In this document: positions 1 to 64,000 of the stretch, piece by piece
Position numbering within the stretch: the first letter of the stretch is position 1
How the letters are laid out: every line of letters begins with the position of its first letter
Source of the DNA: Candidatus Nitronauta litoralis
GTDB taxonomy: Bacteria; Nitrospinota; Nitrospinia; Nitrospinales; Nitrospinaceae
Direction of reading: 5' to 3'
Length of the DNA: 64,000 bases
Assembly (NCBI GenBank): GCA_015698285.1
Contig: CP048685.1
Span: forward strand, 434,001-498,000
Notes under the pieces: model-generated
The model's database searches: none
The model's input: only the letters and a program-made list of their open reading frames with translations
What the model was told of the DNA's origin: nothing
Translations under genes and position numbers: made by a program

Positions 1-19
1 CTAATAAAGTCGAGTTCAT
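1..19 (-). CDS. 5' end of a gene running off the left edge
   Basis: A minus-strand ATG at 17-19 is preceded by a strong AGGAGG ribosome binding site five bases upstream, and the six visible codons read M-N-S-T-L-L without a stop. This is probably the start of a gene transcribed divergently from the TonB receptor. Nothing can be said about its product. Confidence 0.5.
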
Positions 20-164
20 GAATTCCTCCTAAGCAAAGTTAATAAAAATAATATCGACTTATCTTTACCATTTTAACACGGATTTAGCCATAAGTTTTTA
101 GTTGCAATTAATTCAATAAGTTAATAATGTAGCTACATTCGCCTCCGAAGGAAAAAAATTTGCT

Positions 165-2303
165 ATGCTAAAATATTTAATTCGGATATTTAAATATTGG
201 CTTGGGAAATTTCGGTTTTCAACCAAAAGTTTTCCTAAAGCACTGTTTGAATTTGCACTCCTCTCACTCTTTCTTACTTTCCTTTGCGTATTTTGCACTA
301 CAAAGTTCTTAATCGCCGAAGAAAACTTCCAGAATTTATCTGAAGAGGAAAAAAGAATTTTGAACATGGGGATCCAGGAATTACTCCAAATGGACGTCGT
401 GGTCACCTCGGTAAGCAAAAAACCGCAAAAAATTGATGAAACTGCCTCTGCCGTATTTGTAGTCACTCAGGAAGACATAAGGAGAAGTGGTGCAGTCAAT
501 ATAATGGAAGCCCTGAGAATTGTTCCTGGTGTTCAAGTCTCAAAGATCAATCAAAATCGTTATGCAATTTCCATCAGGGGCTTCAATAGGCGTTTAGGCT
601 CAGACAAACTTCTGGTTCTTATGGACGGAAGGACATTGTACAGCCCATCTGCTGCGGGAGTTTTCTGGCTGGGGCAAGACACTCTTTTAGAGGACATTGA
701 TCGTATTGAGGTAATTCGAGGTCCGGGTGCTTCTTTATGGGGTTCCAACGCTGTTGCCGGTGTAATTAATATAAAAACCAAATCTTCTCATGACACTAAG
801 GGAGCTCTCGTGTCAGGCGGGATAGGGAATGAGGAGAGAGGTTTTTCTTCTCTTAGATACGGGGGTTCCATTAGTGAAGGATTGGATTTCAGGGTCTACG
901 GAAAATACCGATCACGCGATGGGGGGGAAAACCTAAATGGCACAGACGGTATTGATGATAAAGAAATAGCCCAGGGGGGATTTCGCGCAGATTGGGAAGT
1001 TGATGATGATACTGATCTCACCTTCCAGGGGGATATTTACAACGCAGATGCAGGACTGGATTTTTTAAGCCGTTTTGTTTCTCTTCAACAAGGCTCCATC
1101 CCTTTTCAAGGAATCACCACGCAAAAAGGGGGAAATTTCTTATCCAGATTCAGTAAAACCTTTACAGATGAATCAAAGTTAAAAGCTCAAGTTTATTATG
1201 ATCGGCTTGAAAGGGAATCCTCGGTTCCATTCGATAATGTAGTCGATCAGTTTGATTTTGAATTCCAGCATGACTTTAAATTCCAGGATAGACACCGGGT
1301 TTCCTGGGGAGCAAACTATCGCCTTTCAAATTTCAATTTCACCAGCACCAATATTGTGGACTTTCCCAATAACCTGACACACCTCTATGGTTTTTTTGTC
1401 CACGATGAAATATCACTGATTTCGGATTTTTGGAACATTATTGTCGGCTCTAAGTTTGAGCACAATCAGTTTTCAGGCTGGGAAATTCAACCCAATATAA
1501 GGACAAACATACGATTCACCGAACAACATTCTGTATGGGCGGCAGTGTCGAGAGCCGTTCGTATTCCAACCATCTCGGAAGAGGCGGCCATGATTAACCG
1601 AGCCTTAGTTCCTCCAGGAGGAGGATTGCCCCTGCCTCTGTTGCTCAGGGAAGAAAACCAGGGAAACCTGAACGCAGAAAGTTTACTGGCCTATGAAGCC
1701 GGTTACAGGTTTAAATTGAATTCCAAATTCTACTTTGACATTTCAGGTTTTTATTTTGACTACGACGATATTATTGAGTTCACTCAGTTGCCTCCATCAT
1801 TCCGGTTTATGCCCTTCCCTTCCCACTTGCAAATTACTGCAAAAAATGAAAATTCCCTCGAGGGAAAAGCCTACGGTGTTGAATTAGCCAGCCAATGGCA
1901 GATCTTGCCTCAATTAAAACTTGCCGGAAGTTATTCTTATCTTGATGTAGATTTGAAACCTACCAAATTCAACACGTTTATTCCTCAGGACTTTAGTAGT
2001 GAAGGCGATTTGGATGCCGAGGGCGACCCCAACCACGTATTGTCTGCAAGGGCCTACATCAACCTGCTTAAAAACCTTGATTTTGATATTTTATATTATT
2101 TCACTTCCAACAATTCGATAAGGAGAATTCCTTCCTATCACAGGCTCGACCTGAGGTTAGGCTGGAGGCCAATAAAAGAACTGGAACTCTCATTGGTGGG
2201 GCAGAACATTGCTGATGAAAAACATTTTGAATTAAACGAACTTTTGGAAAGAGCTACTCAAACAGAAAGAAGTTATTACTTTAAAGCGACAGTAAATTTT
2301 TAA
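165..2303 (+). CDS. TonB-dependent outer-membrane receptor
   Basis: The 712-residue protein has the layout of a TonB-dependent receptor. A hydrophobic export segment lies near residues 25-47. A plug domain follows at about residues 85-205, with the typical run from ETASAVFVVTQEDI through the RGFN segment and VIRGPGASLWG. The remainder is a long beta-barrel ending in an aromatic residue (VNF). Such receptors use TonB energy to import iron chelates, cobalamin, sugars or other large ligands; the ligand cannot be read here. The start is ATG with only a weak AAGGA upstream, and the N-terminus before the signal segment is unusually long. The next gene, 29 bases downstream, is a YfiR-like periplasmic protein followed by a CHASE8 kinase, so the receptor may feed a signalling relay as well as transport. 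Confidence 0.9.
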   Translation: MLKYLIRIFKYWLGKFRFSTKSFPKALFEFALLSLFLTFLCVFCTTKFLIAEENFQNLSEEEKRILNMGIQELLQMDVVVTSVSKKPQKIDETASAVFVVTQEDIRRSGAVNIMEALRIVPGVQVSKINQNRYAISIRGFNRRLGSDKLLVLMDGRTLYSPSAAGVFWLGQDTLLEDIDRIEVIRGPGASLWGSNAVAGVINIKTKSSHDTKGALVSGGIGNEERGFSSLRYGGSISEGLDFRVYGKYRSRDGGENLNGTDGIDDKEIAQGGFRADWEVDDDTDLTFQGDIYNADAGLDFLSRFVSLQQGSIPFQGITTQKGGNFLSRFSKTFTDESKLKAQVYYDRLERESSVPFDNVVDQFDFEFQHDFKFQDRHRVSWGANYRLSNFNFTSTNIVDFPNNLTHLYGFFVHDEISLISDFWNIIVGSKFEHNQFSGWEIQPNIRTNIRFTEQHSVWAAVSRAVRIPTISEEAAMINRALVPPGGGLPLPLLLREENQGNLNAESLLAYEAGYRFKLNSKFYFDISGFYFDYDDIIEFTQLPPSFRFMPFPSHLQITAKNENSLEGKAYGVELASQWQILPQLKLAGSYSYLDVDLKPTKFNTFIPQDFSSEGDLDAEGDPNHVLSARAYINLLKNLDFDILYYFTSNNSIRRIPSYHRLDLRLGWRPIKELELSLVGQNIADEKHFELNELLERATQTERSYYFKATVNF

Positions 2304-2332
2304 TATTAGAAATTTTTCAATTAGTAATTGAC

Positions 2333-2869
2333 GTGATATTAAACAAAACGTTACTCATTATTTTAATATTTTTTATTGCGGACCTTTGGGTTTTCACCCG
2401 GTACAGCTTGGGAAATGAAACCCAAAGGAGAGAATATATTATTAAGGCCAGTTTTATTCTAAAATTTCCTGCCTTCATCAATTGGCCAATTGAAAGCAGC
2501 CCGATGAATCTTTGTGTCCCATCAGATGACCCTTATAGAAATATCTGGAAGGCCCTTGAAAAAAATACCGCTAATCTGGTTCCATTTAATTTTTATGACT
2601 TAAAAAACTACTCAAACTATGGGAAATGTCATATTTTATTTATATCGGGCCAAAAGGGACAGATAATTGAAAGAGTGGTTTCAATGGTAAGAGGAAAACC
2701 TGTACTGGTTATCGGGGACACCTCTGGCAACCTTGAAAAAGGCGTCGGGATTAACTTTCTCATTGCAGAAAATCGCGTTCGATTTGAAATAAACCGCAAA
2801 TCTTTAAGAGCCAAAAACCTCAAAGTTTCTTCAGAATTGTTAGGTTTGGCCTACAGGGTTCTGGAATAA
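2333..2869 (+). CDS. YfiR-like (DUF4154) periplasmic protein
   Basis: This 178-residue protein has a GTG start and an N-terminal signal or anchor segment (residues 1-25). Its body matches the YfiR/DUF4154 family: a REYIIKASFILKFPAFINWP-type opening, a central FISG segment, and a C-terminal part with GVGINFLIAENRVRFEIN and LKVSSELLGLAYRV. YfiR proteins sit in the periplasm and hold down a membrane partner that carries a CHASE8 sensor (YfiN). Here the stop codon overlaps the ATG of exactly such a CHASE8 protein, but the partner's output is a histidine kinase rather than a diguanylate cyclase. The role as periplasmic regulator of that kinase is inferred from family and overlap. Confidence 0.85.
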   Translation: MILNKTLLIILIFFIADLWVFTRYSLGNETQRREYIIKASFILKFPAFINWPIESSPMNLCVPSDDPYRNIWKALEKNTANLVPFNFYDLKNYSNYGKCHILFISGQKGQIIERVVSMVRGKPVLVIGDTSGNLEKGVGINFLIAENRVRFEINRKSLRAKNLKVSSELLGLAYRVLE

Positions 2870-4335
2870 TGAAGTTCTTCAACTCACTTTCAATAAAATG
2901 GAAAATCATATTATTAATTGTGGTGAGTTCTGTATTCTCCCTTCTAATCGTTTGCTTCGTTTTTGTGTACAAGGATTTAAGCCTTTTCAAGAGCATCTAT
3001 CTTAATAATCTGTCGAATATGGCATCCATTATCGGTCATTCAAGCCGAGCCGCTTTGTTTTTCGAAGACAAAGAAGCCGCTGAAAAAATTCTTTCTTCAT
3101 TAAAAGAAGAAAAACAAATTCATTATGCGGCTTTATATAACTCCGCCGGAGAAATCTTCCAGGAGTTTGGGAGTCTTGATTCTGAAAAATTCAAAATCAA
3201 ACAAAATGATAATTATTCAATTTTTGGTCCGGGTTTTTTCAATTTCGATACTCCAGTTTCATTGAAGGGAAAAGTGATCGGACGTCTTGTCTTATACGGA
3301 GAGTTAAATGAATACCAGAATATTGTTAAGAATTATCTGATTTTTGTGGCTATTACTTTTTGGGGAATCGTTGGTTTGGTTGTGTTTTTTGCCATAAAGA
3401 CTCACAAGATAATATCCACTCCAATTTTATCCCTGGCGAGCACAGCCAGAGAAATTTCCCAAAATCCTGATTTTTCCTTAAGAGTGAAATCAAAGACCCG
3501 GGGAGAGATTGGAACCTTATTTTCTGCATTTAATTCAATGCTATCAGAGCTGGAGAAAAGGGATGAGGAGTTGCTGGATTATAAAAACCATTTAGAAGAT
3601 ATGGTTAAAGAAAGAACCGAAAACCTGCAAAAAACGAATGAATTGCTGGTTAATGAAATTGAGGAAAAAAAAGTAATCCAGAACAAGCTTGGGCATTCTC
3701 TGAATGAAAAGGAAATATTACTTAAAGAGGTTCAACATCGCGCAAAAAATAATATGCAGATTTTGTCCAGTTTAATTTGGCTCCAAACCCAGGAAATGGA
3801 AGACAGGTGTTGTGCTGAAAAGTTTGAAGAGTTTGGAAACCGTGTACGCTCCATGGCTCTGGTACACGAAAAGGTTATCGAATCTTCCAACCTAAAAGAA
3901 ATCGACATGAGAGATTATTTGAACGAATTTTCCAATGAATTGGGAAATGCTTTATTTAAAAACAGTAAAGAGGTTGGTTTGGAGGTTAAATGCGGCAGAT
4001 TTCATCTCGATATGGACAGGACTCTGGCATGCGGATTAATTGTGAACGAGCTTGTTTCCAATGCCTACAAGCATGGCTTCCCGGGAAAAACAAAGGGAGA
4101 AATCGAAATTTGCGGCTATTGTGAAAACGAAAAAACAGTGATATTAAGCGTTACCGATAATGGCATCGGGTTTCCCGAAGGATTTGACATCGAAAATGTT
4201 TCTTCTTTAGGATTAGATATTGTAAAGTCTTTAACTAAAGAGAAGTTAGGTGGAAACGTTTCCTTGAGCAATAAAGGCAAAACCCAAATTTCAATCGAAT
4301 TTAATAAGGATTCTACCAACCATGGAAACTACTGA
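2869..4335 (+). CDS. CHASE8-HAMP sensor histidine kinase (HisKA_2 type)
   Basis: A 488-residue membrane kinase. A transmembrane helix at about 13-33 is followed by a periplasmic CHASE8-like domain (about 40-145, with SRAALFFEDKEAAEKIL), a second helix (about 150-172), a HAMP domain (about 175-228), a coiled coil and a HisKA_2/HWE-type transmitter. The probable phospho-accepting His is H290 in VQHRAKNN. The C-terminal ATPase domain shows NELVSNAYKHGF (N box) and DNGIGFPEG. Its start overlaps the stop of the YfiR-like gene and its own end overlaps the response regulator by 14 bases, so the three genes are translationally coupled. The likely signal path is YfiR-like protein to CHASE8 to response regulator. 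The ligand is unknown. Confidence 0.92.
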   Translation: MKFFNSLSIKWKIILLIVVSSVFSLLIVCFVFVYKDLSLFKSIYLNNLSNMASIIGHSSRAALFFEDKEAAEKILSSLKEEKQIHYAALYNSAGEIFQEFGSLDSEKFKIKQNDNYSIFGPGFFNFDTPVSLKGKVIGRLVLYGELNEYQNIVKNYLIFVAITFWGIVGLVVFFAIKTHKIISTPILSLASTAREISQNPDFSLRVKSKTRGEIGTLFSAFNSMLSELEKRDEELLDYKNHLEDMVKERTENLQKTNELLVNEIEEKKVIQNKLGHSLNEKEILLKEVQHRAKNNMQILSSLIWLQTQEMEDRCCAEKFEEFGNRVRSMALVHEKVIESSNLKEIDMRDYLNEFSNELGNALFKNSKEVGLEVKCGRFHLDMDRTLACGLIVNELVSNAYKHGFPGKTKGEIEICGYCENEKTVILSVTDNGIGFPEGFDIENVSSLGLDIVKSLTKEKLGGNVSLSNKGKTQISIEFNKDSTNHGNY

Positions 4336-5338
4336 AACCAAAATCCTGATAGTTGAGGATGAAACACTTGTCTCCCTGCATCTAAAAAGGTCTTTGGAAA
4401 ACCTCGGCTACAAAGTCAGTGATACGGTGGGGTCTGGAGAAAAGGCCCTAAACCACTTATCCGAGGATACCCCTGACCTCATATTAATGGATATTATGCT
4501 TGATGGGAAACTGGATGGAATCTCCACTTCAGAAAAAATAAAAAACAAGCATAAGGTCCCGATTATTTATTTAAGTGCCTACTCAGACAATAAAACTCTG
4601 GGAAGAGCAAAATTGACCGAACCGAGCGGATACCTCACAAAACCCTTCAAGGATCAGGATTTAAAAACCACAATTGAATTAGCGTTGCACAATTTCAAAA
4701 GTGAGGACAAAAAAGACAAGGATTACGGTTGGATATTAAAAATTCTTAATAGCGCAAACTGCCCCCTTCTGGCTTGTGATCCGGAAGGGGTAATTCAGAT
4801 CGCTACCAAATCTATTGAAAACCTTTTTGAGGTCTCACCGGAAAAGTTCCTGGGTTCGCCTCTGGAAAGCATAATTGAGATATCCAACCCATTAGGAAAT
4901 GACGTCAATTTAGATGTCCAGCAAAATCTAAGAAAAAGAAACATGTTGTATTTTGGTTGGATGAATATTAAGGCTTTTGGAAAGGAGGTAAATGGGGCTT
5001 CAGTGATTTTACAGCCTCTGATAAATGAAGACAAAGAACTGATCGGAGGTGCCCTGGTATTAAAAAAGAAGGAAGAAGAAAAAATGGAAATCGTTGAGCA
5101 AAATCAGCTCAACAACAATCTTTGCGAATTAATCAACCAAATTGTAAAACCCGCCTTAGACATTGAAATGTGCCCGTGGTGCAAAAAAATATATGACCCC
5201 AACCAGAAGAAATGGGTGAATATAGAAATCTTTATCCGCCAAAAGACAATTGATGATACATCCCATTGCATTTGCCCGGGGTGCGCGACATCTTTAGGTC
5301 TGGATTTGAAAAAAATAAAGAAGGACAATCTAAACTAG
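4322..5338 (+). CDS. response regulator with PAS domain and zinc-ribbon-like tail
   Basis: 338 residues. An N-terminal receiver domain (1-125) has the acidic pair at 12-13, the phosphorylatable D57 in LILMDIML and the conserved Lys in TKPF. A PAS-like domain covers about 135-250. The C-terminal tail carries CPWC about 33 residues before CICPGC, the pattern seen at the end of many PAS-containing regulators (C-x2-C, aromatic/Glu-rich middle, SH-x-I-CPxC); it probably binds a metal. There is no DNA-binding or catalytic output domain, so the protein probably acts through protein contacts. It overlaps the upstream kinase gene by 14 bases and is its obvious partner. It converges on the XRE gene, with the two stop codons overlapping by four bases. 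Confidence 0.88.
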   Translation: METTETKILIVEDETLVSLHLKRSLENLGYKVSDTVGSGEKALNHLSEDTPDLILMDIMLDGKLDGISTSEKIKNKHKVPIIYLSAYSDNKTLGRAKLTEPSGYLTKPFKDQDLKTTIELALHNFKSEDKKDKDYGWILKILNSANCPLLACDPEGVIQIATKSIENLFEVSPEKFLGSPLESIIEISNPLGNDVNLDVQQNLRKRNMLYFGWMNIKAFGKEVNGASVILQPLINEDKELIGGALVLKKKEEEKMEIVEQNQLNNNLCELINQIVKPALDIEMCPWCKKIYDPNQKKWVNIEIFIRQKTIDDTSHCICPGCATSLGLDLKKIKKDNLN

Positions 5339-5763
5339 TTCTGGTGGTCCACCCCGGAAAGATAACCCAATATATTGGCTTTTTGGACTGGCGAAGCACT
5401 GGTGTATATTTTTACCAGTTTCTCAACCAACCCTTTAAGCTTTTCATCATGTAAAATTTTAGGATCAATTCCAAATTGAGCCTGGTCCAGGTTTTCATAT
5501 TCCCCAGTCCGGATAATTTCCGCCTGCCCTTTATTCATATCCCCTTTTCCAGTCAGCAACCAAAGAACATCCAAATTAGTGAATTCATGCAACTTGGACA
5601 GAGTTTCTGCTGAAGGCAGGCAATTACCATTCTCAATTTCAGACAAGCTGCCGGGAGAGATCCCAATATCTTTGGCTAGTTTGTTACCTTTTAAGGAATG
5701 CTCTTTTCGCCAAAGCTTTAATCGCTGCCCTAACAGCAACTTTTTATTTTTTGAGTTATCCAT
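5335..5763 (-). CDS. XRE-family helix-turn-helix regulator
   Basis: 142 residues. An N-terminal HTH_XRE domain (about 8-70) contains KLAKDIGISPGSLSEIENG, followed by the LLTGKGDM motif common in phage-repressor-like and stand-alone XRE regulators. The C-terminal half (about 75-142) is short and helical and I do not recognise it. A perfect TTTACTGTAAA palindrome lies just upstream of its start with a second near-copy 36 bases further away, which suggests that it represses itself. Confidence 0.85.
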   Translation of the reverse strand: MDNSKNKKLLLGQRLKLWRKEHSLKGNKLAKDIGISPGSLSEIENGNCLPSAETLSKLHEFTNLDVLWLLTGKGDMNKGQAEIIRTGEYENLDQAQFGIDPKILHDEKLKGLVEKLVKIYTSASPVQKANILGYLSGVDHQN

Positions 5764-5768
5764 AAAGA

Positions 5769-5813
5769 TTTACTGTAAAACTATTAAGGGAATAAGTCGT
5801 TTAATTTACAGTA
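5769..5813. promoter_or_regulatory. probable XRE operator pair
   Basis: TTTACTGTAAA (5769-5779) is a perfect 11-bp palindrome six bases upstream of the XRE start codon. TTTACAGTA (5805-5813) repeats most of it. Paired palindromes next to an XRE gene are typical autoregulatory operators. Binding is inferred. Confidence 0.5.
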
Positions 5814-6187
5814 TTTCTAATTTTTTTCAATCTCTTTTTTTCCTTATGCCAATTATTATAAGGAAATTCAATGTATTAATTCATCGCTAAATGGAAATAT
5901 CATCATGAAGATAAATAATCCGACAGTACGCTTTGCAAGCCAACCATTATTTCCTCCACCAAATACCACTTTTAAATTGAGCTGTTAAAAACAGAGTCTG
6001 ATAATTTTTGGGCAGTGAGTGGGCTTTAATCCTTCTCGGATGTTTTTTGTTGGCACTTTTCAGACCATGCAGATCTAATTGTCTTTCCCCTCGGCTCCTA
6101 TTTCGATTCTATGCATATATGTCCCCTGCCAATTGTTCTTACTTCAAAAATATTATTTTTCCAACGACTATAAAAAACATAAGCTTT
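5814..6187. other. AT-rich intergenic region, nothing recognised
   Basis: About 370 bases between the XRE gene promoter and the 3' end of the hybrid kinase. Open frames here lack ribosome binding sites and family features. I see no RNA gene or clear terminator. Confidence 0.5.
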
Positions 6188-7729
6188 TCAACTTCCAAGT
6201 TCCTGTTTTACAACCCTCAATAATTGTTCCATATCAATTGGTTTGACCAAATAGTGAATAAACCCTTCAGAAAGAGCACGGTCAATATCTTTTGTCATGG
6301 CGTTTGCACTAATAGCAATAACCGGAATATTTTTGGTTTCCTCCATTTTTTTCAATTCCTTTAAAGCATGCACTCCATCTATGCCAGGCAAGTTGATGTC
6401 CATTAAAATCAGGTCGGGCTGGTGGGTTTGAGCTAATTGAATACCCGTTTTTGCATCCGAGGCTTTTAACAAGGAAATATCCTCTCGAGTTGAAAATTTT
6501 GATTCCATTAGCCTCAAATTGGCGGGATTATCTTCCACATACAAAAGACTATGGCTTCCTGTCTTTTTATATCCGGATAACTCATCGCTATCCATGCCAA
6601 TATCGCTCAAACTCCCGCCTCCATAGCTGTCTTCCTCTCTTCCCATTGGCAACTCAATAATCATACATGTCCCTTCTCCCTCTTTACTCCTAACCTCAAT
6701 GCTTCCCCTCATGAGATCCATCAGATCCTTGCAAATTGTCAACCCGATACCTGTTCCTGAAATTTCAGAATTTTCTTTCCCAAGACGGTCAAAGGGTGTA
6801 AATATCCTTGATTGCATTTCTCTGGACAACCCCATTCCACTGTCCTCAACAAATATTTTCACTGAATTTGGAAAGTTATTTTTACCATAAATTTTTACTC
6901 TTCCATATTCACGGTTATATTTGATCCCGTTGGAAATCAAGTTCATTAAAACCTGTTTAAGTCGAACTCTATCCCCAACCACCCAAAAATCCTTATCTCC
7001 AGATATATCATTTTGGATTTGTATTCCCAATTGATCCGCTAATGGCTTAAGAAGCTTTAACACTTCTTCCAAAACCAATTTGACTTCAATGGATTCAAGG
7101 GAAAGAGTAATTTCTCTAGATTCAATTTCAGATAGCTCTAAAACTTCATCAATGAGTGATAATAAATGTTTACCCGCTTTAAGTATTTCTTCAACGCTTT
7201 CCTTCTGATCATCGCTTAAGTTTTGGGCCGGATTGTGAATCAACACCTGGGAAAAACCCAATATTGCATTCATAGGGGTTCGCAACTCATGGCTCATGCG
7301 GGAAAGAAATTCGGTTTTGGCCTTGTTACTCTGCTCCGCCAGTTTCATGGCTTTGCGCATTTCAATATTTTCAAGGCACTGCTTTAAAACAACTTCAGAC
7401 AGGGATTTTTTTGGTAAATAATCAGCCGCCCCACTTTTAATAGCCTTTGCCGCCAGGAGTTCATCCCCTTCACCCGTCATCAAAACAACTGAACAATAGG
7501 GATCAATTTTTAACAACTGATCCAGAACATCCATACCATTAATATCAGGGAGGTTGTAATCCAGGAATACAATATCGTATTTACCCTCCTCAAAGCTTTC
7601 TATACAAGGTTTTCCGAGGGCATATTCATCCACTTTGTACAATAAAGTGGTTTTTTTCAAATAACGCTGGAATGACATACGATCTACCTGATCGTCCTCT
7701 ATAAGCAATAAATTAAAGGTTTTATTCAT
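6188..7729 (-). CDS. hybrid kinase: receiver - HisKA - HATPase - receiver
   Basis: The preferred start is the ATG at 7727-7729, preceded by GAGGGGAGTC; it gives 513 residues, and the frame extends 13 codons further upstream without a ribosome binding site. An N-terminal receiver has D57 in IVFLDYNLP. A HisKA domain has H147 in SRMSHELRTPMNAILGF. The HATPase domain shows NLISNGIKYN and GTGIGLTI. A second receiver (about 395-510) has LILMDINLPGIDG and LVKPID. It has no membrane segment, so it is a cytoplasmic hub that receives and passes on phosphate. It lies last in a minus-strand run after the CHASE kinase and the CheY-like regulator, 158 bases below the latter. Confidence 0.92.
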   Translation of the reverse strand: MNKTFNLLLIEDDQVDRMSFQRYLKKTTLLYKVDEYALGKPCIESFEEGKYDIVFLDYNLPDINGMDVLDQLLKIDPYCSVVLMTGEGDELLAAKAIKSGAADYLPKKSLSEVVLKQCLENIEMRKAMKLAEQSNKAKTEFLSRMSHELRTPMNAILGFSQVLIHNPAQNLSDDQKESVEEILKAGKHLLSLIDEVLELSEIESREITLSLESIEVKLVLEEVLKLLKPLADQLGIQIQNDISGDKDFWVVGDRVRLKQVLMNLISNGIKYNREYGRVKIYGKNNFPNSVKIFVEDSGMGLSREMQSRIFTPFDRLGKENSEISGTGIGLTICKDLMDLMRGSIEVRSKEGEGTCMIIELPMGREEDSYGGGSLSDIGMDSDELSGYKKTGSHSLLYVEDNPANLRLMESKFSTREDISLLKASDAKTGIQLAQTHQPDLILMDINLPGIDGVHALKELKKMEETKNIPVIAISANAMTKDIDRALSEGFIHYLVKPIDMEQLLRVVKQELGS

Positions 7730-7887
7730 GACTCCCCTCAAACCACATTTTTTATATTTCCCAATCAACTGTTATTTGCATTACAAATAAAATTTAAGAT
7801 TAGAAAACCAGTATTATTATTCTTTATAATTCCAGCGCTCTCTGAAAACAGATTAACTCTGAGGAACTTTTGCATAACCTCAACTTC

Positions 7888-8337
7888 TTATTCGGGTTTT
7901 ATTTCTTTTGGAAATTGGCAAAGTTTCCAGAATGAATCCAATGTAGATATAGTTTTAATGAATTTAGTGAAATCCAAAGGCTTCAAAATATACCCGGCCA
8001 CATTAAGGTTATAGGCTTTTAGAATATCCTTTTCTTCATCCGAAGTGGATAAAATATATACGGAAATGGGTTTCAGCTTTGGGTCTTTACGCAATTCCTG
8101 AAGGAATTCAATACCGTTCATTTTTGGCATGTTCAGATCAAGCAAAATAATATGCGGCGAAGGAATTTCCGGCTCTCCGTCTTTACTCCCCCTGAGCATT
8201 TCCAGGGCTTCTTCTCCATTTCCTGCAATATAAAGCGGGTTGGTTATATTATTTTTTTTAAAAGCTCTTTTGACATTTTTCACATCGACCTGATCATCTT
8301 CTACCAGGAGAAATTTGAGTTGTCCAAAATCAACCAT
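7888..8337 (-). CDS. single-domain response regulator, Rcp1-like
   Basis: 149 residues consisting only of a receiver domain. The acidic pair is in LLVEDDQVD, the phosphorylatable residue is D67 in IILLDLNMPKMNG, and the switch Ser and Lys are in YILSTS and ILKPLDF. The spacing, the N-terminal VEDDQVDVKNVKRAF and the C-terminal FWKLCQ resemble the Rcp1-type regulators that partner phytochrome-like kinases. It follows the CHASE kinase by 28 bases and is most likely its phosphorylation target. Confidence 0.92.
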   Translation of the reverse strand: MVDFGQLKFLLVEDDQVDVKNVKRAFKKNNITNPLYIAGNGEEALEMLRGSKDGEPEIPSPHIILLDLNMPKMNGIEFLQELRKDPKLKPISVYILSTSDEEKDILKAYNLNVAGYILKPLDFTKFIKTISTLDSFWKLCQFPKEIKPE

Positions 8338-8365
8338 GCCGTCTCCTTGAAAAAACGAAACGCAA

Positions 8366-10129
8366 CTAGTGCCCGGCCAATGGGGCTTCCAATTGAAAAC
8401 ATTTTGGCCATAAAACCTGAAAAGTTGTCAACAAATCAGCGGTGTCCAGTAGGCACACCCTGCCACTATGGTTTTCAACGATTTTTTTCACTATAGTCAA
8501 TCCCACCCCAGTACTTTCTTTTTCATCCCGTGCCTCCAGGGTTTGGAACATTTTAAATATTCGGTCAGCGTATTCTTGTGGGATTTTCTTGCCCTCGTTC
8601 GCCACTAAAATTTCAATATAGCGTTCATCTTTTTGGTATTGTTTTGCAGACACCTTTATTTTGCCTCCTGGCGCATCGCTGTGCCTGATGGCATTCGATA
8701 TGAGATTGACAAACACCTGAGTTAATTGGGTTGGGTCTGCGAAAACGTTTGGAATATTCTTACCAATGTCGATACTGATATTGGTGTACCCTTCCATCAG
8801 GGAAAGCGCATTACTGACAATTTCTTCTATATTGCAATACATTTTCTCTGACCCGGCCGTCCCCGCTCGTGAATAGTTTAGAATCCCCTGAATAAGATTC
8901 TCCATTCTTGCGACTCTGTTCTTCAGTGTAACAATATTTTCTTTAGTCTCGCTCTCCAGGTTTTCGCCTAGATCTTCAGCAATCCAATCGGAAAGATTAT
9001 TGATTGCTCTGAGAGGTGCTTTTAAATCATGTGAAACCACATAGGCAAACTGCTCCAAATCCTCATTTGATTTTTTAAGAAAAACCGCCTGGTCAATTAA
9101 TTTTTTATTTATGGAATTTGCAAAATCAATAGCTCGTTTATTTGTTCTCGATAACGCCAAAATCAAAAAAATGATTAATGCATCAATGATAATCCCTCCA
9201 ATAAGTATTGTAAGGGGTTGAAAGCTATCCGTGGCTTTTTTAAAAGATTGGGTCGTTTGTATATCAAACTCCCATTTCCTTCCATACCAGTCTATTGAAA
9301 TTGTTTTTTTAAAGAGAGGGTTCTGATCGTATTCTTTTTGGTTTTCACCAAACTGGTCATACAAAGTTTCCTTCCCATCACGTAACCTGAAACCGACATG
9401 GAGTTCTTCCTTCATCAACACCCCATTCATTAAAACTTCAGCTATAAAAGGGGCGTAAACCATTCCTATAAAATTTTTTCGCCTCTCTTCCAGAGACTCA
9501 TATTTCCCCCCGGCATAAAATGGAGTAAAAAACAGAAAACCGGGCGTTCTTTTTTCGTCTTGAACAAGAACAATGGGGCCTGTTATCTGTGCTTCCCCTG
9601 TGTCACGTGCTTTTTTTGCTGCAGTGTAACGATTGGTCTCGTGAACCATATCAAGACCAACGGCTTTAGAATTATTCTCTACGGGTTCAATATAGGTTAT
9701 TGGGAAAAACTCCTTTTCATCATGAGGAGGGTGAATATGGAAGTCTGGCCGCTCCATTCTTTGCTTCTCAAGAAAACCTTTTAATTTATGCTGTGGGACG
9801 TAAAAAATCACACCTAGACCCAATACACCAGGATATTTCACTTCCACACCAAAACTTTGCTCAAAAACTCTCCACTCGGCCGCAGAAATATCACCCCCCT
9901 TTGCCTGGATAGCTGAAACTCCGGCCCACAGCGCATCTTCATATTTCTGCATTCTTTCTGAAATCAATTCTATCGCCTGCTGTGATTCCCTGCGAAATTT
10001 GCCTTCAATTTTTTCATCAACCTGGGTTTTGGTAAACCACCAGGCAAGCATCGTCAAAATTATTGACAAGGAAACGATCACCCAGTGAAACCAGTGAAGG
10101 TGGGCATCTATTTGCTCTGGACTTTTCAA
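8366..10129 (-). CDS. CHASE-domain sensor histidine kinase
   Basis: 587 residues with a TTG start backed by GGAG eight bases upstream. An N-terminal helix (about 12-32) is followed by an extracytoplasmic CHASE domain (about 80-250; PGVLGLGVIFYVP, TYIEPVENN, GFLFFTPFY), a second helix near 310-330 and a coiled coil. The kinase core has the phospho-His in VSHDLKAPLRAI, NLISNAIRHSD and GVGLTIV. This is the phytochrome/bacteriophytochrome style of transmitter, which fits the Rcp1-like regulator immediately downstream. CHASE domains sense small extracellular molecules; the ligand is not predictable. Confidence 0.92.
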   Translation of the reverse strand: MKSPEQIDAHLHWFHWVIVSLSIILTMLAWWFTKTQVDEKIEGKFRRESQQAIELISERMQKYEDALWAGVSAIQAKGGDISAAEWRVFEQSFGVEVKYPGVLGLGVIFYVPQHKLKGFLEKQRMERPDFHIHPPHDEKEFFPITYIEPVENNSKAVGLDMVHETNRYTAAKKARDTGEAQITGPIVLVQDEKRTPGFLFFTPFYAGGKYESLEERRKNFIGMVYAPFIAEVLMNGVLMKEELHVGFRLRDGKETLYDQFGENQKEYDQNPLFKKTISIDWYGRKWEFDIQTTQSFKKATDSFQPLTILIGGIIIDALIIFLILALSRTNKRAIDFANSINKKLIDQAVFLKKSNEDLEQFAYVVSHDLKAPLRAINNLSDWIAEDLGENLESETKENIVTLKNRVARMENLIQGILNYSRAGTAGSEKMYCNIEEIVSNALSLMEGYTNISIDIGKNIPNVFADPTQLTQVFVNLISNAIRHSDAPGGKIKVSAKQYQKDERYIEILVANEGKKIPQEYADRIFKMFQTLEARDEKESTGVGLTIVKKIVENHSGRVCLLDTADLLTTFQVLWPKCFQLEAPLAGH

Positions 10130-10922
10130 TTCTTCACTCCATCAATAAAAACCTGCATTGGAAAGAAGCAACCCCATCCACAGCCAGTCGCAGACAAGTC
10201 CCCTCCAAATCTTTGATTCTTGCCTCCAGACCAAATCAATACTTTTTCAAGATTTTTATATGGGCCATCACAACATGCCATCACATTTTACTTTTCCAAA
10301 AACTACTCTTTAAATTTTTCAATTTATAATTTTTTAACCACTTGAATAATTCCCAGAACCAATAAAATATTGATCCTTATTCTGAACTTAACTCTTAATT
10401 AAAAGCTAAGGGATGCCTCATAAAAAGTCCATTTTAAATCCACGCCACGCCTTACAATCAGGTATCTCCGTACCACGAAAAGACCGATGCCCCCTATTCA
10501 ATTGAAAACAAAGTGTTTAGCAACACTCCACACGAACCCGTCTCTATCTCCAATAATTGATTCGACCCCGAAAAAAGCCCCTTTTTTCCAACAATAAATG
10601 TAAATATTTTTAGCTGCATTCAACGATGAACGGAAAACTCTTTGAAAAAATAATTCAGGGTTCCTCAATCTGTATCAAAAATTTAAGTCAACGAAAAGAT
10701 AGGCAACCCAATCATCCTCTTTTTATTAAAAGCAGGAACAAAAGGTTTTTTAAAGGTCATTTTAAGGCTTGGGATCCCTTGCTTTATACTGGCCTATATT
10801 TTTTTAAATAAAATATTCAGGTGAACAAAATCTTTAAAATACCAGTCTACTGGCTCGACAAAATTTAAGAAAAAAATATCTTCTTTATATGCAGATTCGA
10901 TTTTCTCGGCTTTCGGATCAAG
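10130..10922. other. intergenic region, no gene recognised
   Basis: About 790 AT-rich bases between the CHASE kinase start and the end of the small secreted-protein gene. A 61-codon open frame at 10626-10811 has low-complexity basic composition and no ribosome binding site; I do not support it. No RNA gene seen. Confidence 0.5.
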
Positions 10923-11231
10923 TCAATTCATTGCAAGGCCTGAAATTTGATCCACCCGAATCATTACCTGATCATATTCCCGGTTTTTTCCAACTATTAA
11001 TTCTGTTCCAATTAATTCAGTCACAACAACCGCAACACTCTGACCGGACAGGTAGATGGTAAGCCCTTTTTTATCTTTCTTGCTCTTTTCCGCCATGGCA
11101 ATAATTTTATCTTTTACTTCTTTTGACATAGTCGAAACGCATTTTTTATCCATTGAATAAACTATTTGCGGTGCTCCGAATGAAACCATCCAGGCAAGAG
11201 CTACAGTTAATATCATGCGATGCATTTTCAT
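10923..11231 (-). CDS. small secreted protein, unknown function
   Basis: 102 residues with a signal peptide (about 1-26, ending near VYSM) and a mature part of about 76 residues containing one Cys and a Lys-rich helix. The second half looks like a small beta structure (LTIYLSGQSVAVVVTELIG, then VMIRVDQISGLAMN). The plus-strand sequence at its 5' side, read on the minus strand, gives TCTGGAGGCATTATG, a good ribosome binding site. It lies 34 bases downstream of the catalase-like gene on the same strand and is probably co-transcribed. I recognise no family. Confidence 0.7.
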   Translation of the reverse strand: MKMHRMILTVALAWMVSFGAPQIVYSMDKKCVSTMSKEVKDKIIAMAEKSKKDKKGLTIYLSGQSVAVVVTELIGTELIVGKNREYDQVMIRVDQISGLAMN

Positions 11232-11265
11232 AATGCCTCCAGAGTGGAATTAATATTTCTATTGG

Positions 11266-12429
11266 TTATTTTCTACCACGGGCTGATTCCAGATACACAG
11301 GATTTCGTAATCTGTTGATTCCACCTAAGGGCTGATGAGCCTCCAGTGAATGCCAGGGATTAAACTCCAATTCTTCGCAAGCTGTATTAGCCGCCGGCTT
11401 ATCAAAGTTTTGCACCGGGATTACAATTTCAGCGACCTTTTCATATGGCACCCCTTTTTTCATCTTCCCTGGAAACTCCCCAATAAGCGATTTATCCTCA
11501 ATCCATTCAAAAGTAGCATCTTCTATCCCCAGATCCTTTTGGTCTGTTGGCACTTGCAGCAAAAAGTCGAAACAAACCCTCTTTCCAGTATTTAAACCAA
11601 ATTGGTTTCTCATAGCTTCCCGGAGGTAATCCGGGGATTTCCTGCATTGTTTGGGTTTCGCCGAAAATTTCATTACCTTATCAGGCCCCAAAAGAAAAGG
11701 AGATGCTGAAAAATATTGCGCATCAAATGGACTTTCCATTTTCGCCTTAACAATTGAACCAACGATTTGCCTTTCCCGCCCTCTTAGCTTGGAGTTTTCC
11801 GGCAGACCCTTTGTCACAAATCTTTTCACTGGATTGACCGCATTTCCTTTTAACTCTTCAATTTGGAAGTTTGTGATCTCAAGATAGTCTTCAATATTTT
11901 TGATAGCAAAAACAGGCTGGTTGATCATCAGAAAATCCTGGGTTCCTTTATGGTTCGGAACCTGGATTACTTTCTGCCTCGTAATTTTTTCAACATTTGG
12001 AATCTGGATGGCCATCCCTCTGCTTCTGTTCGCACCCGTAGCGGGGTCCAAATCCGGGTTGACCACAGTGGTTGCATTTGAAAATCTGATTTTCACATTC
12101 GGATAGGCGACTCCAGGCCGGGAAAAAAGACCTACTTGATATTCTTTTTTTATATCCTTGTTGATGATAAAGACCGCGTTAACACACCCATGCGCCTTTG
12201 GATGAACGTTCCTGAGCTTTTTCTTGTCTTTATATCGTAAACCTTGCAATACCCCCTGAGCTTCCACAATTTTTTTAATATTTTCTTCTTCCCCAGCTGC
12301 AACAGTTTCGTGCCTGGTGGGTTTAATTTTATGGGAATAAAGTTCTGCTGCGGCCCAACCTGAGCTGAGACCAATAACGGCCAGCCCCACAAAAACCGAA
12401 AAGAACATTTTGATTGTTTTATTAAACAA
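11266..12429 (-). CDS. exported catalase-like haem protein
   Basis: About 388 residues. The frame opens at 12444, but the TTG at 12429 has GGGGAG seven bases upstream and gives a compact signal peptide ending near WAAAE, so I prefer it. Catalase-superfamily features are HPKAHGCVNAVF (distal His region), IRFSNAT, SRGMAIQIPN and DFLMINQPVFAI. The C-terminus has the FNPWHSLEAHQPLGGINRLR signature of the short catalase-like proteins (SrpA-like branch) rather than the full catalase core. It is therefore likely a periplasmic haem peroxidase- or oxygenase-like enzyme, not a classical catalase. A di-haem cytochrome lipoprotein gene lies directly upstream on the same strand, suggesting a shared oxidative function. 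Confidence 0.85.
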   Translation of the reverse strand: MFNKTIKMFFSVFVGLAVIGLSSGWAAAELYSHKIKPTRHETVAAGEEENIKKIVEAQGVLQGLRYKDKKKLRNVHPKAHGCVNAVFIINKDIKKEYQVGLFSRPGVAYPNVKIRFSNATTVVNPDLDPATGANRSRGMAIQIPNVEKITRQKVIQVPNHKGTQDFLMINQPVFAIKNIEDYLEITNFQIEELKGNAVNPVKRFVTKGLPENSKLRGRERQIVGSIVKAKMESPFDAQYFSASPFLLGPDKVMKFSAKPKQCRKSPDYLREAMRNQFGLNTGKRVCFDFLLQVPTDQKDLGIEDATFEWIEDKSLIGEFPGKMKKGVPYEKVAEIVIPVQNFDKPAANTACEELEFNPWHSLEAHQPLGGINRLRNPVYLESARGRK

Positions 12430-12544
12430 GGTCTGTCTCCCCAAGAAGAGTTATTTTTTCCGACATCGCTATTTCTGATTCGTCAATTCATAACTCCAAC
12501 AACCTTTCAACGGCCAGTTGAACGCATCCCAAAACTCTCAAGCT

Positions 12545-14305
12545 TCACAATGTTTTCAGGTACTCAACAAGTTGCCATCTTTCCTCTTCCTCCAGACGGG
12601 AGGTGAAGTTATGCCCCGTGTTCAGGTTACCCTGCAATTTCGTATCAAACGTAAAGTCATTCCCACAACCTTTTTGAGGATCGGGTTTGTATTTAAAACC
12701 GACATGGACCGGATCAAACTCTCGACTGCCCACGCAAAATTCCGAATCCCGTTCACTTTCTTTTAGTAGGAGCTGATACAGATTGGGCACGGAACCATTG
12801 TGAAGATAGGGAGCAGTTGCCCAGATCCCGTTTAGGGGACGCGCTTTATACACCAGAACCTCTTTCAGCATGGCTTTTTTTATTTCTGGAGTCGCCTTGG
12901 TACAATCAACCGGTGCTTCCGGATCCTTGGGGTTTACTCGATAGCCGGTATATTCCAGAAACTGTTCAGGAGGGAGTTTTAACAATTCCGGCCCGACTAA
13001 TACCCGGATAAATTTTCCAAGGACCATTCCTGCCGGAACCTTTCCGCATTCAGCTTTCCATTCCGGCATTAATGCTTTTACTACGGGACCCGTCTCAAAG
13101 AACCGACCAGCAAAGTTCGTAGCCATCCTCGGATCCGTTCTCATTTTTTCAATGTAAATTCCATTGGTTTTAATGAAAGTTTTTCCCGCAAAATTTTCTT
13201 TGGGGTCAGTCATATTTTTACTCAAATCATTGGCGTGACATCCATTACAATAACGGTCATAAAGCTTTTTACCTTTCTCCGCTTTTGGCCTGTCAATTTT
13301 TGGCAGATGCTCCTCCGGCCATTTTGGCGATTCCAGTTTCACCAGCCACTGCTCCAGATTAAACAAGTCATGCAACCGTATACTCGATTTAAAGGGAGGT
13401 CGTTTAGATAGCTGTGGGGTTATTTCTCCATACACACCAACCACTTCTCCCGCGTTTCTCGCAATCGGGTTGTCAACAGACCTGTTCCATTGAACAAAAT
13501 CCAGTTTTGGCGCATCCCAGATAAAAGGATAACTGACCGGTGCATTGGCTGGAAGAATATCCTGAGGTTGCCCCATATTTTTAGCGACCTCGTTTATGAT
13601 CGCGCCAAATGCATCCAACCTGGCAAAACCGTAACGCAGAGGCGAATGGTTTCTGCGAACCAGTTCATTGAAACCTTCCGTGAATTTCTTTAACTCCTCT
13701 TTGAGAACAGATGAGTCTTCCCTGTTTACCCTTTTGGCAAAACGATCAAATTTCGCACTATCTGCCACAGTTGCATTGAGGGCATTGCGTACTTCTTCCA
13801 GGAATCCCTGAAAATCAGCCATTGAAGGACCGCCATCAACCCGAATGCCGACGCCTTTATAATTGACTTGATTGGTGTGGCAGGCGGAACAATTGAATCC
13901 CATCCAACCCTCTTTATCAGGTGCTCCTTTTTTAAAGGGCGGATCTTTCACAAACCCGACTGGCAGGCCATCCGGATTTAGTTGTTCATATAGTGCTCCA
14001 TCTTCTTCCGGTTGAGGTCGGTGTGTCAGGAACCGCAAACGGTTCATGTTGGATGGATCTCGAATTAACCTTTCATTTCCAGGTTGCTCCAAAGCCAGAA
14101 ACCATTTATAGGGAATCAGGTGTGAACCCTGCGGAGTGTAATAAGAAAGCTCTCGAAATTTATTTGTTTGGTCCCAACCTTGATCCAGATAAACCAGTCC
14201 AGAGGTATCCCCTGAATTCGGGTTATCCTTACCGGGAAAGATGGAACTCAAGCATCCAGAACATAAAAGTGTTACCAATACAGCAGCTAGAAATTTCATA
14301 TACAT
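12545..14305 (-). CDS. di-haem cytochrome c lipoprotein, peroxidase/RoxA-like
   Basis: 586 residues. The start ATG has GGAG nine bases upstream. The N-terminus LLCSGC looks like a lipobox with the lipidated Cys at residue 18. There are two CxxCH haem sites: CSACH at 139-143 and CNGCH near residue 350. The segments FNCSACHTNQVNY, GNGCH-type contexts and TAPYLHNGSVPNLYQLL near the C-terminus are hallmarks of the MauG/cytochrome c peroxidase superfamily. The overall length and the two well-separated haems resemble the RoxA-like branch more than 330-residue CcpA enzymes. It is expected in the periplasm, anchored to a membrane. It stands 100 bases upstream of the catalase-like gene. Substrate unknown. 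Confidence 0.85.
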   Translation of the reverse strand: MYMKFLAAVLVTLLCSGCLSSIFPGKDNPNSGDTSGLVYLDQGWDQTNKFRELSYYTPQGSHLIPYKWFLALEQPGNERLIRDPSNMNRLRFLTHRPQPEEDGALYEQLNPDGLPVGFVKDPPFKKGAPDKEGWMGFNCSACHTNQVNYKGVGIRVDGGPSMADFQGFLEEVRNALNATVADSAKFDRFAKRVNREDSSVLKEELKKFTEGFNELVRRNHSPLRYGFARLDAFGAIINEVAKNMGQPQDILPANAPVSYPFIWDAPKLDFVQWNRSVDNPIARNAGEVVGVYGEITPQLSKRPPFKSSIRLHDLFNLEQWLVKLESPKWPEEHLPKIDRPKAEKGKKLYDRYCNGCHANDLSKNMTDPKENFAGKTFIKTNGIYIEKMRTDPRMATNFAGRFFETGPVVKALMPEWKAECGKVPAGMVLGKFIRVLVGPELLKLPPEQFLEYTGYRVNPKDPEAPVDCTKATPEIKKAMLKEVLVYKARPLNGIWATAPYLHNGSVPNLYQLLLKESERDSEFCVGSREFDPVHVGFKYKPDPQKGCGNDFTFDTKLQGNLNTGHNFTSRLEEEERWQLVEYLKTL

Positions 14306-14560
14306 TCTATTTCTCCTTAAAACTTCTTTCCCGAACAGGTTGCAGTAAGCTGGCCATTTCTTAGGTTTAACGATGTGAATGAAATTTAGGTCAAATTTAG
14401 ACCTTTTTCAAGGGAAATCAACTTATGTAAAGGGTCCCTCAAACCGGGACAATCTGTAGCCCCCAGTTTTCAAAACTTAAAAGGCTAAATTAATCATACT
14501 CTTCCCCTACCCCCTCCTCATTCAGGGAACAAATCTTTTAATGTTAACAGGGGAATCCCC

Positions 14561-15973
14561 TTAGAAGTTCTTGTACAAGTCCAGAGCAAGGAGCCGTTGA
14601 GTCGAATGATCCACAAGAGGCTCAGGATAATCCTTTCCGATCAAGCAACCTGCTTTAAGCTGGGCCTCTTTCCTGCACTTAGATGGAAAGTGAATTTCTT
14701 TATTGGAAAAGTTCTTCAGTTCCGGCACATTTGCCCGGATAAACTTTCCATCCGGGTCAAACCGTGTGGACTGGGTTATCGGATTAAAAATTCTGAACCA
14801 GGGCTGAGCATCGCACCCTGTAGAAGCGCACCATTGCCATCCACCATTGTTGGCTGCCAGATCAAAGTCGAGGAGAAAACGGGCAAAGTAAGCCTCCCCT
14901 TTCCTCCAATCCACCAGCAGGTCTTTTACAAGAAAAGAAGCCACCACCATACGAAGCCGGTTGTGCATCCAACCTGTTGCGTTGAATTGCCGCATCGCAG
15001 CGTCTACCAGGGGGTACCCTGTTTGGCCTATACACCATGCTTTAAAAAACCTGTCACCACCCGACCATTTGATCTGATTGAATTTTGGAATGAATGTCTG
15101 CTCGACCACTCTTGGGAATCTGTCTAATATCATTTGATAAAATTCACGCCATATCAATTCAGAAAGCCATACCTGCGCTCCTTTGGAGTCTTGTTCAAGA
15201 GCGCCTTTAACAAGCTTGCGAATACTAACCGTTCCAAACCTTAAATGGACAGACAATCCGGATGTTCCATTGATGAACGGGAAATCGCGCGACTCATTAT
15301 ATTGCCCCACGCATTTCAAAAACTTTCTGAAACGCTTTCCACCTTCCTGCTCGCCCGGTTCAATCCATAAGGATGCTTTCTCGAAACCAATTGATTTAAG
15401 GTCAAAGGGCTTAACAAATTTATTAATATTTTTTAACGGTGATAGTTTTTTAAGGTTCGGACGATATTCCCGATAGCCTTCCTCCGTCACTTTTTTTAGC
15501 CAGGCATTTTTGTAAGGAGTAAACACACGGAAGGGATGACCTGCCTGGGTTGTTATTTCCAACCTTTCAAATACCACCTGATCCTTAAAGCTTTGAAACG
15601 ATATTCCCAAACCTTTCAAACGATCTCCAACAAACTCGTCTCTTTCTTTCGCCGCTGGTTCGTAATCGCGATTGCAAAAAACTCCATCCACACCAAGTTC
15701 CGCAGCCAGCTCCGGAATCTCAACGCAGGGATCTCCCTTGACCGTGATCAAAGCCGATCCCTTGTCCCTTAACTTTTTGTCAATTTCATTCAGGCATTCA
15801 TAAATAAAAGTAACCCGACGGTCATCCCGGTCCTTAAGTTTTTTCAGGATCGTTTCATCATAGACAAACACCACACTGACCTGTTTTGAAACACGACAGG
15901 CTTCATAAAGGGCACGGTGATCCGAGAGCCTCAGATCGCGACGGATCCAGCAAATGGCGTGTTGAAATTTCAT
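14561..15973 (-). CDS. phrB: deoxyribodipyrimidine photolyase
   Basis: 470 residues, the usual length for a class I CPD photolyase. The N-terminal antenna-binding Rossmann domain starts with ICWIRRDLRLSDHRAL. The C-terminal FAD domain shows SELIWREFYQMIL, GYPLVDAAMRQFNATGWMHN and NNGGWQWCASTGCDAQPWF, which include the FAD and lesion-binding residues, followed by RIFNPITQ. It repairs UV-induced pyrimidine dimers with light. It stands alone on the minus strand, 255 bases from the cytochrome gene start. Cryptochrome-DASH is less likely given the class I motif set. Confidence 0.95.
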   Translation of the reverse strand: MKFQHAICWIRRDLRLSDHRALYEACRVSKQVSVVFVYDETILKKLKDRDDRRVTFIYECLNEIDKKLRDKGSALITVKGDPCVEIPELAAELGVDGVFCNRDYEPAAKERDEFVGDRLKGLGISFQSFKDQVVFERLEITTQAGHPFRVFTPYKNAWLKKVTEEGYREYRPNLKKLSPLKNINKFVKPFDLKSIGFEKASLWIEPGEQEGGKRFRKFLKCVGQYNESRDFPFINGTSGLSVHLRFGTVSIRKLVKGALEQDSKGAQVWLSELIWREFYQMILDRFPRVVEQTFIPKFNQIKWSGGDRFFKAWCIGQTGYPLVDAAMRQFNATGWMHNRLRMVVASFLVKDLLVDWRKGEAYFARFLLDFDLAANNGGWQWCASTGCDAQPWFRIFNPITQSTRFDPDGKFIRANVPELKNFSNKEIHFPSKCRKEAQLKAGCLIGKDYPEPLVDHSTQRLLALDLYKNF

Positions 15974-16048
15974 AATAATAAAATAACATTTTTTAATTAA
16001 TCAGGTTTGAGCTTGTATCCTTCTTCAATTTTAAGCCATAATTATTTC

Positions 16049-16702
16049 ATGTCTTCCAGAGTTTATTTCTGTCCCCTTTTCATCGGATTCAATTTGATGG
16101 TCTCTCCTGTGTCAGGTCAGGAAGCTGGAATGGTGAAGGTGCCTGCCGGAGACTTTCAATCCAGCGTCTCTTCCAGCAAGACTCATCTCGATGAGTTTTA
16201 TATTGATGAAAGGGAAGTGACCCAGAAGGAATACGTGAACGTCATGGGTCCTCACAACTTTTACTGGAAACAGGAAAACCATCCAGCGGAACAAGTTACC
16301 TGGTTCAAAGCCCGGGACTATTGCAAAAAGGTGGGAAAACGTCTACCTACTGAAGAGGAATGGGAAAAAGCAGCGAAAGCCGGGAGCCGAACCCGTTATT
16401 TCTGGGGGAATAATCCAGACGCCTCCTATGTCTGGTTCGGCGGGCATTACGATGAGGGGCACCATCCGGTAGGCAAAAAGAAACCCAATGCTTACGGATT
16501 ATTTGATACGTCGGGCAACGTCTGGGAATGGACATCCACCAAGGTTGAGGTCCACAGCAATGTCTCCAGCGAAAAAATCAAAAAGCAGGTAGCCCGTGGA
16601 GGCGCGTTCAATGTATCAGCAAACCTGGTCACCTCGACCAGCCGGCTTCTTCTCTACCCCAAAAACCGCGCATTTAATGTCGGGTTCCGCTGCGCGAAAT
16701 GA
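16049..16702 (+). CDS. secreted FGE-like (SUMF1/DUF323) protein
   Basis: About 217 residues from the ATG at 16049; a TTG at 16007 would add 14. Neither start has a strong ribosome binding site. A signal peptide ends near SGQEA. The remainder is a single formylglycine-generating-enzyme-like fold: MVKVPAGDF, FYIDEREVTQKEY, PAEQVTWFKARDYCKKVGKRLPTEEEWEKAA, YGLFDTSGNVWEWT, VARGGAFN and NVGFRCAK. It lacks the paired active-site cysteines of true sulfatase-maturing FGE, so formylglycine formation is unlikely. Such domains often serve as C-lectin-like scaffolds or other oxidases. It is the shortest of three FGE-fold proteins in this window. Confidence 0.85.
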   Translation: MSSRVYFCPLFIGFNLMVSPVSGQEAGMVKVPAGDFQSSVSSSKTHLDEFYIDEREVTQKEYVNVMGPHNFYWKQENHPAEQVTWFKARDYCKKVGKRLPTEEEWEKAAKAGSRTRYFWGNNPDASYVWFGGHYDEGHHPVGKKKPNAYGLFDTSGNVWEWTSTKVEVHSNVSSEKIKKQVARGGAFNVSANLVTSTSRLLLYPKNRAFNVGFRCAK

Positions 16703-16797
16703 ACTACGTATTCCTGATAAAAAGTAAAACGGTCCGGATTAAGAAAAGTTCCCGGCAGAAGAATTGAATTTTTTCAGCTTTAAAGCTTTTCGATTCT

Positions 16798-17754
16798 TCA
16801 AGAGACCTTAATACCGCTGGTGGTCATATGAAACTCAGCGCTCTCCACGTTCAGTCGGTCCAGTTGATCGGCAGTCAGTGTAATATCCCCGGCGGCACAA
16901 AACTCCTTCACCTGATCCACCTTCCGTGATCCCACCACAGCGGTGATTATATTCTGTTTCTGGGTCACCCAGGCCAGGGCCACGTTGATGGGGGCCGTAT
17001 TGATTTCCTGGGCAATTTCCTGAACAGTGCGCCGCACACCTTGCGATTCTCCAAGATAAGGGTGCGTATACAGGTAATACTCCCGACGGGCTTGTGCCTT
17101 TAAGGCCTCTTCATCCAACCGATCGGCCAACAGACCACGGGCACTTGGTGAATACGCCATATAACCGATGCCGGCTTTTTCACATTCCTTAATATGTTCT
17201 CCTTCATACTCGCGCTGGAGCAGGCTATAAGGAACCTGATTGGCGGTAAACATTGAAGCTTTTCCTGTCATCAAACCTATGTCCCTCGCCCGGAAATTCG
17301 AGACCCCTATGGTACGGGCCTTGCCGCTTTCTTTGAGAGCACCCATGATGTCGCACATCTTTCCGGTCTTTAACATGGTGTCTAAAAACATGCCGGGCCA
17401 GTGAACCATATACACATCCACATAATCCCGCCCAAGAGCTTTCAACGTACCCTCCAGACGCGACTGATATTCTTCGAGTTTCAAATCGGCATCTGGCCAG
17501 ATTTTTGAAACGATGATGACATCATTTTTGCGAGAGCCCAGGGCTTTGCCGAGACGGCGCTCAGATTCCCCATCTCCATAACCCTCAGCGGTATCAAACG
17601 CCATGATGCCGCCCTCCAGAGCGGTCTTCACTACACGGTCCGCTTCTTCGGCCGTACACGCATCTCCCCAGGCTTCGCTGGGGGAAATCTGGCAACAACC
17701 CAGGGTCAGGGCCGTCCAGGGAATATCGAGTCCTTCAACTTTTTTTGAACGCAT
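16798..17754 (-). CDS. aldo/keto reductase
   Basis: 318 residues, standard length. The AKR (beta/alpha)8 signature is complete: MAFDTAEGYGDGESERRLGKAL (catalytic Asp and Tyr), IIVSKIW (catalytic Lys), VDVYMVHWPG (catalytic His), IGVSNF and the C-terminal NADPH-binding AVVGSRKVDQVKE. It should reduce carbonyl compounds with NADPH in the cytoplasm; the substrate is unknown. It stands alone, convergent with the FGE-like gene. Confidence 0.93.
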   Translation of the reverse strand: MRSKKVEGLDIPWTALTLGCCQISPSEAWGDACTAEEADRVVKTALEGGIMAFDTAEGYGDGESERRLGKALGSRKNDVIIVSKIWPDADLKLEEYQSRLEGTLKALGRDYVDVYMVHWPGMFLDTMLKTGKMCDIMGALKESGKARTIGVSNFRARDIGLMTGKASMFTANQVPYSLLQREYEGEHIKECEKAGIGYMAYSPSARGLLADRLDEEALKAQARREYYLYTHPYLGESQGVRRTVQEIAQEINTAPINVALAWVTQKQNIITAVVGSRKVDQVKEFCAAGDITLTADQLDRLNVESAEFHMTTSGIKVS

Positions 17755-18520
17755 TATTTCAAAATTCCTTTATTAAGCCGGTGATAGCACCCCCGGCCTT
17801 CCTGGTGGATTTATTACACCAGGGGTTCGATTTCATGTTACAGCGAATACCCGGCAACATGCTGATTGATTTCCCAAAACACAGAAGCAGTCCCCATTAA
17901 GAGAACCACACCGGCCAATTTCCAACCTCTGGTAGAGAGCTTTGCATAAGCGCTTCCTGGATGGAAACAATTAAGGAGCCCGCATTTCCCTTTGACAAGC
18001 TCAGGATAAACACCGTGAAGAATCTCGCCTTTGCTTTTGATCTTCGAGTTCTGCAAAGGACTCCCTCTATTAGACGCCCTCAAAAATTCACCGCGACTCA
18101 AGTGAATAGTGGTTTCCCAGGAAAATCTGGCCTGCTGTTGGATTAGATGCATCTGCACCCTAATTTTCTTCTGGAGTTTGCATTATAACCGTTAAATTTG
18201 CCACCCAAAGCAAAATGAACCACCGATGGAAACCACAAACCCTTTATTTTTATTTGTGTATCGTAAACACACAGGATGCAAGGAAACCGCACCCGACCTA
18301 CTGATTACAAATATTCAATTCAGGTTTTTGCTTTAGTTCCAGATTCTTCCTAAATCATTTATATTGTTCAGCTTTTGGAATCTCACCATTTCTCTATAGT
18401 TCCGGGAAATGATGGGAGATATTGAAGATTTCCAGGCAGGATTACACACGAATTACACCCAAAGATGGAGCTTCTTCCCCCAAAAAACAAATCAAAGTGG
18501 GTGCATCTAAGAAGAGAGGC
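17755..18520. other. gene-poor region containing an interspersed repeat
   Basis: No gene can be supported. A 106-codon minus-strand frame (17838-18158) has a hydrophobic C-terminal segment, but its middle is encoded by the interspersed repeat at 17989-18038 (reading YPELVKG), so it is probably chance or the debris of a small membrane-protein gene. Confidence 0.5.
17989..18038 (-). repeat. interspersed GCTCAGGATAAAC-type repeat, copy 1
   Basis: The segment TTGACAAGCTCAGGATAAAC followed by GAATCTCGCCTTTGC is matched, in the opposite orientation, by 57435-57480 (GCAAAGACGAGATTC, then GTTTATCCTGAAC). The same family of intergenic repeats is common in metagenomic genomes. It carries no gene. Confidence 0.7.
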
Positions 18521-18657
18521 GACAAAAAAGAAAACCAGGATGCGCATCAACCAGCTCCGGCCTGTTTAAAAGAAAATAACTTCCAGTAGACAAGTCTATT
18601 GGGAGCAAAGGATTCGTTCGTCCATTGACACGGAGCCTGCTAATGGGTGATCCCTTT
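18521..18657. repeat. left copy of an inverted repeat pair (~135 bp)
   Basis: The 36 bases at 18615-18650 are the exact reverse complement of 21582-21617. Weaker matches extend leftward through CTCCGGCCTG and CAGGATGCG to about 18521. It ends nine bases from the stop of the hypothetical gene at 18666. It may be a small non-autonomous mobile element. Confidence 0.75.
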
Positions 18658-18665
18658 GCTTTACA

Positions 18666-19028
18666 TTATTTATAGAAAACAGATTTTATAATTTTTCCGG
18701 TCTTAATATCAATTTCGCATTCATAGGAACAAAATGAATACGCAATCAAAGAAAATGTCCAAGGAGACAATGTATTTCTTTTTTTCTTGATTTTATAATA
18801 AACATCCGCTTTTTTTGAAGTCGGCAATTCTGCCACCCACAATTGTTTACCCTCTAAATTGTAACCAAATAAGTTTTTAAACTGCTCTTCTTTTCCTAAA
18901 TTTTCATTTGGGTCCAATAAAACTACAATTACATTTTTAACAATAAGAGCCTGCCTGACTTTGTATTCACATTCAATTCTTAATTCTCCATTAGAAACGG
19001 TATTTCCCTCTAAACTAACTCTTGTCAT
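18666..19028 (-). CDS. hypothetical cytoplasmic protein
   Basis: 120 residues, no signal peptide or membrane segment. The sequence alternates short beta strands (QALIVKNVIVVLLDP, YNLEGKQLWVAELP, CEIDIKTGKIIKSVFYK). This layout occurs in small stand-alone proteins of unknown role, some of which behave like immunity proteins, but no family can be named with confidence. Codon use looks protein-coding. It lies between the left inverted repeat and a 200-base gap before the TPR-FGE gene. The weak ribosome binding site upstream (AAAAGG) fits the ATG at 19026-19028. Confidence 0.65.
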   Translation of the reverse strand: MTRVSLEGNTVSNGELRIECEYKVRQALIVKNVIVVLLDPNENLGKEEQFKNLFGYNLEGKQLWVAELPTSKKADVYYKIKKKRNTLSPWTFSLIAYSFCSYECEIDIKTGKIIKSVFYK

Positions 19029-19228
19029 CGAAAAGGTATCCCTTTGCCAAAAAAGTTATCATCAATCCGATCAATAAGCTGGAATTGCACTTATGGGTTG
19101 AATTCGCGATTTTGATGAATGGTAGGTTGGCCCTAACCGCCTAACCCAAAGCAATAGAGATTCCTGGACCTTAATACCTCCTCCTTAATTATCAAAATTT
19201 AAGATAAAATCCTAATACAACAAATGGA

Positions 19229-20539
19229 TTAGTTTTTGATGGGAAGGTCAGCAGCGCAACGGAAGCCAGTGCCGTCTAGACGATAGTCCGTTTCAAATCC
19301 TTTGCGCCAGGCCGGACGCAGGCTGTTCGAGTCTGTTTGCCAGGCTCCGCCTCTAAAGGTTTTTTGAACTCCTCCTCCACGTCGTTCAGAAGGGTCAGAG
19401 CGCTCAGGCCCCTGAGGGTTGTCTTTTGGACTATTCTTGTAGTATGCAATCTCGAACCAATCTGACACCCATTCATTAACATTGCCGGCCATATCATGGA
19501 GTCCAACCGGATTGGCCGGGAAGGAACCTATCGGAGCTGTGTATTCGAATCCATCCGAACTATCTTTAAAACGAAGGTTGCGGGAACAGGAACTGTCACA
19601 AAAATTTGATCTTGAGGCATCGAATTCGTTGCCCCAGTAATATTCTGTATCTGTTCCGCCACGGGCGGCATATTCCCATTCTGCTTCTGTCGGCAGACGT
19701 TTACCGGTTTTTTTGCAGTATTCGTCTGCTTCGTGCCAGGTAGCCATTTCAACTGGCCGATCGGCACCTTTAAACCGGGAAGGATTGTGCCCCATTACCG
19801 CCTGAAAATCAGCCTGGTTCACTTCAAACTTATCCATTTTAAATGGTTTCAAACAGACCTCATGGACGGGCATTTCAGATTTTGCATAATTATTGCTTCC
19901 CATCTTGAAACAGCCGCCCTTAAGCCTCACCATTTCCACAGGACCTTTTGTTTTGGCTTTGCTAATTAATATATTTTCAACTTTGGCATGCAGTTCCTGC
20001 ACATAAGCATAGACTCTGGTAGGAACCCCTTTATATTGAATTTTGGTAGACTCGTGTGGAACCAGGAGCATTTGTCCAGTTTTAAGATTGAAGAGGCGGT
20101 AATAACTATTAGATTTAGAAGCCTTGCCATCCATTAATTTCTTTTCTTTATTTATCTGGCTGTCAGCAATGACGACTTTTTCATCAACAATTTCTGCTTC
20201 GAACGGTTCCGCCCCCCCCTCCACCGTAACCATTACTTTATTTCGCTTAATCACTTCTTTGGCTAAAATACGATCCACCAATTTCTGGGTTTCTTTGTAT
20301 TTTTTCAGTTGAAACTTGACCTCAGCCAAAGAACGCAGGACCCGCCAGTTTTCAGGATCCATTTCCAGGGCTTTGGCGTAGTGTTTTTCCGCCTCCTGAA
20401 TTTCTCCTTGGGCCAATTTAAAGTCACCTTTAAGAGTTTCATCTATCACGCTTGCAACCCCTAAAACCGGGTACATAAAAATGCTGAATATAAAAAGAAA
20501 AAGTATATTTTTAAAGAATGAAAAAGAAATGCCCATCAT
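19229..20539 (-). CDS. secreted TPR plus FGE-like domain protein
   Basis: The start is ATG 20539, with AGGAG eight bases upstream; the frame is open eight codons further. A signal peptide (MYPVLGVAS region) leads into two TPR-like helical repeats (KGDFKLAQGEIQEAEKHYAK and NWRVLRSLAEVKFQLKKY), a middle region with a beta-rich MVTVEGGAEPFEAEIVDEKV segment, and a C-terminal FGE fold (MVRLKGGCFKMGSN, MDKFEVNQADF, KRLPTEAEWEYAARGG, GLHDMAGNVNEWVSDW, FRGGAW, GTGFRCA). The catalytic Cys pair of true FGE is not evident. It is likely a periplasmic or surface-exposed scaffold. It lies inside the region bracketed by the ~135-bp inverted repeats. Confidence 0.85.
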   Translation of the reverse strand: MMGISFSFFKNILFLFIFSIFMYPVLGVASVIDETLKGDFKLAQGEIQEAEKHYAKALEMDPENWRVLRSLAEVKFQLKKYKETQKLVDRILAKEVIKRNKVMVTVEGGAEPFEAEIVDEKVVIADSQINKEKKLMDGKASKSNSYYRLFNLKTGQMLLVPHESTKIQYKGVPTRVYAYVQELHAKVENILISKAKTKGPVEMVRLKGGCFKMGSNNYAKSEMPVHEVCLKPFKMDKFEVNQADFQAVMGHNPSRFKGADRPVEMATWHEADEYCKKTGKRLPTEAEWEYAARGGTDTEYYWGNEFDASRSNFCDSSCSRNLRFKDSSDGFEYTAPIGSFPANPVGLHDMAGNVNEWVSDWFEIAYYKNSPKDNPQGPERSDPSERRGGGVQKTFRGGAWQTDSNSLRPAWRKGFETDYRLDGTGFRCAADLPIKN

Positions 20540-20563
20540 TATCCGGCTCCTATGATCTTCCAT

Positions 20564-21388
20564 TTATTCTATTCCTTGGGTCAGGTTATTTTGTGTAGCC
20601 CACTTAATTGAGGGCCGAATCGGCATTCAGCTCTTTTAGAATAACACCCAGTGTTTCCTCAAGCTACTTAGCCACAAGAGTAAAATGCTAATTAAGAACC
20701 ACGCCCTCTTTTCGCGCGGCCAACTCTTGCGCCCAAAAACACGTCAAGTAAACATGGGTTCCTGCATTATCCAACGGTCCAGGCTTGCGACCTGGCAATT
20801 TTATCTTTTCCATCAATTTTCCGGCGGCCCGGTAGAACGCATTTTCGAATACTCGAGCCTTTGTATTTCCGGTTGTATTGCTCAAATGCTAAGGATTCCG
20901 AAAGAGCCAAAATTTCTCCAAAAAGTTTTCAGAAAATACCAAATCAGAGCACCCGCCAAAATAACAGCAACCCGTGCCACATAATTGGACATTTCTACTC
21001 ATAGAAGCCTCATGGGCGGCGAAATAATGTTACTAAGAGAAATTCAGGAATATGTATTTCGCATCCTATAAATTGTTCACACTACCAAGCTTTTCCATAT
21101 TTCCGTAACACGTTTAAAAAACTCAACGGCTCCTCTATTCAGGCTGTAAAGGCACTGACTCTCAGAACAAGAAGCCTCTAACTTTAAATCCAGTCTCCTG
21201 AAAAAGAAGGGCCGGGGTGTAAGGAAGGAACCACCTCGGCCACTTGAGACCTGGACGACCAAACTCAATCTCTAAGTTTTATTTTTTCAAAGTGACTAGC
21301 AAAATAGTACTATAAAAACAATATCAATATAAATCGATAATATTTATTAAAACGTTTGATTTAAATAAACTGAGAAAGCGTTCCAATT
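20564..21388. other. intergenic region, no gene recognised
   Basis: About 825 bases upstream of the TPR-FGE gene. Overlapping open frames of 60-100 codons on both strands (for example 20685-20984) lack ribosome binding sites and family features. The region before 21388 is strongly AT-rich and may hold the promoter of the LysR remnant. Confidence 0.4.
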
Positions 21389-21592
21389 ATGAACTGGATA
21401 AACTAACATCACCTATATTGTTTTTGGGTTACAGCAAAAGAAGGAAGTATTAAGGGTGCTGCAAAGAAGCTCGGAATCGGCCAAACGGCCATCAGATCTA
21501 AAATTAAAACTCTAGAAGAAATCTTGGAACAAAACCTATTTGAAAAGAAAATAGAGCCCTCGCCCTCACAGAGTAAAAGGGTCACCCATTAG
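21389..21592 (+). pseudogene. LysR-family (NhaR-like) regulator remnant
   Basis: Reading from the ATG at 21389 gives M-N-W-I-N-stop-H-H-L-Y-C-F-W-V, then a clear LysR winged-helix segment: GSIKGAAKKLGIGQTAIRSK and KTLEEILEQNLFEKK. LysR proteins of the NhaR branch begin with an N-W-x-N-Y-H-H-L pattern, so the TAA at 21404-21406 replaces an expected Tyr codon. Homology stops after the DNA-binding domain, and the frame ends at 21592 inside the right-hand inverted repeat. The gene is thus both nonsense-mutated and cut off, with roughly 230 C-terminal residues missing. Confidence 0.8.
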
Positions 21593-21716
21593 CAGGCTCC
21601 GTGTCAATGGACGAACGTGTCCCTATTCTCCAGATGTAAATTCTATAAGAAGTTAAAATTCAGTTTATCAGGCCGGAGTTGATGTTACGCATCCTGATTT
21701 TCGTACGGGTTGATAT
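21582..21716. repeat. right copy of the inverted repeat pair
   Basis: Bases 21582-21617 are the exact reverse complement of 18615-18650. Further matching blocks are CAGGCCGGAG (21669-21678) and CGCATCCTG with TTTTC (about 21689-21702). The repeat begins exactly where LysR homology stops. Confidence 0.75.
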
Positions 21717-22066
21717 CGTTCCTTTAAATAACGACTCATCTTCATAAAATCCCGCAGTATAAGGTCAATCTAAACAGGAAACTCTACTTTAAACCGTCCA
21801 GTTTTTGGGAAGAAGGTCAATCAGCAACAAAGACCTGGGTCACTATAAACTCCAATCACCAAAAACAACCCTCTGTTCCAGTCATGACCCCAAAAAATAT
21901 CTAAAACTGGAAAAAACTTCTTTCAAAAAATAACCCTGGCTCTAGTCAAAAATATACATAAGGGTGTTATGTTATTATTGTTTGATTTTCAGTGTTTTGG
22001 CCTGTCTTTTCCTGGTGTTTTTGGGTGGCCCTTCAGGTCTGTTAATACTTCAACAAAGGCGATTCA
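21717..22066. other. upstream region of glgC, nothing else recognised
   Basis: 350 AT-rich bases with no supported gene. It should contain the glgC promoter; I could not pick a convincing -35/-10 pair. Confidence 0.4.
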
Positions 22067-23290
22067 ATGAAAATAATGGGAATGATTCTGGCCGGTGGGG
22101 AAGGAAGGCGGCTGTACCCTTTGACAGCAGAGCGCGCCAAACCGGCAGTCCCTTTTGGTGGAAAATACCGAATCATCGACTTTGTCCTGAGTAATTTCAT
22201 CAATTCGGGAATTTATTCCATATTTGTCCTGACCCAGTTCAAATCCCAGTCCCTCACCGAACATATTCAGGAAGGTTTCCAGTTCGGAACCCTTTTACCC
22301 AATCATTTTATTCTGCCTGTTCCGGCTCAAATGCGTACGGGTGATAGTTGGTACCGGGGCACTGCCGATGCTATCCACCAAAATATCAACCTGATTGAGG
22401 ATCGTGACTTTGATCTTGTTTGCGTTTTCGGTGCAGACCATATTTACAAAATGGACATCCGGCAGATGGTCTCCTTCCACAAAAGGAATGGAGCAAGGGT
22501 TACGGTTTCGGCAATCCCTGTCCCACTCGAAAAGGCAACGGAATTCGGGGTCATTCAGGTAGACGAAAAAAGCCGAATCGTTGGGTTTCAGGAAAAACCG
22601 AAAGACCCCATCCCCATTCCTGGAAGACCTGACACAGCTTATGCCTCAATGGGCAACTATATTTTTGACAAGGAGTTTCTTCTGGAGGTCCTGCACAAGG
22701 ACGCAGAGGACCCAACCTCTTCACATGATTTTGGCAAAGACATTCTGCCATCACTCTACGAAAGTCAACCGCTTTATGCCTACGATTTTGCGCAAAACCG
22801 GGTCCCGGGCATTACTGAAGAAGAAATCGGATACTGGCGGGACGTGGGCACCATCCAGAGTTTCTGGGAAGCCAATATGGATTTGAGAAATGTGAAACCC
22901 ATTTTCAACCTGTACAACCGTAAATGGCCTATCAAAACCGTGTCTCTCGGATTACCCCCGGCAAAATTTGTATTTAATCAAGACGGGCGACGAGGACAGG
23001 CCATCAACAGCCTGGTCGGCGAAGGCAGCATCATCAGCGGCGGTATAGTTCAGGACTCCACTTTAGGACGAGGCGTGTTTGTCGATACGGGGGCCGCGGT
23101 TATCAACTCCCTGATCATGGATCGTGTTGTGATTCATCCGGGATGCAAAATCAACCTGGCCATCATTGATAAAGATGTTGTGGTACCACCCAACACAACC
23201 ATCGGCTACAATCTTGAAGAGGATAAAAAACGTTTTTACGTTGACGAAAGTTCCAATATCATCGTTATTTCCAAGGGCCACCAAATCTAG
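22067..23290 (+). CDS. glgC: glucose-1-phosphate adenylyltransferase (ADP-glucose pyrophosphorylase)
   Basis: 407 residues. The N-terminal nucleotidyltransferase domain has MILAGGEGRRLYPLTAERAKPAVPFGGKYRIIDF, with the GGEGxRL and PAVPFGGKYR motifs for ATP and allosteric effectors. It is followed by GTADAI, FGADHIYKMD and GFQEKP, then a C-terminal left-handed beta-helix (GEGSIISGGIVQDSTLGRGVFV). It makes ADP-glucose for glycogen synthesis in the cytoplasm. The start ATG has AAAGG nearby. It has no glg neighbours here; the next gene is a wall-recycling enzyme. Confidence 0.96.
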   Translation: MKIMGMILAGGEGRRLYPLTAERAKPAVPFGGKYRIIDFVLSNFINSGIYSIFVLTQFKSQSLTEHIQEGFQFGTLLPNHFILPVPAQMRTGDSWYRGTADAIHQNINLIEDRDFDLVCVFGADHIYKMDIRQMVSFHKRNGARVTVSAIPVPLEKATEFGVIQVDEKSRIVGFQEKPKDPIPIPGRPDTAYASMGNYIFDKEFLLEVLHKDAEDPTSSHDFGKDILPSLYESQPLYAYDFAQNRVPGITEEEIGYWRDVGTIQSFWEANMDLRNVKPIFNLYNRKWPIKTVSLGLPPAKFVFNQDGRRGQAINSLVGEGSIISGGIVQDSTLGRGVFVDTGAAVINSLIMDRVVIHPGCKINLAIIDKDVVVPPNTTIGYNLEEDKKRFYVDESSNIIVISKGHQI

Positions 23291-23348
23291 TGAGAGACTT
23301 GTATCAAAGCTGAAAAGCCGTAACAAATAATCGGAAACGTTTTTAGAT

Positions 23349-23364
23349 CGCAATTCGAATTGCG
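23349..23364. terminator. perfect palindrome after glgC
   Basis: CGCAATTCGAATTGCG is a perfect 16-bp palindrome, flanked by GGAAAC on the left and GTTTCC on the right, which could extend the hairpin. It lies 60 bases past the glgC stop. No T-run follows, so it is at best a weak terminator or RNA-stabilising hairpin. Confidence 0.35.
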
Positions 23365-23438
23365 CTCCTGTTTCCAACCGCCTCAATCTTCGCAACAATA
23401 AACCGACAGAATACTCCTTATAAAAGGTCTATTTTATT

Positions 23439-24635
23439 GTGCCTCAAGTTAAAACCGGACTGGAACAACTCCTGGCCCGCCCCGATCAATACCTGAAGAA
23501 CAAACGGTTTGGTTTGCTCGCAAACCAGACCAGTGTCACCCCAGACCTGACCCCATCCACCAGGCTCCTTTACGATCTGCCCATTGGGGAACTTGTGAAG
23601 TTGTTCGCTCCCGAACACGGTTTTTACGGTGTGGCCCAGGATATGGAGCACGTTACCCACGAGACTGATCCGGCCACCGGCTTATCCATATTCAGTTTGT
23701 ACGGGGAAGATGAAGGATCTCTGACCCCTGATGCGGCCTTGTTCGATGGGCTGGATGCGGTGATCTACGATATTCAGGATATCGGTTCGCGCTATTACAC
23801 TTTCGTCTACACTCTGGCCAACTGCATGCAAACCGCAGGCAAAGCCGGTGTAGAAGTGATCGTGCTCGATAGACCAAACCCGATCAACGGAATCCAACTG
23901 GAAGGCAATATCGTGCAGGATGGATTTTTCTCGTTTGTCGGGCAATACCCGCTCCTCACACGTCACGGCATGACAGCAGGAGAACTCGCAGTCATGTTCC
24001 GGGACCATTTTAAAATTGATTGCGAATTGACCATTCTGCAGATGGAAGGCTGGCAACGCAGCATGTGGTTCGATGAAACAGGATTGCCGTGGGTCTTCCC
24101 TTCCCCCAACATGCCGACCCTGGATACGGCCACAGTTTACCCCGGCATGTGCCTCTTTGAAGGTACGCTGTTATCCGAGGGACGCGGCACCACCAAACCC
24201 TTTGAACAAATCGGGGCACCGGGTATTGATGGATTTACCCTGGCGGAAACCCTGAACAAGGTTGACCTTCCGGGAATCAAATTCCAACCTTGCAAATTCA
24301 AACCAAAATTTCAGAAACATGGCGGACTTGTTTGCAGTGGCGTTTTTCTCCACGTCACAGATCGCAATAAATTTCAACCCTGGGTCACCGGATTGGTGAT
24401 GATCGAAACGTTCGCCCGCCTGTTCCCTGAAGAATTTAAATGGCGGACGGAACGATATGAATATGTAACCGACCGGCCTGCAATCGATCTTCTTTACGGC
24501 AATTCCGGGTTCCGCGAATGGATCGATAACGGGCAGCCTCTTGATTCCAATCCAAACCAGCACGATGAAGCCGAAATCAAAATTTTCAAGGATCATCGTG
24601 AGCAGTCACTCCTATACCAGGTAGTACGCCCTTAA
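23439..24635 (+). CDS. namZ: DUF1343 exo-beta-N-acetylmuramidase (NamZ-like)
   Basis: 398 residues from a GTG start. The family signature is clear: KRFGLLANQTSVTPD, LFAPEHGFYGVAQDMEHV, SIFSLYGEDE, VIYDIQDIGSRYYTFVYTLA, VEVIVLDRPNPING and LLSEGRGTTKPFEQIGAP. DUF1343 proteins cut terminal N-acetylmuramic acid from peptidoglycan fragments. Many are exported, but here no signal peptide is present at the N-terminus, so the protein appears cytoplasmic or the true start is missed. Cytoplasmic use would point to recycling of wall sugars. Confidence 0.9.
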   Translation: MPQVKTGLEQLLARPDQYLKNKRFGLLANQTSVTPDLTPSTRLLYDLPIGELVKLFAPEHGFYGVAQDMEHVTHETDPATGLSIFSLYGEDEGSLTPDAALFDGLDAVIYDIQDIGSRYYTFVYTLANCMQTAGKAGVEVIVLDRPNPINGIQLEGNIVQDGFFSFVGQYPLLTRHGMTAGELAVMFRDHFKIDCELTILQMEGWQRSMWFDETGLPWVFPSPNMPTLDTATVYPGMCLFEGTLLSEGRGTTKPFEQIGAPGIDGFTLAETLNKVDLPGIKFQPCKFKPKFQKHGGLVCSGVFLHVTDRNKFQPWVTGLVMIETFARLFPEEFKWRTERYEYVTDRPAIDLLYGNSGFREWIDNGQPLDSNPNQHDEAEIKIFKDHREQSLLYQVVRP

Positions 24636-24765
24636 AACTATCTACCTCCCCCCCCCCAGAACTTTAAAAAGAAACTTCATTAACGGAATGATAGAATATC
24701 GACCGTGCATTTAATATTTTGATTTCGATTCGGCCCAGTATTTTTTCCCAGTTTGAGATTTGAAA

Positions 24766-25914
24766 ATGAAAGAGTGCCCCTACTGCAGAGAAGAAGTAAA
24801 AGACACCGCTATCAAGTGTCGGTATTGCCAGTCCATGCTTCTTCCAGATCTGGCACCACCCAAAGAAAAAGAAGACGATGATCGCAATGTCACTTATATC
24901 GTAGACCGCGGACTTCTCAGGTTCGGCAAATTCGCAGCAGCGGTCCTCGCTATTTTTATTCTGGTGGGTGCCTTTTTCTTTGGAATTGATATCAAACAAA
25001 CCGTCAAAGAGTTAAAAGAATCAAAAACTGATCTATTGGAAGCGAAGGCAAACCTGGCGTCAGCTCAAACCGATATAAATAAATCAAAAGAAGCATTGGT
25101 CAATGCTCGCGATGAAGTCGCGCTGTTAAAACAGGATGTAAGTGGTCTACTGGAAGAGGCGAGAGACGACCTGGAAGCCATTGCAAAAAACCGGGCAGAA
25201 TCTGACAAACATATTGATTCAATTCGTAATCTTAACCCAGATGAAAAAAGTCGATACGAAAGTGTAAAAGCCAGGGGTGCTAAAGGAGTCCGGACCGGGT
25301 CCAAGGCCGGTAACCTTTGGGAGCCGGGAGCTACAATTAAAATCGGGTTCATAGGAGGAAACGAGCGTCTTCATAAAAAAGTGCAAGAAATCGCTGTAGA
25401 ATGGACAAAATATGCCAACCTGAATTTCGAATTTGTACAATCGGACGATGCTCAAATACGAATAGGATTTAAAAAAAATATGGGATCCTGGTCCTACGTA
25501 GGAACCCAAAGCCTGGCCGTTTCGAAGGACTCTCCAACCATGAACCTGGGATGGCTTACTCCCGGAGCCACCATCACACCGAAAGACAGACAACTGATCC
25601 TCTCTGAATTCGGCCACGCACTGGGTCTGATCAATGAGCACCAAAACCCGAATGCAAACATTCCCTGGGATAAAGAAAAAGTGTATGAGGTCTATTCCAA
25701 ACCTCCCAACAATTGGTCCCGCCAACAAATCGATATGAATTTTTTTCGTACCACACCAGTTGAGAGTTTGCCTGACTACAGGGAATTTGATCCAAATTCA
25801 ATTATGGGCTTCAACTTTCCAAAAACCTTTTTCAAGGGCGACTTTGAAATGAAACAAGGAAAGACCCTTTCAGAAAGCGACAAGGCCTTTATTGCAAAAC
25901 TTTACCCTCGCTAA
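24766..25914 (+). CDS. zinc-ribbon, membrane-anchored, degenerate metzincin
   Basis: 382 residues from the ATG at 24766. A zinc ribbon with C4-x2-C7 and C18-x2-C21 is followed by a transmembrane helix (about 46-70), a long coiled coil (about 72-165) and a C-terminal domain (about 190-382) clearly homologous to the metzincin at 27296 (matching IRIGFKK-GSWSYVGTQ, EHQNP, PPNNWSRQQI and DPNSIMGF). The zinc site is destroyed: HExxHxxGxxH reads S280-E-F-G-H284-A-L-G-L-I-N290. The first and third His are therefore Ser and Asn, and the SIMHY Met-turn reads SIMGF. It is probably a non-catalytic membrane protein that binds a partner or substrate. Genomic pairing with the intact homologue suggests a regulator or decoy role (inference). 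Confidence 0.88.
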   Translation: MKECPYCREEVKDTAIKCRYCQSMLLPDLAPPKEKEDDDRNVTYIVDRGLLRFGKFAAAVLAIFILVGAFFFGIDIKQTVKELKESKTDLLEAKANLASAQTDINKSKEALVNARDEVALLKQDVSGLLEEARDDLEAIAKNRAESDKHIDSIRNLNPDEKSRYESVKARGAKGVRTGSKAGNLWEPGATIKIGFIGGNERLHKKVQEIAVEWTKYANLNFEFVQSDDAQIRIGFKKNMGSWSYVGTQSLAVSKDSPTMNLGWLTPGATITPKDRQLILSEFGHALGLINEHQNPNANIPWDKEKVYEVYSKPPNNWSRQQIDMNFFRTTPVESLPDYREFDPNSIMGFNFPKTFFKGDFEMKQGKTLSESDKAFIAKLYPR

Positions 25915-26004
25915 ATCCCAAAACCAGAACCAATTCAAACATTAACAAGCTTGCAGTTGTTCTTAATATCCCCAAAGTATTTACCCGCTCTCCCTAAACT
26001 TCAA

Positions 26005-26538
26005 TCAATCATCGTCGTCATGATCATGGTCGTGGTCTCCATGCTCACCGGCAGGTTTCACACCACTCTTAAGTTCGGCCCATCTTTCCGGTGAAAGGTG
26101 AGCATTCGCTGCACCGTATTCATAAACCAGTTCACCACCGGTATGTCCGGCATTGCCTAACGGGATCAAAGCCAGGGTTGCGACGATGCTGAAGATCAAT
26201 TGAAACTTTCGTGCCTTTTTTCCGCGGCAACCTGCCAAAGCTCCAACAAACAAAATACCTGCAATCCAGGGAATCGCTTCTCCTGCTTCCTCATGGTGTT
26301 CGATAACATCTTCCGCTACAATTTTTTCAACTTTTTCTTCATCCACTTCTCCCAACTGAACCGTGACAATCGCCAGCAAGGTGTACAGGAAGGCCATACC
26401 GACCACCACGCGCCAGCCTTTATCTTCAACCCAGTTTTTTTTGATCGCATACCACAAGCCAAATCCAAAAACAGGAACGGCAAAGCCCACTGCGATCGCA
26501 AAATGTACGGTGATTGGATGGAAGGGTAAATCAAACAT
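26005..26538 (-). CDS. DUF2231 integral membrane protein
   Basis: 177 residues from the ATG at 26538, which has AGGAG at the right distance. The DUF2231 opening FDLPFHPITVHFAIA is followed by four hydrophobic segments (about 10-30, 40-60, 85-105, 110-130), GNAGHTGGELVYEYG, and a C-terminal His/Asp tail (HGDHDHDHDDDD) that may bind metal. DUF2231 proteins are predicted heme- or redox-related membrane proteins, sometimes linked to cytochromes; function is not established. It is convergent with the degenerate metzincin gene. Confidence 0.85.
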   Translation of the reverse strand: MFDLPFHPITVHFAIAVGFAVPVFGFGLWYAIKKNWVEDKGWRVVVGMAFLYTLLAIVTVQLGEVDEEKVEKIVAEDVIEHHEEAGEAIPWIAGILFVGALAGCRGKKARKFQLIFSIVATLALIPLGNAGHTGGELVYEYGAANAHLSPERWAELKSGVKPAGEHGDHDHDHDDDD

Positions 26539-26659
26539 GGTAATCTCCTGGTTCAGGTTGTTTTCCCCAAAGTCACCCATTATTGTTTAAAAGAACATCC
26601 GGGCTTTGACCTATATTATAAGTCTTTATTTATAGTGGTTTACAATTGGTATAGGGGTT

Positions 26660-27094
26660 ATGGACGATCCTAAAAAAGCTTATAAAGTTCTCCTCATCTT
26701 TTCCAGTGCTTTTTCCATACTGGTTGGCGTTGACCTGATAACTGATTTTTCCTCAGGAGGAAGCGGTTCTCACTTGATCGTTGAAGGGTTGCTCCTCACC
26801 ATCTCAGCCGGGTTTTTCATTTACGGTGCGCGACAACTTCAGCAGGCCAATACCCGAATCCGCTCTCTCCAGCAAGACATGGACCGGCTGACAGCGGAAC
26901 AGGAAGTCGGGTTTTTCCTTATAAAAGGGTTCTCGCTTAAGGAAATCTCTGACCTGCGAAACACAAAAATTAAAACCACGCAGCAGCAGGCTCAATGTAT
27001 CTATCAAAAGTCGGGTCTTGCCAACCGGTCGGAACTTTCAGCATTATTTTTAGAAGACCTGCTTCCTCCACAGCCGCTGCCCTCCTCCACTTGA
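26660..27094 (+). CDS. membrane-anchored LuxR-type DNA-binding protein
   Basis: 144 residues. Two transmembrane helices (about 7-27 and 37-58) are followed by a short coiled coil and a C-terminal LuxR/GerE helix-turn-helix: LTAEQEVGFFLIKGFSLKEISDLRN, then QQAQCIYQKSGLANRSEL, matching the T-x2-E-x-EV...G-x-S-x-KEI...IYxKxGLxNRxEL pattern. A DNA-binding domain fixed to the membrane suggests direct control of transcription by a membrane signal. It is divergent from DUF2231 and 200 bases upstream of the intact metzincin, its possible target. Confidence 0.82.
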   Translation: MDDPKKAYKVLLIFSSAFSILVGVDLITDFSSGGSGSHLIVEGLLLTISAGFFIYGARQLQQANTRIRSLQQDMDRLTAEQEVGFFLIKGFSLKEISDLRNTKIKTTQQQAQCIYQKSGLANRSELSALFLEDLLPPQPLPSST

Positions 27095-27295
27095 AATAAA
27101 AAATCTTTAATTTTTAGTGCTCTAAAATCTGGCCTTCTATCCATATCTGTTTTGGCTTGACATAATCATAAAACGTAACAAAATGGTTTCATGCACAATA
27201 AATGTATTTAAAAATACTTCGGCTTTTTAATTGCCTGTAACTTTTATAAGGGGTGGAATGTTATCAAAAGTTATAAATGAGGGAAGGGAAAAGAA

Positions 27296-28486
27296 ATGAG
27301 TGACTACGAAGAATCTTTGAGTTCTCGATTGGAAATTGTTGAAAAACGGTTAAATGAGCTGGAAGGAAACGTGGATGGACCTGAAGGTGACGGCGAAACT
27401 CCCGAAGAATATTTTTATTGCGAGCAACCGGATGGTGATGAACCCGCTCTGGACCCCGGATTGGATGAGGGTAGAGTTTCCCTCATACGGGTCAATCGAA
27501 GCAAGTGGGTCAATGGAACCACATTAAAATATTATTTTTTTGACAGGGAATCCGACGGCCAGAGTGTTTTCCTTTCCAACGGAGGGTCCGAGTGGAGGCC
27601 CTGGACTACCACTGAAGCCGAAATGAATGTTGTGCGGCAGGCGTTCGATATCTGGAAACAGGTGGGTATCGGTCTGGAATTCAAGGAAGTCAATTCACGT
27701 CACGACGCTGATATCCGAATCGGTTTTCAACGTGGAGATGGGGCATGGTCTTATCTGGGCCGAGGGATACAGGGTAAGAGCCCAAATGCAAGGACAATGA
27801 ACTTTGGCTGGGATCTGACCAGAGGGCCGCAGGAAATTGACACCGCCGTGCATGAAATCGGTCACACATTGGGATTCCCCCACGAGCACCAGAATCCCCA
27901 TGCGGGCATCATATGGAATGAAGAGGCCGTTTATAGAAGCCTCAGTCGCCCTCCCAACAGGTGGTCTCGTGAAAAAACCTTTCATAATATTATCCGTAAA
28001 ATACAGCCTGATACAGTGCAGGGTTCAAACTGGGATCCCGATTCGATCATGCATTACCCGTTCGGGAGGGGAATGATAAAAGAACCTGTCAGATTCCAGA
28101 ATGGCCTTTCACCCAATCCCGGCCTGTCGGATCGCGATAAAACGCAGGTCAAGTTTTTCTACCCTCCCCTGGAACCCCAACACCCGGAACTCAAACCTTT
28201 CAAACCTGAATTCCTGTCTATTAATCCCGGGGAGCAAAAAAACTTTGTCATCAAACCCGAATCAACACGAAATTTTAATATCGGGACTTTTGGCGAATCT
28301 GATTCGGTTATGGTCCTTTTTGAAAATGAGGGCGGGGACCTTGAGTACCGAGCTGGAGATGACGACAGCGGAATGGATTACAACGCCAAAATCAAGTTCC
28401 GTCTGGTCAAAGGACGCGAATATGTGGTCAGGGTGAGACTGTATTACAGCAGTTCCGCCGGAGAAACTGCCCTGATGCTTTGGTAA
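27296..28486 (+). CDS. metzincin zinc metalloprotease with C-terminal beta domain
   Basis: 396 residues. An N-terminal coiled coil (ESLSSRLEIVEKRLNELEG) leads to an astacin/matrixin-like catalytic domain (about 60-285). The zinc site is H186-E187-I-G-H190-T-L-G-F-P-H196, and the Met-turn is SIMHYPFG near residue 250. A C-terminal beta domain (about 295-396) resembles prepeptidase or galactose-binding modules (FNIGTFGESDSVMVLFEN, GREYVVRVRLYYSS). No signal peptide is evident, so its route of export, if any, is unclear. GGGAAGGG-type ribosome binding sequence precedes the ATG. Its degenerate homologue lies 1.4 kb upstream. Confidence 0.9.
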   Translation: MSDYEESLSSRLEIVEKRLNELEGNVDGPEGDGETPEEYFYCEQPDGDEPALDPGLDEGRVSLIRVNRSKWVNGTTLKYYFFDRESDGQSVFLSNGGSEWRPWTTTEAEMNVVRQAFDIWKQVGIGLEFKEVNSRHDADIRIGFQRGDGAWSYLGRGIQGKSPNARTMNFGWDLTRGPQEIDTAVHEIGHTLGFPHEHQNPHAGIIWNEEAVYRSLSRPPNRWSREKTFHNIIRKIQPDTVQGSNWDPDSIMHYPFGRGMIKEPVRFQNGLSPNPGLSDRDKTQVKFFYPPLEPQHPELKPFKPEFLSINPGEQKNFVIKPESTRNFNIGTFGESDSVMVLFENEGGDLEYRAGDDDSGMDYNAKIKFRLVKGREYVVRVRLYYSSSAGETALMLW

Positions 28487-28795
28487 AACCTGCTGGTTGC
28501 CCGGCATTTGGTGGTTTTAGCCAACACAATATTGGGGGGGCTCAAGCCTCCCCAATTAGGCCATTTTCTTCAACCAGGCTGATAGTGACCTCCTGTCGTT
28601 CTTTTTTCATATATCTTTAAAAAATCCCTGCCCAATCTATTGACAAACCACCTCACGGTTCCTATATTTCCTTTCTCTAGTACGTATTTAGGGGGACCTC
28701 CCACTATTCCGTATTTCCTGCAATGACCCTTTGGGCACCCGATACATTCGGGCGAACCGGGGCCTGAAATAGTTCCAAGAGACTCCCATAATACG
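28487..28795. other. intergenic region after the metzincin gene
   Basis: Holds the hairpin at 28531-28556. The rest has no supported gene; an antisense frame over the YqeY start region is a shadow. Confidence 0.5.
28531..28556 (+). terminator. rho-independent-like hairpin after the metzincin gene
   Basis: ATTGGGGGGGCT and AGCCTCCCCAAT form a 12-bp stem with one G-U pair around a two-base CA loop, 45 bases past the stop. The T-run after it is weak, so termination efficiency is uncertain. Confidence 0.6.
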
Positions 28796-29242
28796 ATGGA
28801 TTTGAAGCAAAAACTCCTTTCAGACCTTAAGGAGGCCATGAAGGCGAGAGACTCCCTCAAGGTCGACACCCTGCGCATCCTGAATTCGGAAATCAAGAAC
28901 CGCGAGATTGAGACGCGCGAGTCTATTTCCGATGAAGAAATTCTCGGTCTGGTGACCACCCAAATCAAGAGACGAAAGGAAGCTGCAGCCCAATATGAAA
29001 AGGGAGGACGAGCCGACCTAAAGGAGAAAGAGGAAAAAGAAACAGATATCCTTTCGGCTTATCTGCCAAAACAGGCTACCGACGAGGAGTTACGGCAACG
29101 CATCAATGAAATCGTTGAGGAAACCGGGGCAAAGGGAATGAAGGACATGGGGAAAATCATGAAACCCCTGGCAGCAGAATTTAAAGGCAAGGCAGATGGC
29201 AGTCGACTTAAAACCCTGGTCCAGGAAAGATTGACCAGCTAA
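28796..29242 (+). CDS. yqeY: GatB/YqeY domain protein
   Basis: 148 residues, the normal YqeY length. LKEAMKARDSLKVDTLRILNSEIKN, EEILGLVTTQIKRRKEAAAQYEKGGR, EEKETDILSAYLPKQ and GAKGMKDMGKIMKPL are all family motifs. The fold resembles the tRNA-binding tail of GatB; the exact role is unsettled. In many bacteria it lies before dnaG and rpoD, as here. Confidence 0.93.
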   Translation: MDLKQKLLSDLKEAMKARDSLKVDTLRILNSEIKNREIETRESISDEEILGLVTTQIKRRKEAAAQYEKGGRADLKEKEEKETDILSAYLPKQATDEELRQRINEIVEETGAKGMKDMGKIMKPLAAEFKGKADGSRLKTLVQERLTS

Positions 29243-29272
29243 TTCAGGTTTTCAATTCAACATTGAGAAACA

Positions 29273-31060
29273 TTGAAATCTTTTATTCCTGAGCACATTC
29301 TAGAAGAAGTTCGAAGCCGGGCAGATATTGTTGAAGTGATCTCTGACTACGTCCCACTTAAAGCTGCCGGTAAAAATTTCAAAGGCCTCTGTCCGTTCCA
29401 TCAGGAGAAAACCCCCTCCTTTACTGCAAATCGTGAAAAACAGATTTACCACTGTTTTGGCTGTGGTGCAGGCGGAAATGTGTTTCGTTTCCTCATGCAG
29501 ATGGAAGACTTACCCTTTATTGAATCCGTTCGCAGGCTGGCGGCCCGCTTCCAGGTCACCATCCCGGAAACCTCGAAATCACTGGGCAATGCAGAAGCCT
29601 GGAACAAGAAAGAGGTCATTTACAAACTGAACGCGGAAGCGGCTGACTACTACCACGGCCTTCTCTTGAACTCAGTGGGAGGAAAAAAAGCTCGCGACTA
29701 TCTTGAAGAACGCGGGATCAATCGTGAAACACTGGAAAAATTCAAACTCGGCTGGGCACCCGATGAATGGCGCGGTCTCAAGACCCACCTCGAATCCAAA
29801 GAAAAAATTTCCGCTGACATCCTTGTTAGCGCCGGATTGTTGGTCAAAAAAGAAAAAGAAGGTGGAAAGGATTCGCACTACGACCGGTTTCGCGGTCGTT
29901 TGATGTTTCCCATTTTTGAAGGCCAGAATCGAGTTATCGGTTTTGGCGGTCGCGTCCTTGGCGAAGGAGAACCCAAGTACCTCAATACTTCTGAGACTCC
30001 TGTTTATAAAAAAGGACAGCATCTTTACGGGCACCACCTTTCGAAAGATGCGTTTCGCAAACAGGACAAGGCCTTAATCGTTGAAGGCTATTTCGATGTC
30101 ATCCAGTGCCACCAGGCTGGTATCAAAAATGCTGTTGCCACTTGCGGAACAGCACTGACTCCCGCCCAGGGATTATCTATAAAACATTACACAGCCAACA
30201 CGGTACTGGTGTTCGACTCCGACCCAGCCGGGAAAGCGGCCGCGGACCGGGGTTTTGAAATCCTTACAAACCAGGGACTTAATGTCCATGTGGTGGCTTT
30301 GCCAAATGGGGAAGACCCGGACTCCTATCTTAAAAAAGGTCAGCGGGAAGTTTTTGAAAAAATGATTGAGCAGGCACCTCCCTTCTTAACGTATCGTTTG
30401 GACCGTGCCCGCGAAGAGACAAACGACAACAGTCTGGACGGCAAAATCAACGTAGTCAACAAACTGCTCCCCTTTCTGGCCAAGGTTCCAAATCCGGTGG
30501 AGCGCACCGAGTGGGTCAGGCAGATTTCCGAAAAACTCGATATCAATGACCGGGCGTTCCTCGAACAACTCAAGAACACGTTGGCACAAAACCGGACAAG
30601 GGTTGAGGCTCCTCGTGAAACTGAAGAATCCGCCTCAGGGTTTGACACCGAATTTTTTCTTCTACAACTCATGCTTTCCGGGGAAGAATTGGCTCGCGAT
30701 ATCAGGCGCCAGGTAAAAATTGAGGAATTCGATCAATCGCGTTACCGTGAACTGGCCCAAAAATCTTACGAGATGCTGGATGAAGGGGAGATTCTGAGGG
30801 TTGACCGCCTGCTCGACCGGGTCGAAACACCAGAATCAAAATCCGAACTGGCTCGCCTTGCCATTGAGCCTCTGGAGTTCGACAATCCGGCACGGGCCAT
30901 TGTGGAATGCGTCACGACTTTGAGAAAGCGACCCTATCGGGACCGGTTGAAAACCCTGCAAATGGAAAGGCAGATCGCTTTTCGAGAAAATCAGCAGGAA
31001 AGACTTGAGGAATTGAACAGAAAAGTACATGAAATCAAAGAAACTTTAATCCCAGGATGA
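29273..31060 (+). CDS. dnaG: DNA primase
   Basis: 595 residues from a TTG start (29273), 30 bases after yqeY. The CHC2 zinc finger has CPFHQEKTPSF and YHCFGCGAGGNVFRF. The TOPRIM domain shows VIGFGGRVLGEGEPKYLN, ALIVEGYFDVIQCHQ and VLVFDSDPAGKAA. The C-terminal helicase-binding domain (about 440-595) is more diverged. It makes RNA primers for replication. It is part of the yqeY-dnaG-rpoD group. Confidence 0.97.
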   Translation: MKSFIPEHILEEVRSRADIVEVISDYVPLKAAGKNFKGLCPFHQEKTPSFTANREKQIYHCFGCGAGGNVFRFLMQMEDLPFIESVRRLAARFQVTIPETSKSLGNAEAWNKKEVIYKLNAEAADYYHGLLLNSVGGKKARDYLEERGINRETLEKFKLGWAPDEWRGLKTHLESKEKISADILVSAGLLVKKEKEGGKDSHYDRFRGRLMFPIFEGQNRVIGFGGRVLGEGEPKYLNTSETPVYKKGQHLYGHHLSKDAFRKQDKALIVEGYFDVIQCHQAGIKNAVATCGTALTPAQGLSIKHYTANTVLVFDSDPAGKAAADRGFEILTNQGLNVHVVALPNGEDPDSYLKKGQREVFEKMIEQAPPFLTYRLDRAREETNDNSLDGKINVVNKLLPFLAKVPNPVERTEWVRQISEKLDINDRAFLEQLKNTLAQNRTRVEAPRETEESASGFDTEFFLLQLMLSGEELARDIRRQVKIEEFDQSRYRELAQKSYEMLDEGEILRVDRLLDRVETPESKSELARLAIEPLEFDNPARAIVECVTTLRKRPYRDRLKTLQMERQIAFRENQQERLEELNRKVHEIKETLIPG

Positions 31061-31122
31061 GGTTTTTGCATCCAATATTAACAGGTTACCCATTTATTAA
31101 AGTCCAAGGAGACTAAGAGTTT

Positions 31123-32889
<1,767 letters not shown>

Positions 32890-32893
32890 ATCA

Positions 32894-32967
32894 GGGCCCA
32901 TAGCTCAGTTGGTTAGAGCCCCCGGCTCATAACCGGTCGGTCCCTGGTTCGAATCCAGGTGGGCCCA
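32894..32967 (+). tRNA. tRNA with CAT anticodon (Met elongator or Ile2)
   Basis: 74 bases fold as a cloverleaf. The acceptor stem pairs GGGCCCA with TGGGCCC, the D arm is GCTC-AGTTGGTTA-GAGC, the anticodon stem pairs CCGG with CCGG around loop CTCATAA, and the T arm is CCTGG-TTCGAAT-CCAGG. The discriminator is A, and CCA is not encoded. The CAT anticodon fits either elongator tRNA-Met or the lysidine-modified tRNA-Ile2; the acceptor stem favours Ile2 slightly, but sequence alone does not decide. It lies 4 bases after rpoD. Confidence 0.95.
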
Positions 32968-32979
32968 TTTATATATGAA

Positions 32980-33011
32980 AAGGCCTGGCAGTTTCTGCCG
33001 GGCCTTTTTTT
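32980..33011 (+). terminator. rho-independent terminator after the rpoD-tRNA unit
   Basis: AAGGCCTGGCAG, loop TTT, CTGCCGGGCCTT, followed by a run of seven or more T. The stem has one T-G pair. It should end the yqeY-dnaG-rpoD-tRNA transcript. Confidence 0.92.
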
Positions 33012-33060
33012 ATGGGGGCAGGTGATTTTTCCCTTCAAAAAATGATTTTCAAGGTTCAAT

Positions 33061-33255
33061 TATGTTGAAAAATTTCCAGCTATCCCATCCATAGATCTAT
33101 CCCTTAATCCATCTAAAAAAGAAATCGCGGCATATGTCGAGATTTTAAAAAAGTGTATACATTTTTACGAAGAGCCACTGCAACAAAACAATCCAGATCT
33201 CTGGACTTACTCCTGCATGGTACAAATACTTGAAAAAATAGCAAAACTAACATAG
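33061..33255 (+). pseudogene. possible small gene remnant without a start codon
   Basis: A 65-codon open frame ending in TAG at 33253-33255 reads like a helical protein (SKKEIAAYVEILKKCIHFYE and DLWTYSCMVQILEKIAKL). It has no ATG, GTG or TTG near its 5' end, only stops above it. It could be the C-terminal remnant of a lost gene or a chance frame. Confidence 0.3.
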
Positions 33256-33306
33256 AAGTAAACTTTCGATATTATTTCATCAAACCTTATTTGCGAGGAC
33301 AGAACA

Positions 33307-34386
33307 ATGAAAAGAGCGTTGGTGATGTCTGGTGGTGGAGCAAGAGGATCTTTTCAGGTAGGGATGCTGGAAGAGTTGGTAATCAATCAGGGACTGGACT
33401 TTGAAGTCATCCGGGGAGTGAGCGTTGGAGCGCTGAACGCAAGCTTTTTATCACAAGCCAATTTTATTGAAAACGATCCGGGATCTGTTGAGAATTTAAA
33501 AAATGAAGTCAGGGCTCTAAAAAGTCTATGGCTTGATGATGTTGAGGGCAACCAGAGTGTTTATTCGAATCGCGCGGGCTTTGCAGGTCTGATCGCTGGC
33601 GGCGATAGCCTTTATTCATTGAAACCGCTTCGAACCCTTTTGGATGAGAAACTCGATATAGATCGGGTCGAAGCCTCAAATCGCAAATTTAAAGTTGGAA
33701 CTGTCTCTCTCGTATCCAGCCTTTACCAGGAATGGGGCCCAGGGGACAACGAATTTTTTGAAAAGATAATGGCATCTGCTTCCATTCCGGTCGTATTTCC
33801 TTTTGTGGACGTGCCCAGTGAAGAAGATGTGCTCGTGGATGGAGGCGTTCGCAACATCACTCCTTTATCCAGTGCCTTCAAGGAACAACCTGATGAAATT
33901 TATGTGCTGCTCACCAGTCGACTGGAAAAAAAACCTGACGGCTTGCCTTCTTCAGGAGCGGAGCATCACAGTTATAAAAAATGGAACGACAACTGGCTCG
34001 GCACAAGTGTGGGTGGGCTGGATGTTCTGGAGCGCACTTTGGATATTCTCACCGATGAAATTTATTTGGAAGATATAAAAAGCGCTAAAAACTGGAACAC
34101 TGTTGCTGAAGCCATAAATACCCTGGAAAATATTCAGAAGGCGACTCAGGGGATTCCGGATGAAATCAACAACGGAATCACAAACGTAGTCAAAGCTCTG
34201 CAGGATGTACACAAGAGGAAGGTGAAAATTTACGTACTGGCCCCTCAGGTCTGGTTCGATGAAAATGCTGAGGAAGGAAATAAAAACTCTTCCACCAAGT
34301 TTTCACCCCGGTTGATTGAAAAAGCCATCGAACATGGGAAAGAAATAGCTGCAGACCGAAGCCAATGGTTGATGGGAGGAAATTAA
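33307..34386 (+). CDS. patatin-like phospholipase
   Basis: 359 residues. The oxyanion-hole glycine run is SGGGARGSFQVG, the nucleophile is S39 in GVSVGALN, and the catalytic Asp is D178 in VDGGVRNITP. No signal peptide. The family hydrolyses acyl chains from lipids, in the cytoplasm or at the inner leaflet. The C-terminal half (about 210-359) is helical and specific to this branch. The GCGAGGACAGAACA stretch before the ATG supplies the ribosome binding site. Confidence 0.93.
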   Translation: MKRALVMSGGGARGSFQVGMLEELVINQGLDFEVIRGVSVGALNASFLSQANFIENDPGSVENLKNEVRALKSLWLDDVEGNQSVYSNRAGFAGLIAGGDSLYSLKPLRTLLDEKLDIDRVEASNRKFKVGTVSLVSSLYQEWGPGDNEFFEKIMASASIPVVFPFVDVPSEEDVLVDGGVRNITPLSSAFKEQPDEIYVLLTSRLEKKPDGLPSSGAEHHSYKKWNDNWLGTSVGGLDVLERTLDILTDEIYLEDIKSAKNWNTVAEAINTLENIQKATQGIPDEINNGITNVVKALQDVHKRKVKIYVLAPQVWFDENAEEGNKNSSTKFSPRLIEKAIEHGKEIAADRSQWLMGGN

Positions 34387-34465
34387 ATTTTAATCAGTAG
34401 TCTCGATGTAAATTTTTCTGACGATCCAAAACAAACAAAGGGACTCTGGCAAGAAATTGTGACTC

Positions 34466-35701
34466 ATGACCGCCGATAACTTTAATGTAATTCATTCTAA
34501 CAAAGGGGTTCCCATTAAGGCATGGACCAAAGGGGTCCCACTGGAAGAGGCGGCAGAGCAACAGTTGAAGAATGTCGCAAAAATGCCATTCGTTTTTCGT
34601 CATGTTGCGGTGATGCCAGATGTCCATTGGGGCCTGGGAGCGACCATCGGCAGCGTAATTCCAACTTCCGGTGCAATCATTCCAGCAGCTGTGGGAGTGG
34701 ATATCGGGTGCGGCATGATGGCGGTGCAGACCAGTTTGAAAGCGGACTCACTGCCAGACAACCTGAAAGAAATGCGTATCAACATCGAAAAAACCGTGCC
34801 TCATGGTCGAACCAATAACGGCGGACCGGGGGACCGGGGTGCATGGTCGAACATTCCCGATGCCCAGGCCGAGGTTTGGCAAAACCTGGAAACGGATTAT
34901 AAGGAGATCGTCAGCCGACATCCGAAGATTGGAAAGCGCGGACCAAATCACGTCAACCATCTGGGAACACTCGGCGGTGGAAACCATTTCATTGAAGTGT
35001 GCCTGGACGAAGAAGATCAGGTCTGGTTCATGTTGCACAGCGGATCCCGCGGAATTGGCAACCGGATCGGGACATACTTCATCGACCTGGCAAAGCAGGA
35101 TATGCGTCGATGGTTTATCAACCTGCCGGATACAAACCTGGCGTACTTTGCTGAGGGCAGCGATCATTTCGACGATTATGTTTTTGCAGTTGGCTGGGCG
35201 CAGAACTTTGCGCGAATCAACCGGGAACTCATGATGCAGGCGGTGATTGCGGCGGTGAAGAAAACTGCCGGAGTTCCAGCTTTTGAGGCCAAAGTCAAAG
35301 CCGTGAATTGTCATCACAACTATGTCGAACGGGAAAGCCATTTCGGCAAAAACGTACTCGTCACCCGTAAAGGTGCAGTACGCGCAAGGAAGGGTGACCT
35401 CGGCATTATTCCGGGAAGCATGGGTGCAAGTTCCTTTATCGTTCGAGGACTGGGCAATGATGAAAGTTTTCATAGCTGCAGTCACGGTGCTGGCAGGATT
35501 ATGTCCCGCGCGGCAGCAAAAAAGAAGTTCACTGTCCAGGACCACATTGATGCCACTGAAGGCGTTGAATGCCGAAAGGATGCCGATGTGATCGATGAAA
35601 CACCTGCAGCTTACAAAAGCATTGACGATGTGATGGAAGCGCAGAAGGACCTGGTGGAAATTGTCCATAAACTGCACCAGGTGGTTTGTGTAAAAGGGTA
35701 G
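34466..35701 (+). CDS. rtcB: RtcB family RNA ligase
   Basis: 411 residues. Metal and GMP-binding motifs are VDIGCGMMAVQ, NHLGTLGGGNHFIEV, HSGSRGIGN, NCHHNY, GSMGASSFIVRG and CSHGAGR. RtcB joins 2',3'-cyclic phosphate and 5'-OH RNA ends using GTP and Mn. The length and the KGVPLEEAAEQQLKNVAKMPF opening fit the shorter of the bacterial RtcB groups. No archease or rtcA gene is adjacent. It lies 79 bases downstream of the patatin gene. Confidence 0.95.
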   Translation: MTADNFNVIHSNKGVPIKAWTKGVPLEEAAEQQLKNVAKMPFVFRHVAVMPDVHWGLGATIGSVIPTSGAIIPAAVGVDIGCGMMAVQTSLKADSLPDNLKEMRINIEKTVPHGRTNNGGPGDRGAWSNIPDAQAEVWQNLETDYKEIVSRHPKIGKRGPNHVNHLGTLGGGNHFIEVCLDEEDQVWFMLHSGSRGIGNRIGTYFIDLAKQDMRRWFINLPDTNLAYFAEGSDHFDDYVFAVGWAQNFARINRELMMQAVIAAVKKTAGVPAFEAKVKAVNCHHNYVERESHFGKNVLVTRKGAVRARKGDLGIIPGSMGASSFIVRGLGNDESFHSCSHGAGRIMSRAAAKKKFTVQDHIDATEGVECRKDADVIDETPAAYKSIDDVMEAQKDLVEIVHKLHQVVCVKG

Positions 35702-35912
35702 TTATAAAATGAGAGTGGCGACCAGTGAGTGACGACATGATAATGATAGATGGCTCTCAGGGTGAAGGCGGGGGGAAGGGAGCTTTTCGACAACACTGCC
35801 TTCAATGCACACCCTGACAAACAAAGAGGTCATTCAGAAATTTCTCGATATCCCGATAGAGTTTCATCAGGAGTCCGAGTCTTTCTGGAGGGTTCAAATT
35901 GGTTAGAAGTTT

Positions 35913-35942
35913 GTCCCGGGATATTTTTATATATCCCGGGAC
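35913..35942. terminator. perfect 12-bp-arm hairpin between convergent genes
   Basis: GTCCCGGGATAT, loop TTTTAT, ATATCCCGGGAC is a perfect inverted repeat. It overlaps the last codons and stop of the minus-strand CoA-disulfide reductase gene and lies 211 bases past rtcB. Plus-strand transcripts would be followed by CATTTTCC, a modest T-tract. It probably works as a bidirectional terminator. Confidence 0.7.
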
Positions 35943-37594
35943 ATTTTCCATGTCTTGTAGGCGCCAGATAGATTTTTAACTTTATACCCGTGCAGAGCCA
36001 GCTGGCGGCAAGCGAAATAGGATCGCTGGCCCGATTGGCAATACACGATAATTTCATTTTCTTTTGGCAACTCCTGCATCCTCTCATGTAGCTCTGGAAG
36101 AGGAACATGCAGAGAGGGTTCAATACAACCCTCAGCACGTTCCATGGTGTCACGAACATCCAGCAACACATGGCCTTTTCCCAACAAGTCCTCCAACTCA
36201 TCCCAATGCGCATTTCTTACATCGCCACGGACCACATGCTGGGCTACCATTCCGGCAAGATTAACCGGGTCTTTGGCTGAACCAACCGGTGGAGCATAAG
36301 CCAGTTCAAGATCCTCAAGGTCATGCACTGTCATTCCCGCTTTAATCGCAGTCGCCAAGACATCGATTCTTTTGTCGACTCCGTCCTTTCCAAGAGCCTG
36401 CGCCCCCAGAATTTTTCCGTTTTTTGGATCAAATAATAATTTCATGGCAATGGAGTGCGCACCGGGATAATAGGATGCGTGTGATGGCGGATGAAGATAA
36501 ACTTTCTCAGATGGTATGTTTAATCGGCGCAACGTTTTTTCACTCGCACCGGTACAAGCCGCAACGCAATCAAAAATCCTCAATACAGCGGTGCCCAGAG
36601 TCCCCGGGTATTTCATGGACCCTCCAAAAATATTTTCAGCGACTATTCGTCCCTGCCGATTGGCAGGCCCCGCCAGGGGCACCATCACTTTTTCTCCTGT
36701 GACAAAATCTCGGACCTCAATGGCATCACCTATGGCCCAGATATTCCCGTCACTGGTACGCAGAGTGTCGTTCACCACTATCCCGCCGCGGGCGCCTGTT
36801 TGCAATCCTGCCTTTTTGGCCAGCTCAGATTCGGGCTTCACCCCAACACCCAAAATCACCAAATCTGCTGTCAACCGTTTGCCACTGTTAAGTACAACGA
36901 CGGTCTGCCCATTTTCATCAGCCACGAGGGAATCGAAATGAGACACCCCATCACCAAGATGCAGGTCCACATTGTTCTTTTTGATTTCCTGGTGAAGACC
37001 TGCGGCCATTTCGGGATCGAAAGGAGCCATCACCTGAGGGAGGGCTTCAACTATAGATACCTGAAGACCCCGCCTGTGCAATTGTTCTGCTATTTCCAGG
37101 CCAATGAATCCCCCTCCTACGACAACCGCTTTATGGGTATCCGGCAGATCGACCCTTTTCAGAATTGCTTCAGCATCGGGGATGGACCTCAACGAAAAAT
37201 GATCGGGATGATGGATTCCCGGAATGGGAGGTTTGATAGGGCTTGCACCTGTGGATATGATTAATGCGTCGTATTTTTCCGTATATTCCTTTCCCTTTAC
37301 ATTATCCAAAACACGGATACTTTTTTCGGCAGGATTAATTTCTACCACTTCGGTCATCACCCGCACATCGAGATTGAATCTTGACCGAAGGCCTTCTGGT
37401 GTTTGCACCAGGAGGTCTGCCTTATTCTTGATTTCTCCGCCTATAAAATAGGGAAGGCCACAGTTTGCAAAAGAAACATGCGGACCCCGTTCAAATAGGA
37501 TAATTTCAGCCTCCTCGGAAAGTCGCCGGGAATGAGCGGCCGCAGTAGCTCCACCGGCAACACCTCCAATGATCAATATCCGCTTTGCTGTCAA
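35927..37594 (-). CDS. CoA-disulfide reductase-like flavoprotein with rhodanese domain
   Basis: 555 residues. The FAD-binding fold starts ILIIGGVAGGATAAAHSRR. The single redox-active Cys is C45 in SFANCGLPYFIGG, diagnostic of the CoA-disulfide reductase/NADH oxidase/persulfide reductase group. NAD-binding is VVVGGGFIGLEIAEQ. A C-terminal rhodanese domain (about 455-555) has its active Cys in IVYCQSGQRS. Such CoADR-RHD fusions reduce CoA or glutathione persulfides and disulfides. It lies 18 bases downstream of a PAS kinase gene and is probably co-transcribed with it. Confidence 0.93.
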   Translation of the reverse strand: MTAKRILIIGGVAGGATAAAHSRRLSEEAEIILFERGPHVSFANCGLPYFIGGEIKNKADLLVQTPEGLRSRFNLDVRVMTEVVEINPAEKSIRVLDNVKGKEYTEKYDALIISTGASPIKPPIPGIHHPDHFSLRSIPDAEAILKRVDLPDTHKAVVVGGGFIGLEIAEQLHRRGLQVSIVEALPQVMAPFDPEMAAGLHQEIKKNNVDLHLGDGVSHFDSLVADENGQTVVVLNSGKRLTADLVILGVGVKPESELAKKAGLQTGARGGIVVNDTLRTSDGNIWAIGDAIEVRDFVTGEKVMVPLAGPANRQGRIVAENIFGGSMKYPGTLGTAVLRIFDCVAACTGASEKTLRRLNIPSEKVYLHPPSHASYYPGAHSIAMKLLFDPKNGKILGAQALGKDGVDKRIDVLATAIKAGMTVHDLEDLELAYAPPVGSAKDPVNLAGMVAQHVVRGDVRNAHWDELEDLLGKGHVLLDVRDTMERAEGCIEPSLHVPLPELHERMQELPKENEIIVYCQSGQRSYFACRQLALHGYKVKNLSGAYKTWKMSRDI

Positions 37595-37612
37595 AACGCC
37601 CCCGTCATAATT

Positions 37613-38767
37613 TTACTGAGATTCAAAAAATCCTGCTTTTTTCATGATAATTTTAGCTGGAAAAGAAATAGAGACCGTGGTCCCCTGCCCTCCTTGCGAT
37701 TTCAGGTCAATCGATCCACCATACTTTTCCACCAGGCGCTTTGTGATGCTCAGGCCAAGCCCGGTTCCTTCCCCCTGCATCTTGGTTGTAAAAAATGGAT
37801 TAAAAACCCTTCGCAACGTTTCCCGTGTCATCCCTGGGCCATTATCACTAATAATAATCGTCAGGACCCCATTGGATTCTCTACCATGAATCTTAATCCT
37901 CCCACAACATTCCATGGCCTGTACGGCATTGTTTAAAATGTTCATCCAGATTTGTTGAATCTCTTCAAAGTCACCCTCAATTTTTGGCAGGGATGAGATA
38001 TCCGTTTCCACCTCGATACTGTTTTTTTCCAGGGGCAGAAGAATCAAATTCAATGCTTTCTTTAAAGTTTCCTCTATGTCAATCAATTCCGGAGCCCCTG
38101 CCCCCTTCCCTTGAACATAACCTGAAAATTCTGCAAACTTCTTTCCAATTCTGGAGGAAAGTTTTGCCACCCTGGAAGCAAAATCCCTCATTCTCCCTAT
38201 ATCCTGCTCCTTTTCCATAGCCTCGGCAAAACTCAATATGGAATGAAGCGGGTTATTGATTTCATGTGAAATTCCAGCGACCAAAGTTTTGAGACTGGCA
38301 ATGTTTTCCGCCTGCGTCATTCGATCCAGAAAATGTTTTTCCCTGGTGAGGTCATTAAATATCAGACCTCGACAGGAATTATTATTGAACTCCAAAGCAA
38401 AGACCTGATAAGTGAATATTTTCTCTCCTAATGTGATAACCGATGGCGGGTTTTCAGAATTTTTTTGGTGATGCGATCCTTTCAAGGGATCCCGCGTTTC
38501 TATGCTGGCGGAAGAATGAACACGTGATTCTTTATGGGTATCTTTATTTAAAGTGCAAAGTTCCCCTTGTAATTCAGATTCAAGAAACTCCCACTGTTCT
38601 TTCGAAATTTCCAATACATCTCTCAATGGACTTCCTATAAAGTCAGAAGTCCGCCTTTCCATAAATTTTCCGAAACCTGTATTGACGAACTCCACTTTCA
38701 GATCCCGATTAACAATCAGAATAAGATTGTTGATTTGAGAAACAATGGATTCATGAATATCAGTCAA
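37613..38767 (-). CDS. cytoplasmic PAS-type sensor histidine kinase
   Basis: 384 residues from a TTG start with no strong ribosome binding site. A PAS domain (about 10-60, LILIVNRDLKVEFVNTGFGKF) is followed by a second PAS-like strand region (near 105-140), HisKA with the phospho-His in GISHEINNPLHSILSFAEAM, and a HATPase domain with NNAVQAM, DNGPGM and GTGLGLSI. It has no membrane segment. No response regulator is adjacent. Its neighbour and probable operon partner is a persulfide/disulfide reductase, so an intracellular redox or sulfur signal is possible (inference). Confidence 0.9.
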   Translation of the reverse strand: MTDIHESIVSQINNLILIVNRDLKVEFVNTGFGKFMERRTSDFIGSPLRDVLEISKEQWEFLESELQGELCTLNKDTHKESRVHSSASIETRDPLKGSHHQKNSENPPSVITLGEKIFTYQVFALEFNNNSCRGLIFNDLTREKHFLDRMTQAENIASLKTLVAGISHEINNPLHSILSFAEAMEKEQDIGRMRDFASRVAKLSSRIGKKFAEFSGYVQGKGAGAPELIDIEETLKKALNLILLPLEKNSIEVETDISSLPKIEGDFEEIQQIWMNILNNAVQAMECCGRIKIHGRESNGVLTIIISDNGPGMTRETLRRVFNPFFTTKMQGEGTGLGLSITKRLVEKYGGSIDLKSQGGQGTTVSISFPAKIIMKKAGFFESQ

Positions 38768-38802
38768 AGGGCACCCATTTGAGTTTCAGGTTGAAAAAAT
38801 CG

Positions 38803-39310
38803 TCAATTTACCAACTGACGTATGAATAGAACCATTTGCCAGATTTGTTTGTTTTTCATATTGTTGCAGGCTGGCATATCGGTTCCTTTAGAACCGTTTT
38901 TAATCACTCAGAACAATTGTCCGTCCGTCAATCCCTTCATGATTTTGGAGCATGTAAAGTTTCTGGGAGGTGGAACCATATTGACAGCTTTATATCCCTT
39001 CCCATCCCCTTTTATTCCATGACAATGTTTAGCCAGTGGTTTGGCCCTGCTTGTAAAAAGTGACTTTCCTTTCCTGACAGCCTTTTTAGCAGGCTCCAAT
39101 CTGAAATTTGCTTCCTGCCCACATTAAGTCGGGAGCCTTGAGATTGAATCGGGAATCCGGCTTTCCTTCAAGCCGATGGGAGTTGGAACATTGATTTTCA
39201 ACCAACTGTTTTCCCAAGTCACCTGCAAATCCTGGTATCGGACCGATAATTAAGATTCCAGAGACGGTTACCCAGGTTAAGAGGCAAGAGAAGATTGTTT
39301 TTAAAATCAT
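38803..39310 (-). pseudogene. decaying cytochrome c gene, paralogue of the upstream gene
   Basis: From an ATG at 39310 with GGAGGGGCGGAG upstream, a signal peptide and a cytochrome c-like domain are read, but its haem site is CSNSH (second Cys lost), and the frame ends at 39086. A second frame continues with GKSLFTSRAKPLAKHCHGIK (first haem Cys lost), PPPRNFTC and LTDGQLF, matching the intact gene at 39350 closely. A TGA replaces the Trp codon after DGQLF, and homology resumes beyond it (VIKNGSKGTDMPA to IRQLVN) down to a stop at 38803. Two lost haem sites, a frameshift and a nonsense codon show a dead gene. Confidence 0.85.
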
Positions 39311-39349
39311 GACTCCGCCCCTCCAACTAAAACAAAAAATACCATGCAA

Positions 39350-40063
39350 CTAATTATTAATAAATTGGCGAAGGTATAAAACCAATTTCCAGATTGACTC
39401 ATCTTCCAAGTACCCAAAAGCTGGCATTCCTGTTCCCTCAGAACCATTTTTTATGATCCAGAATAATTGTCCGTCGCTGATTTCCTTCATGGTTTCCTGG
39501 CAGGTGAAATTCCGGGGCGGAGGATTTAAGCCCATTCCCATTCGACCTCTTCCATCGCCATTCACTCCATGGCAAATGGCACAGGAAGGTTCTACCTTTT
39601 GATGAAACAGCAACCGACCCTGTTCAATATTTTCAGAATTGGCTTCCATGGGATTTCTCATATCTAGAAATTGTGAAGGAGCCGAAGTGGTTTGACGTTC
39701 CTGGGGGCATTGGGCAGAACCCTCCGATCCCATTTGGTGGTGGCGGCCATGCATCCCGTGCCTTCCGCGACCTCGGTGTTTCTTTCCGTGCCCGCAACCC
39801 TCTTCTTCTGTTTCCATTGCATCGGGACCGCACCCACCATGCCGATGAGCCAAAAACTCGTATATGTCCTTTTTATTTTCCCTTATCGACTCAACCTTTT
39901 CGGTAAAAAAACTTTCCTCACCTTCAAGCTGACACATATTGTTGGGCTTTAGGTTGCAGGCAATTCCCCCAAATGATGACCCGGGTTCCACAACCAAAAA
40001 AAGCATCCCCAAAGCGACCAGAAATACTGAATTTTTTATTAACCCTATATGTTTTGTTTTCAT
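39350..40063 (-). CDS. periplasmic cytochrome c with a His/Cys-rich linker
   Basis: 237 residues. A signal peptide (about 1-32) is followed by a linker rich in His, Arg, Gly and Cys (about 75-125, with HRHGGCGPD, GCGHGKKHRGRGRHG and GRHHQMG) and a single class I cytochrome c domain (about 150-237). Its haem site is CAICH and the probable axial Met is in GTGMPAFG. It should carry electrons in the periplasm; the linker may bind metal. A dead paralogue follows, suggesting a duplicated pair of which one copy was lost. Confidence 0.88.
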   Translation of the reverse strand: MKTKHIGLIKNSVFLVALGMLFLVVEPGSSFGGIACNLKPNNMCQLEGEESFFTEKVESIRENKKDIYEFLAHRHGGCGPDAMETEEEGCGHGKKHRGRGRHGMHGRHHQMGSEGSAQCPQERQTTSAPSQFLDMRNPMEANSENIEQGRLLFHQKVEPSCAICHGVNGDGRGRMGMGLNPPPRNFTCQETMKEISDGQLFWIIKNGSEGTGMPAFGYLEDESIWKLVLYLRQFINN

Positions 40064-40131
40064 CTTTTCCTCATTTCGAACGGAAATTCTAAAAAATCTG
40101 AAATTAAATTCCTTTAAACAACATTTAAACT

Positions 40132-41421
40132 TCAGTCCATGGGCAAAGTGAAAAAGAACGTACTCCCCTCGTCTAGTTTGCTGGACGCGCCAATACTGCC
40201 ACCATGCAACTGGATCAGCTTTTTAGCAATTGCCAACCCCAGACCAGTTGATTTTTCCCCTCCTGTTGGCCGGGCCGAGAGTGTTTGAAATTCTTTAAAC
40301 AATAGCTTTTGATCCTCCTCAGAAATTCCGGGCCCCTGGTCCTTGACAGAAAACCGGACATTATTTCCTTCCATTTCTGTCGTCACAACCACTTTTGTTT
40401 CCGGTGGAGAGAATTTGATGGCATTGGTCAGAAAATTTCCCACGACCTGTGTGATGGCGCTGCTGTCAAAGGAAATGGGTGGAATATCTCCCAATTTTGG
40501 AATCAGGCTTATATTTTTTTTGCTCGCAAACAATTCACTCAGCTCAATCTGTTGCCGGGCAGTCGTATTTAAATCCTGGACTTTTTTCTCCAGTTCAATT
40601 TTTCCACTTTCAATTTTGGAAACATCGAGCAGGTTTTCCAGGAGGTTTTTCATGAAATCACTGGCATTAAATATTTTCCCCAGTAACTCTTTTTGCCTCG
40701 AGTTAACATCCCCCACGCTGCCTTCTTTCATAACCTCACTGAAAGACCGAATAAGATACAAAGGGTTTCTAAGATCATGCGAGGCAATACCCAGGAATTT
40801 ATTTTTCATCTCATTCAATGATTTCAGTTCTTCATTTTTCCTTTTAATATCCTCTTCCCTTTGCCTGGAGACGATTGCATCTCCTATCAAACCACCGATC
40901 GAAAGCAGGATCTCCTGGCTCCGGCAATACCATGGAGGATTCTCGTCTGTATAAAGAAACAAGACTCCAAGAGTTTTACCCGAACTTTTCAAGGGAACTA
41001 TATAATGCCCATGCGCGGTCATTCCCTCGAATCGATTTTCATGCCTGCTGTCCGAAAAACAGTTGTTACTGATAATCATTTCTCCGGACACTACAGCCCG
41101 CCCACACAGACAATTGCCATAGGGGATCTCTTTCTCCTTTTCGAGAAATTCATCGGAAAACTCCCCTATCGTGCTGAACAGGCGAAGAACACGCTGTTCC
41201 TCATCTGCGAGAAAGATCCCTGCCTTGCACTCCACCTCCAACTCACGGAATCGGGTCAGCGTGATCATCACCGTTTCCAGCATTTCCTGAATCCCTTCTG
41301 CGTTGTGCAGAATTTTGGCAACTTCGTGGAGAACCCGATACTCCTCAGTTCTCTGGCGAATCTCCTCCTCTGCAGATTCGATTTTATCTGTGCTTTTTTC
41401 AATTTTGTTGACGGGGTCCAT
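40132..41421 (-). CDS. GAF-domain sensor histidine kinase (HisKA type)
   Basis: 429 residues, no membrane segment. After a coiled coil, a GAF domain (about 30-190) has GNCLCGR and HGHYIVPLKS motifs. The transmitter has the phospho-His in GIASHDLRNPLYLIRSF; ATP-binding has NFLTNAIKFSP, DQGPGIS and GLGLAIAKKLI. The GAF domain is nearly the same as in the kinase at 43104, but that protein has a HisKA_3 transmitter. The paired Cys in CLC could bind metal, haem or an Fe-S cluster, or sense redox (inference). The response regulator at 41757 lies upstream in the same run and is a likely partner. Confidence 0.9.
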   Translation of the reverse strand: MDPVNKIEKSTDKIESAEEEIRQRTEEYRVLHEVAKILHNAEGIQEMLETVMITLTRFRELEVECKAGIFLADEEQRVLRLFSTIGEFSDEFLEKEKEIPYGNCLCGRAVVSGEMIISNNCFSDSRHENRFEGMTAHGHYIVPLKSSGKTLGVLFLYTDENPPWYCRSQEILLSIGGLIGDAIVSRQREEDIKRKNEELKSLNEMKNKFLGIASHDLRNPLYLIRSFSEVMKEGSVGDVNSRQKELLGKIFNASDFMKNLLENLLDVSKIESGKIELEKKVQDLNTTARQQIELSELFASKKNISLIPKLGDIPPISFDSSAITQVVGNFLTNAIKFSPPETKVVVTTEMEGNNVRFSVKDQGPGISEEDQKLLFKEFQTLSARPTGGEKSTGLGLAIAKKLIQLHGGSIGASSKLDEGSTFFFTLPMD

Positions 41422-41440
41422 CGCAGTGGTTCTCCATTAA

Positions 41441-41635
41441 TCAAGTATGGTGAGTGTTGATTTTACAAACTCCATAGAGCGGACAGTTTCCTACTAAACC
41501 GGTAGCCAACGGAACGAGACCGATTACAGTTAAAGCAGTCCCAATTGTTCCACCCATAAAAACCCCGCCTCCAATCATCAAAACACCTGCCGTCACTCTT
41601 AATATCCTGTCTGTTTGTCCAATGTTCTGTTTCAT
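41441..41635 (-). CDS. DUF2892 (YgaP-like) small membrane protein
   Basis: 64 residues. It opens with the conserved QNIGQTDRILRVTAGVL, has two short transmembrane helices, and ends with GNCPLYGVCKINT. This is the inner-membrane part of YgaP-type proteins, which elsewhere is fused to or lies beside rhodanese domains. Its role is unknown. A GGAGG sequence precedes the ATG. Confidence 0.9.
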   Translation of the reverse strand: MKQNIGQTDRILRVTAGVLMIGGGVFMGGTIGTALTVIGLVPLATGLVGNCPLYGVCKINTHHT

Positions 41636-41756
41636 GATGACCTCCTGTTTTTAATGGTTACTTTTGTAAGGCTTGCCGATCCCTTATCGCCGTGCAACAT
41701 CCAGATAACAGCATCCAGAAAATGGAGAACCGGAACCGACAAGCCCATCGGCAACC

Positions 41757-42152
41757 CTACAATCCGATGTCTTTTCCTGTATCCAGGACCTGCTCCACCG
41801 TACTGATCAGTTTTTCCTTATTCACTGGCTTGACCAGGTAATCCTTGATTCCTTTTTTCATTAAGGAAGCCGCCAGTTCGCCATCAGGAAAAGCCGTTAC
41901 CACCACCACTGGAATCCCCGGCGCATTCTTCTTGAGGTAGTCAATACATTCGACACCGTCGACTTTAGGCATCCGAATATCACAAAGAATCAGACCCAGG
42001 TTGCTCAGATGATCCCCTTCATGCAAAACCCGAATGGCCTCTTCCCCGTCTTCAGCTTCCAGAATTTGAAATTTCTGTCCTTCCAGTTGTAGCTTCATTG
42101 CTTCACGTACATCCTGCTCATCGTCTACGATCATGATTTTTCCTGTTGGCAT
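41757..42152 (-). CDS. single-domain response regulator
   Basis: 131 residues, a receiver alone. Acidic pair in MIVDDEQD, phosphorylatable D58 in LILCDIRMPKVDG, conserved Lys in YLVKPVNKEKL. It is likely the target of one of the flanking GAF kinases, most plausibly the HisKA kinase at 40132. No output domain. Confidence 0.92.
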   Translation of the reverse strand: MPTGKIMIVDDEQDVREAMKLQLEGQKFQILEAEDGEEAIRVLHEGDHLSNLGLILCDIRMPKVDGVECIDYLKKNAPGIPVVVVTAFPDGELAASLMKKGIKDYLVKPVNKEKLISTVEQVLDTGKDIGL

Positions 42153-42378
42153 TGGAACCCCCTTGGTAAAGTTTTATATTTAAGTAATGCTAAAAAGTTT
42201 TTTTCAACTGAGATCAGTGTAGAAAAAAACAGCGCTGGGGGTAATCGCTGAAACGACTAAGATCAGGAGGTGGTTTTTCAACAATTTCTGTAACAGAACT
42301 ACTACAGGAGAGGAGGCAGGAGTGGCCATCGGGATTGGGCTGGAAGGTTATAGGCCAGGGAAATGAGGAGGTAAAAAA

Positions 42379-43032
42379 CTAGGCGATAAGGTGATTGTCG
42401 ATAGCATAATGAATCACATCGGCATTACTTTTCATATCCATTTTTTGAAGGATACGCCCACGGTAAGTACTGATCGTGTTAATGCTCAGGCAGAGTTCTT
42501 CTGCGATGTGTTTCAGTTTTTTCCCACCGGCAATCATGGTGAAGACCTGAAACTCTCGGTCCGTGAGTGTTTCGTGCAGAGGTTTGTCAGAGTCCCGGTT
42601 GAGATCCGAAACCAGTTTATCAGCCAGATTGGGTGATACATACTTGCCACCACAGGCAACCTTTCTAATCGCTTCCACCAACTGGTCCGATGCACTCGAT
42701 TTTCCGAGATAACCTGATGCCCCGGCTTTTAGAAACCGGGTTCCATAATGATCTTCAGGAAATATACTTAATATAATTACAGGCAATTTCGGATAAAGCG
42801 CCTTCAACTCAATCAGGGTGTCCAAGCCGTTTTTTTCCGGCATGTCAAAGTCGAGCAGGATTAAATCAAAGTCCTGCTTCCCCACAATATTTAAAACATC
42901 ATTTCCGTTTTCTGCCTCACCGGTCACAGTCATATCCTGGTGATCCGCAATAATGGTTTTCAACCCTTTGCGCACCACTTCATGATCATCGGCGATCAAT
43001 ATTCGAATTTTATTTTCTTTGGTATTTGCCAT
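42379..43032 (-). CDS. NarL/LuxR-type response regulator
   Basis: 217 residues. An N-terminal receiver has D61 in LILLDFDMPEKNG and the Lys in GYLGKSSAS. A C-terminal LuxR helix-turn-helix (about 150-212) has LTDREFQVFTMIAGGKKLKHIAEELCLSINTISTYRGRIL. It lies 71 bases downstream of the HisKA_3 kinase gene at 43104, its clear partner. Phosphorylated NarL-type regulators dimerise and bind promoters. Confidence 0.95.
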   Translation of the reverse strand: MANTKENKIRILIADDHEVVRKGLKTIIADHQDMTVTGEAENGNDVLNIVGKQDFDLILLDFDMPEKNGLDTLIELKALYPKLPVIILSIFPEDHYGTRFLKAGASGYLGKSSASDQLVEAIRKVACGGKYVSPNLADKLVSDLNRDSDKPLHETLTDREFQVFTMIAGGKKLKHIAEELCLSINTISTYRGRILQKMDMKSNADVIHYAIDNHLIA

Positions 43033-43103
43033 TCCTGTTCAAAACCCTATCGTTAAAAAATTCTTCACAAAAATAAAGAACCCTCGTGCTCATTGACAGT
43101 CGC

Positions 43104-44399
43104 CTATCCCGAAGCCAGAGGAATTCGAACCACAACTACCGTTCCCTTCCCTGGCGTGCCAAGGAACTCAGCACGCCCATTATACGGAAGGATTCGCTCC
43201 TGGATGCCGATCAGTCCAATGGATTCAAAGTTCGCGACATCCTTTTCGCGGATGCCGATGCCATCATCCTCTATAGAAAAAACCAGCTCACCCTCTTCCA
43301 GACGAATTCTCACTTTGACCTGGGTCGCCTTTGCATGGCGGACAACATTTGACACCGCTTCCTGGAAGACCCTGAACAGGGAAACCTGCATCTTCTTATC
43401 CATTTCTATGGAATCCTGAAGATCGTCGACATCAAATTTCAGATGGTAGCGGCTTTCATACTCTTTCGCCTGCCAGGCAATTGCTTCGCACAACCCAAAA
43501 GCATCCAGGATGGGCGGACGCAGTTCAGTGGCAATGCGCTGAACAGATTGGATTGTTTCGTCAATAACTCCCGTCATGGCGATTGCCCGGGTCTTCAATT
43601 TGGACAACTCCTCTGGAAGTTTTTTCCCGATCTGAATACTGTCTATTTTCAACGCAGTCAACGCCTGCCCCAATTGATCATGAACTTCTCTGGCAATTCG
43701 AGACTTCTCTTCTTCCCGTATTTCCTGCACCTGGTTTCCCAGTTTACGGAGCTGGTCCCTGGATCGTTTCAGATTTTCATTTGTCGCCTTGAGCTCCGCA
43801 GTTCGAGACTCCACCACACTTTCCAACTGGTCCCGATAAGCCGCCAGTTCCAGGTCAACCTGTTTTTTTTGTATCGCTCCCGCAATCAATCCACCGATCG
43901 AAAGCAGAACTTCCTGGCTGTTCTGGTACCAGGCTGGATGAATGTTGGAGTAAAGAAAAAGTATCCCAACCAGCTCATTTCCACTTTTCAAGGGAACAAT
44001 GTAATGACCATGCGGAGTCATGTCATCGTAAGCTCGCTCATGACGCGGATCAGTAAAACAATTTTCGCTCATCAACAAATCACCCGATTCAGCAACCCGA
44101 CCACATAAACAGTTGCCAAAGGGGACCTCTTTTTCCTTTTCCAGGAACTCGTTCGAAAAATTTCCGAAGGTTGTAAAAAGCCGCAAAACTTTCGCCTCGT
44201 TATCCGCAAGAAATATCCCGGCCTTGTTTTCCACTTTCAGGTCCTCAAAATGCGTAATCGCCCGCATGACCTGCTGCAGCATTTCGATCAGATCACCCTT
44301 GGTCTGTAAAATCTGAGCCACATTGTGGAGAACCCGGTATTCGCCGGTGATTCTTTCGTCGGAATCCTCTTGGGGGGAGTTATTTCCAATTGATGACAT
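43104..44399 (-). CDS. GAF-domain sensor histidine kinase (NarX-type HisKA_3)
   Basis: 431 residues, no membrane helix. The GAF domain (about 20-180) has GNCLCGR and HGHYIVPLKSG and matches the kinase at 40132 at most positions. A coiled coil leads to a HisKA_3 transmitter (RIAREVHDQLGQALTALKID) and a HATPase domain (EAVSNVVRHAKAT, DDGIGIREKD, GLIGIQERI). It is the natural partner of the NarL-type regulator downstream. Two kinases with one sensor but different transmitters may let a single signal control both a DNA-binding and a stand-alone regulator. Confidence 0.93.
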   Translation of the reverse strand: MSSIGNNSPQEDSDERITGEYRVLHNVAQILQTKGDLIEMLQQVMRAITHFEDLKVENKAGIFLADNEAKVLRLFTTFGNFSNEFLEKEKEVPFGNCLCGRVAESGDLLMSENCFTDPRHERAYDDMTPHGHYIVPLKSGNELVGILFLYSNIHPAWYQNSQEVLLSIGGLIAGAIQKKQVDLELAAYRDQLESVVESRTAELKATNENLKRSRDQLRKLGNQVQEIREEEKSRIAREVHDQLGQALTALKIDSIQIGKKLPEELSKLKTRAIAMTGVIDETIQSVQRIATELRPPILDAFGLCEAIAWQAKEYESRYHLKFDVDDLQDSIEMDKKMQVSLFRVFQEAVSNVVRHAKATQVKVRIRLEEGELVFSIEDDGIGIREKDVANFESIGLIGIQERILPYNGRAEFLGTPGKGTVVVVRIPLASG

Positions 44400-44755
44400 T
44401 CCGAATTATCTCCTGACGGTCCGCTAAATGGGTTTCAAGCTTCCTGTATTTCCAACCACCCTGTTCATTTTCTCACAGAATTGTTGGCTCCAAAAGCATT
44501 GAGAACAGTGGGACTATATCCAACCCTCATTTATCCCCCCGCAAAGGATAAGCCCAAAGCCTGACTATCCTTGACAATGATTTGGAATACCATAGAATTC
44601 AATGCAGTTCGGCAAAAAAACTACCAGTCGTAGTAGACAATTTCCAAGTTGTGGTTGCATTACCACTTTCGGCCTGATGACTACGGGCAGTCAGAATTGA
44701 ATCAGGCTGGAAAATCCAGTTTCTGAAAACAAATCTAAATTGAGGGAGCGGGTGC
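44400..44755. other. divergent intergenic region with a promoter for the exported-protein cluster
   Basis: 356 bases between the start of the GAF kinase gene and the first secreted paralogue. It contains the sigma70-like promoter at 44571-44598 and a 157-base leader. No small gene is supported. Confidence 0.5.
44571..44598 (+). promoter_or_regulatory. sigma70-like promoter of the exported-protein cluster
   Basis: TTGACA (44571-44576) is followed after 16 bases by TAGAAT (44593-44598). It stands about 157 bases before the ATG of the first paralogue and is the only good promoter seen ahead of the run of seven genes. Confidence 0.6.
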
Positions 44756-45322
44756 ATGATTAACCAAACTTTCACCGGGAAAGGTCTATCAGGTTTCAGA
44801 GGAGTTTTATCTTCGGCTTTTGCCTTCCTTTGTTTAGCAACCATAAGCACTTCATCTGCTTTGGGTGCGGATACCGTGATGCCTGCCCCCCAGGACACTG
44901 TTTCCATAAAATTAAAATGGAACGATCCGCCGGCAAAGGTTCAACTTAAAGATTGGAGATGTACCGGTGACGGACCCAATCTGGATTTCGATGGCACACT
45001 TATGGATGAAGTGAAGTCGGTTATTGGACGCATTGCCGATCTGGATGCATCGTTTCCCAATAATCCGGAAGGAATGAAGAACGAGGCGCTAAAAGAAATT
45101 GAAAAAGACCAACCAAATTATGGCTGGGCTATCTCTTTTCCGTCCCTCACAGTGGGTCCCTACGATGCCCCGCACGGATCAACCAGAACCTATAAAATCA
45201 AAACCTGCTACACCAAAAGTGAAATCAGGCAATACATTGATTTCCAGAAAAAACTACTGGAGCAACTGAAAAACAGTAAAGACCCAGTGGGCGATGCCAA
45301 GAGAATGATGACCCAACTTTAA
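44756..45322 (+). CDS. secreted Cys-pair paralogue 1 of 4
   Basis: 188 residues, ATG with GAGGGAG upstream. The signal peptide ends near SSALGAD. The first family motif is VMPAPQDT...LKWNDPPAKVQLKDWRC and the second KTCYTKSE, followed by a helical C-terminus ending SKDPVGDAKRMMTQL. The single mature Cys in each motif probably forms one disulfide. No known family recognised. The three following genes encode proteins with the same two motifs and the same ending, so the set arose by tandem duplication and long divergence. Role is inferred only from context: part of a surface export or assembly system. Confidence 0.82.
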   Translation: MINQTFTGKGLSGFRGVLSSAFAFLCLATISTSSALGADTVMPAPQDTVSIKLKWNDPPAKVQLKDWRCTGDGPNLDFDGTLMDEVKSVIGRIADLDASFPNNPEGMKNEALKEIEKDQPNYGWAISFPSLTVGPYDAPHGSTRTYKIKTCYTKSEIRQYIDFQKKLLEQLKNSKDPVGDAKRMMTQL

Positions 45323-45387
45323 TTCCCACTCACTAATAGCGCCTGATTTTAACGCCTGGTGCGAAACATTGAATGTGGAGCAATACC

Positions 45388-45996
45388 ATGTACCCAAAAA
45401 CAAATAAACTAAAACAAGCTTCAAGTCTCCTGGTCTTCGCCATTACCCTGCCATTACTCTTTTCCTGTTCGATGGCCTTTGGACAAAGCAATTTTGGCAA
45501 CCCGGAAATGGGTCCCGGCCCAAACAATTCCAACACCGACATTGTTCCGGCTCCCAAAACTGTTTACAACAGAACCCTCAAATTAAAAGACCCGGGTATC
45601 TACGTCAAATTGAAAGACTGGTACTGCACCTCAATTCCCTTTAAAGAACGTTTAAAAAAAATCATCGATAAAACAATCGGGGATACCAATCAACTTGGCA
45701 GGGCACCAATCCCTTCAGAGATACAAGAACTAAGCAATTTCTCAAGTGATTTGATAGATGAGACAAAAAGAATGGAACAAATGGGCAATCCCCAATATTT
45801 CAATCCGCTGCCTGGCAACTTTCAACAATCGGTCCACAAAACCTGCTACACCAAAGCCGAACTGGACCAGATAGAAAAATTTGGCAAGGATTTCGATAAA
45901 TACCTGGAAGACCAGGGTTATTACCGGGGACAGCCGGATGACCCCACAGGAGAGGCCATGCTTGAATACCGGCGTGCTCTGTATGGTGTCCAATAA
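45388..45996 (+). CDS. secreted Cys-pair paralogue 2 of 4
   Basis: 202 residues from the ATG at 45388 (GGAG nine bases before); an ATG 15 bases earlier is less well placed. A signal peptide ends near AFGQSN. Family motifs are IVPAPKTVYNRTLKLKDPG, VKLKDWYC and KTCYTKAELDQ. The C-terminal part diverges from the others (DDPTGEAMLEYRRALYG). A possible lipobox-like Cys (LLFSCS) occurs inside the signal peptide, so lipidation is conceivable but not favoured. 65 bases separate it from the preceding gene. Confidence 0.8.
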   Translation: MYPKTNKLKQASSLLVFAITLPLLFSCSMAFGQSNFGNPEMGPGPNNSNTDIVPAPKTVYNRTLKLKDPGIYVKLKDWYCTSIPFKERLKKIIDKTIGDTNQLGRAPIPSEIQELSNFSSDLIDETKRMEQMGNPQYFNPLPGNFQQSVHKTCYTKAELDQIEKFGKDFDKYLEDQGYYRGQPDDPTGEAMLEYRRALYGVQ

Positions 45997-46037
45997 TATT
46001 TTAAAATTTGCTCTTCGTAAGAAAGGAGACCGGCGTT

Positions 46038-46679
46038 ATGAAATTCAATTTAAAAAATTTAATCCAGTCGACTGGTTTAATAGCCCTGGCTCTTTTGTTG
46101 ATGAGCACAGCGAATCAAGCTATCGCCCAGAGCTCCATGCAGGGTTTTGCAGGAGGCGGAGGAACCTCCGGCGCTAAAGGGAGTCCTAGCGGTTCCGGAA
46201 GGAACCTGCTAGGCGGGGCACATCTTTTAAACGCACTTGGCTTAAATGACAAAGTCATTCCTGCCCCCAAGACTTCCGGCAAGTGGCAGTTAAAGTACAA
46301 CGATCCGGGAATCAACGTAACTTTACTGAACTGGAACTGCCGGGACAACTCCATTTGGAGTGACACTCTCAAGGGCCCAATCAATGGATTTAAACATGTT
46401 TGGGGAAAATATGGAAAATCAGCTAAAGCTGCAAAAGGTGCCAAGGAACATTTTGATATTTACCTAAAAACGGTAGAGCAGGATGTTAGGAGGGGAATGA
46501 AAAAATCCCCCAAGCACGGCATTTTCAGCCCTCCCTTCGGTAAAACAGAAACCAAAACTGTCCGATACTGTTACACAGATGCCGAGGTAGATCAGTTCAT
46601 TGCCTATATAAAAGGGATGTTTAAGCACCTTGGCTCCCACAGCGACCCTGTGGCTGAAGTTAAAAGGTTGTTCCCTTAA
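46038..46679 (+). CDS. secreted Cys-pair paralogue 3 of 4, with Gly-rich insert
   Basis: 213 residues from the ATG at 46038, preceded by GAAAGGAGACC. A signal peptide ends near QAIAQ. A Gly/Ser-rich stretch (about 34-65: FAGGGGTSGAKGSPSGSG) precedes the first motif KVIPAPKTSGKWQLKYNDPG, VTLLNWNC, and the second VRYCYTDAEVDQF. The ending is HSDPVAEVKRLFP. The Gly-rich insert is like the connectors of the large repeat protein encoded two genes downstream, which supports a physical link between these products. Confidence 0.82.
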   Translation: MKFNLKNLIQSTGLIALALLLMSTANQAIAQSSMQGFAGGGGTSGAKGSPSGSGRNLLGGAHLLNALGLNDKVIPAPKTSGKWQLKYNDPGINVTLLNWNCRDNSIWSDTLKGPINGFKHVWGKYGKSAKAAKGAKEHFDIYLKTVEQDVRRGMKKSPKHGIFSPPFGKTETKTVRYCYTDAEVDQFIAYIKGMFKHLGSHSDPVAEVKRLFP

Positions 46680-46752
46680 AAATAGAAATAGCGACAAACC
46701 TCATCTTTTAAAAAATAACTGAAAAAACGCACAAACCCATTTGGAGGGTGTG

Positions 46753-47304
46753 ATGGTTGATCAATCGAACACTGTAAAAACCTTTCGTTTGTTTTCCTGG
46801 CTGGCCCTGATCCTGGTGTTATTACTGCTAATCACCTCTTCGGCCCAGGCACAGGGCAATATGATGGAAGTGCCCGCCCCCAGGACTCTTGGGAAATTTA
46901 ATTTACTACAAGGTTCTCCACCTATCTGGGTCAAACTCCAGGGCTGGTATTGCCTTAACGAGTCGTTAGCAACATTTATTGGACAAGAATTAGACTCTTA
47001 TATAACTGGTATGGGCGGAAAAAAGGATTTAAAGTTTGAGCGTGCTACGGCCAAAGTTGCCTTTGAAAACCTGGAAGGAGATTACGCACTTAAAAACTTT
47101 GAACATGCCAAAGACCCGAAATACGGTCAATTCAACCCCTCTCCCGGCATGACGATCTATAAGTCGGTCAAACACTGCTACACAAGGGATCAACTCGTCA
47201 AATGGAATGAGTTAATAAAAAGATTGGCTCAACAGATGGTAAATTCTCCGGATCCAGTTAAAGAAGCCAAACGCCTGCTTCCCAATTTTTCGAACGGCAA
47301 ATAA
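46753..47304 (+). CDS. secreted Cys-pair paralogue 4 of 4
   Basis: 183 residues from the ATG at 46753, with GGAGGGTG just upstream. The signal peptide ends near SSAQAQG. Motifs: MEVPAPRTLGKFNLLQGSPP, VKLQGWYC and VKHCYTRDQLVKW, then SPDPVKEAKRLLPNF. It is the shortest paralogue. Its stop is 11 bases before the start of the large repeat protein, indicating one transcript. Confidence 0.82.
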   Translation: MVDQSNTVKTFRLFSWLALILVLLLLITSSAQAQGNMMEVPAPRTLGKFNLLQGSPPIWVKLQGWYCLNESLATFIGQELDSYITGMGGKKDLKFERATAKVAFENLEGDYALKNFEHAKDPKYGQFNPSPGMTIYKSVKHCYTRDQLVKWNELIKRLAQQMVNSPDPVKEAKRLLPNFSNGK

Positions 47305-47315
47305 CCGAATATTTA

Positions 47316-50168
47316 ATGACCCGATCGCAAAACAAACAGTTTCGCAGAAAAAAAAATAAAAGCCGCCCACGTTGGATCCAGGTGCTGCTTTATAGCGTTC
47401 CCGTTTTGTTGATTTTTGCGATGCCAGCCTATTCCGCACCACCCAAAGTAACTCACAATCCTCCCTTATCTGGTTCCTCTGCTAACAAAACTTTTGGTGT
47501 CTCAGATTTCACCCCGCCGCAACCAGCAGATGGACACACAGTCAATATTCAGGTTTCGCGGGAAGAAAGAGTGGGCAGTGAATCCGGTGGTGGCATTGCC
47601 GTTGGCAGCAAACCCAGGGAGTACCCGGCAACTGACTTCATCCCTCCACAACCAGCAGATGGACACACGGTCAATATTCAGGTTTCGCGGGAAGAAAGAG
47701 TGGGCAGTGAATCCGGTGGTGGCATCGTGGTTGGTGGCAATCCCAAAGAGTACCCGGCAACTGATTTCATCCCCCCGCAACCAGCAGATGGACACACGGT
47801 CAATATTCAGGTTTCACGGGAAGAAAGAGTGGGCAGTGAATCCGGTGGTGGCATTGCCGTTGGCGGCAAACCCAGGGAGTACCCGGCAACTGATTTCATC
47901 CCTCCACAACCAGCAGATGGACACACAGTCAATATTCAGGTTTCGCGGGAAGAAAAAGTGGGCAGTGAATCCGGTGGTGGCATCGTGGTTGGTGGCAATC
48001 CCAAAGAGTACCCGGCAACTGATTTCATTCCTCCACAACCGGCAGACGGTCATACCGTAAAAATCCAGGTTTCTCGTAACGGAGGAACAGTCAATGAATC
48101 TGGCGGCGGCATCGCTGTCGGTGGTGGCAACGTCGCTGGCATCCCCAAACCCCCGGCAGGACACGAACTCACCATCAACGTCTCACGGGAAAATAAACCG
48201 GGTAGCAGCCCCGGTGGTGGGGGCATTGCGGTCGGAGGGGGCAATGTAGCGGGCATTCCAAAACCTCCCGCAGGTCATGAACTCACCATCAACGTCTCAC
48301 GGGAAAACAAACCGGGTAGCAGCCCCGGTGGTGGGGGCATTGCGGTTGGAGGGGGCAATGTAGCGGGCATTCCAAAACCTCCCGCAGGACACGAACTCAC
48401 CATCAACGTCTCACGTGAAAACAAACCGGGCAGCGGTGTTCCCGGGGGTGGAGGAATAGCAATCGGCGGAGGCGAAGGCGGACTCAAACCACCCGCGCTT
48501 CCTTCCGATGGACATTCAGTAACTATTACAGTCACCCGTGAAAAAGATACAGGTATTGGCGGTGGAACAGGCGGCGGGATTGCGGTAGGTGGAGGAAAAG
48601 GTGGAATCAAACCGCCAACACTCCCTTCTGATGGACATTCAGTAACGATCACAGTCGCTCGCGAAAAAGGTACAGGGATTGGCGGAAAAAGCGGAGGAGG
48701 TATTATTGTCGGTGGTGGTATTCCAGGGGGTGGCATAACCCCACAAGGTGGAGGCAGCGTTCCGGGTATCCCTGAACCACCAACTGCCAAAGACGGTCAT
48801 GAAGTCGCAATAACTGTGGGACGAGACAAGCCTCCGGCTGGTGTTGGGACTCAACCAGGTGTCGCCCTGACGGGGGAAGGCCTTCTTGTTCCACCAGCTG
48901 CCAAAGACGGTCATGAAGTCGCAATAACTGTGGGACGAGACAAGCCTCCGGCTGGTGTTGGGACTCAGCCAGGTGTCGCCCTGACGGGGGAAGGCCTTCT
49001 CGTTCCACCAACTGCAAAAGACGGTCATGAAGTCGCAATAACTGTGGGACGTGACAAGCCTCCGGCTGGTGTTGGGACTCAGCCAGGTGTCGCCCTGACA
49101 GGGGAAGGCCTTCTTGTTCCACCAACTGCGAAAGACGGTCATAAAGTAACAATAACTGTGGGACGAGATAAAGCTCCTGGAGGGGTTGCGGGACAACCGG
49201 GTGTTGCCATAACCGGAAATGGCGTGCTGACCCCTCCTACTGCCAAAGACGGTCATGACGTCACAATAACTGTGGGACGCGATAAGCCTCCTGCCGGTAT
49301 TCCCGGTGGTGGTGGAGGTGGTATTGCCGTCGGAGGTGGCGAAGGTGGAATCAAACCGCCAACCCTCCCTTCTGATGGACATTCAGTAAAAATTACTGTG
49401 GCTCGCGAAAAGGGTACAGGGACTGGGGTTCCAGGGGGAGGCGGAGGCATCGCTGTCGGTGGAGGTGAAGGACAGATTCAACCACCTAAACTTCCCGGAG
49501 AAGGCCATTCCGTTACGATTACCGTTTCACGTGAAAAGGAATCCGGTACCGGAATTCCAGGTGGGAGCGGAGGCACTGTGGTCGGCGGAGGCACCGCAGT
49601 CGGTGGCGGCACTAAACCACCGAGCGATGAAGGTGGCTCTGTTTTTTACAACGGAGAATGGGTGAGTTTTCTTTTGGAACAGGTCTTCAACATTACTGGA
49701 AACAATCCGGTCGATCCACGCAATCCGTTGAACCGGGAAGGTGATGATGTTATCGAGGAACCGGGCATCATAATCGGTGTTGATGGCACTCCACCTGTAA
49801 CACCCCAAAGGGGTGGCAGCGCACCCGTCGTAGTGGGTGGAGGCGGTGGGTTAGTGCCTGCCGTCCTGACAAACATCGCGGTTGCCGCCAATTGCGATGT
49901 CAATGCAGGAGCCGGAACCAGCACACTCAGTCTGAACGGGACCGCTTTTTGTACTGTAACGGGAGCGGCACCTGTCTTCGCTGGAGGCAATACCAACCAG
50001 ACCTGTGTTCAGGGAACCACGATCACTTTGACACTGAGTTGCACGGCAACCAACTGCCAGTTGAACCTTGGGGCGGTATCCCCTCCAGGCCTGGCGTTTA
50101 CCGGTATTAACCCCGGGATCAATGGCCCATTTACAGGGGTGACCAACTTTACCGGCACCTGTCCATAA
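47316..50168 (+). CDS. large exported Gly-rich repeat protein with six-Cys C-terminal domain
   Basis: 950 residues. The signal peptide has an unusually long basic start (QFRRKKNKSRPR) and ends near AYSA. Residues 64 to about 765 hold 17 repeats of 38-54 residues, each with a PP-containing segment, GHxVxIxVxR (alternating residues, one conserved His and Arg) and a flexible Gly-rich end (GGGIAVGGG type). A linker with YNGEWVSFLLEQVFNITGNNP follows, then a C-terminal domain (about 850-950) with six Cys (NCDV, FCTV, TCVQ, LSC, NCQL, TCP) that probably form disulfides. The repeats look like single beta-strands joined by loops, as in fibrous or amyloid-like surface proteins; no known family is recognised. 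Confidence 0.88.
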   Translation: MTRSQNKQFRRKKNKSRPRWIQVLLYSVPVLLIFAMPAYSAPPKVTHNPPLSGSSANKTFGVSDFTPPQPADGHTVNIQVSREERVGSESGGGIAVGSKPREYPATDFIPPQPADGHTVNIQVSREERVGSESGGGIVVGGNPKEYPATDFIPPQPADGHTVNIQVSREERVGSESGGGIAVGGKPREYPATDFIPPQPADGHTVNIQVSREEKVGSESGGGIVVGGNPKEYPATDFIPPQPADGHTVKIQVSRNGGTVNESGGGIAVGGGNVAGIPKPPAGHELTINVSRENKPGSSPGGGGIAVGGGNVAGIPKPPAGHELTINVSRENKPGSSPGGGGIAVGGGNVAGIPKPPAGHELTINVSRENKPGSGVPGGGGIAIGGGEGGLKPPALPSDGHSVTITVTREKDTGIGGGTGGGIAVGGGKGGIKPPTLPSDGHSVTITVAREKGTGIGGKSGGGIIVGGGIPGGGITPQGGGSVPGIPEPPTAKDGHEVAITVGRDKPPAGVGTQPGVALTGEGLLVPPAAKDGHEVAITVGRDKPPAGVGTQPGVALTGEGLLVPPTAKDGHEVAITVGRDKPPAGVGTQPGVALTGEGLLVPPTAKDGHKVTITVGRDKAPGGVAGQPGVAITGNGVLTPPTAKDGHDVTITVGRDKPPAGIPGGGGGGIAVGGGEGGIKPPTLPSDGHSVKITVAREKGTGTGVPGGGGGIAVGGGEGQIQPPKLPGEGHSVTITVSREKESGTGIPGGSGGTVVGGGTAVGGGTKPPSDEGGSVFYNGEWVSFLLEQVFNITGNNPVDPRNPLNREGDDVIEEPGIIIGVDGTPPVTPQRGGSAPVVVGGGGGLVPAVLTNIAVAANCDVNAGAGTSTLSLNGTAFCTVTGAAPVFAGGNTNQTCVQGTTITLTLSCTATNCQLNLGAVSPPGLAFTGINPGINGPFTGVTNFTGTCP
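47505..49620 (+). repeat. three successive arrays of in-frame tandem repeats
   Basis: Units 1-4 are 129 bp each (47505-48020) and alternate between two versions (IAVG..KPRE and IVVGGNPKE), so the true period is 258 bp; unit 5 (48021-48140) is a 120-bp transition. Units 6-8 are 114 bp (48141-48482). Units 11-14 are 114 bp (48768-49223) with another sequence type. Units 9, 10 and 15-17 form linking types. Near-identical DNA within each array shows recent duplication. Confidence 0.9.
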
Positions 50169-50193
50169 AGTCAGCGTGCCTGGAGAGCAAGGA

Positions 50194-50709
50194 ATGTCAG
50201 GGAAACGGGTAACATTCATAACAGGAGTTTGCTTCCTATGCAGTGCACTTTGGTGCTTTGCTCCGGAAGCAAAAGCTTCAGAATTTCGCCTGCTCAATCC
50301 CATCCGCACTCCTGCAAACTCGCTGCCAAAGGGCGCTGAGGCAGTAGACCAGATCAGGCCTGTGGACCGCGATCTGGTTCGCCTGATTATGAAGAAACTG
50401 TTTTCAGCCTGGAACGGACCCGACCTGACAAAATTATTGAGTGAAACCTTTTTTGACCGGCTACGTCTCGAATTTAAAATGACGGAAATTCCGCGCGATG
50501 CGAAGCTCCGACTACTGGGCCTGCAGGGAATGCAAACCCTCAATCAACACATCATGGAAAATCCTAAAACAGGGAAGAAGCAGGTGGTCAGCCGGGTTTC
50601 AGTAACCGCAAGAACGCAAATCGAATTCAATGATCTTCAGCTTGGTTTCCAGCGAATACCTGGAACGAATGAATACGTTTTACAAGTCAAACAAAACCTG
50701 AATCCTTAA
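50194..50709 (+). CDS. small exported protein of the repeat-protein cluster
   Basis: 171 residues from the ATG at 50194 (GGAGAG eight bases before); the frame is open from a GTG 18 bases earlier. A signal peptide ends near EAKAS. The mature part starts FRLLNPIRTPANSLP, has a helical core (RDLVRLIMKKLFSAWNG) and ends in beta-like segments (VVSRVSVTARTQIEFNDLQL, EYVLQVKQ). The helix-then-sheet order resembles NTF2/SnoaL-like folds, but this is not secure. It sits between the large repeat protein (25 bases) and the beta-barrel (9 bases), so it may be a periplasmic chaperone or adaptor (inference). Confidence 0.75.
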   Translation: MSGKRVTFITGVCFLCSALWCFAPEAKASEFRLLNPIRTPANSLPKGAEAVDQIRPVDRDLVRLIMKKLFSAWNGPDLTKLLSETFFDRLRLEFKMTEIPRDAKLRLLGLQGMQTLNQHIMENPKTGKKQVVSRVSVTARTQIEFNDLQLGFQRIPGTNEYVLQVKQNLNP

Positions 50710-50718
50710 CGGACAACA

Positions 50719-52980
50719 GTGTTCAAATTGCCAAATTCAATGAGTATTTTGCAAAATAAATATTTACAGGTCTCCAGAGTATTGTCGCTGATTGCGGCAG
50801 GTTTTTTCCTGTCCGCAGTATTCAACCTGGCCCATGCGCAGGACCCGGTCGACCTGTACCAGATGGCAAAAGATGTTGCAGCTCCCTGGCATATCCATGG
50901 CAAGAACACGGCCAGTTATGAGCATTACATAGTCGACGGCAATCAGGCAGCCAGTCCTTTCCGTTTTGACGATGAGCAGATCTTCGATGAGTTCAATATC
51001 AATCTGGATCGTCGAATCTCTCCCTATGAACGCTGGCAGGGTCAGATTTTTGGAGTGCTCAATGGGTCCAGCTATCGCAGTAATGAAGGAGGCTTTGTTC
51101 CGGAACGGCTGAGCCTGTTCAGAGAAAAAGGAGATTCCGCCCTCCCCCACCGGGCACAGGTCGGCGACTACTTTGGCTTTTTCAGTTTCCGCACCCTGCA
51201 AAGTTCGCTTAAAGGCGCCCAGGTGGAGTTGCAACCGGCACCGAATCATTCCATCCAGATTTTTTCAGGAGCCCGGCAATCCTCCTGGAGACGCATGCAG
51301 TTGTCCGACAATTACAACAACGGCGCCTCCTATCTTTTCCAATCCGAGACTGTTGGAAGATGGGGACTGAATTTTGTTCACAACTACCGCCAGGGAAACA
51401 ACCAGCTCGGAACACTGGACCGCAGTCAGGCAGTCTTCAGTCTTGCGGGTGAGAAAAAGTGGCTGCTCGGATCGCAAAATATCAATACTGAGCTGGAAGT
51501 TGCCGGATTCTCAGGAGACCACAATGGAATTGCAGGGGCCGCATCCGGTCAGGATCAAAGCGACGCGGGGGTGTTCTTTCAATTGTCGGGAAATAGCGAA
51601 TCACCGCTGACTTATCGGGTCCGTTATGAAAGATACGGCCAGGACTTTCGTCCGGCAGGGGCAGTCGTGACCCCTGACCGGCAAACGGTTGAAGGACACA
51701 CAGGCTGGCGATTTGATTCGGGCCTGCAAGCAAGGTTCCGCATCCAGCAATTTGTGACAGCGCTGGAAACGGCCAATTCAAACACCACCCGTACTTTTGG
51801 GTTATCAATCAACGGACCGATTTTCCGCCGATGGTTGAGCAACCTGACCACCAACCTGAATGCTTTCATCCAGGATGTCGATAATGAAACGGGATCGGTG
51901 GATCAGACCATCCAGACCATCAACCTTGATCTTTCAAAACCATTGGTAGCGGGTTGGAACGGACGATTCAATTTCTTCTGGCAAAAATCCAATGACCATG
52001 TGGGCCCTGCCAATACCGAAACCAAAGTAGTGACGGTCAGCGCCGATCATCCCATCAACCTGTGGGGATGGGAAGGATCGATCACCCCCGGGATCGCAAT
52101 GCGGGAAATTCATGTCCCGCAAGGTAGCGGCAGCACGGATGTCATCCCCACCCTGGCCGCGGTTCTGGAAAATGGACGGCATCATCTCGGTTTCAATAGC
52201 GAGTTCCGCAACCAGAACCGGCACCCAATTGTCCAGGCCGACATCAACACGTTTACTTTTAATGCGGATTACCGGTACCGGATGGAGCAACACACTCTGG
52301 GCCTTGAAGTGACCAATATCAACCGGGACCCAACTATAGGACAAAGCACTGATTCTGTTCGGGTTGGCGCTTTCTGGACCTGGTTTTTTGACAAACCCGC
52401 CCGTGTGGCAGCGCGCCCTTCATCGCAAATTTCAAGGCCGGGAGCACCGGAACCCTCTACCGGGTTTACGGGCGACGAGTTGACCTTTGCCGATCTATCA
52501 CCGGGTCTGAACTTCAAGGAAGCTTCCCGCCGGGTTCGTATCTCAGGAATGGGGAGCCCGACACCTCAAGACCCCTACCAGGTTTACGAAGTCCGATGGT
52601 TTAAAAACATAGACCAGCGTCAGCGTCTGGTACTGGAAAACAGGCGGGGCAAAGTAGCCCGATCCGGCCTGGTCGTCGAGTTCCAGGATATCGGGAATGT
52701 CGACACCTTCCGGCAAACGTTTAAACAGATCCAGGAAGCACTGCTGGCACGTTACGGAAGGTTCACCTCGTTCTTCGAAAAAGGACAATTCACAGCGAAC
52801 CTGATGCAGGATATCAACAACGATGTGTTGATCCGGATTTACGAATGGGAAACCCCGGATGGGGTCATCCGTCTCGGAATTCCACGTCGTCTGGACCGGC
52901 AGGTCAGGATCGAAATCCAGTTCGCCTCCTCGTTTCCTTCGGTGCAGGACACACTGTGGTCCTTCCGCGCAATTCGCTGA
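50719..52980 (+). CDS. large outer-membrane beta-barrel protein with C-terminal soluble domain
   Basis: 753 residues from GTG (50719); an ATG seven codons later is possible. The signal peptide ends near LAHAQD. Residues about 50-590 are rich in alternating beta-strands with aromatic girdles (GQIFGVLNGSSYR, VELQPAPNHSIQIFSGARQSSW, WGLNFVHNYRQGNNQL, HTLGLEVTNINRDP, VGAFWTWFFDKP), consistent with 18 or more barrel strands. A Pro-rich linker leads to a soluble alpha/beta domain (about 620-753; YEVRWFKNIDQRQRLVLEN, RQTFKQIQEALLARYG). It could be the export channel or anchor for the preceding secreted proteins. No known porin, usher or secretin family is recognised. Confidence 0.8.
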   Translation: MFKLPNSMSILQNKYLQVSRVLSLIAAGFFLSAVFNLAHAQDPVDLYQMAKDVAAPWHIHGKNTASYEHYIVDGNQAASPFRFDDEQIFDEFNINLDRRISPYERWQGQIFGVLNGSSYRSNEGGFVPERLSLFREKGDSALPHRAQVGDYFGFFSFRTLQSSLKGAQVELQPAPNHSIQIFSGARQSSWRRMQLSDNYNNGASYLFQSETVGRWGLNFVHNYRQGNNQLGTLDRSQAVFSLAGEKKWLLGSQNINTELEVAGFSGDHNGIAGAASGQDQSDAGVFFQLSGNSESPLTYRVRYERYGQDFRPAGAVVTPDRQTVEGHTGWRFDSGLQARFRIQQFVTALETANSNTTRTFGLSINGPIFRRWLSNLTTNLNAFIQDVDNETGSVDQTIQTINLDLSKPLVAGWNGRFNFFWQKSNDHVGPANTETKVVTVSADHPINLWGWEGSITPGIAMREIHVPQGSGSTDVIPTLAAVLENGRHHLGFNSEFRNQNRHPIVQADINTFTFNADYRYRMEQHTLGLEVTNINRDPTIGQSTDSVRVGAFWTWFFDKPARVAARPSSQISRPGAPEPSTGFTGDELTFADLSPGLNFKEASRRVRISGMGSPTPQDPYQVYEVRWFKNIDQRQRLVLENRRGKVARSGLVVEFQDIGNVDTFRQTFKQIQEALLARYGRFTSFFEKGQFTANLMQDINNDVLIRIYEWETPDGVIRLGIPRRLDRQVRIEIQFASSFPSVQDTLWSFRAIR

Positions 52981-53070
52981 TTTTGCCTGAATATCCTTCC
53001 CCTGGTCCGCCGACTTCTTAACCCGCATCTTCCAGGCCCCCGACACTTAAAATCCTTGAATTATAAACAA

Positions 53071-53099
53071 TTGACACGACCCTTGGGTGAAGATACTAT
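53071..53099 (+). promoter_or_regulatory. consensus sigma70 promoter before the GAF-GGDEF and mreB genes
   Basis: TTGACA (53071-53076), 17-base spacer, TACTAT (53094-53099). It stands about 170 bases before the GAF gene. This is the best promoter match in the window. Confidence 0.75.
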
Positions 53100-53270
53100 G
53101 AGTCGTCGAAGGACGTATTTCCCGATTCGGGAGGTATTCGATAACAGTCCTACCCCCTCGAAATCACCTCCTGGTTCAACCGCCTGATATCAACTGGTAT
53201 CTACCAACGCTTAACCTGCCCGATTGGGCACTCTTCTTATTTCCGAATCCCTCTTTCGGTTTCCACCACG

Positions 53271-54674
53271 ATGACTTCACAAAATGTATTATCCCGTCTT
53301 ATCGAGCTGACCTGCAATGTCAGCGATGCTTTCACGACAGCACTTTATGTTGCCCAGTCGGACCAGAGAACGCTGGCCTTGCGCGAGCACTGGTCCATGA
53401 GCCCCAACATCAACGAGGAATCGGTCGTGTCCATTGGACAAGGCCCAATAGGCCAGGTAGCAAAAGACAAACGCGCCTGGCATGTGGAGTTTACAGAAGG
53501 AGAAATCCCCCAGCTCCCGCAATACTTGCAAACAGAAGAAGTCAAGGGGGTGCTGGCTGTCCCTGTAGTTGCACAGGGTCTTGAAGGTGTTCTTGTTATC
53601 GACACCAAAGAACAATTCGGATTTTCTACCAAACAACAGAAAATCATCAAAAGCATTGCCGAACAAATGGCCTGGCACCTGAGTCGTGAACGATCCTCAC
53701 TCGGACCTTCCGATGAAACAGCACTAAAAAACTTTTCGGAAGTAGTGGAATGGTGCCGAACCCTCTCTGAAGTGGAAGACCGAGCCGCGCTTTCTGACCG
53801 GCTGGTGCAGGTTCCGGAGACTGTTTCAAACTGTGATGCTGTGGCCGTGATCTGGTTCAATGGAGAGGAAGGCCGCGTCCAGAGGTTCCGGGGTTGGGAA
53901 CAGGAATTGCGCGCCTTTCGAGTTGAACCTGGCAAAGGATTCGCCGGGTCCTCTGCTAAGAACTGCAAACCCTTTCTGATGCGCAGCACCAGCGACCGCA
54001 AGGTAGTGGTTTTTTCTGAAAAAGAAGAACACGAGCCGATGGGGTCGCTGCTATCGGTACCAATTCTCATACGCGACCAACTGCACGGCCTGATCGTTGT
54101 TGGCACTCATGAGCCTTACGGGCTTTCCGCCAAAGATCAGAATATATGGACACTCATCGCCGCATTTTCTGCCAATGCATTAAAGTGCGCGGAAATTCAG
54201 ACCCAGTGGGAATATGATAAAAATCTCTGTCAGGTAACAGGCATTCCAAATCATCGTTTCCTTTCCACCTATCTTGAAGCGGTGGAAACTGAAATTTTTC
54301 GAGAAGGTCGATCAGTCCACATCCTGACCGCGCTGATGAAAAATCTACACGTTATCTACAGCCGATATGGAGTCGAGACGGGTGACCTTTTTTTAAAACA
54401 AGTGATTTCGATTCTGGCGCAAGCCGTTTCCAGTCCAAAATATATTTTCAAATACACCGAATCTTCTGTAGTCATGGTATTGATGGACATAGACTCTGAA
54501 GAGGCACGGGGCCTGCGTACACGTCTCCGGCAGATTTTCACGCAAGAACCCTTTATGATCGAAAACGAACCCATGGAAGCCCAGGTCAGCCTTGGGTTGT
54601 CATTTCACCCTGCAGATGGTGACAACCTTGACAGCCTGATCGGTATTTCACTGGCACGCGCCACCAGCAACTGA
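53271..54674 (+). CDS. tandem GAF protein with degenerate GGDEF domain
   Basis: 467 residues. GAF domains cover about 10-145 (GPIGQVAKDKRAWHVEF, VLAVPVVAQGLEGVLVIDT) and about 160-315 (GFAGSSAKNCKPFLM, LLSVPILIRDQLHGLIVVG). The C-terminus (about 320-467) has the GGDEF fold (QVTGIPNHRFLSTYL, GDLFLKQVISILAQAV, VSLGLSFHPADGDNLDSLI), but the active-site GG(D/E)EF is replaced by TESSV, so it cannot make cyclic di-GMP. It may bind the signal or another nucleotide. It shares the promoter at 53071 and lies 11 bases before mreB, suggesting that it controls or senses for cell-shape machinery. Confidence 0.88.
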   Translation: MTSQNVLSRLIELTCNVSDAFTTALYVAQSDQRTLALREHWSMSPNINEESVVSIGQGPIGQVAKDKRAWHVEFTEGEIPQLPQYLQTEEVKGVLAVPVVAQGLEGVLVIDTKEQFGFSTKQQKIIKSIAEQMAWHLSRERSSLGPSDETALKNFSEVVEWCRTLSEVEDRAALSDRLVQVPETVSNCDAVAVIWFNGEEGRVQRFRGWEQELRAFRVEPGKGFAGSSAKNCKPFLMRSTSDRKVVVFSEKEEHEPMGSLLSVPILIRDQLHGLIVVGTHEPYGLSAKDQNIWTLIAAFSANALKCAEIQTQWEYDKNLCQVTGIPNHRFLSTYLEAVETEIFREGRSVHILTALMKNLHVIYSRYGVETGDLFLKQVISILAQAVSSPKYIFKYTESSVVMVLMDIDSEEARGLRTRLRQIFTQEPFMIENEPMEAQVSLGLSFHPADGDNLDSLIGISLARATSN

Positions 54675-54685
54675 AGGTCCTTTTT

Positions 54686-55729
54686 ATGTTTGGCAGACTT
54701 TTCAAAAATTTTAAGAACCTCTTTAACTCCGATGTGGCAATGGACCTCGGAACAGCCAACACCCTGGTTTATGTGAAAAATGGCGGCATCGTCCTGGATG
54801 AACCCTCTGTAGTTGCTATCAGCACGAATGGGAATGGGAAAGGCCACGTGGAAGCGGTGGGACTGGAAGCAAAAAGAATGTTTGGACGCACCCACGCAGG
54901 ACTGGAAACGATCCGTCCTATGAAAGACGGTGTGATCGCCGATTTCAACATGACCAATAGCATGATCACCACCTTCATCAACAAGGTGATGAGCCAATAT
55001 TGGTTTCTCCGGCCTCGCATGGTGGTGGGTGTGCCCACCTGTATTACGCAAGTTGAGAAAAAAGCGGTTATTGATGCAGCAAAACTGGCGCGGGTTCGGG
55101 AAGTTTACCTGATAGAAGAACCGATGGCTGCCGCCATTGGAGTGGGCATTCCTGTCCACAAAGCTGAAGGCAATCTGGTGATCGATATTGGAGGAGGTAC
55201 CACCGACGTTGCTGTCACAGCTCTTTCCGCTATTGCCTATGGTGAATCGATCCGCATTGCAGGTGACGAAATGGACGAAGCGATAGTTCGCTATATTCGT
55301 CTGAAACATCATATGAATATAGGCATTTTTGAAGCGGAACGAGTGAAGATCGAGATCGGCTCCGCCTATCCACTTGAGGAAGAGCAGACCACTGAAGTTA
55401 AAGGTATGAATATCAAAACCGGAGTCCCGACTTCTATAATAGTGAATGATACGGAGATTCGTGAAGCCATGCGGGAGCCAGTCGCCAGTATCGTATCGGT
55501 CGTGATGCGGGCTCTGGAAAAAACCCCGCCGGAACTTTCCTCCGATATCCACTCAAATGGACTTTATCTCACCGGTGGCGGCGCCCTGATCCGGGGTCTG
55601 GATAAATTGATTGAGGAACGGACCGGGTTGCGGACCTATGTTCCCGACCAGCCATTGCTCAGTATCGTCAAGGGAGCCGGCGCGGTGCTCGATAACTTCT
55701 CGGAAATGCGAAAAGTCTGTATCAATTGA
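54686..55729 (+). CDS. mreB: actin-like cell-shape protein MreB
   Basis: 347 residues, standard length. It has AMDLGTANTLVYVKNGGIVLDEPSVVAIS (phosphate 1), GVPTCITQVEKKAVIDAAKLARVREVYLIEEPMAAAIG, IDIGGGTTDVAV (phosphate 2) and YLTGGGALIRGLDKLI. MreB forms filaments at the inner membrane that direct lateral wall synthesis. The usual mreC/mreD neighbours are absent, and the upstream partner is a GAF-degenerate-GGDEF protein instead. Confidence 0.97.
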   Translation: MFGRLFKNFKNLFNSDVAMDLGTANTLVYVKNGGIVLDEPSVVAISTNGNGKGHVEAVGLEAKRMFGRTHAGLETIRPMKDGVIADFNMTNSMITTFINKVMSQYWFLRPRMVVGVPTCITQVEKKAVIDAAKLARVREVYLIEEPMAAAIGVGIPVHKAEGNLVIDIGGGTTDVAVTALSAIAYGESIRIAGDEMDEAIVRYIRLKHHMNIGIFEAERVKIEIGSAYPLEEEQTTEVKGMNIKTGVPTSIIVNDTEIREAMREPVASIVSVVMRALEKTPPELSSDIHSNGLYLTGGGALIRGLDKLIEERTGLRTYVPDQPLLSIVKGAGAVLDNFSEMRKVCIN

Positions 55730-55797
55730 ACCACGCTTTGGGTTAAAATCAGCCTCGTCAAATAATGCTATTTTGAAAACCTGTTCCTGCTTTCGTT

Positions 55798-56145
55798 ATG
55801 CGTGAGGAATCCCAGGCCCGACCCAATCAAGCAACTTGTAATGAATGCGGAAAGCCCGTGCTTGAGCGTCCTACTTTTGTGGAATACGAAGGCGAAGAAA
55901 TTTTCCTCTTCGATCCGATTATTTGCTCAACCTGCCTTCTTGAGTTGTGTCGACGCCACTCGGTTGTTTGCGCCAATTGTGGCGGCAAAATTCCTCCATA
56001 CTCAATGGTCGGCGTCTTGAAAGCAGACAACGGGGAACGGCAGTTTGTTCACATGACGACCCGGTGCACCAGCGTAGGCAGTGCCTTCCACGGTTATCTT
56101 GGAAAAGGTGCCTTGGGTCAATTCGTCCAGGTGGAAGCATGCTAG
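55798..56145 (+). CDS. Cys-rich zinc-ribbon protein
   Basis: 115 residues with three C-x2-C pairs (CNEC, CSTC, CANC) plus Cys at LCRRH, TRCTS and the penultimate residue. No signal peptide. The spacing fits one or two zinc ribbons. Function unknown. The final Cys codon overlaps the ferredoxin start: the ATG at 56139 lies within its last codons, so the two are translationally coupled. Confidence 0.8.
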   Translation: MREESQARPNQATCNECGKPVLERPTFVEYEGEEIFLFDPIICSTCLLELCRRHSVVCANCGGKIPPYSMVGVLKADNGERQFVHMTTRCTSVGSAFHGYLGKGALGQFVQVEAC

Positions 56146-56438
56146 AAATACTGTTTGAAAATGTAAAAAGAAAAGTTCAGGTAGAACCCGGCACCAACCT
56201 CAGGGAAGCAGCCATTGCGAACAAAATCAGTTTGTATTCCCATGTCTTCAAACTGCTCAACTGCAGGGGGCGAGGTTTATGCAATAGTTGTCGCGTGGAA
56301 ATCGTTTCCGGCAATGCCGGTGAACGAAATGAGGTTGAAGACAACAATCTGAAGAAAGCGTTGAAGAAGAACCCAAACCTCAGGCTTGCTTGCCAGATCA
56401 AGGTTGAAGACAACCTGGTTGTCCGCTCCCAGGTCTGA
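56139..56438 (+). CDS. 2Fe-2S ferredoxin
   Basis: 99 residues. LLNCRGRGLCNSCRVEIVSG gives C-x5-C-x2-C, with the fourth ligand in LACQIKV. This is the plant-type [2Fe-2S] ferredoxin fold. The start ATG at 56139 overlaps the zinc-ribbon gene by seven bases. It probably transfers electrons in the cytoplasm within this metal and Fe-S gene run. Confidence 0.92.
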   Translation: MLEILFENVKRKVQVEPGTNLREAAIANKISLYSHVFKLLNCRGRGLCNSCRVEIVSGNAGERNEVEDNNLKKALKKNPNLRLACQIKVEDNLVVRSQV

Positions 56439-56460
56439 TTAAGGTAAAAAGGATTTTCTC

Positions 56461-56928
56461 GTGTTCCGCATTATCTCCGATCACCTTGATGAAATGCACG
56501 ATCATGCCCTCGAGGATTACCCTTTTGAATGTTGCGGGATCGTCATCGGCAACGCCGAAAATAGTACCTCGGACAAGCTGTTCCGCTGCACCAACATTCA
56601 GAACAAACTGCACAAAATGGATCCCAAAACCCATTCCCGGGATGCCCGGACTGCCTATTTCATAGATGAGAAAGAGCTTCTCCATATCACGCGGGAAGCG
56701 TATGACCAGGGCCTGGTTATCAAACTCTTTTACCATTCCCACCCGGAACACGACGCCTATTTTTCAGAGGAAGATATCCGGCGAGCCTTGTTTTTTGACG
56801 AACCGGCTTACCCGGACGCACGGTATCTCGTGATTTCGGTGTATAATAAATCGATCAAAGAACAGGCCCTGTTTGAATGGAACCATGCTTCTAAAACCTT
56901 CGAACAGGTCCCTGTAGAAACAATCTAA
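56461..56928 (+). CDS. JAMM/Mov34 (M67) metallopeptidase
   Basis: 155 residues from a GTG start. The JAMM motif is present: E23 in YPFECCGIVIG and HSHPEHDAYFSEED (H-x-H-x7-S-x2-D). Bacterial members cut small ubiquitin-like sulfur carriers from their partners, for instance in cysteine or thiamin synthesis, or process ThiS/MoaD-type proteins. No such carrier is adjacent, but Fe-S genes on both sides suit a sulfur-transfer role. Confidence 0.92.
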   Translation: MFRIISDHLDEMHDHALEDYPFECCGIVIGNAENSTSDKLFRCTNIQNKLHKMDPKTHSRDARTAYFIDEKELLHITREAYDQGLVIKLFYHSHPEHDAYFSEEDIRRALFFDEPAYPDARYLVISVYNKSIKEQALFEWNHASKTFEQVPVETI

Positions 56929-56933
56929 GAGAG

Positions 56934-57026
56934 CCTCTCAAATTTCGATGTCTTCTTCCGGCAACTTGCCCACCTTATTAAATCAAAGATGGCTCGTAGC
57001 CAGAAAACAATTTGCAGAGGTGCCCT
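56934..57026 (+). repeat. intergenic repeat, intact copy
   Basis: Left part CCTCTCAAATTTCGAT...CGGCAACTTGCCC and right part AAAGATGGCTCGTAGCCAGA...GAGGTGCCC both have matches at 57363-57410 and 57630-57675. It overlaps no gene and lies before the 4Fe-4S ferredoxin. Confidence 0.7.
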
Positions 57027-57039
57027 TAATTCCAAATAA

Positions 57040-57333
<294 letters not shown>

Positions 57334-57434
57334 TCGGAATAGACTAGAGACCCTTTAAAAAACCTCTAGTAATTCGATATTTTACATTTCGGCAACTCGC
57401 CCCCTTTTAAAAGGGACCTTTGTATAAGTAGAAA

Positions 57435-57495
57435 CGCAAAGACGAGATTCGGAGTTTATCCTGAACCTTTCGAGGGGCTTTGTCAGAATGACATG
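57435..57495 (+). repeat. interspersed GTTTATCCTGAAC-type repeat, copy 2
   Basis: GCAAAGACGAGATTC and GTTTATCCTGAAC match the reverse complement of 17989-18038. The following CTTTGTCAGAATGACATG is typical of this class of intergenic repeats. Confidence 0.7.
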
Positions 57496-57552
57496 CTGTT
57501 GATTTAATGCGTCACATTCAAGAACGCGAGTAGCGGTTCTTGAAAAAGAGAG

Positions 57553-57580
57553 CCTGTCCTGAGCCCGCCGAAGTTAAGGG
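57553..57580 (+). repeat. interspersed TGTCCTGAGCCCGCCGAAG repeat
   Basis: CCTGTCCTGAGCCCGCCGAAG is a known-looking variant of the CCTGAGC...GAAGG repeat family found at many loci in bacterial genomes. It is near, but separate from, copy 2 at 57435. Confidence 0.6.
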
Positions 57581-57679
57581 AAATCCCCTTATTGTCTGCC
57601 TTATAATGAACACTTATGCAAAGCTTTCTTTAAAAAAAAGGTGGCTCGCGGCCAGAATTAATTTTTTGAGGTGTCCTGT

Positions 57680-57916
57680 ATGGATGAAGAAATGCGAGAT
57701 GAGGTGGAATCCGTTTTGGAGACCCTTCGACCTACCCTGATGGCCGACGGCGGGAATGTCGAGTTGATTGACATTGAAGATGGGGTGGTTAAATTGAAAA
57801 TGGTCGGTGCCTGCAGTTCCTGTTCCAGCTCAGCTATGACCCTCAAGATGGGTATAGAACGGGCCTTGAAAAAGGCCATTCCCATGGTACGCTGTATAGA
57901 AGCTGTTGATGAATAG
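57680..57916 (+). CDS. NifU C-terminal-like Fe-S scaffold (Nfu)
   Basis: 78 residues from the ATG at 57680 (GAGGTG six bases upstream). RPTLMADGGNVELIDIEDG, VVKLKMVGACSSCSSSAMTLKMGIE and IPMVRCIEAVD are diagnostic. The CSSC pair holds the transient cluster. It passes Fe-S clusters to target proteins such as the neighbouring ferredoxins. A GTG three codons earlier is less likely. Confidence 0.93.
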   Translation: MDEEMRDEVESVLETLRPTLMADGGNVELIDIEDGVVKLKMVGACSSCSSSAMTLKMGIERALKKAIPMVRCIEAVDE

Positions 57917-57945
57917 TTTCTCTCGTCCTTCTTGAGTGAGTGAAT

Positions 57946-58512
57946 ATGATTGACGCAAATTGTTCCACCTCCATACCTGATCCTGCTGTTAAAACAAGAC
58001 GCCCAAACCGCTGGGTTCTTTCCTGCTTCATTCTGGTATTTTGTCTAATAGCCGGTGGTTTTAAGTCGGCCCATGCTGGAGCCGGTGCCAAACCTGCGCC
58101 GCGTTTTGTTCTTCCTTCCTTATATGGAGATCCCGTTCGTCTGGATGATTTTAGAGGACGCTATGTGTTGCTCAATTTCTGGGCCACCTGGTGCGGCCCC
58201 TGTAAGGTGGAAATGCCTTCGCTTGAAACCCTGTATCGCAAATTTCAGGCAAGCAAACTGGCAGTGGTGGGTGTATCCAACGATATGTTCGGAGCTCAAG
58301 TGGTAAAACCCTATGTTGAATCACAAGGCCTGACCTTTCCCGTCCTGCTCGACCCCGGTTCGGATGTCAGCAATTCCTTCCATGTGCTTTCATTACCTTC
58401 GACTTACCTGATCGATCCAGATGGCAATATCATCGGTGAACAAAGCGGAGCAGAAAACTGGTCCTCCCCGGAAACACTCCAGTATTTTGAAAATCTACTC
58501 AAACAACACTAA
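57946..58512 (+). CDS. TlpA/ResA-like thioredoxin, membrane-anchored
   Basis: About 188 residues. An N-terminal membrane anchor or signal (about 25-45) leads to a thioredoxin fold with FWATWCGPCKVEMPSLETLY as active site, VVGVSNDMFGAQVVKPY, LSLPSTYLIDPDGNI. It should reduce periplasmic disulfides, as in cytochrome c maturation. The next gene encodes a CcdA-type membrane domain, the usual electron donor for such proteins. Confidence 0.93.
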   Translation: MIDANCSTSIPDPAVKTRRPNRWVLSCFILVFCLIAGGFKSAHAGAGAKPAPRFVLPSLYGDPVRLDDFRGRYVLLNFWATWCGPCKVEMPSLETLYRKFQASKLAVVGVSNDMFGAQVVKPYVESQGLTFPVLLDPGSDVSNSFHVLSLPSTYLIDPDGNIIGEQSGAENWSSPETLQYFENLLKQH

Positions 58513-58545
58513 CTTTAAGCGCTCCCAAAGCGCAGGTGACTTTTA

Positions 58546-60363
58546 ATGAAGGGTTCTTTATTCAGGGGACTGTTTTTGCTTTTCGTGTTGCTGTGTCAGG
58601 TGACAATCGCCAATGCGCATGGCGAAGAACCCCACGACACGGATCCTTCCCGCTTGCCGGATCAAAACCTTGAAAAAGACATGGTGTTTATCCCGCCCGG
58701 ACCCTTCGTCTTTGGTACCAATAAAAAAGACACTGGAGCAGCTCTGGAACTGGGGGTACCCAAGCCCTTTTATCGAGACGAACAACCTGAACAGCGAATC
58801 CTTGGAAAGGGCTTTTACCTAGACCGACATGAGGTGACCAACCGGAGGTACGCCACATTCATCAAAGCGGTAGACTATTTCAAGCCTCCGCATTGGGAAG
58901 GCAAAATGTACCCGGAAGACCAGGCCGACCAACCGGTCGTTTGGGTCACCTGGTTTGATGCCGCCAACTACTGCAACTGGGCCGGGAAACGGTTACCTAC
59001 AGAAAAAGAATGGGAACGCGCTGCACGTGGAAAAGACGGATACGAATATCCCTGGGGCAACGACTTCAAACCACAGTCTGCGAATCTTTCAGATAAGGCC
59101 GGTTCCAAAACCGCATTACAAAAAGTCGGCTCTTACCCGGCCGGCGTTTCACCGGAAGGTGTACAGGATTTAATCGGCAATGTCTGGGAATGGGTCAACG
59201 ATGATTATCTTCCCTACGCGGGAAGCACTTTTAAAAGCGATGGCTTTGAAACCGGCAGCAAGGTGCTGCGTGGGCAATCTTCAGCCTACATTGGACACTT
59301 CCCGGGAGAAACCTACAACAAGGTCCTTAAAGAGTTTGCCCGCTCGGGATTCCGTCAGTTCAGTGACCCGGATGTCGGAGCATCTGATGTTGGGTTCCGC
59401 TGTGCCAGTGACAACAAACCACCCGGCTTCACGGAAGGCCTGCGCTTTGCCAAAGCGGGTGCCACTCCGGGGAATCCAGGAGGCTCAGCATTTGCTGGTG
59501 GAGGTTCAGGCACCTCTGATTCTGGCACCACAGAAACCACCGGTGCAACCGATTCGTCATCCAGTGGATTCAATCCCTTCCAACCGGAAACTCACCTGCC
59601 AACGCAATCTGGAATTCTGGTTCTTGTTCTGCTTTCTTTTGTAGCAGGCTTGTTCAGTTTTTTGTCTCCCTGCACCTTACCTATCCTGCCAGCTTATTTT
59701 GCCGTGACCGCACAGACAGACCGCGGCCGCATGACCTTGAACTCCATCGCCTTCTTTTGCGGGCTGGCCGCATTGTTTGTAATCATGGGAGGCTCTGCGA
59801 GCTACCTCGGTGGCCTGTTGCGTGATTATCTCAACGAATTGACCGTGGCGGGTGGTGTGATTGTCACCATTTTTGGCTTGATGACTCTATTTGGAAAGGG
59901 CTTTTCCGGCGCAACCATGAAAACCCGACCTGCAACTACATTTGCGGGATTCTTCCTGTTCGGAGCAACCTTTGCTCTGGGCTGGACCCCCTGCGTCGGC
60001 CCCATTCTTTCCGGCATCCTCATTCTGGCTGCCTCCGATAGAACCATTCTGCAGGGAATGGCTCTGCTGTTCTTCTTTGCTTTAGGACTGGGCCTACCTC
60101 TCATCGTGATCGCTGCCTTCTGCAGCAACCTCAGTAAGGACAGCTTGTTCTGGCGGTTACTTCGCGGTAAAGGATGGACTGTGCATCTGGGAAGTTACCC
60201 GCTTATCCTGCACACCACCAACCTGTTCAGCGGTTTCCTCTTAATATTCCTCGGCCTCGCACTCAGTCTGGGTTATCTCACCTATTTCAACAACCTCATT
60301 CCTCTGGAATTGCAGGTCTGGTTTAATGGACTGGAAGAAGCGGTAGTCGACTGGATCTCCTGA
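58546..60363 (+). CDS. fusion of FGE-like domain and CcdA/DsbD-type membrane domain
   Basis: 605 residues. A signal peptide (about 1-24) is followed by an FGE-like domain (about 45-295; MVFIPPGPFVFGTN, FYLDRHEVTNRRYATFI, KRLPTEKEWERAARG, LIGNVWEWVNDDY, GASDVGFRCAS), then a Gly/Ser/Thr-rich linker (about 300-345). The rest is a CcdA-like six-helix membrane domain, with the redox Cys pair in LSPCTLPILPAY (near 374) and ALGWTPCVGPIL (near 482). CcdA carries electrons from cytoplasmic thioredoxin to periplasmic TlpA-type proteins, and a TlpA gene lies just upstream. Fusion with an FGE fold is unusual, and the FGE part could be a substrate-binding module. Confidence 0.9.
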   Translation: MKGSLFRGLFLLFVLLCQVTIANAHGEEPHDTDPSRLPDQNLEKDMVFIPPGPFVFGTNKKDTGAALELGVPKPFYRDEQPEQRILGKGFYLDRHEVTNRRYATFIKAVDYFKPPHWEGKMYPEDQADQPVVWVTWFDAANYCNWAGKRLPTEKEWERAARGKDGYEYPWGNDFKPQSANLSDKAGSKTALQKVGSYPAGVSPEGVQDLIGNVWEWVNDDYLPYAGSTFKSDGFETGSKVLRGQSSAYIGHFPGETYNKVLKEFARSGFRQFSDPDVGASDVGFRCASDNKPPGFTEGLRFAKAGATPGNPGGSAFAGGGSGTSDSGTTETTGATDSSSSGFNPFQPETHLPTQSGILVLVLLSFVAGLFSFLSPCTLPILPAYFAVTAQTDRGRMTLNSIAFFCGLAALFVIMGGSASYLGGLLRDYLNELTVAGGVIVTIFGLMTLFGKGFSGATMKTRPATTFAGFFLFGATFALGWTPCVGPILSGILILAASDRTILQGMALLFFFALGLGLPLIVIAAFCSNLSKDSLFWRLLRGKGWTVHLGSYPLILHTTNLFSGFLLIFLGLALSLGYLTYFNNLIPLELQVWFNGLEEAVVDWIS

Positions 60364-60438
60364 TTGGTTTTTTCACATTATTTTTTCAAGATTTTGTTAC
60401 TATAAGCGAACCAAAGCAAACCATTTTGAGTTGAAACC

Positions 60439-60915
60439 ATGCGCATTTCACATATCCTGCTGATTTTCACTTTGCTTGCGCTCACCGCCTGCACCGGTGC
60501 CGAGTCTGTTACTAAAAAACGCTGGGAGAATAGAGATACCACCGTCAAACTGGTCGACCTGACTTCCAATAAAGGCGATTTGAAAGATGCCGGATCCGAC
60601 CTGGGTTTCGCTATAGAAGATGCGTTTCAGGATTCAGCATTTGTTGTGGTTGAAAATCGTGAAGCGCACTACCAGTTGAAATACAAGGTGGTTGATTTTC
60701 AAAGAGGAAGCCGTTGGAAGCGAATGCTGTCCTTCGGCATCCACGAAAAGTCCCGCGCCATGCTAACCGTTAAGGTCGCCTTGTATAATGAACGCGGAAT
60801 GCTCACGGCCTGGGAAGTCGATGCCTGGGTGAACAGTGGTCCAACAGGCGGTTCCGAGAGTTCTTTATACGAACAGGCAGCAGAAGAGATCCTCAATCAC
60901 ATGAAGGGTTATTGA
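60439..60915 (+). CDS. lipoprotein with YajG/DUF4410-like fold
   Basis: 158 residues. Lipobox LTAC near residue 18, then VKLVDLTSNKGDLKDAGSDLGFAIEDAFQDSAFVVVENREAHYQLKYKVVDFQRGSR. The order of a beta strand, a helical DLGFAIEDAF region and repeated beta strands (MLTVKVALYNERGMLTAWEVDAWVNSG) resembles lipoproteins that bind outer-membrane or secretion partners. Family assignment is tentative. Its 3' end is 18 bases from the next small gene. Confidence 0.78.
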   Translation: MRISHILLIFTLLALTACTGAESVTKKRWENRDTTVKLVDLTSNKGDLKDAGSDLGFAIEDAFQDSAFVVVENREAHYQLKYKVVDFQRGSRWKRMLSFGIHEKSRAMLTVKVALYNERGMLTAWEVDAWVNSGPTGGSESSLYEQAAEEILNHMKGY

Positions 60916-60933
60916 TGAGGGTGAACACAACCC

Positions 60934-61215
60934 ATGGATCCTATAAAAAGAAATCTTAATTTAATCCGACTGCAGGGAACCGCCGAACAATTGGAAGAAA
61001 CTCGATTACTGTTCCTCGAGCTGATGAATGAAAGTAACGAGGAACCCAACTCTGGAATCAGTCCCACTAATAATATTGATGGAAAATGGCTCGACCAGCT
61101 CGACGAAATAATGGTTAAGCTAAATGAGCATCAGATAAATCTTCTTGAAGATTTTCTGGAGCAGTTAGCTAATGAAATCACTTCGAGTCGCGAACGCGAC
61201 ATAACCCTGATTTAA
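60934..61215 (+). CDS. small helical protein, unknown
   Basis: 93 residues, strongly acidic and helical (GTAEQLEETRLLFLELMNES, LDQLDEIMVKLNEHQINLLEDFLEQLANEI). No signal peptide or membrane segment. Probably co-transcribed with the lipoprotein 18 bases upstream. No family recognised. Confidence 0.6.
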   Translation: MDPIKRNLNLIRLQGTAEQLEETRLLFLELMNESNEEPNSGISPTNNIDGKWLDQLDEIMVKLNEHQINLLEDFLEQLANEITSSRERDITLI

Positions 61216-61402
61216 TCCCATCAGTTAAAAAAAGCTGCCTGCTCTCCTTTGACACCGGGAACTCATAATCAAGCGATTCAGGCTCATTCGCGATCCTCAC
61301 CCCGACCAACTCCAATCCCCACCTCGTTCCCAGGGCTTACCTATTATTATCTGGAACAAATATTTCTAGGTTCGAAATTGTTCCACTGCATTTTGCAAAC
61401 CC
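61216..61402. other. intergenic region, no gene
   Basis: Non-coding by composition. It leads into a methyl-accepting chemotaxis protein remnant on the minus strand at 61403-61606. Confidence 0.4.
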
Positions 61403-61606
61403 TCAGTGATTACCCAGCTCCTGACTGCTCCCTCCAGGTTCAGCAATCGTCGTATTCGTACTCTGTGCAACCCTCACAGTGGATTGTGAAAGTTGCGCAG
61501 CTTGAGTGACATTCTGGGAAATTCCCTGAATACTTGCGCTCAATTCTTCCGATCTCTTTACAACTGTCTGGGCATTCTGATTTACAATATCCGAATTGGT
61601 CTCAAC
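61403..61606 (-). pseudogene. methyl-accepting chemotaxis protein remnant
   Basis: Read on the minus strand, this gives NQNAQTVVKRSEELSASIQ, QNVTQAAQLSQSTVRVAQ and NTTIAEPGGSSQELGNH, then a stop at 61403-61405. This heptad-patterned sequence is the helical bundle of a chemoreceptor signalling domain, close to the ELSASIxEI and NxTIAxLGxSSQEIG segments seen in many MCPs. No start and no hairpin tip are present; only about 65 codons of an expected 500 or more survive. Confidence 0.75.
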
Positions 61607-61654
61607 TTATTTTAGATTTGGGAAAGACGACCCAAAGAAACACAAAAATACAAT

Positions 61655-61689
61655 AAAAAAAACCCCTCCCTATTTTCACAGGGAAGGGC
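61655..61689 (-). terminator. rho-independent terminator for the Gly/Arg-rich secreted protein
   Basis: On the minus strand CCCTTCCCT, loop GTGAAAAT, AGGGAGGGG is followed by eight T. The stem has one G-T pair. It lies 57 bases past the stop of the gene at 61747. Confidence 0.85.
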
Positions 61690-61746
61690 TGAGGGGGGAG
61701 GCTTCACACCACTAAGTGTGAAGATTTCTTTAAGAACTGTTTCTTT

Positions 61747-62184
61747 TTAATCTCGGCGCATGTGCAAATGCATCGCTGGCCCGTCGTTGTAACTCCGGTC
61801 ACGCCGGGTATCCTGGTAATAATTGTTTTGTCTTGGTGCCGGCGCCGGTGCGGAATAGGTTCGGCGATCATTGTAATAATGATGGTGCTCAGAGTAATAT
61901 TGTCGCGGTCGATAAAACCGGGGTCCTGGCCCCCATCCACGCCACCCACCACGCAATCCTCCGTGGCGCCAATGGCGAGGATGTTGTCTCCAAGGTTTAT
62001 AGGGGCGGAAATGACGCGGCCCATAACTGCGACCATAATTAAATCCAAAACCCGGAGACCCGAAAAAGAAACCAAAATGACTGCCTCCGACCTGTTTCAC
62101 CTTATAATTGGGTCCAGCATTCGCGGTTGATGTCAACGTGAGTGCTAATAGTAGAGCCGCTGGTATGATCCATTTGGTCTTCAT
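61747..62184 (-). CDS. secreted Gly/Arg/His/Tyr-rich protein
   Basis: 145 residues from the ATG at 62184, which has AGGAGG nine bases before; the frame is open 34 codons further. A signal peptide ends near TANAG. The mature protein is low complexity: HFGFFFGSPGFGFNYGRSYG, a central His/Arg/Trp/Gly-rich part, a run of Tyr (YYSEHHHYYNDRR), and a C-terminus with PAPAPRQ. Many bacteria have such secreted Gly/Tyr/Arg proteins of unknown role; wall or surface binding is possible. Confidence 0.78.
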   Translation of the reverse strand: MKTKWIIPAALLLALTLTSTANAGPNYKVKQVGGSHFGFFFGSPGFGFNYGRSYGPRHFRPYKPWRQHPRHWRHGGLRGGWRGWGPGPRFYRPRQYYSEHHHYYNDRRTYSAPAPAPRQNNYYQDTRRDRSYNDGPAMHLHMRRD

Positions 62185-62442
62185 GGCGAGTCCTCCTATG
62201 TTCAGCGCGGTTGATTTTGGTGCGCCGGGATTGCCTTCAGTTCTAAATATATCCCCCACCATTTTTAATGTCAATTTTATTATCAAATTTATAAATTAAT
62301 TTTTATTCATTTTTCAAGGCTTTTGGATTATATATATATGGATAAAGGTGCCCATAACAATACATTGAGGCCCTTTTTTAGTATTTACCCTGCCGATTCG
62401 CCATTCCCTGCGGATCATTTGAAGTGAGAGGAGAGGATATTT

Positions 62443-62874
62443 ATGGTTGAGGACGAATTAAAATACACCGAGGATCAGCGTCGAGAATATCTGAACATGA
62501 TCGATCGGGTCGGGCGCAACTGGCTTGAAGTATTTGAGGGAGATTCCGACTTTTACAGTACCGCGTACTGGGATTTGTTAACCGGTATCTGGAAACAGGG
62601 AGGTGAAGCCCGCAAGACCGACGCAACACGCCTGATGCTGGGAATCAAAAGCGCGCAAACCGCTTCAAAGTATCTGGAAACAGCAATCGAACGCGGGTTT
62701 CTATTAGAAAAGGAAAACCCGAAGGATGCTCGATCACGATTGGTGGCTCTCACCGCTAAAATGAAAAGCAAACTGGACCTGTTTTTCGACAAGGCTGTCA
62801 CAGAGTTAAAAGTCTCCAGCGAACAGGTGAGAGCCAAAGAACCTCTATCGGTGGATCCCCGACCAACGACCTGA
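62443..62874 (+). CDS. MarR-like winged-helix regulator
   Basis: 143 residues, ATG with GAGGAGAGGA upstream. The centre has the MarR winged-helix pattern: DATRLMLGIKSAQTASKYLETAIERGFLLEKENPKDARSRLVALT, with a recognition helix and a basic wing. Flanking helices for dimerisation are present. It likely senses a small molecule and represses a nearby gene. The N-terminal half diverges from typical MarR. Confidence 0.82.
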   Translation: MVEDELKYTEDQRREYLNMIDRVGRNWLEVFEGDSDFYSTAYWDLLTGIWKQGGEARKTDATRLMLGIKSAQTASKYLETAIERGFLLEKENPKDARSRLVALTAKMKSKLDLFFDKAVTELKVSSEQVRAKEPLSVDPRPTT

Positions 62875-62980
62875 TTTTAAAACTCCACTAAATTAATTTT
62901 GGTTCGCGAGCTTATCTTTTTATAGAGGCTGGGAGTACCGTGTAAGGAATCAATTAAATCCTTGAACATTTATCCTGAGG

Positions 62981-63241
62981 TCAGATTTCTTCAGCAGGCT
63001 GGCTGGAGCATGAGGTGGAAGAAAACTCAAGCACCAAAGGATTGTCACGAGTAGTCTGATTGATATCCACATCATGGGCCAGAGGAAGGTAATCGTGTAG
63101 CCCACCCAATCGAACGCTGTGCACACCGCCGGGAATTTCCAGCACCTGTTCCTGGCCGGATTCATCCCGGTTGTATCCCATACCTTCGTCGTCCACTAAA
63201 ACCCGCCTGCGGCCTGCAAACTTTACCAATACAAATTCCAT
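62981..63241 (-). CDS. small protein, unknown
   Basis: 86 residues, ATG with CTGGAG ahead. MEFVLVKFAGRRRVLVDD is followed by LEIPGGVHSVRLGG. This pattern of a short beta domain with a conserved PGG-H-V-L segment resembles PEGA-like or surface-binding folds, but similarity is weak. C-terminus has a Cys pair (SCSS). No neighbour assigns a role. Confidence 0.6.
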   Translation of the reverse strand: MEFVLVKFAGRRRVLVDDEGMGYNRDESGQEQVLEIPGGVHSVRLGGLHDYLPLAHDVDINQTTRDNPLVLEFSSTSCSSQPAEEI

Positions 63242-63415
63242 TGCCAGCTCCAGAATAATAATAGTCTATATTCAAATTTGACGGGATTTTTGGAGACCGG
63301 TCAAGCCATTTTATAAACTTCTTGTTGAAATTTTTTCAGGTCATACCTGAGTCCGGATGGGAACCTTCATCATCTCTTAAAAATTGCTTATGAAGTGCGG
63401 AGGATTCGATAACGC

Positions 63416-63679
63416 GTGGATCGAAAACCTAAATTCGCGCAGGTTTTCCTGCCCATCGAAATCCGAAATCCCGAATTGGCAACAAAGGCCAGTTGCTCAA
63501 AAATTGTAACGGTGTCAACAACCGGGGACGAATTGAAATTTACCTGCTCCCCTGCAATCCCGGCGCAGATTTCAATCCATGAAATTAAGGAGGTCCCCCG
63601 CCACCGGGAACGTTACGATTTCTTGTCCGTCGAATTTTATAAGCTGAATCAGCCGAACCTTCTTTTTCTCGAAAAATGA
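63416..63679 (+). CDS. hypothetical protein, weak support
   Basis: 87 residues from a GTG with a distant GGAGG. Beta-rich sequence (CSKIVTVSTTGDELKFTCSP and RYDFLSVEFYKLNQPNLLFLE), no signal or membrane segment. It overlaps by 95 bases the minus-strand gene remnant ending at 63585. Codon use looks plausible, and the overlap suggests that one of the two is damaged; I favour the minus one as truncated. Confidence 0.45.
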   Translation: MDRKPKFAQVFLPIEIRNPELATKASCSKIVTVSTTGDELKFTCSPAIPAQISIHEIKEVPRHRERYDFLSVEFYKLNQPNLLFLEK

Positions 63680-64000
63680 AATAAAGACACTCTTGCGAGC
63701 GATTTGCTTTATAGGCATTATTTATTGAAGTTCGTTTATCCTCAGCGTTTTCAAGAGCATCGTTTGCAGCTTTAGCGTACTGCCTTAACGCGGCTCTTGT
63801 TTTAGCCGATTCGGGGTAGGTCAGTTCGATATAACGCTGGATGTCGTCGCGCACGCCGTCGTTGTCCGAGTCTATGCCGAGCAGGGTCGCTTTGCCCGCT
63901 TCACCGGGGTCCGGCGGTAAATCCAAAATGCGGTACGCCACCTGTTCGGTATCGCTCGCACCACTCGGAGCCGTGACGGTCACGATGATAGTGTACTCCC
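63585..64000 (-). pseudogene. partial Ca-binding/Ig-like secreted protein gene, likely 3'-truncated
   Basis: The frame is open to the right edge. It has an Ig-like strand (EYTIIVTVTAPSG), a calcium-binding DSDNDGVRDDIQ turn (thrombospondin type 3-like), and IELTYPESAKTRAALRQYAKAANDALENA with RSQECLYF, a region shared by secreted proteins with such repeats. After CLYFIF the sequence becomes the antisense of the gene at 63416, and ends in RNRNVPGGGGPP. I judge that the original C-terminus was lost at about 63680. Beyond the window it is presumably longer. Confidence 0.6.

Follow-up and report, generated by a model that had tools for sequence, protein, structure and literature searches.

Closest described systems

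In the curli (CsgA/CsgG) and Fap (FapC/FapF) systems, the gene for an exported protein with repeats lies next to those for a dedicated outer-membrane barrel and for small helper proteins of the periplasm. The usher of the chaperone-usher pathway (PapC/FimD) is a barrel of about 24 strands that is split by a plug domain and carries N- and C-terminal periplasmic domains. The locus described here, from the marine nitrite-oxidising Nitrospinota bacterium Candidatus Nitronauta litoralis EB (PMC8026999), likewise encodes an exported protein (the passenger, X) next to a dedicated barrel, accompanied by a small exported protein (S). With its barrel and co-encoded exported protein it is akin to curli, Fap, and chaperone-usher systems, and by the tests made it is a member of none of them.

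Several differences set the locus apart. Compared with curli and Fap, none of its seven proteins, nor the barrel and S families as a whole, matches a curated family of these systems; a single large barrel with 26 predicted strands and a C-terminal domain is present; and the passengers are not all repetitive. The combination of a large barrel with a periplasmic partner recalls the chaperone-usher pathway, and ushers top the barrel’s Foldseek matches by E-value, but they do so at TM-scores of 0.25–0.33, the 26 predicted strands are uninterrupted by a plug, there is no match to an usher family, and S is modelled as an alpha-then-beta protein whose best match is Tim44-like rather than an Ig-like chaperone. 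Two-partner secretion differs as well, in that no POTRA domain precedes the barrel here, whose strands start at residue 58, and Pfam gives no match. In the part of the literature covered, no account of protein export through a 26-strand barrel, or of a passenger system with an NTF2-like component, matched the locus.

Organization of the gene cluster

The genome is a single contig of 3,921,641 bases, from which a stretch of 64,000 nucleotides (the window) was analysed. The seven same-strand genes of a preliminary description were all recovered at their positions on the + strand, separated by gaps of about 8–74 nt:

44571..44598, +, promoter-like site TTGACA-16-TAGAAT ahead of the first gene (11/12 consensus bases)
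44756..45322, +, paralogue 1, exported W-x-C/CYT protein, 188 aa, accessory (ORF list, alignment, genome search)
45388..45996, +, paralogue 2, exported W-x-C/CYT protein, 202 aa; alternative upstream start at 45373 possible
46038..46679, +, paralogue 3, exported W-x-C/CYT protein, 213 aa
46753..47304, +, paralogue 4, exported W-x-C/CYT protein, 183 aa
47316..50168, +, passenger X, 950 aa: signal peptide, 17 strand repeats (residues 73 to ~770), motif, linker, six-Cys tail
49698..49715, +, passenger motif GNNPVD, residues 795–800 of X, putative recognition segment
50176..50709, +, small exported protein S, 171–177 aa, Tim44/NTF2-like predicted fold; internal ATG at 50194 the likelier start
50719..52980, +, outer-membrane barrel, 753 aa: signal peptide, 26 predicted strands (residues 58–559), C-terminal alpha/beta domain (~590–753)

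Signal peptides of the seven proteins were assessed by eye. The promoter, which had been called a good one, is present in the form given above, but the region holds five promoter-like sites against 6.8 expected and thus shows no excess of them; no convincing terminator was seen in the cluster region. Control of the seven genes as a single transcript is plausible. In agreement with the preliminary description, searches of Pfam and NCBIfam gave no credible match for any of the seven proteins, and the same is true of the barrel and S families. A match of TscA to the X repeats was dismissed as chance, since it falls just below the cut-off and no single stretch passes by itself.

A conserved X/S/barrel core

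Genome searches found X, S, and the barrel together in 13 loci of 12 genomes belonging to the Nitrospinota and Pseudomonadota (the window, L003, L004, L018, L019, L020, L021, L022, L023, L024, L027, L042, and L043). A fourteenth locus, L045, is cut by a contig edge, which leaves just the C-terminal end of its barrel. Rather than being scattered without linkage, the outcome that would have spoken against the earlier proposal, homologues of these three genes form a conserved, linked unit; the four paralogues, by comparison, lie outside it and are lacking in most loci. Gene order varies among the loci, with the barrel first in L021, L043, and L045, and this variation favours selection on linkage over plain inheritance.

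The core is uncommon. One barrel relative, at 46% identity, belongs to a Gammaproteobacteria MAG (L003). Relatives occur in nine of 369 genomes of that MAG’s class, one of them (L025) truncated and barrel-only, in seven of 398 genomes of its phylum (two of the seven found before), and in four of 78 genomes of the order of one relative, all four known before. Within the Nitrospinota, two of the 77 genomes searched carry the barrel: the window genome and one other.

Searched for separately, S was found in exactly the eight of 369 class genomes that have a full-length barrel (Fisher p ~1e-15) and in exactly the same two of 77 Nitrospinota genomes as the barrel (Fisher p ~3e-4), both p values ignoring kinship between genomes. 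Of 15 genomes in which a barrel, whole or partial, was found, 14 have an S match, which in G588 is a fragment only, and the sole barrel-bearing genome lacking a match has just fragments of the barrel’s C-terminal domain. One genome, G148, has a complete set of barrel, X, and S at L024 and, elsewhere, another S next to another X; the 19.5 kb covered there contain no barrel match. This second pair marks X and S as the tighter partners, and a single barrel might serve both passengers.

Passengers and their shared motif

The count of 17 Gly-rich repeats and a six-Cys tail given in the preliminary description is exact for the 950-aa X of the window. The repeat reads [GA]H-x-[VL]-x-[IV]-x-V-x-R, in units mostly of 37–43 aa with one of 54; it is followed by the segment VFNITGNNPVDPRNP, a linker, and the tail, in which the cysteines stand at 860, 879, 897, 909, 914, and 949 and which terminates in Cys-Pro, a C-terminus found in five of 15 X proteins. 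The X proteins of L042, L043, and L045 have repeats similar to the window’s.

Across the loci, the body of X varies widely. One type consists of strand repeats (the window, L004, L022, L042, L043, L045, and L058), another is Cys-rich and mostly coiled-coil-like (L003, L018, L019, L020, L021, and L027), and a third is short, with little beyond motif and tail (L023 and L024). The repeat protein had been proposed as the structural subunit of a fibre or matrix. Repeats are not universal, however: in roughly half of the passengers Cys-rich coiled coils take their place, or nothing does, so a fibre is not required of the system. Domains usual for surface proteins occur in some of these loci, including HYR and GEVED matches in the X of L021 (GEVED just below the cut-off), an SdrD_B domain in a repeat protein beside L041, and a Big_9 domain in the gene preceding the X of L023.

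Common to these dissimilar proteins, ahead of the C-terminal tail, is the motif V-x-x-V-x-x-x-x-G-x-N-P-(F/Y/V/L)-(D/N/S). Its strict core, G-x-N-P-[FYVL]-[DNS], was used in place of a looser pattern that matched many repeats, and occurs in 11 of 15 X proteins and in none of 151 other ORFs, compared with 0.1 on average, and never more than 2, over 2000 shuffles; the motif having been defined by inspection of these same sequences, 11 of 15 is a descriptive count, albeit one with a large margin. The X proteins of L022 and L023 and variants in L004 and L020 miss the strict form. The X tails cannot be brought into one coherent alignment and probably comprise several domain types.

Predicted structures of S and the barrel

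S belongs to a family (A5) of 14 members and has no sequence match in the PDB or Pfam. Its AlphaFold model (mean pLDDT 85) has three helices followed by three long strands, and Foldseek aligned it in the PDB best with the intermembrane-space domains of PARC6 (E 2.5e-4) and ARC6, then with Tim44 (1.1e-2) and mitoribosomal chain d, at TM-scores of 0.37–0.44. PARC6/ARC6, Tim44, and the mitoribosomal chain belong to one NTF2/Tim44-like group, with a cone-like alpha+beta fold, and at these modest TM-scores the Tim44/NTF2-like fold predicted for S is a lead. In the intermembrane space of chloroplasts PARC6 engages a partner protein, and co-crystals of PARC6 with PDV1 were among the matches of S.

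The identification of the seventh gene product as a 753-residue beta-barrel is borne out by an AlphaFold model (mean pLDDT 81.7, pTM 0.60) that predicts 26 consecutive strands, no plug, and a separate C-terminal alpha/beta domain, the first two helices and the linker being of low confidence. Foldseek placed ushers, LptD, and MtrB among its first PDB matches at TM-scores of 0.25–0.45, a result that suggests a large barrel of no specific family; sequence searches of the PDB with the barrel and with its C-terminal domain gave nothing. The barrel has no credible match to a known porin family, a match that would likewise have spoken against the earlier proposal: Porin_4 of Pfam matches one of 11 members (E 3.5e-8), and the barrel of the window not at all.

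The C-terminal domain (~590–753), missed in the preliminary description, is kept in all full-length members and can also stand by itself, in one case (L026) probably as a lipoprotein. A BamE-like character was suspected for this domain and found unsupported, as Pfam BamE matches one of 15 members at E 0.2 and PDB sequence searches none. In L041, two SPOR domains are fused ahead of the barrel, so its N-terminal side is most likely periplasmic.

The accessory paralogues

The four paralogues align along their length, with identities to the first of 29–32%, and in the Nitronauta genome the family has just these four members. Conservation among them is complete, or almost so, at P-A-P, V-x-L-x-x-W-x-C, C-Y-T, and D-P. 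The motifs listed for the four at the outset are off in one detail, as the first gene has M-PAP-Q in place of V-PAP.

A profile of the four matches the C-terminal part of a FecR-domain protein of L045 (E 1.2e-5), and L043 has the same arrangement of FecR and paralogue-like domains (alignment; FecR match); in both loci the FecR-domain gene sits between the genes for the barrel and X. To the eye, L004 has CYT proteins similar to the paralogues, but the match is not significant (E 0.065). The family is missing from most X/S/barrel loci, and, judging from sequence, it is a recurrent but sporadic, optional accessory that is present in four copies in the window. The earlier assignment of the paralogues as accessory or capping subunits thus stands for its first half, while ‘capping’ is weakly grounded for proteins that lie outside the core and in few loci.

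Distribution and history

The module is rare and patchy and occurs in quite unrelated bacteria. In the barrel tree, in which several inner branches are weak, the two Nitrospinota barrels lie apart, that of the window being nearest to the Gammaproteobacteria MAG, and the passenger types are interleaved. Together with the patchy occurrence, the tree suggests horizontal transfer and exchange of passengers. IMG/VR contigs held no relative of the barrel and so gave no sign of phage carriage, and plasmids likewise held none. An integrase-like gene follows the L004 cluster.

Proposed function and competing explanations

We lean towards the view that X, S, and the barrel form a dedicated outer-membrane export or display module for motif-tagged surface proteins. 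X, with an N-terminal signal peptide judged by eye to be Sec-type, would enter the periplasm, where the V-x-x-V-x-x-x-x-G-x-N-P-F-D segment and a tail at least some 100 aa long may tag it for the module. S could then act as a periplasmic adaptor that binds X and hands it to the barrel, a role suggested by its co-occurrence and by the X/S pair with no barrel nearby. The 26-strand barrel would give the variable N-terminal region of X access to the surface while holding the tail at the outer membrane, its C-terminal domain presumably working in the periplasm. In the window, 17 short beta-strand repeats would be displayed and may, more speculatively, form a fibre or matrix, with the four W-x-C/CYT paralogues as putative accessory exported proteins.

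Modestly better than even in our estimation, this reading is favoured by the X/S/barrel linkage, the co-occurrence of S, the motif across dissimilar passengers, the Cys-Pro ends of five of them, the X/S pair apart from a barrel, the surface-type domains, the large barrel predicted to consist of strands only, the SPOR domains on its N-terminal side in L041, and the likeness of S to partner-binding domains of intermembrane spaces; against it stand the modest TM-scores, the motif misses, the unalignable tails, the low-confidence parts of the barrel model, and co-occurrence statistics that take no account of kinship. A more specific version, to which we give somewhat less than an even chance, is an undescribed protein export and assembly system with a 26-strand translocon, a Tim44/NTF2-like adaptor, and a G-x-N-P-F-D signal on interchangeable passengers, spread horizontally between Nitrospinota and Pseudomonadota.

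The barrel had been described as a pore or anchor, and it may be either; export or display is the reading we tend to prefer, and service purely as an anchor is less likely. As an anchor or sheath instead of a translocon, the barrel would receive an X that arrives otherwise and plugs it or docks, like MtrA in MtrB, to give a stable envelope structure. MtrB, a barrel of similar size, is the closest solved one by TM-score (0.40/0.45), SPOR and FecR domains in related loci hint at contact with the cell wall, and the X tails look like folded beta domains fit for docking. The X/S/barrel unit as read, however, includes no haem-binding protein, multihaem cytochrome, or CXXCH-rich partner of the kind found in MtrCAB; the barrel is unrelated in sequence to that system, with no family match; some passengers have surface-type domains; and long Gly-rich repeats are suited to passing a pore.

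That the barrel exports polysaccharide or lipid, like GfcD/YjbH or LptD, with X as a minor partner, appears improbable. Barrels of 26 strands are known for LptD, which is among the Foldseek matches, and GfcD/YjbH operons likewise combine a large barrel with small exported proteins (PMC11494523). In profile comparisons, though, the barrel is unlike YjbH (hhalign probability 0.4%) and S gives no match to YjbF; Pfam does not match the barrel to such families, and no genes for polysaccharide synthesis or other glycan functions were seen beside the loci on reading. Least credible is an ordinary solute porin that adjoins surface-protein genes by chance. The single Porin_4 match would fit it, but across unrelated genomes the barrel is found almost without exception together with S and X and next to them, and every full-length barrel has a separate C-terminal domain; both facts speak strongly against this reading.

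Significance

The set of families matches no described system, and no curated family covers any part of the core, although relatives may already sit in databases under the label of hypothetical proteins. Through the shared motif, the proposal of a dedicated export or display module lends itself to direct testing. If true, such a module would represent a new route by which diderm bacteria place modular proteins on their surface, and its recognisable tag would allow passengers to be listed across genomes. It would also offer a lead on the surface structures of the Nitrospinota, which are abundant marine nitrite oxidisers.

Genomic neighbourhood and candidate regulators

The seven-gene cluster is flanked in the window by two sets of genes:

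40132-44399, 5' of the cluster and on the opposite strand: two GAF histidine kinases, one of them of the HisKA_3 type and accompanied by a LuxR-type response regulator
53271-55729, 3' of the cluster: a GAF-GAF-GGDEF protein and an MreB homologue

The upstream kinases and response regulator could be controllers of the cluster. Further downstream, the reverse strand encodes a small exported protein with a high content of Tyr, Arg, His and Gly (61747-62286). At two loci in other genomes, a transcriptional activator of the BTAD type and a large ATPase of the AAA/STAND type are encoded 5' of the modules of passenger, small protein and barrel (L003, from a gammaproteobacterial MAG, 2-1987; L022, 7456-9495), and these are possible regulators of the modules concerned. 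In the second Nitrospinota genome, an integrase-like gene comes after the cluster, together with a large gene that is primase-like (L004, 15208-19971), an arrangement as on a mobile island.

Domain arrangements of the barrel family

Elsewhere, one member of the barrel family carries two SPOR domains fused N-terminally (L041, 2393-5371). The barrel's C-terminal domain also occurs on its own, both as a single copy that is likely a lipoprotein (L026, 8612-9307) and as two adjoining pieces that look like remnants (L044, 9149-10574).
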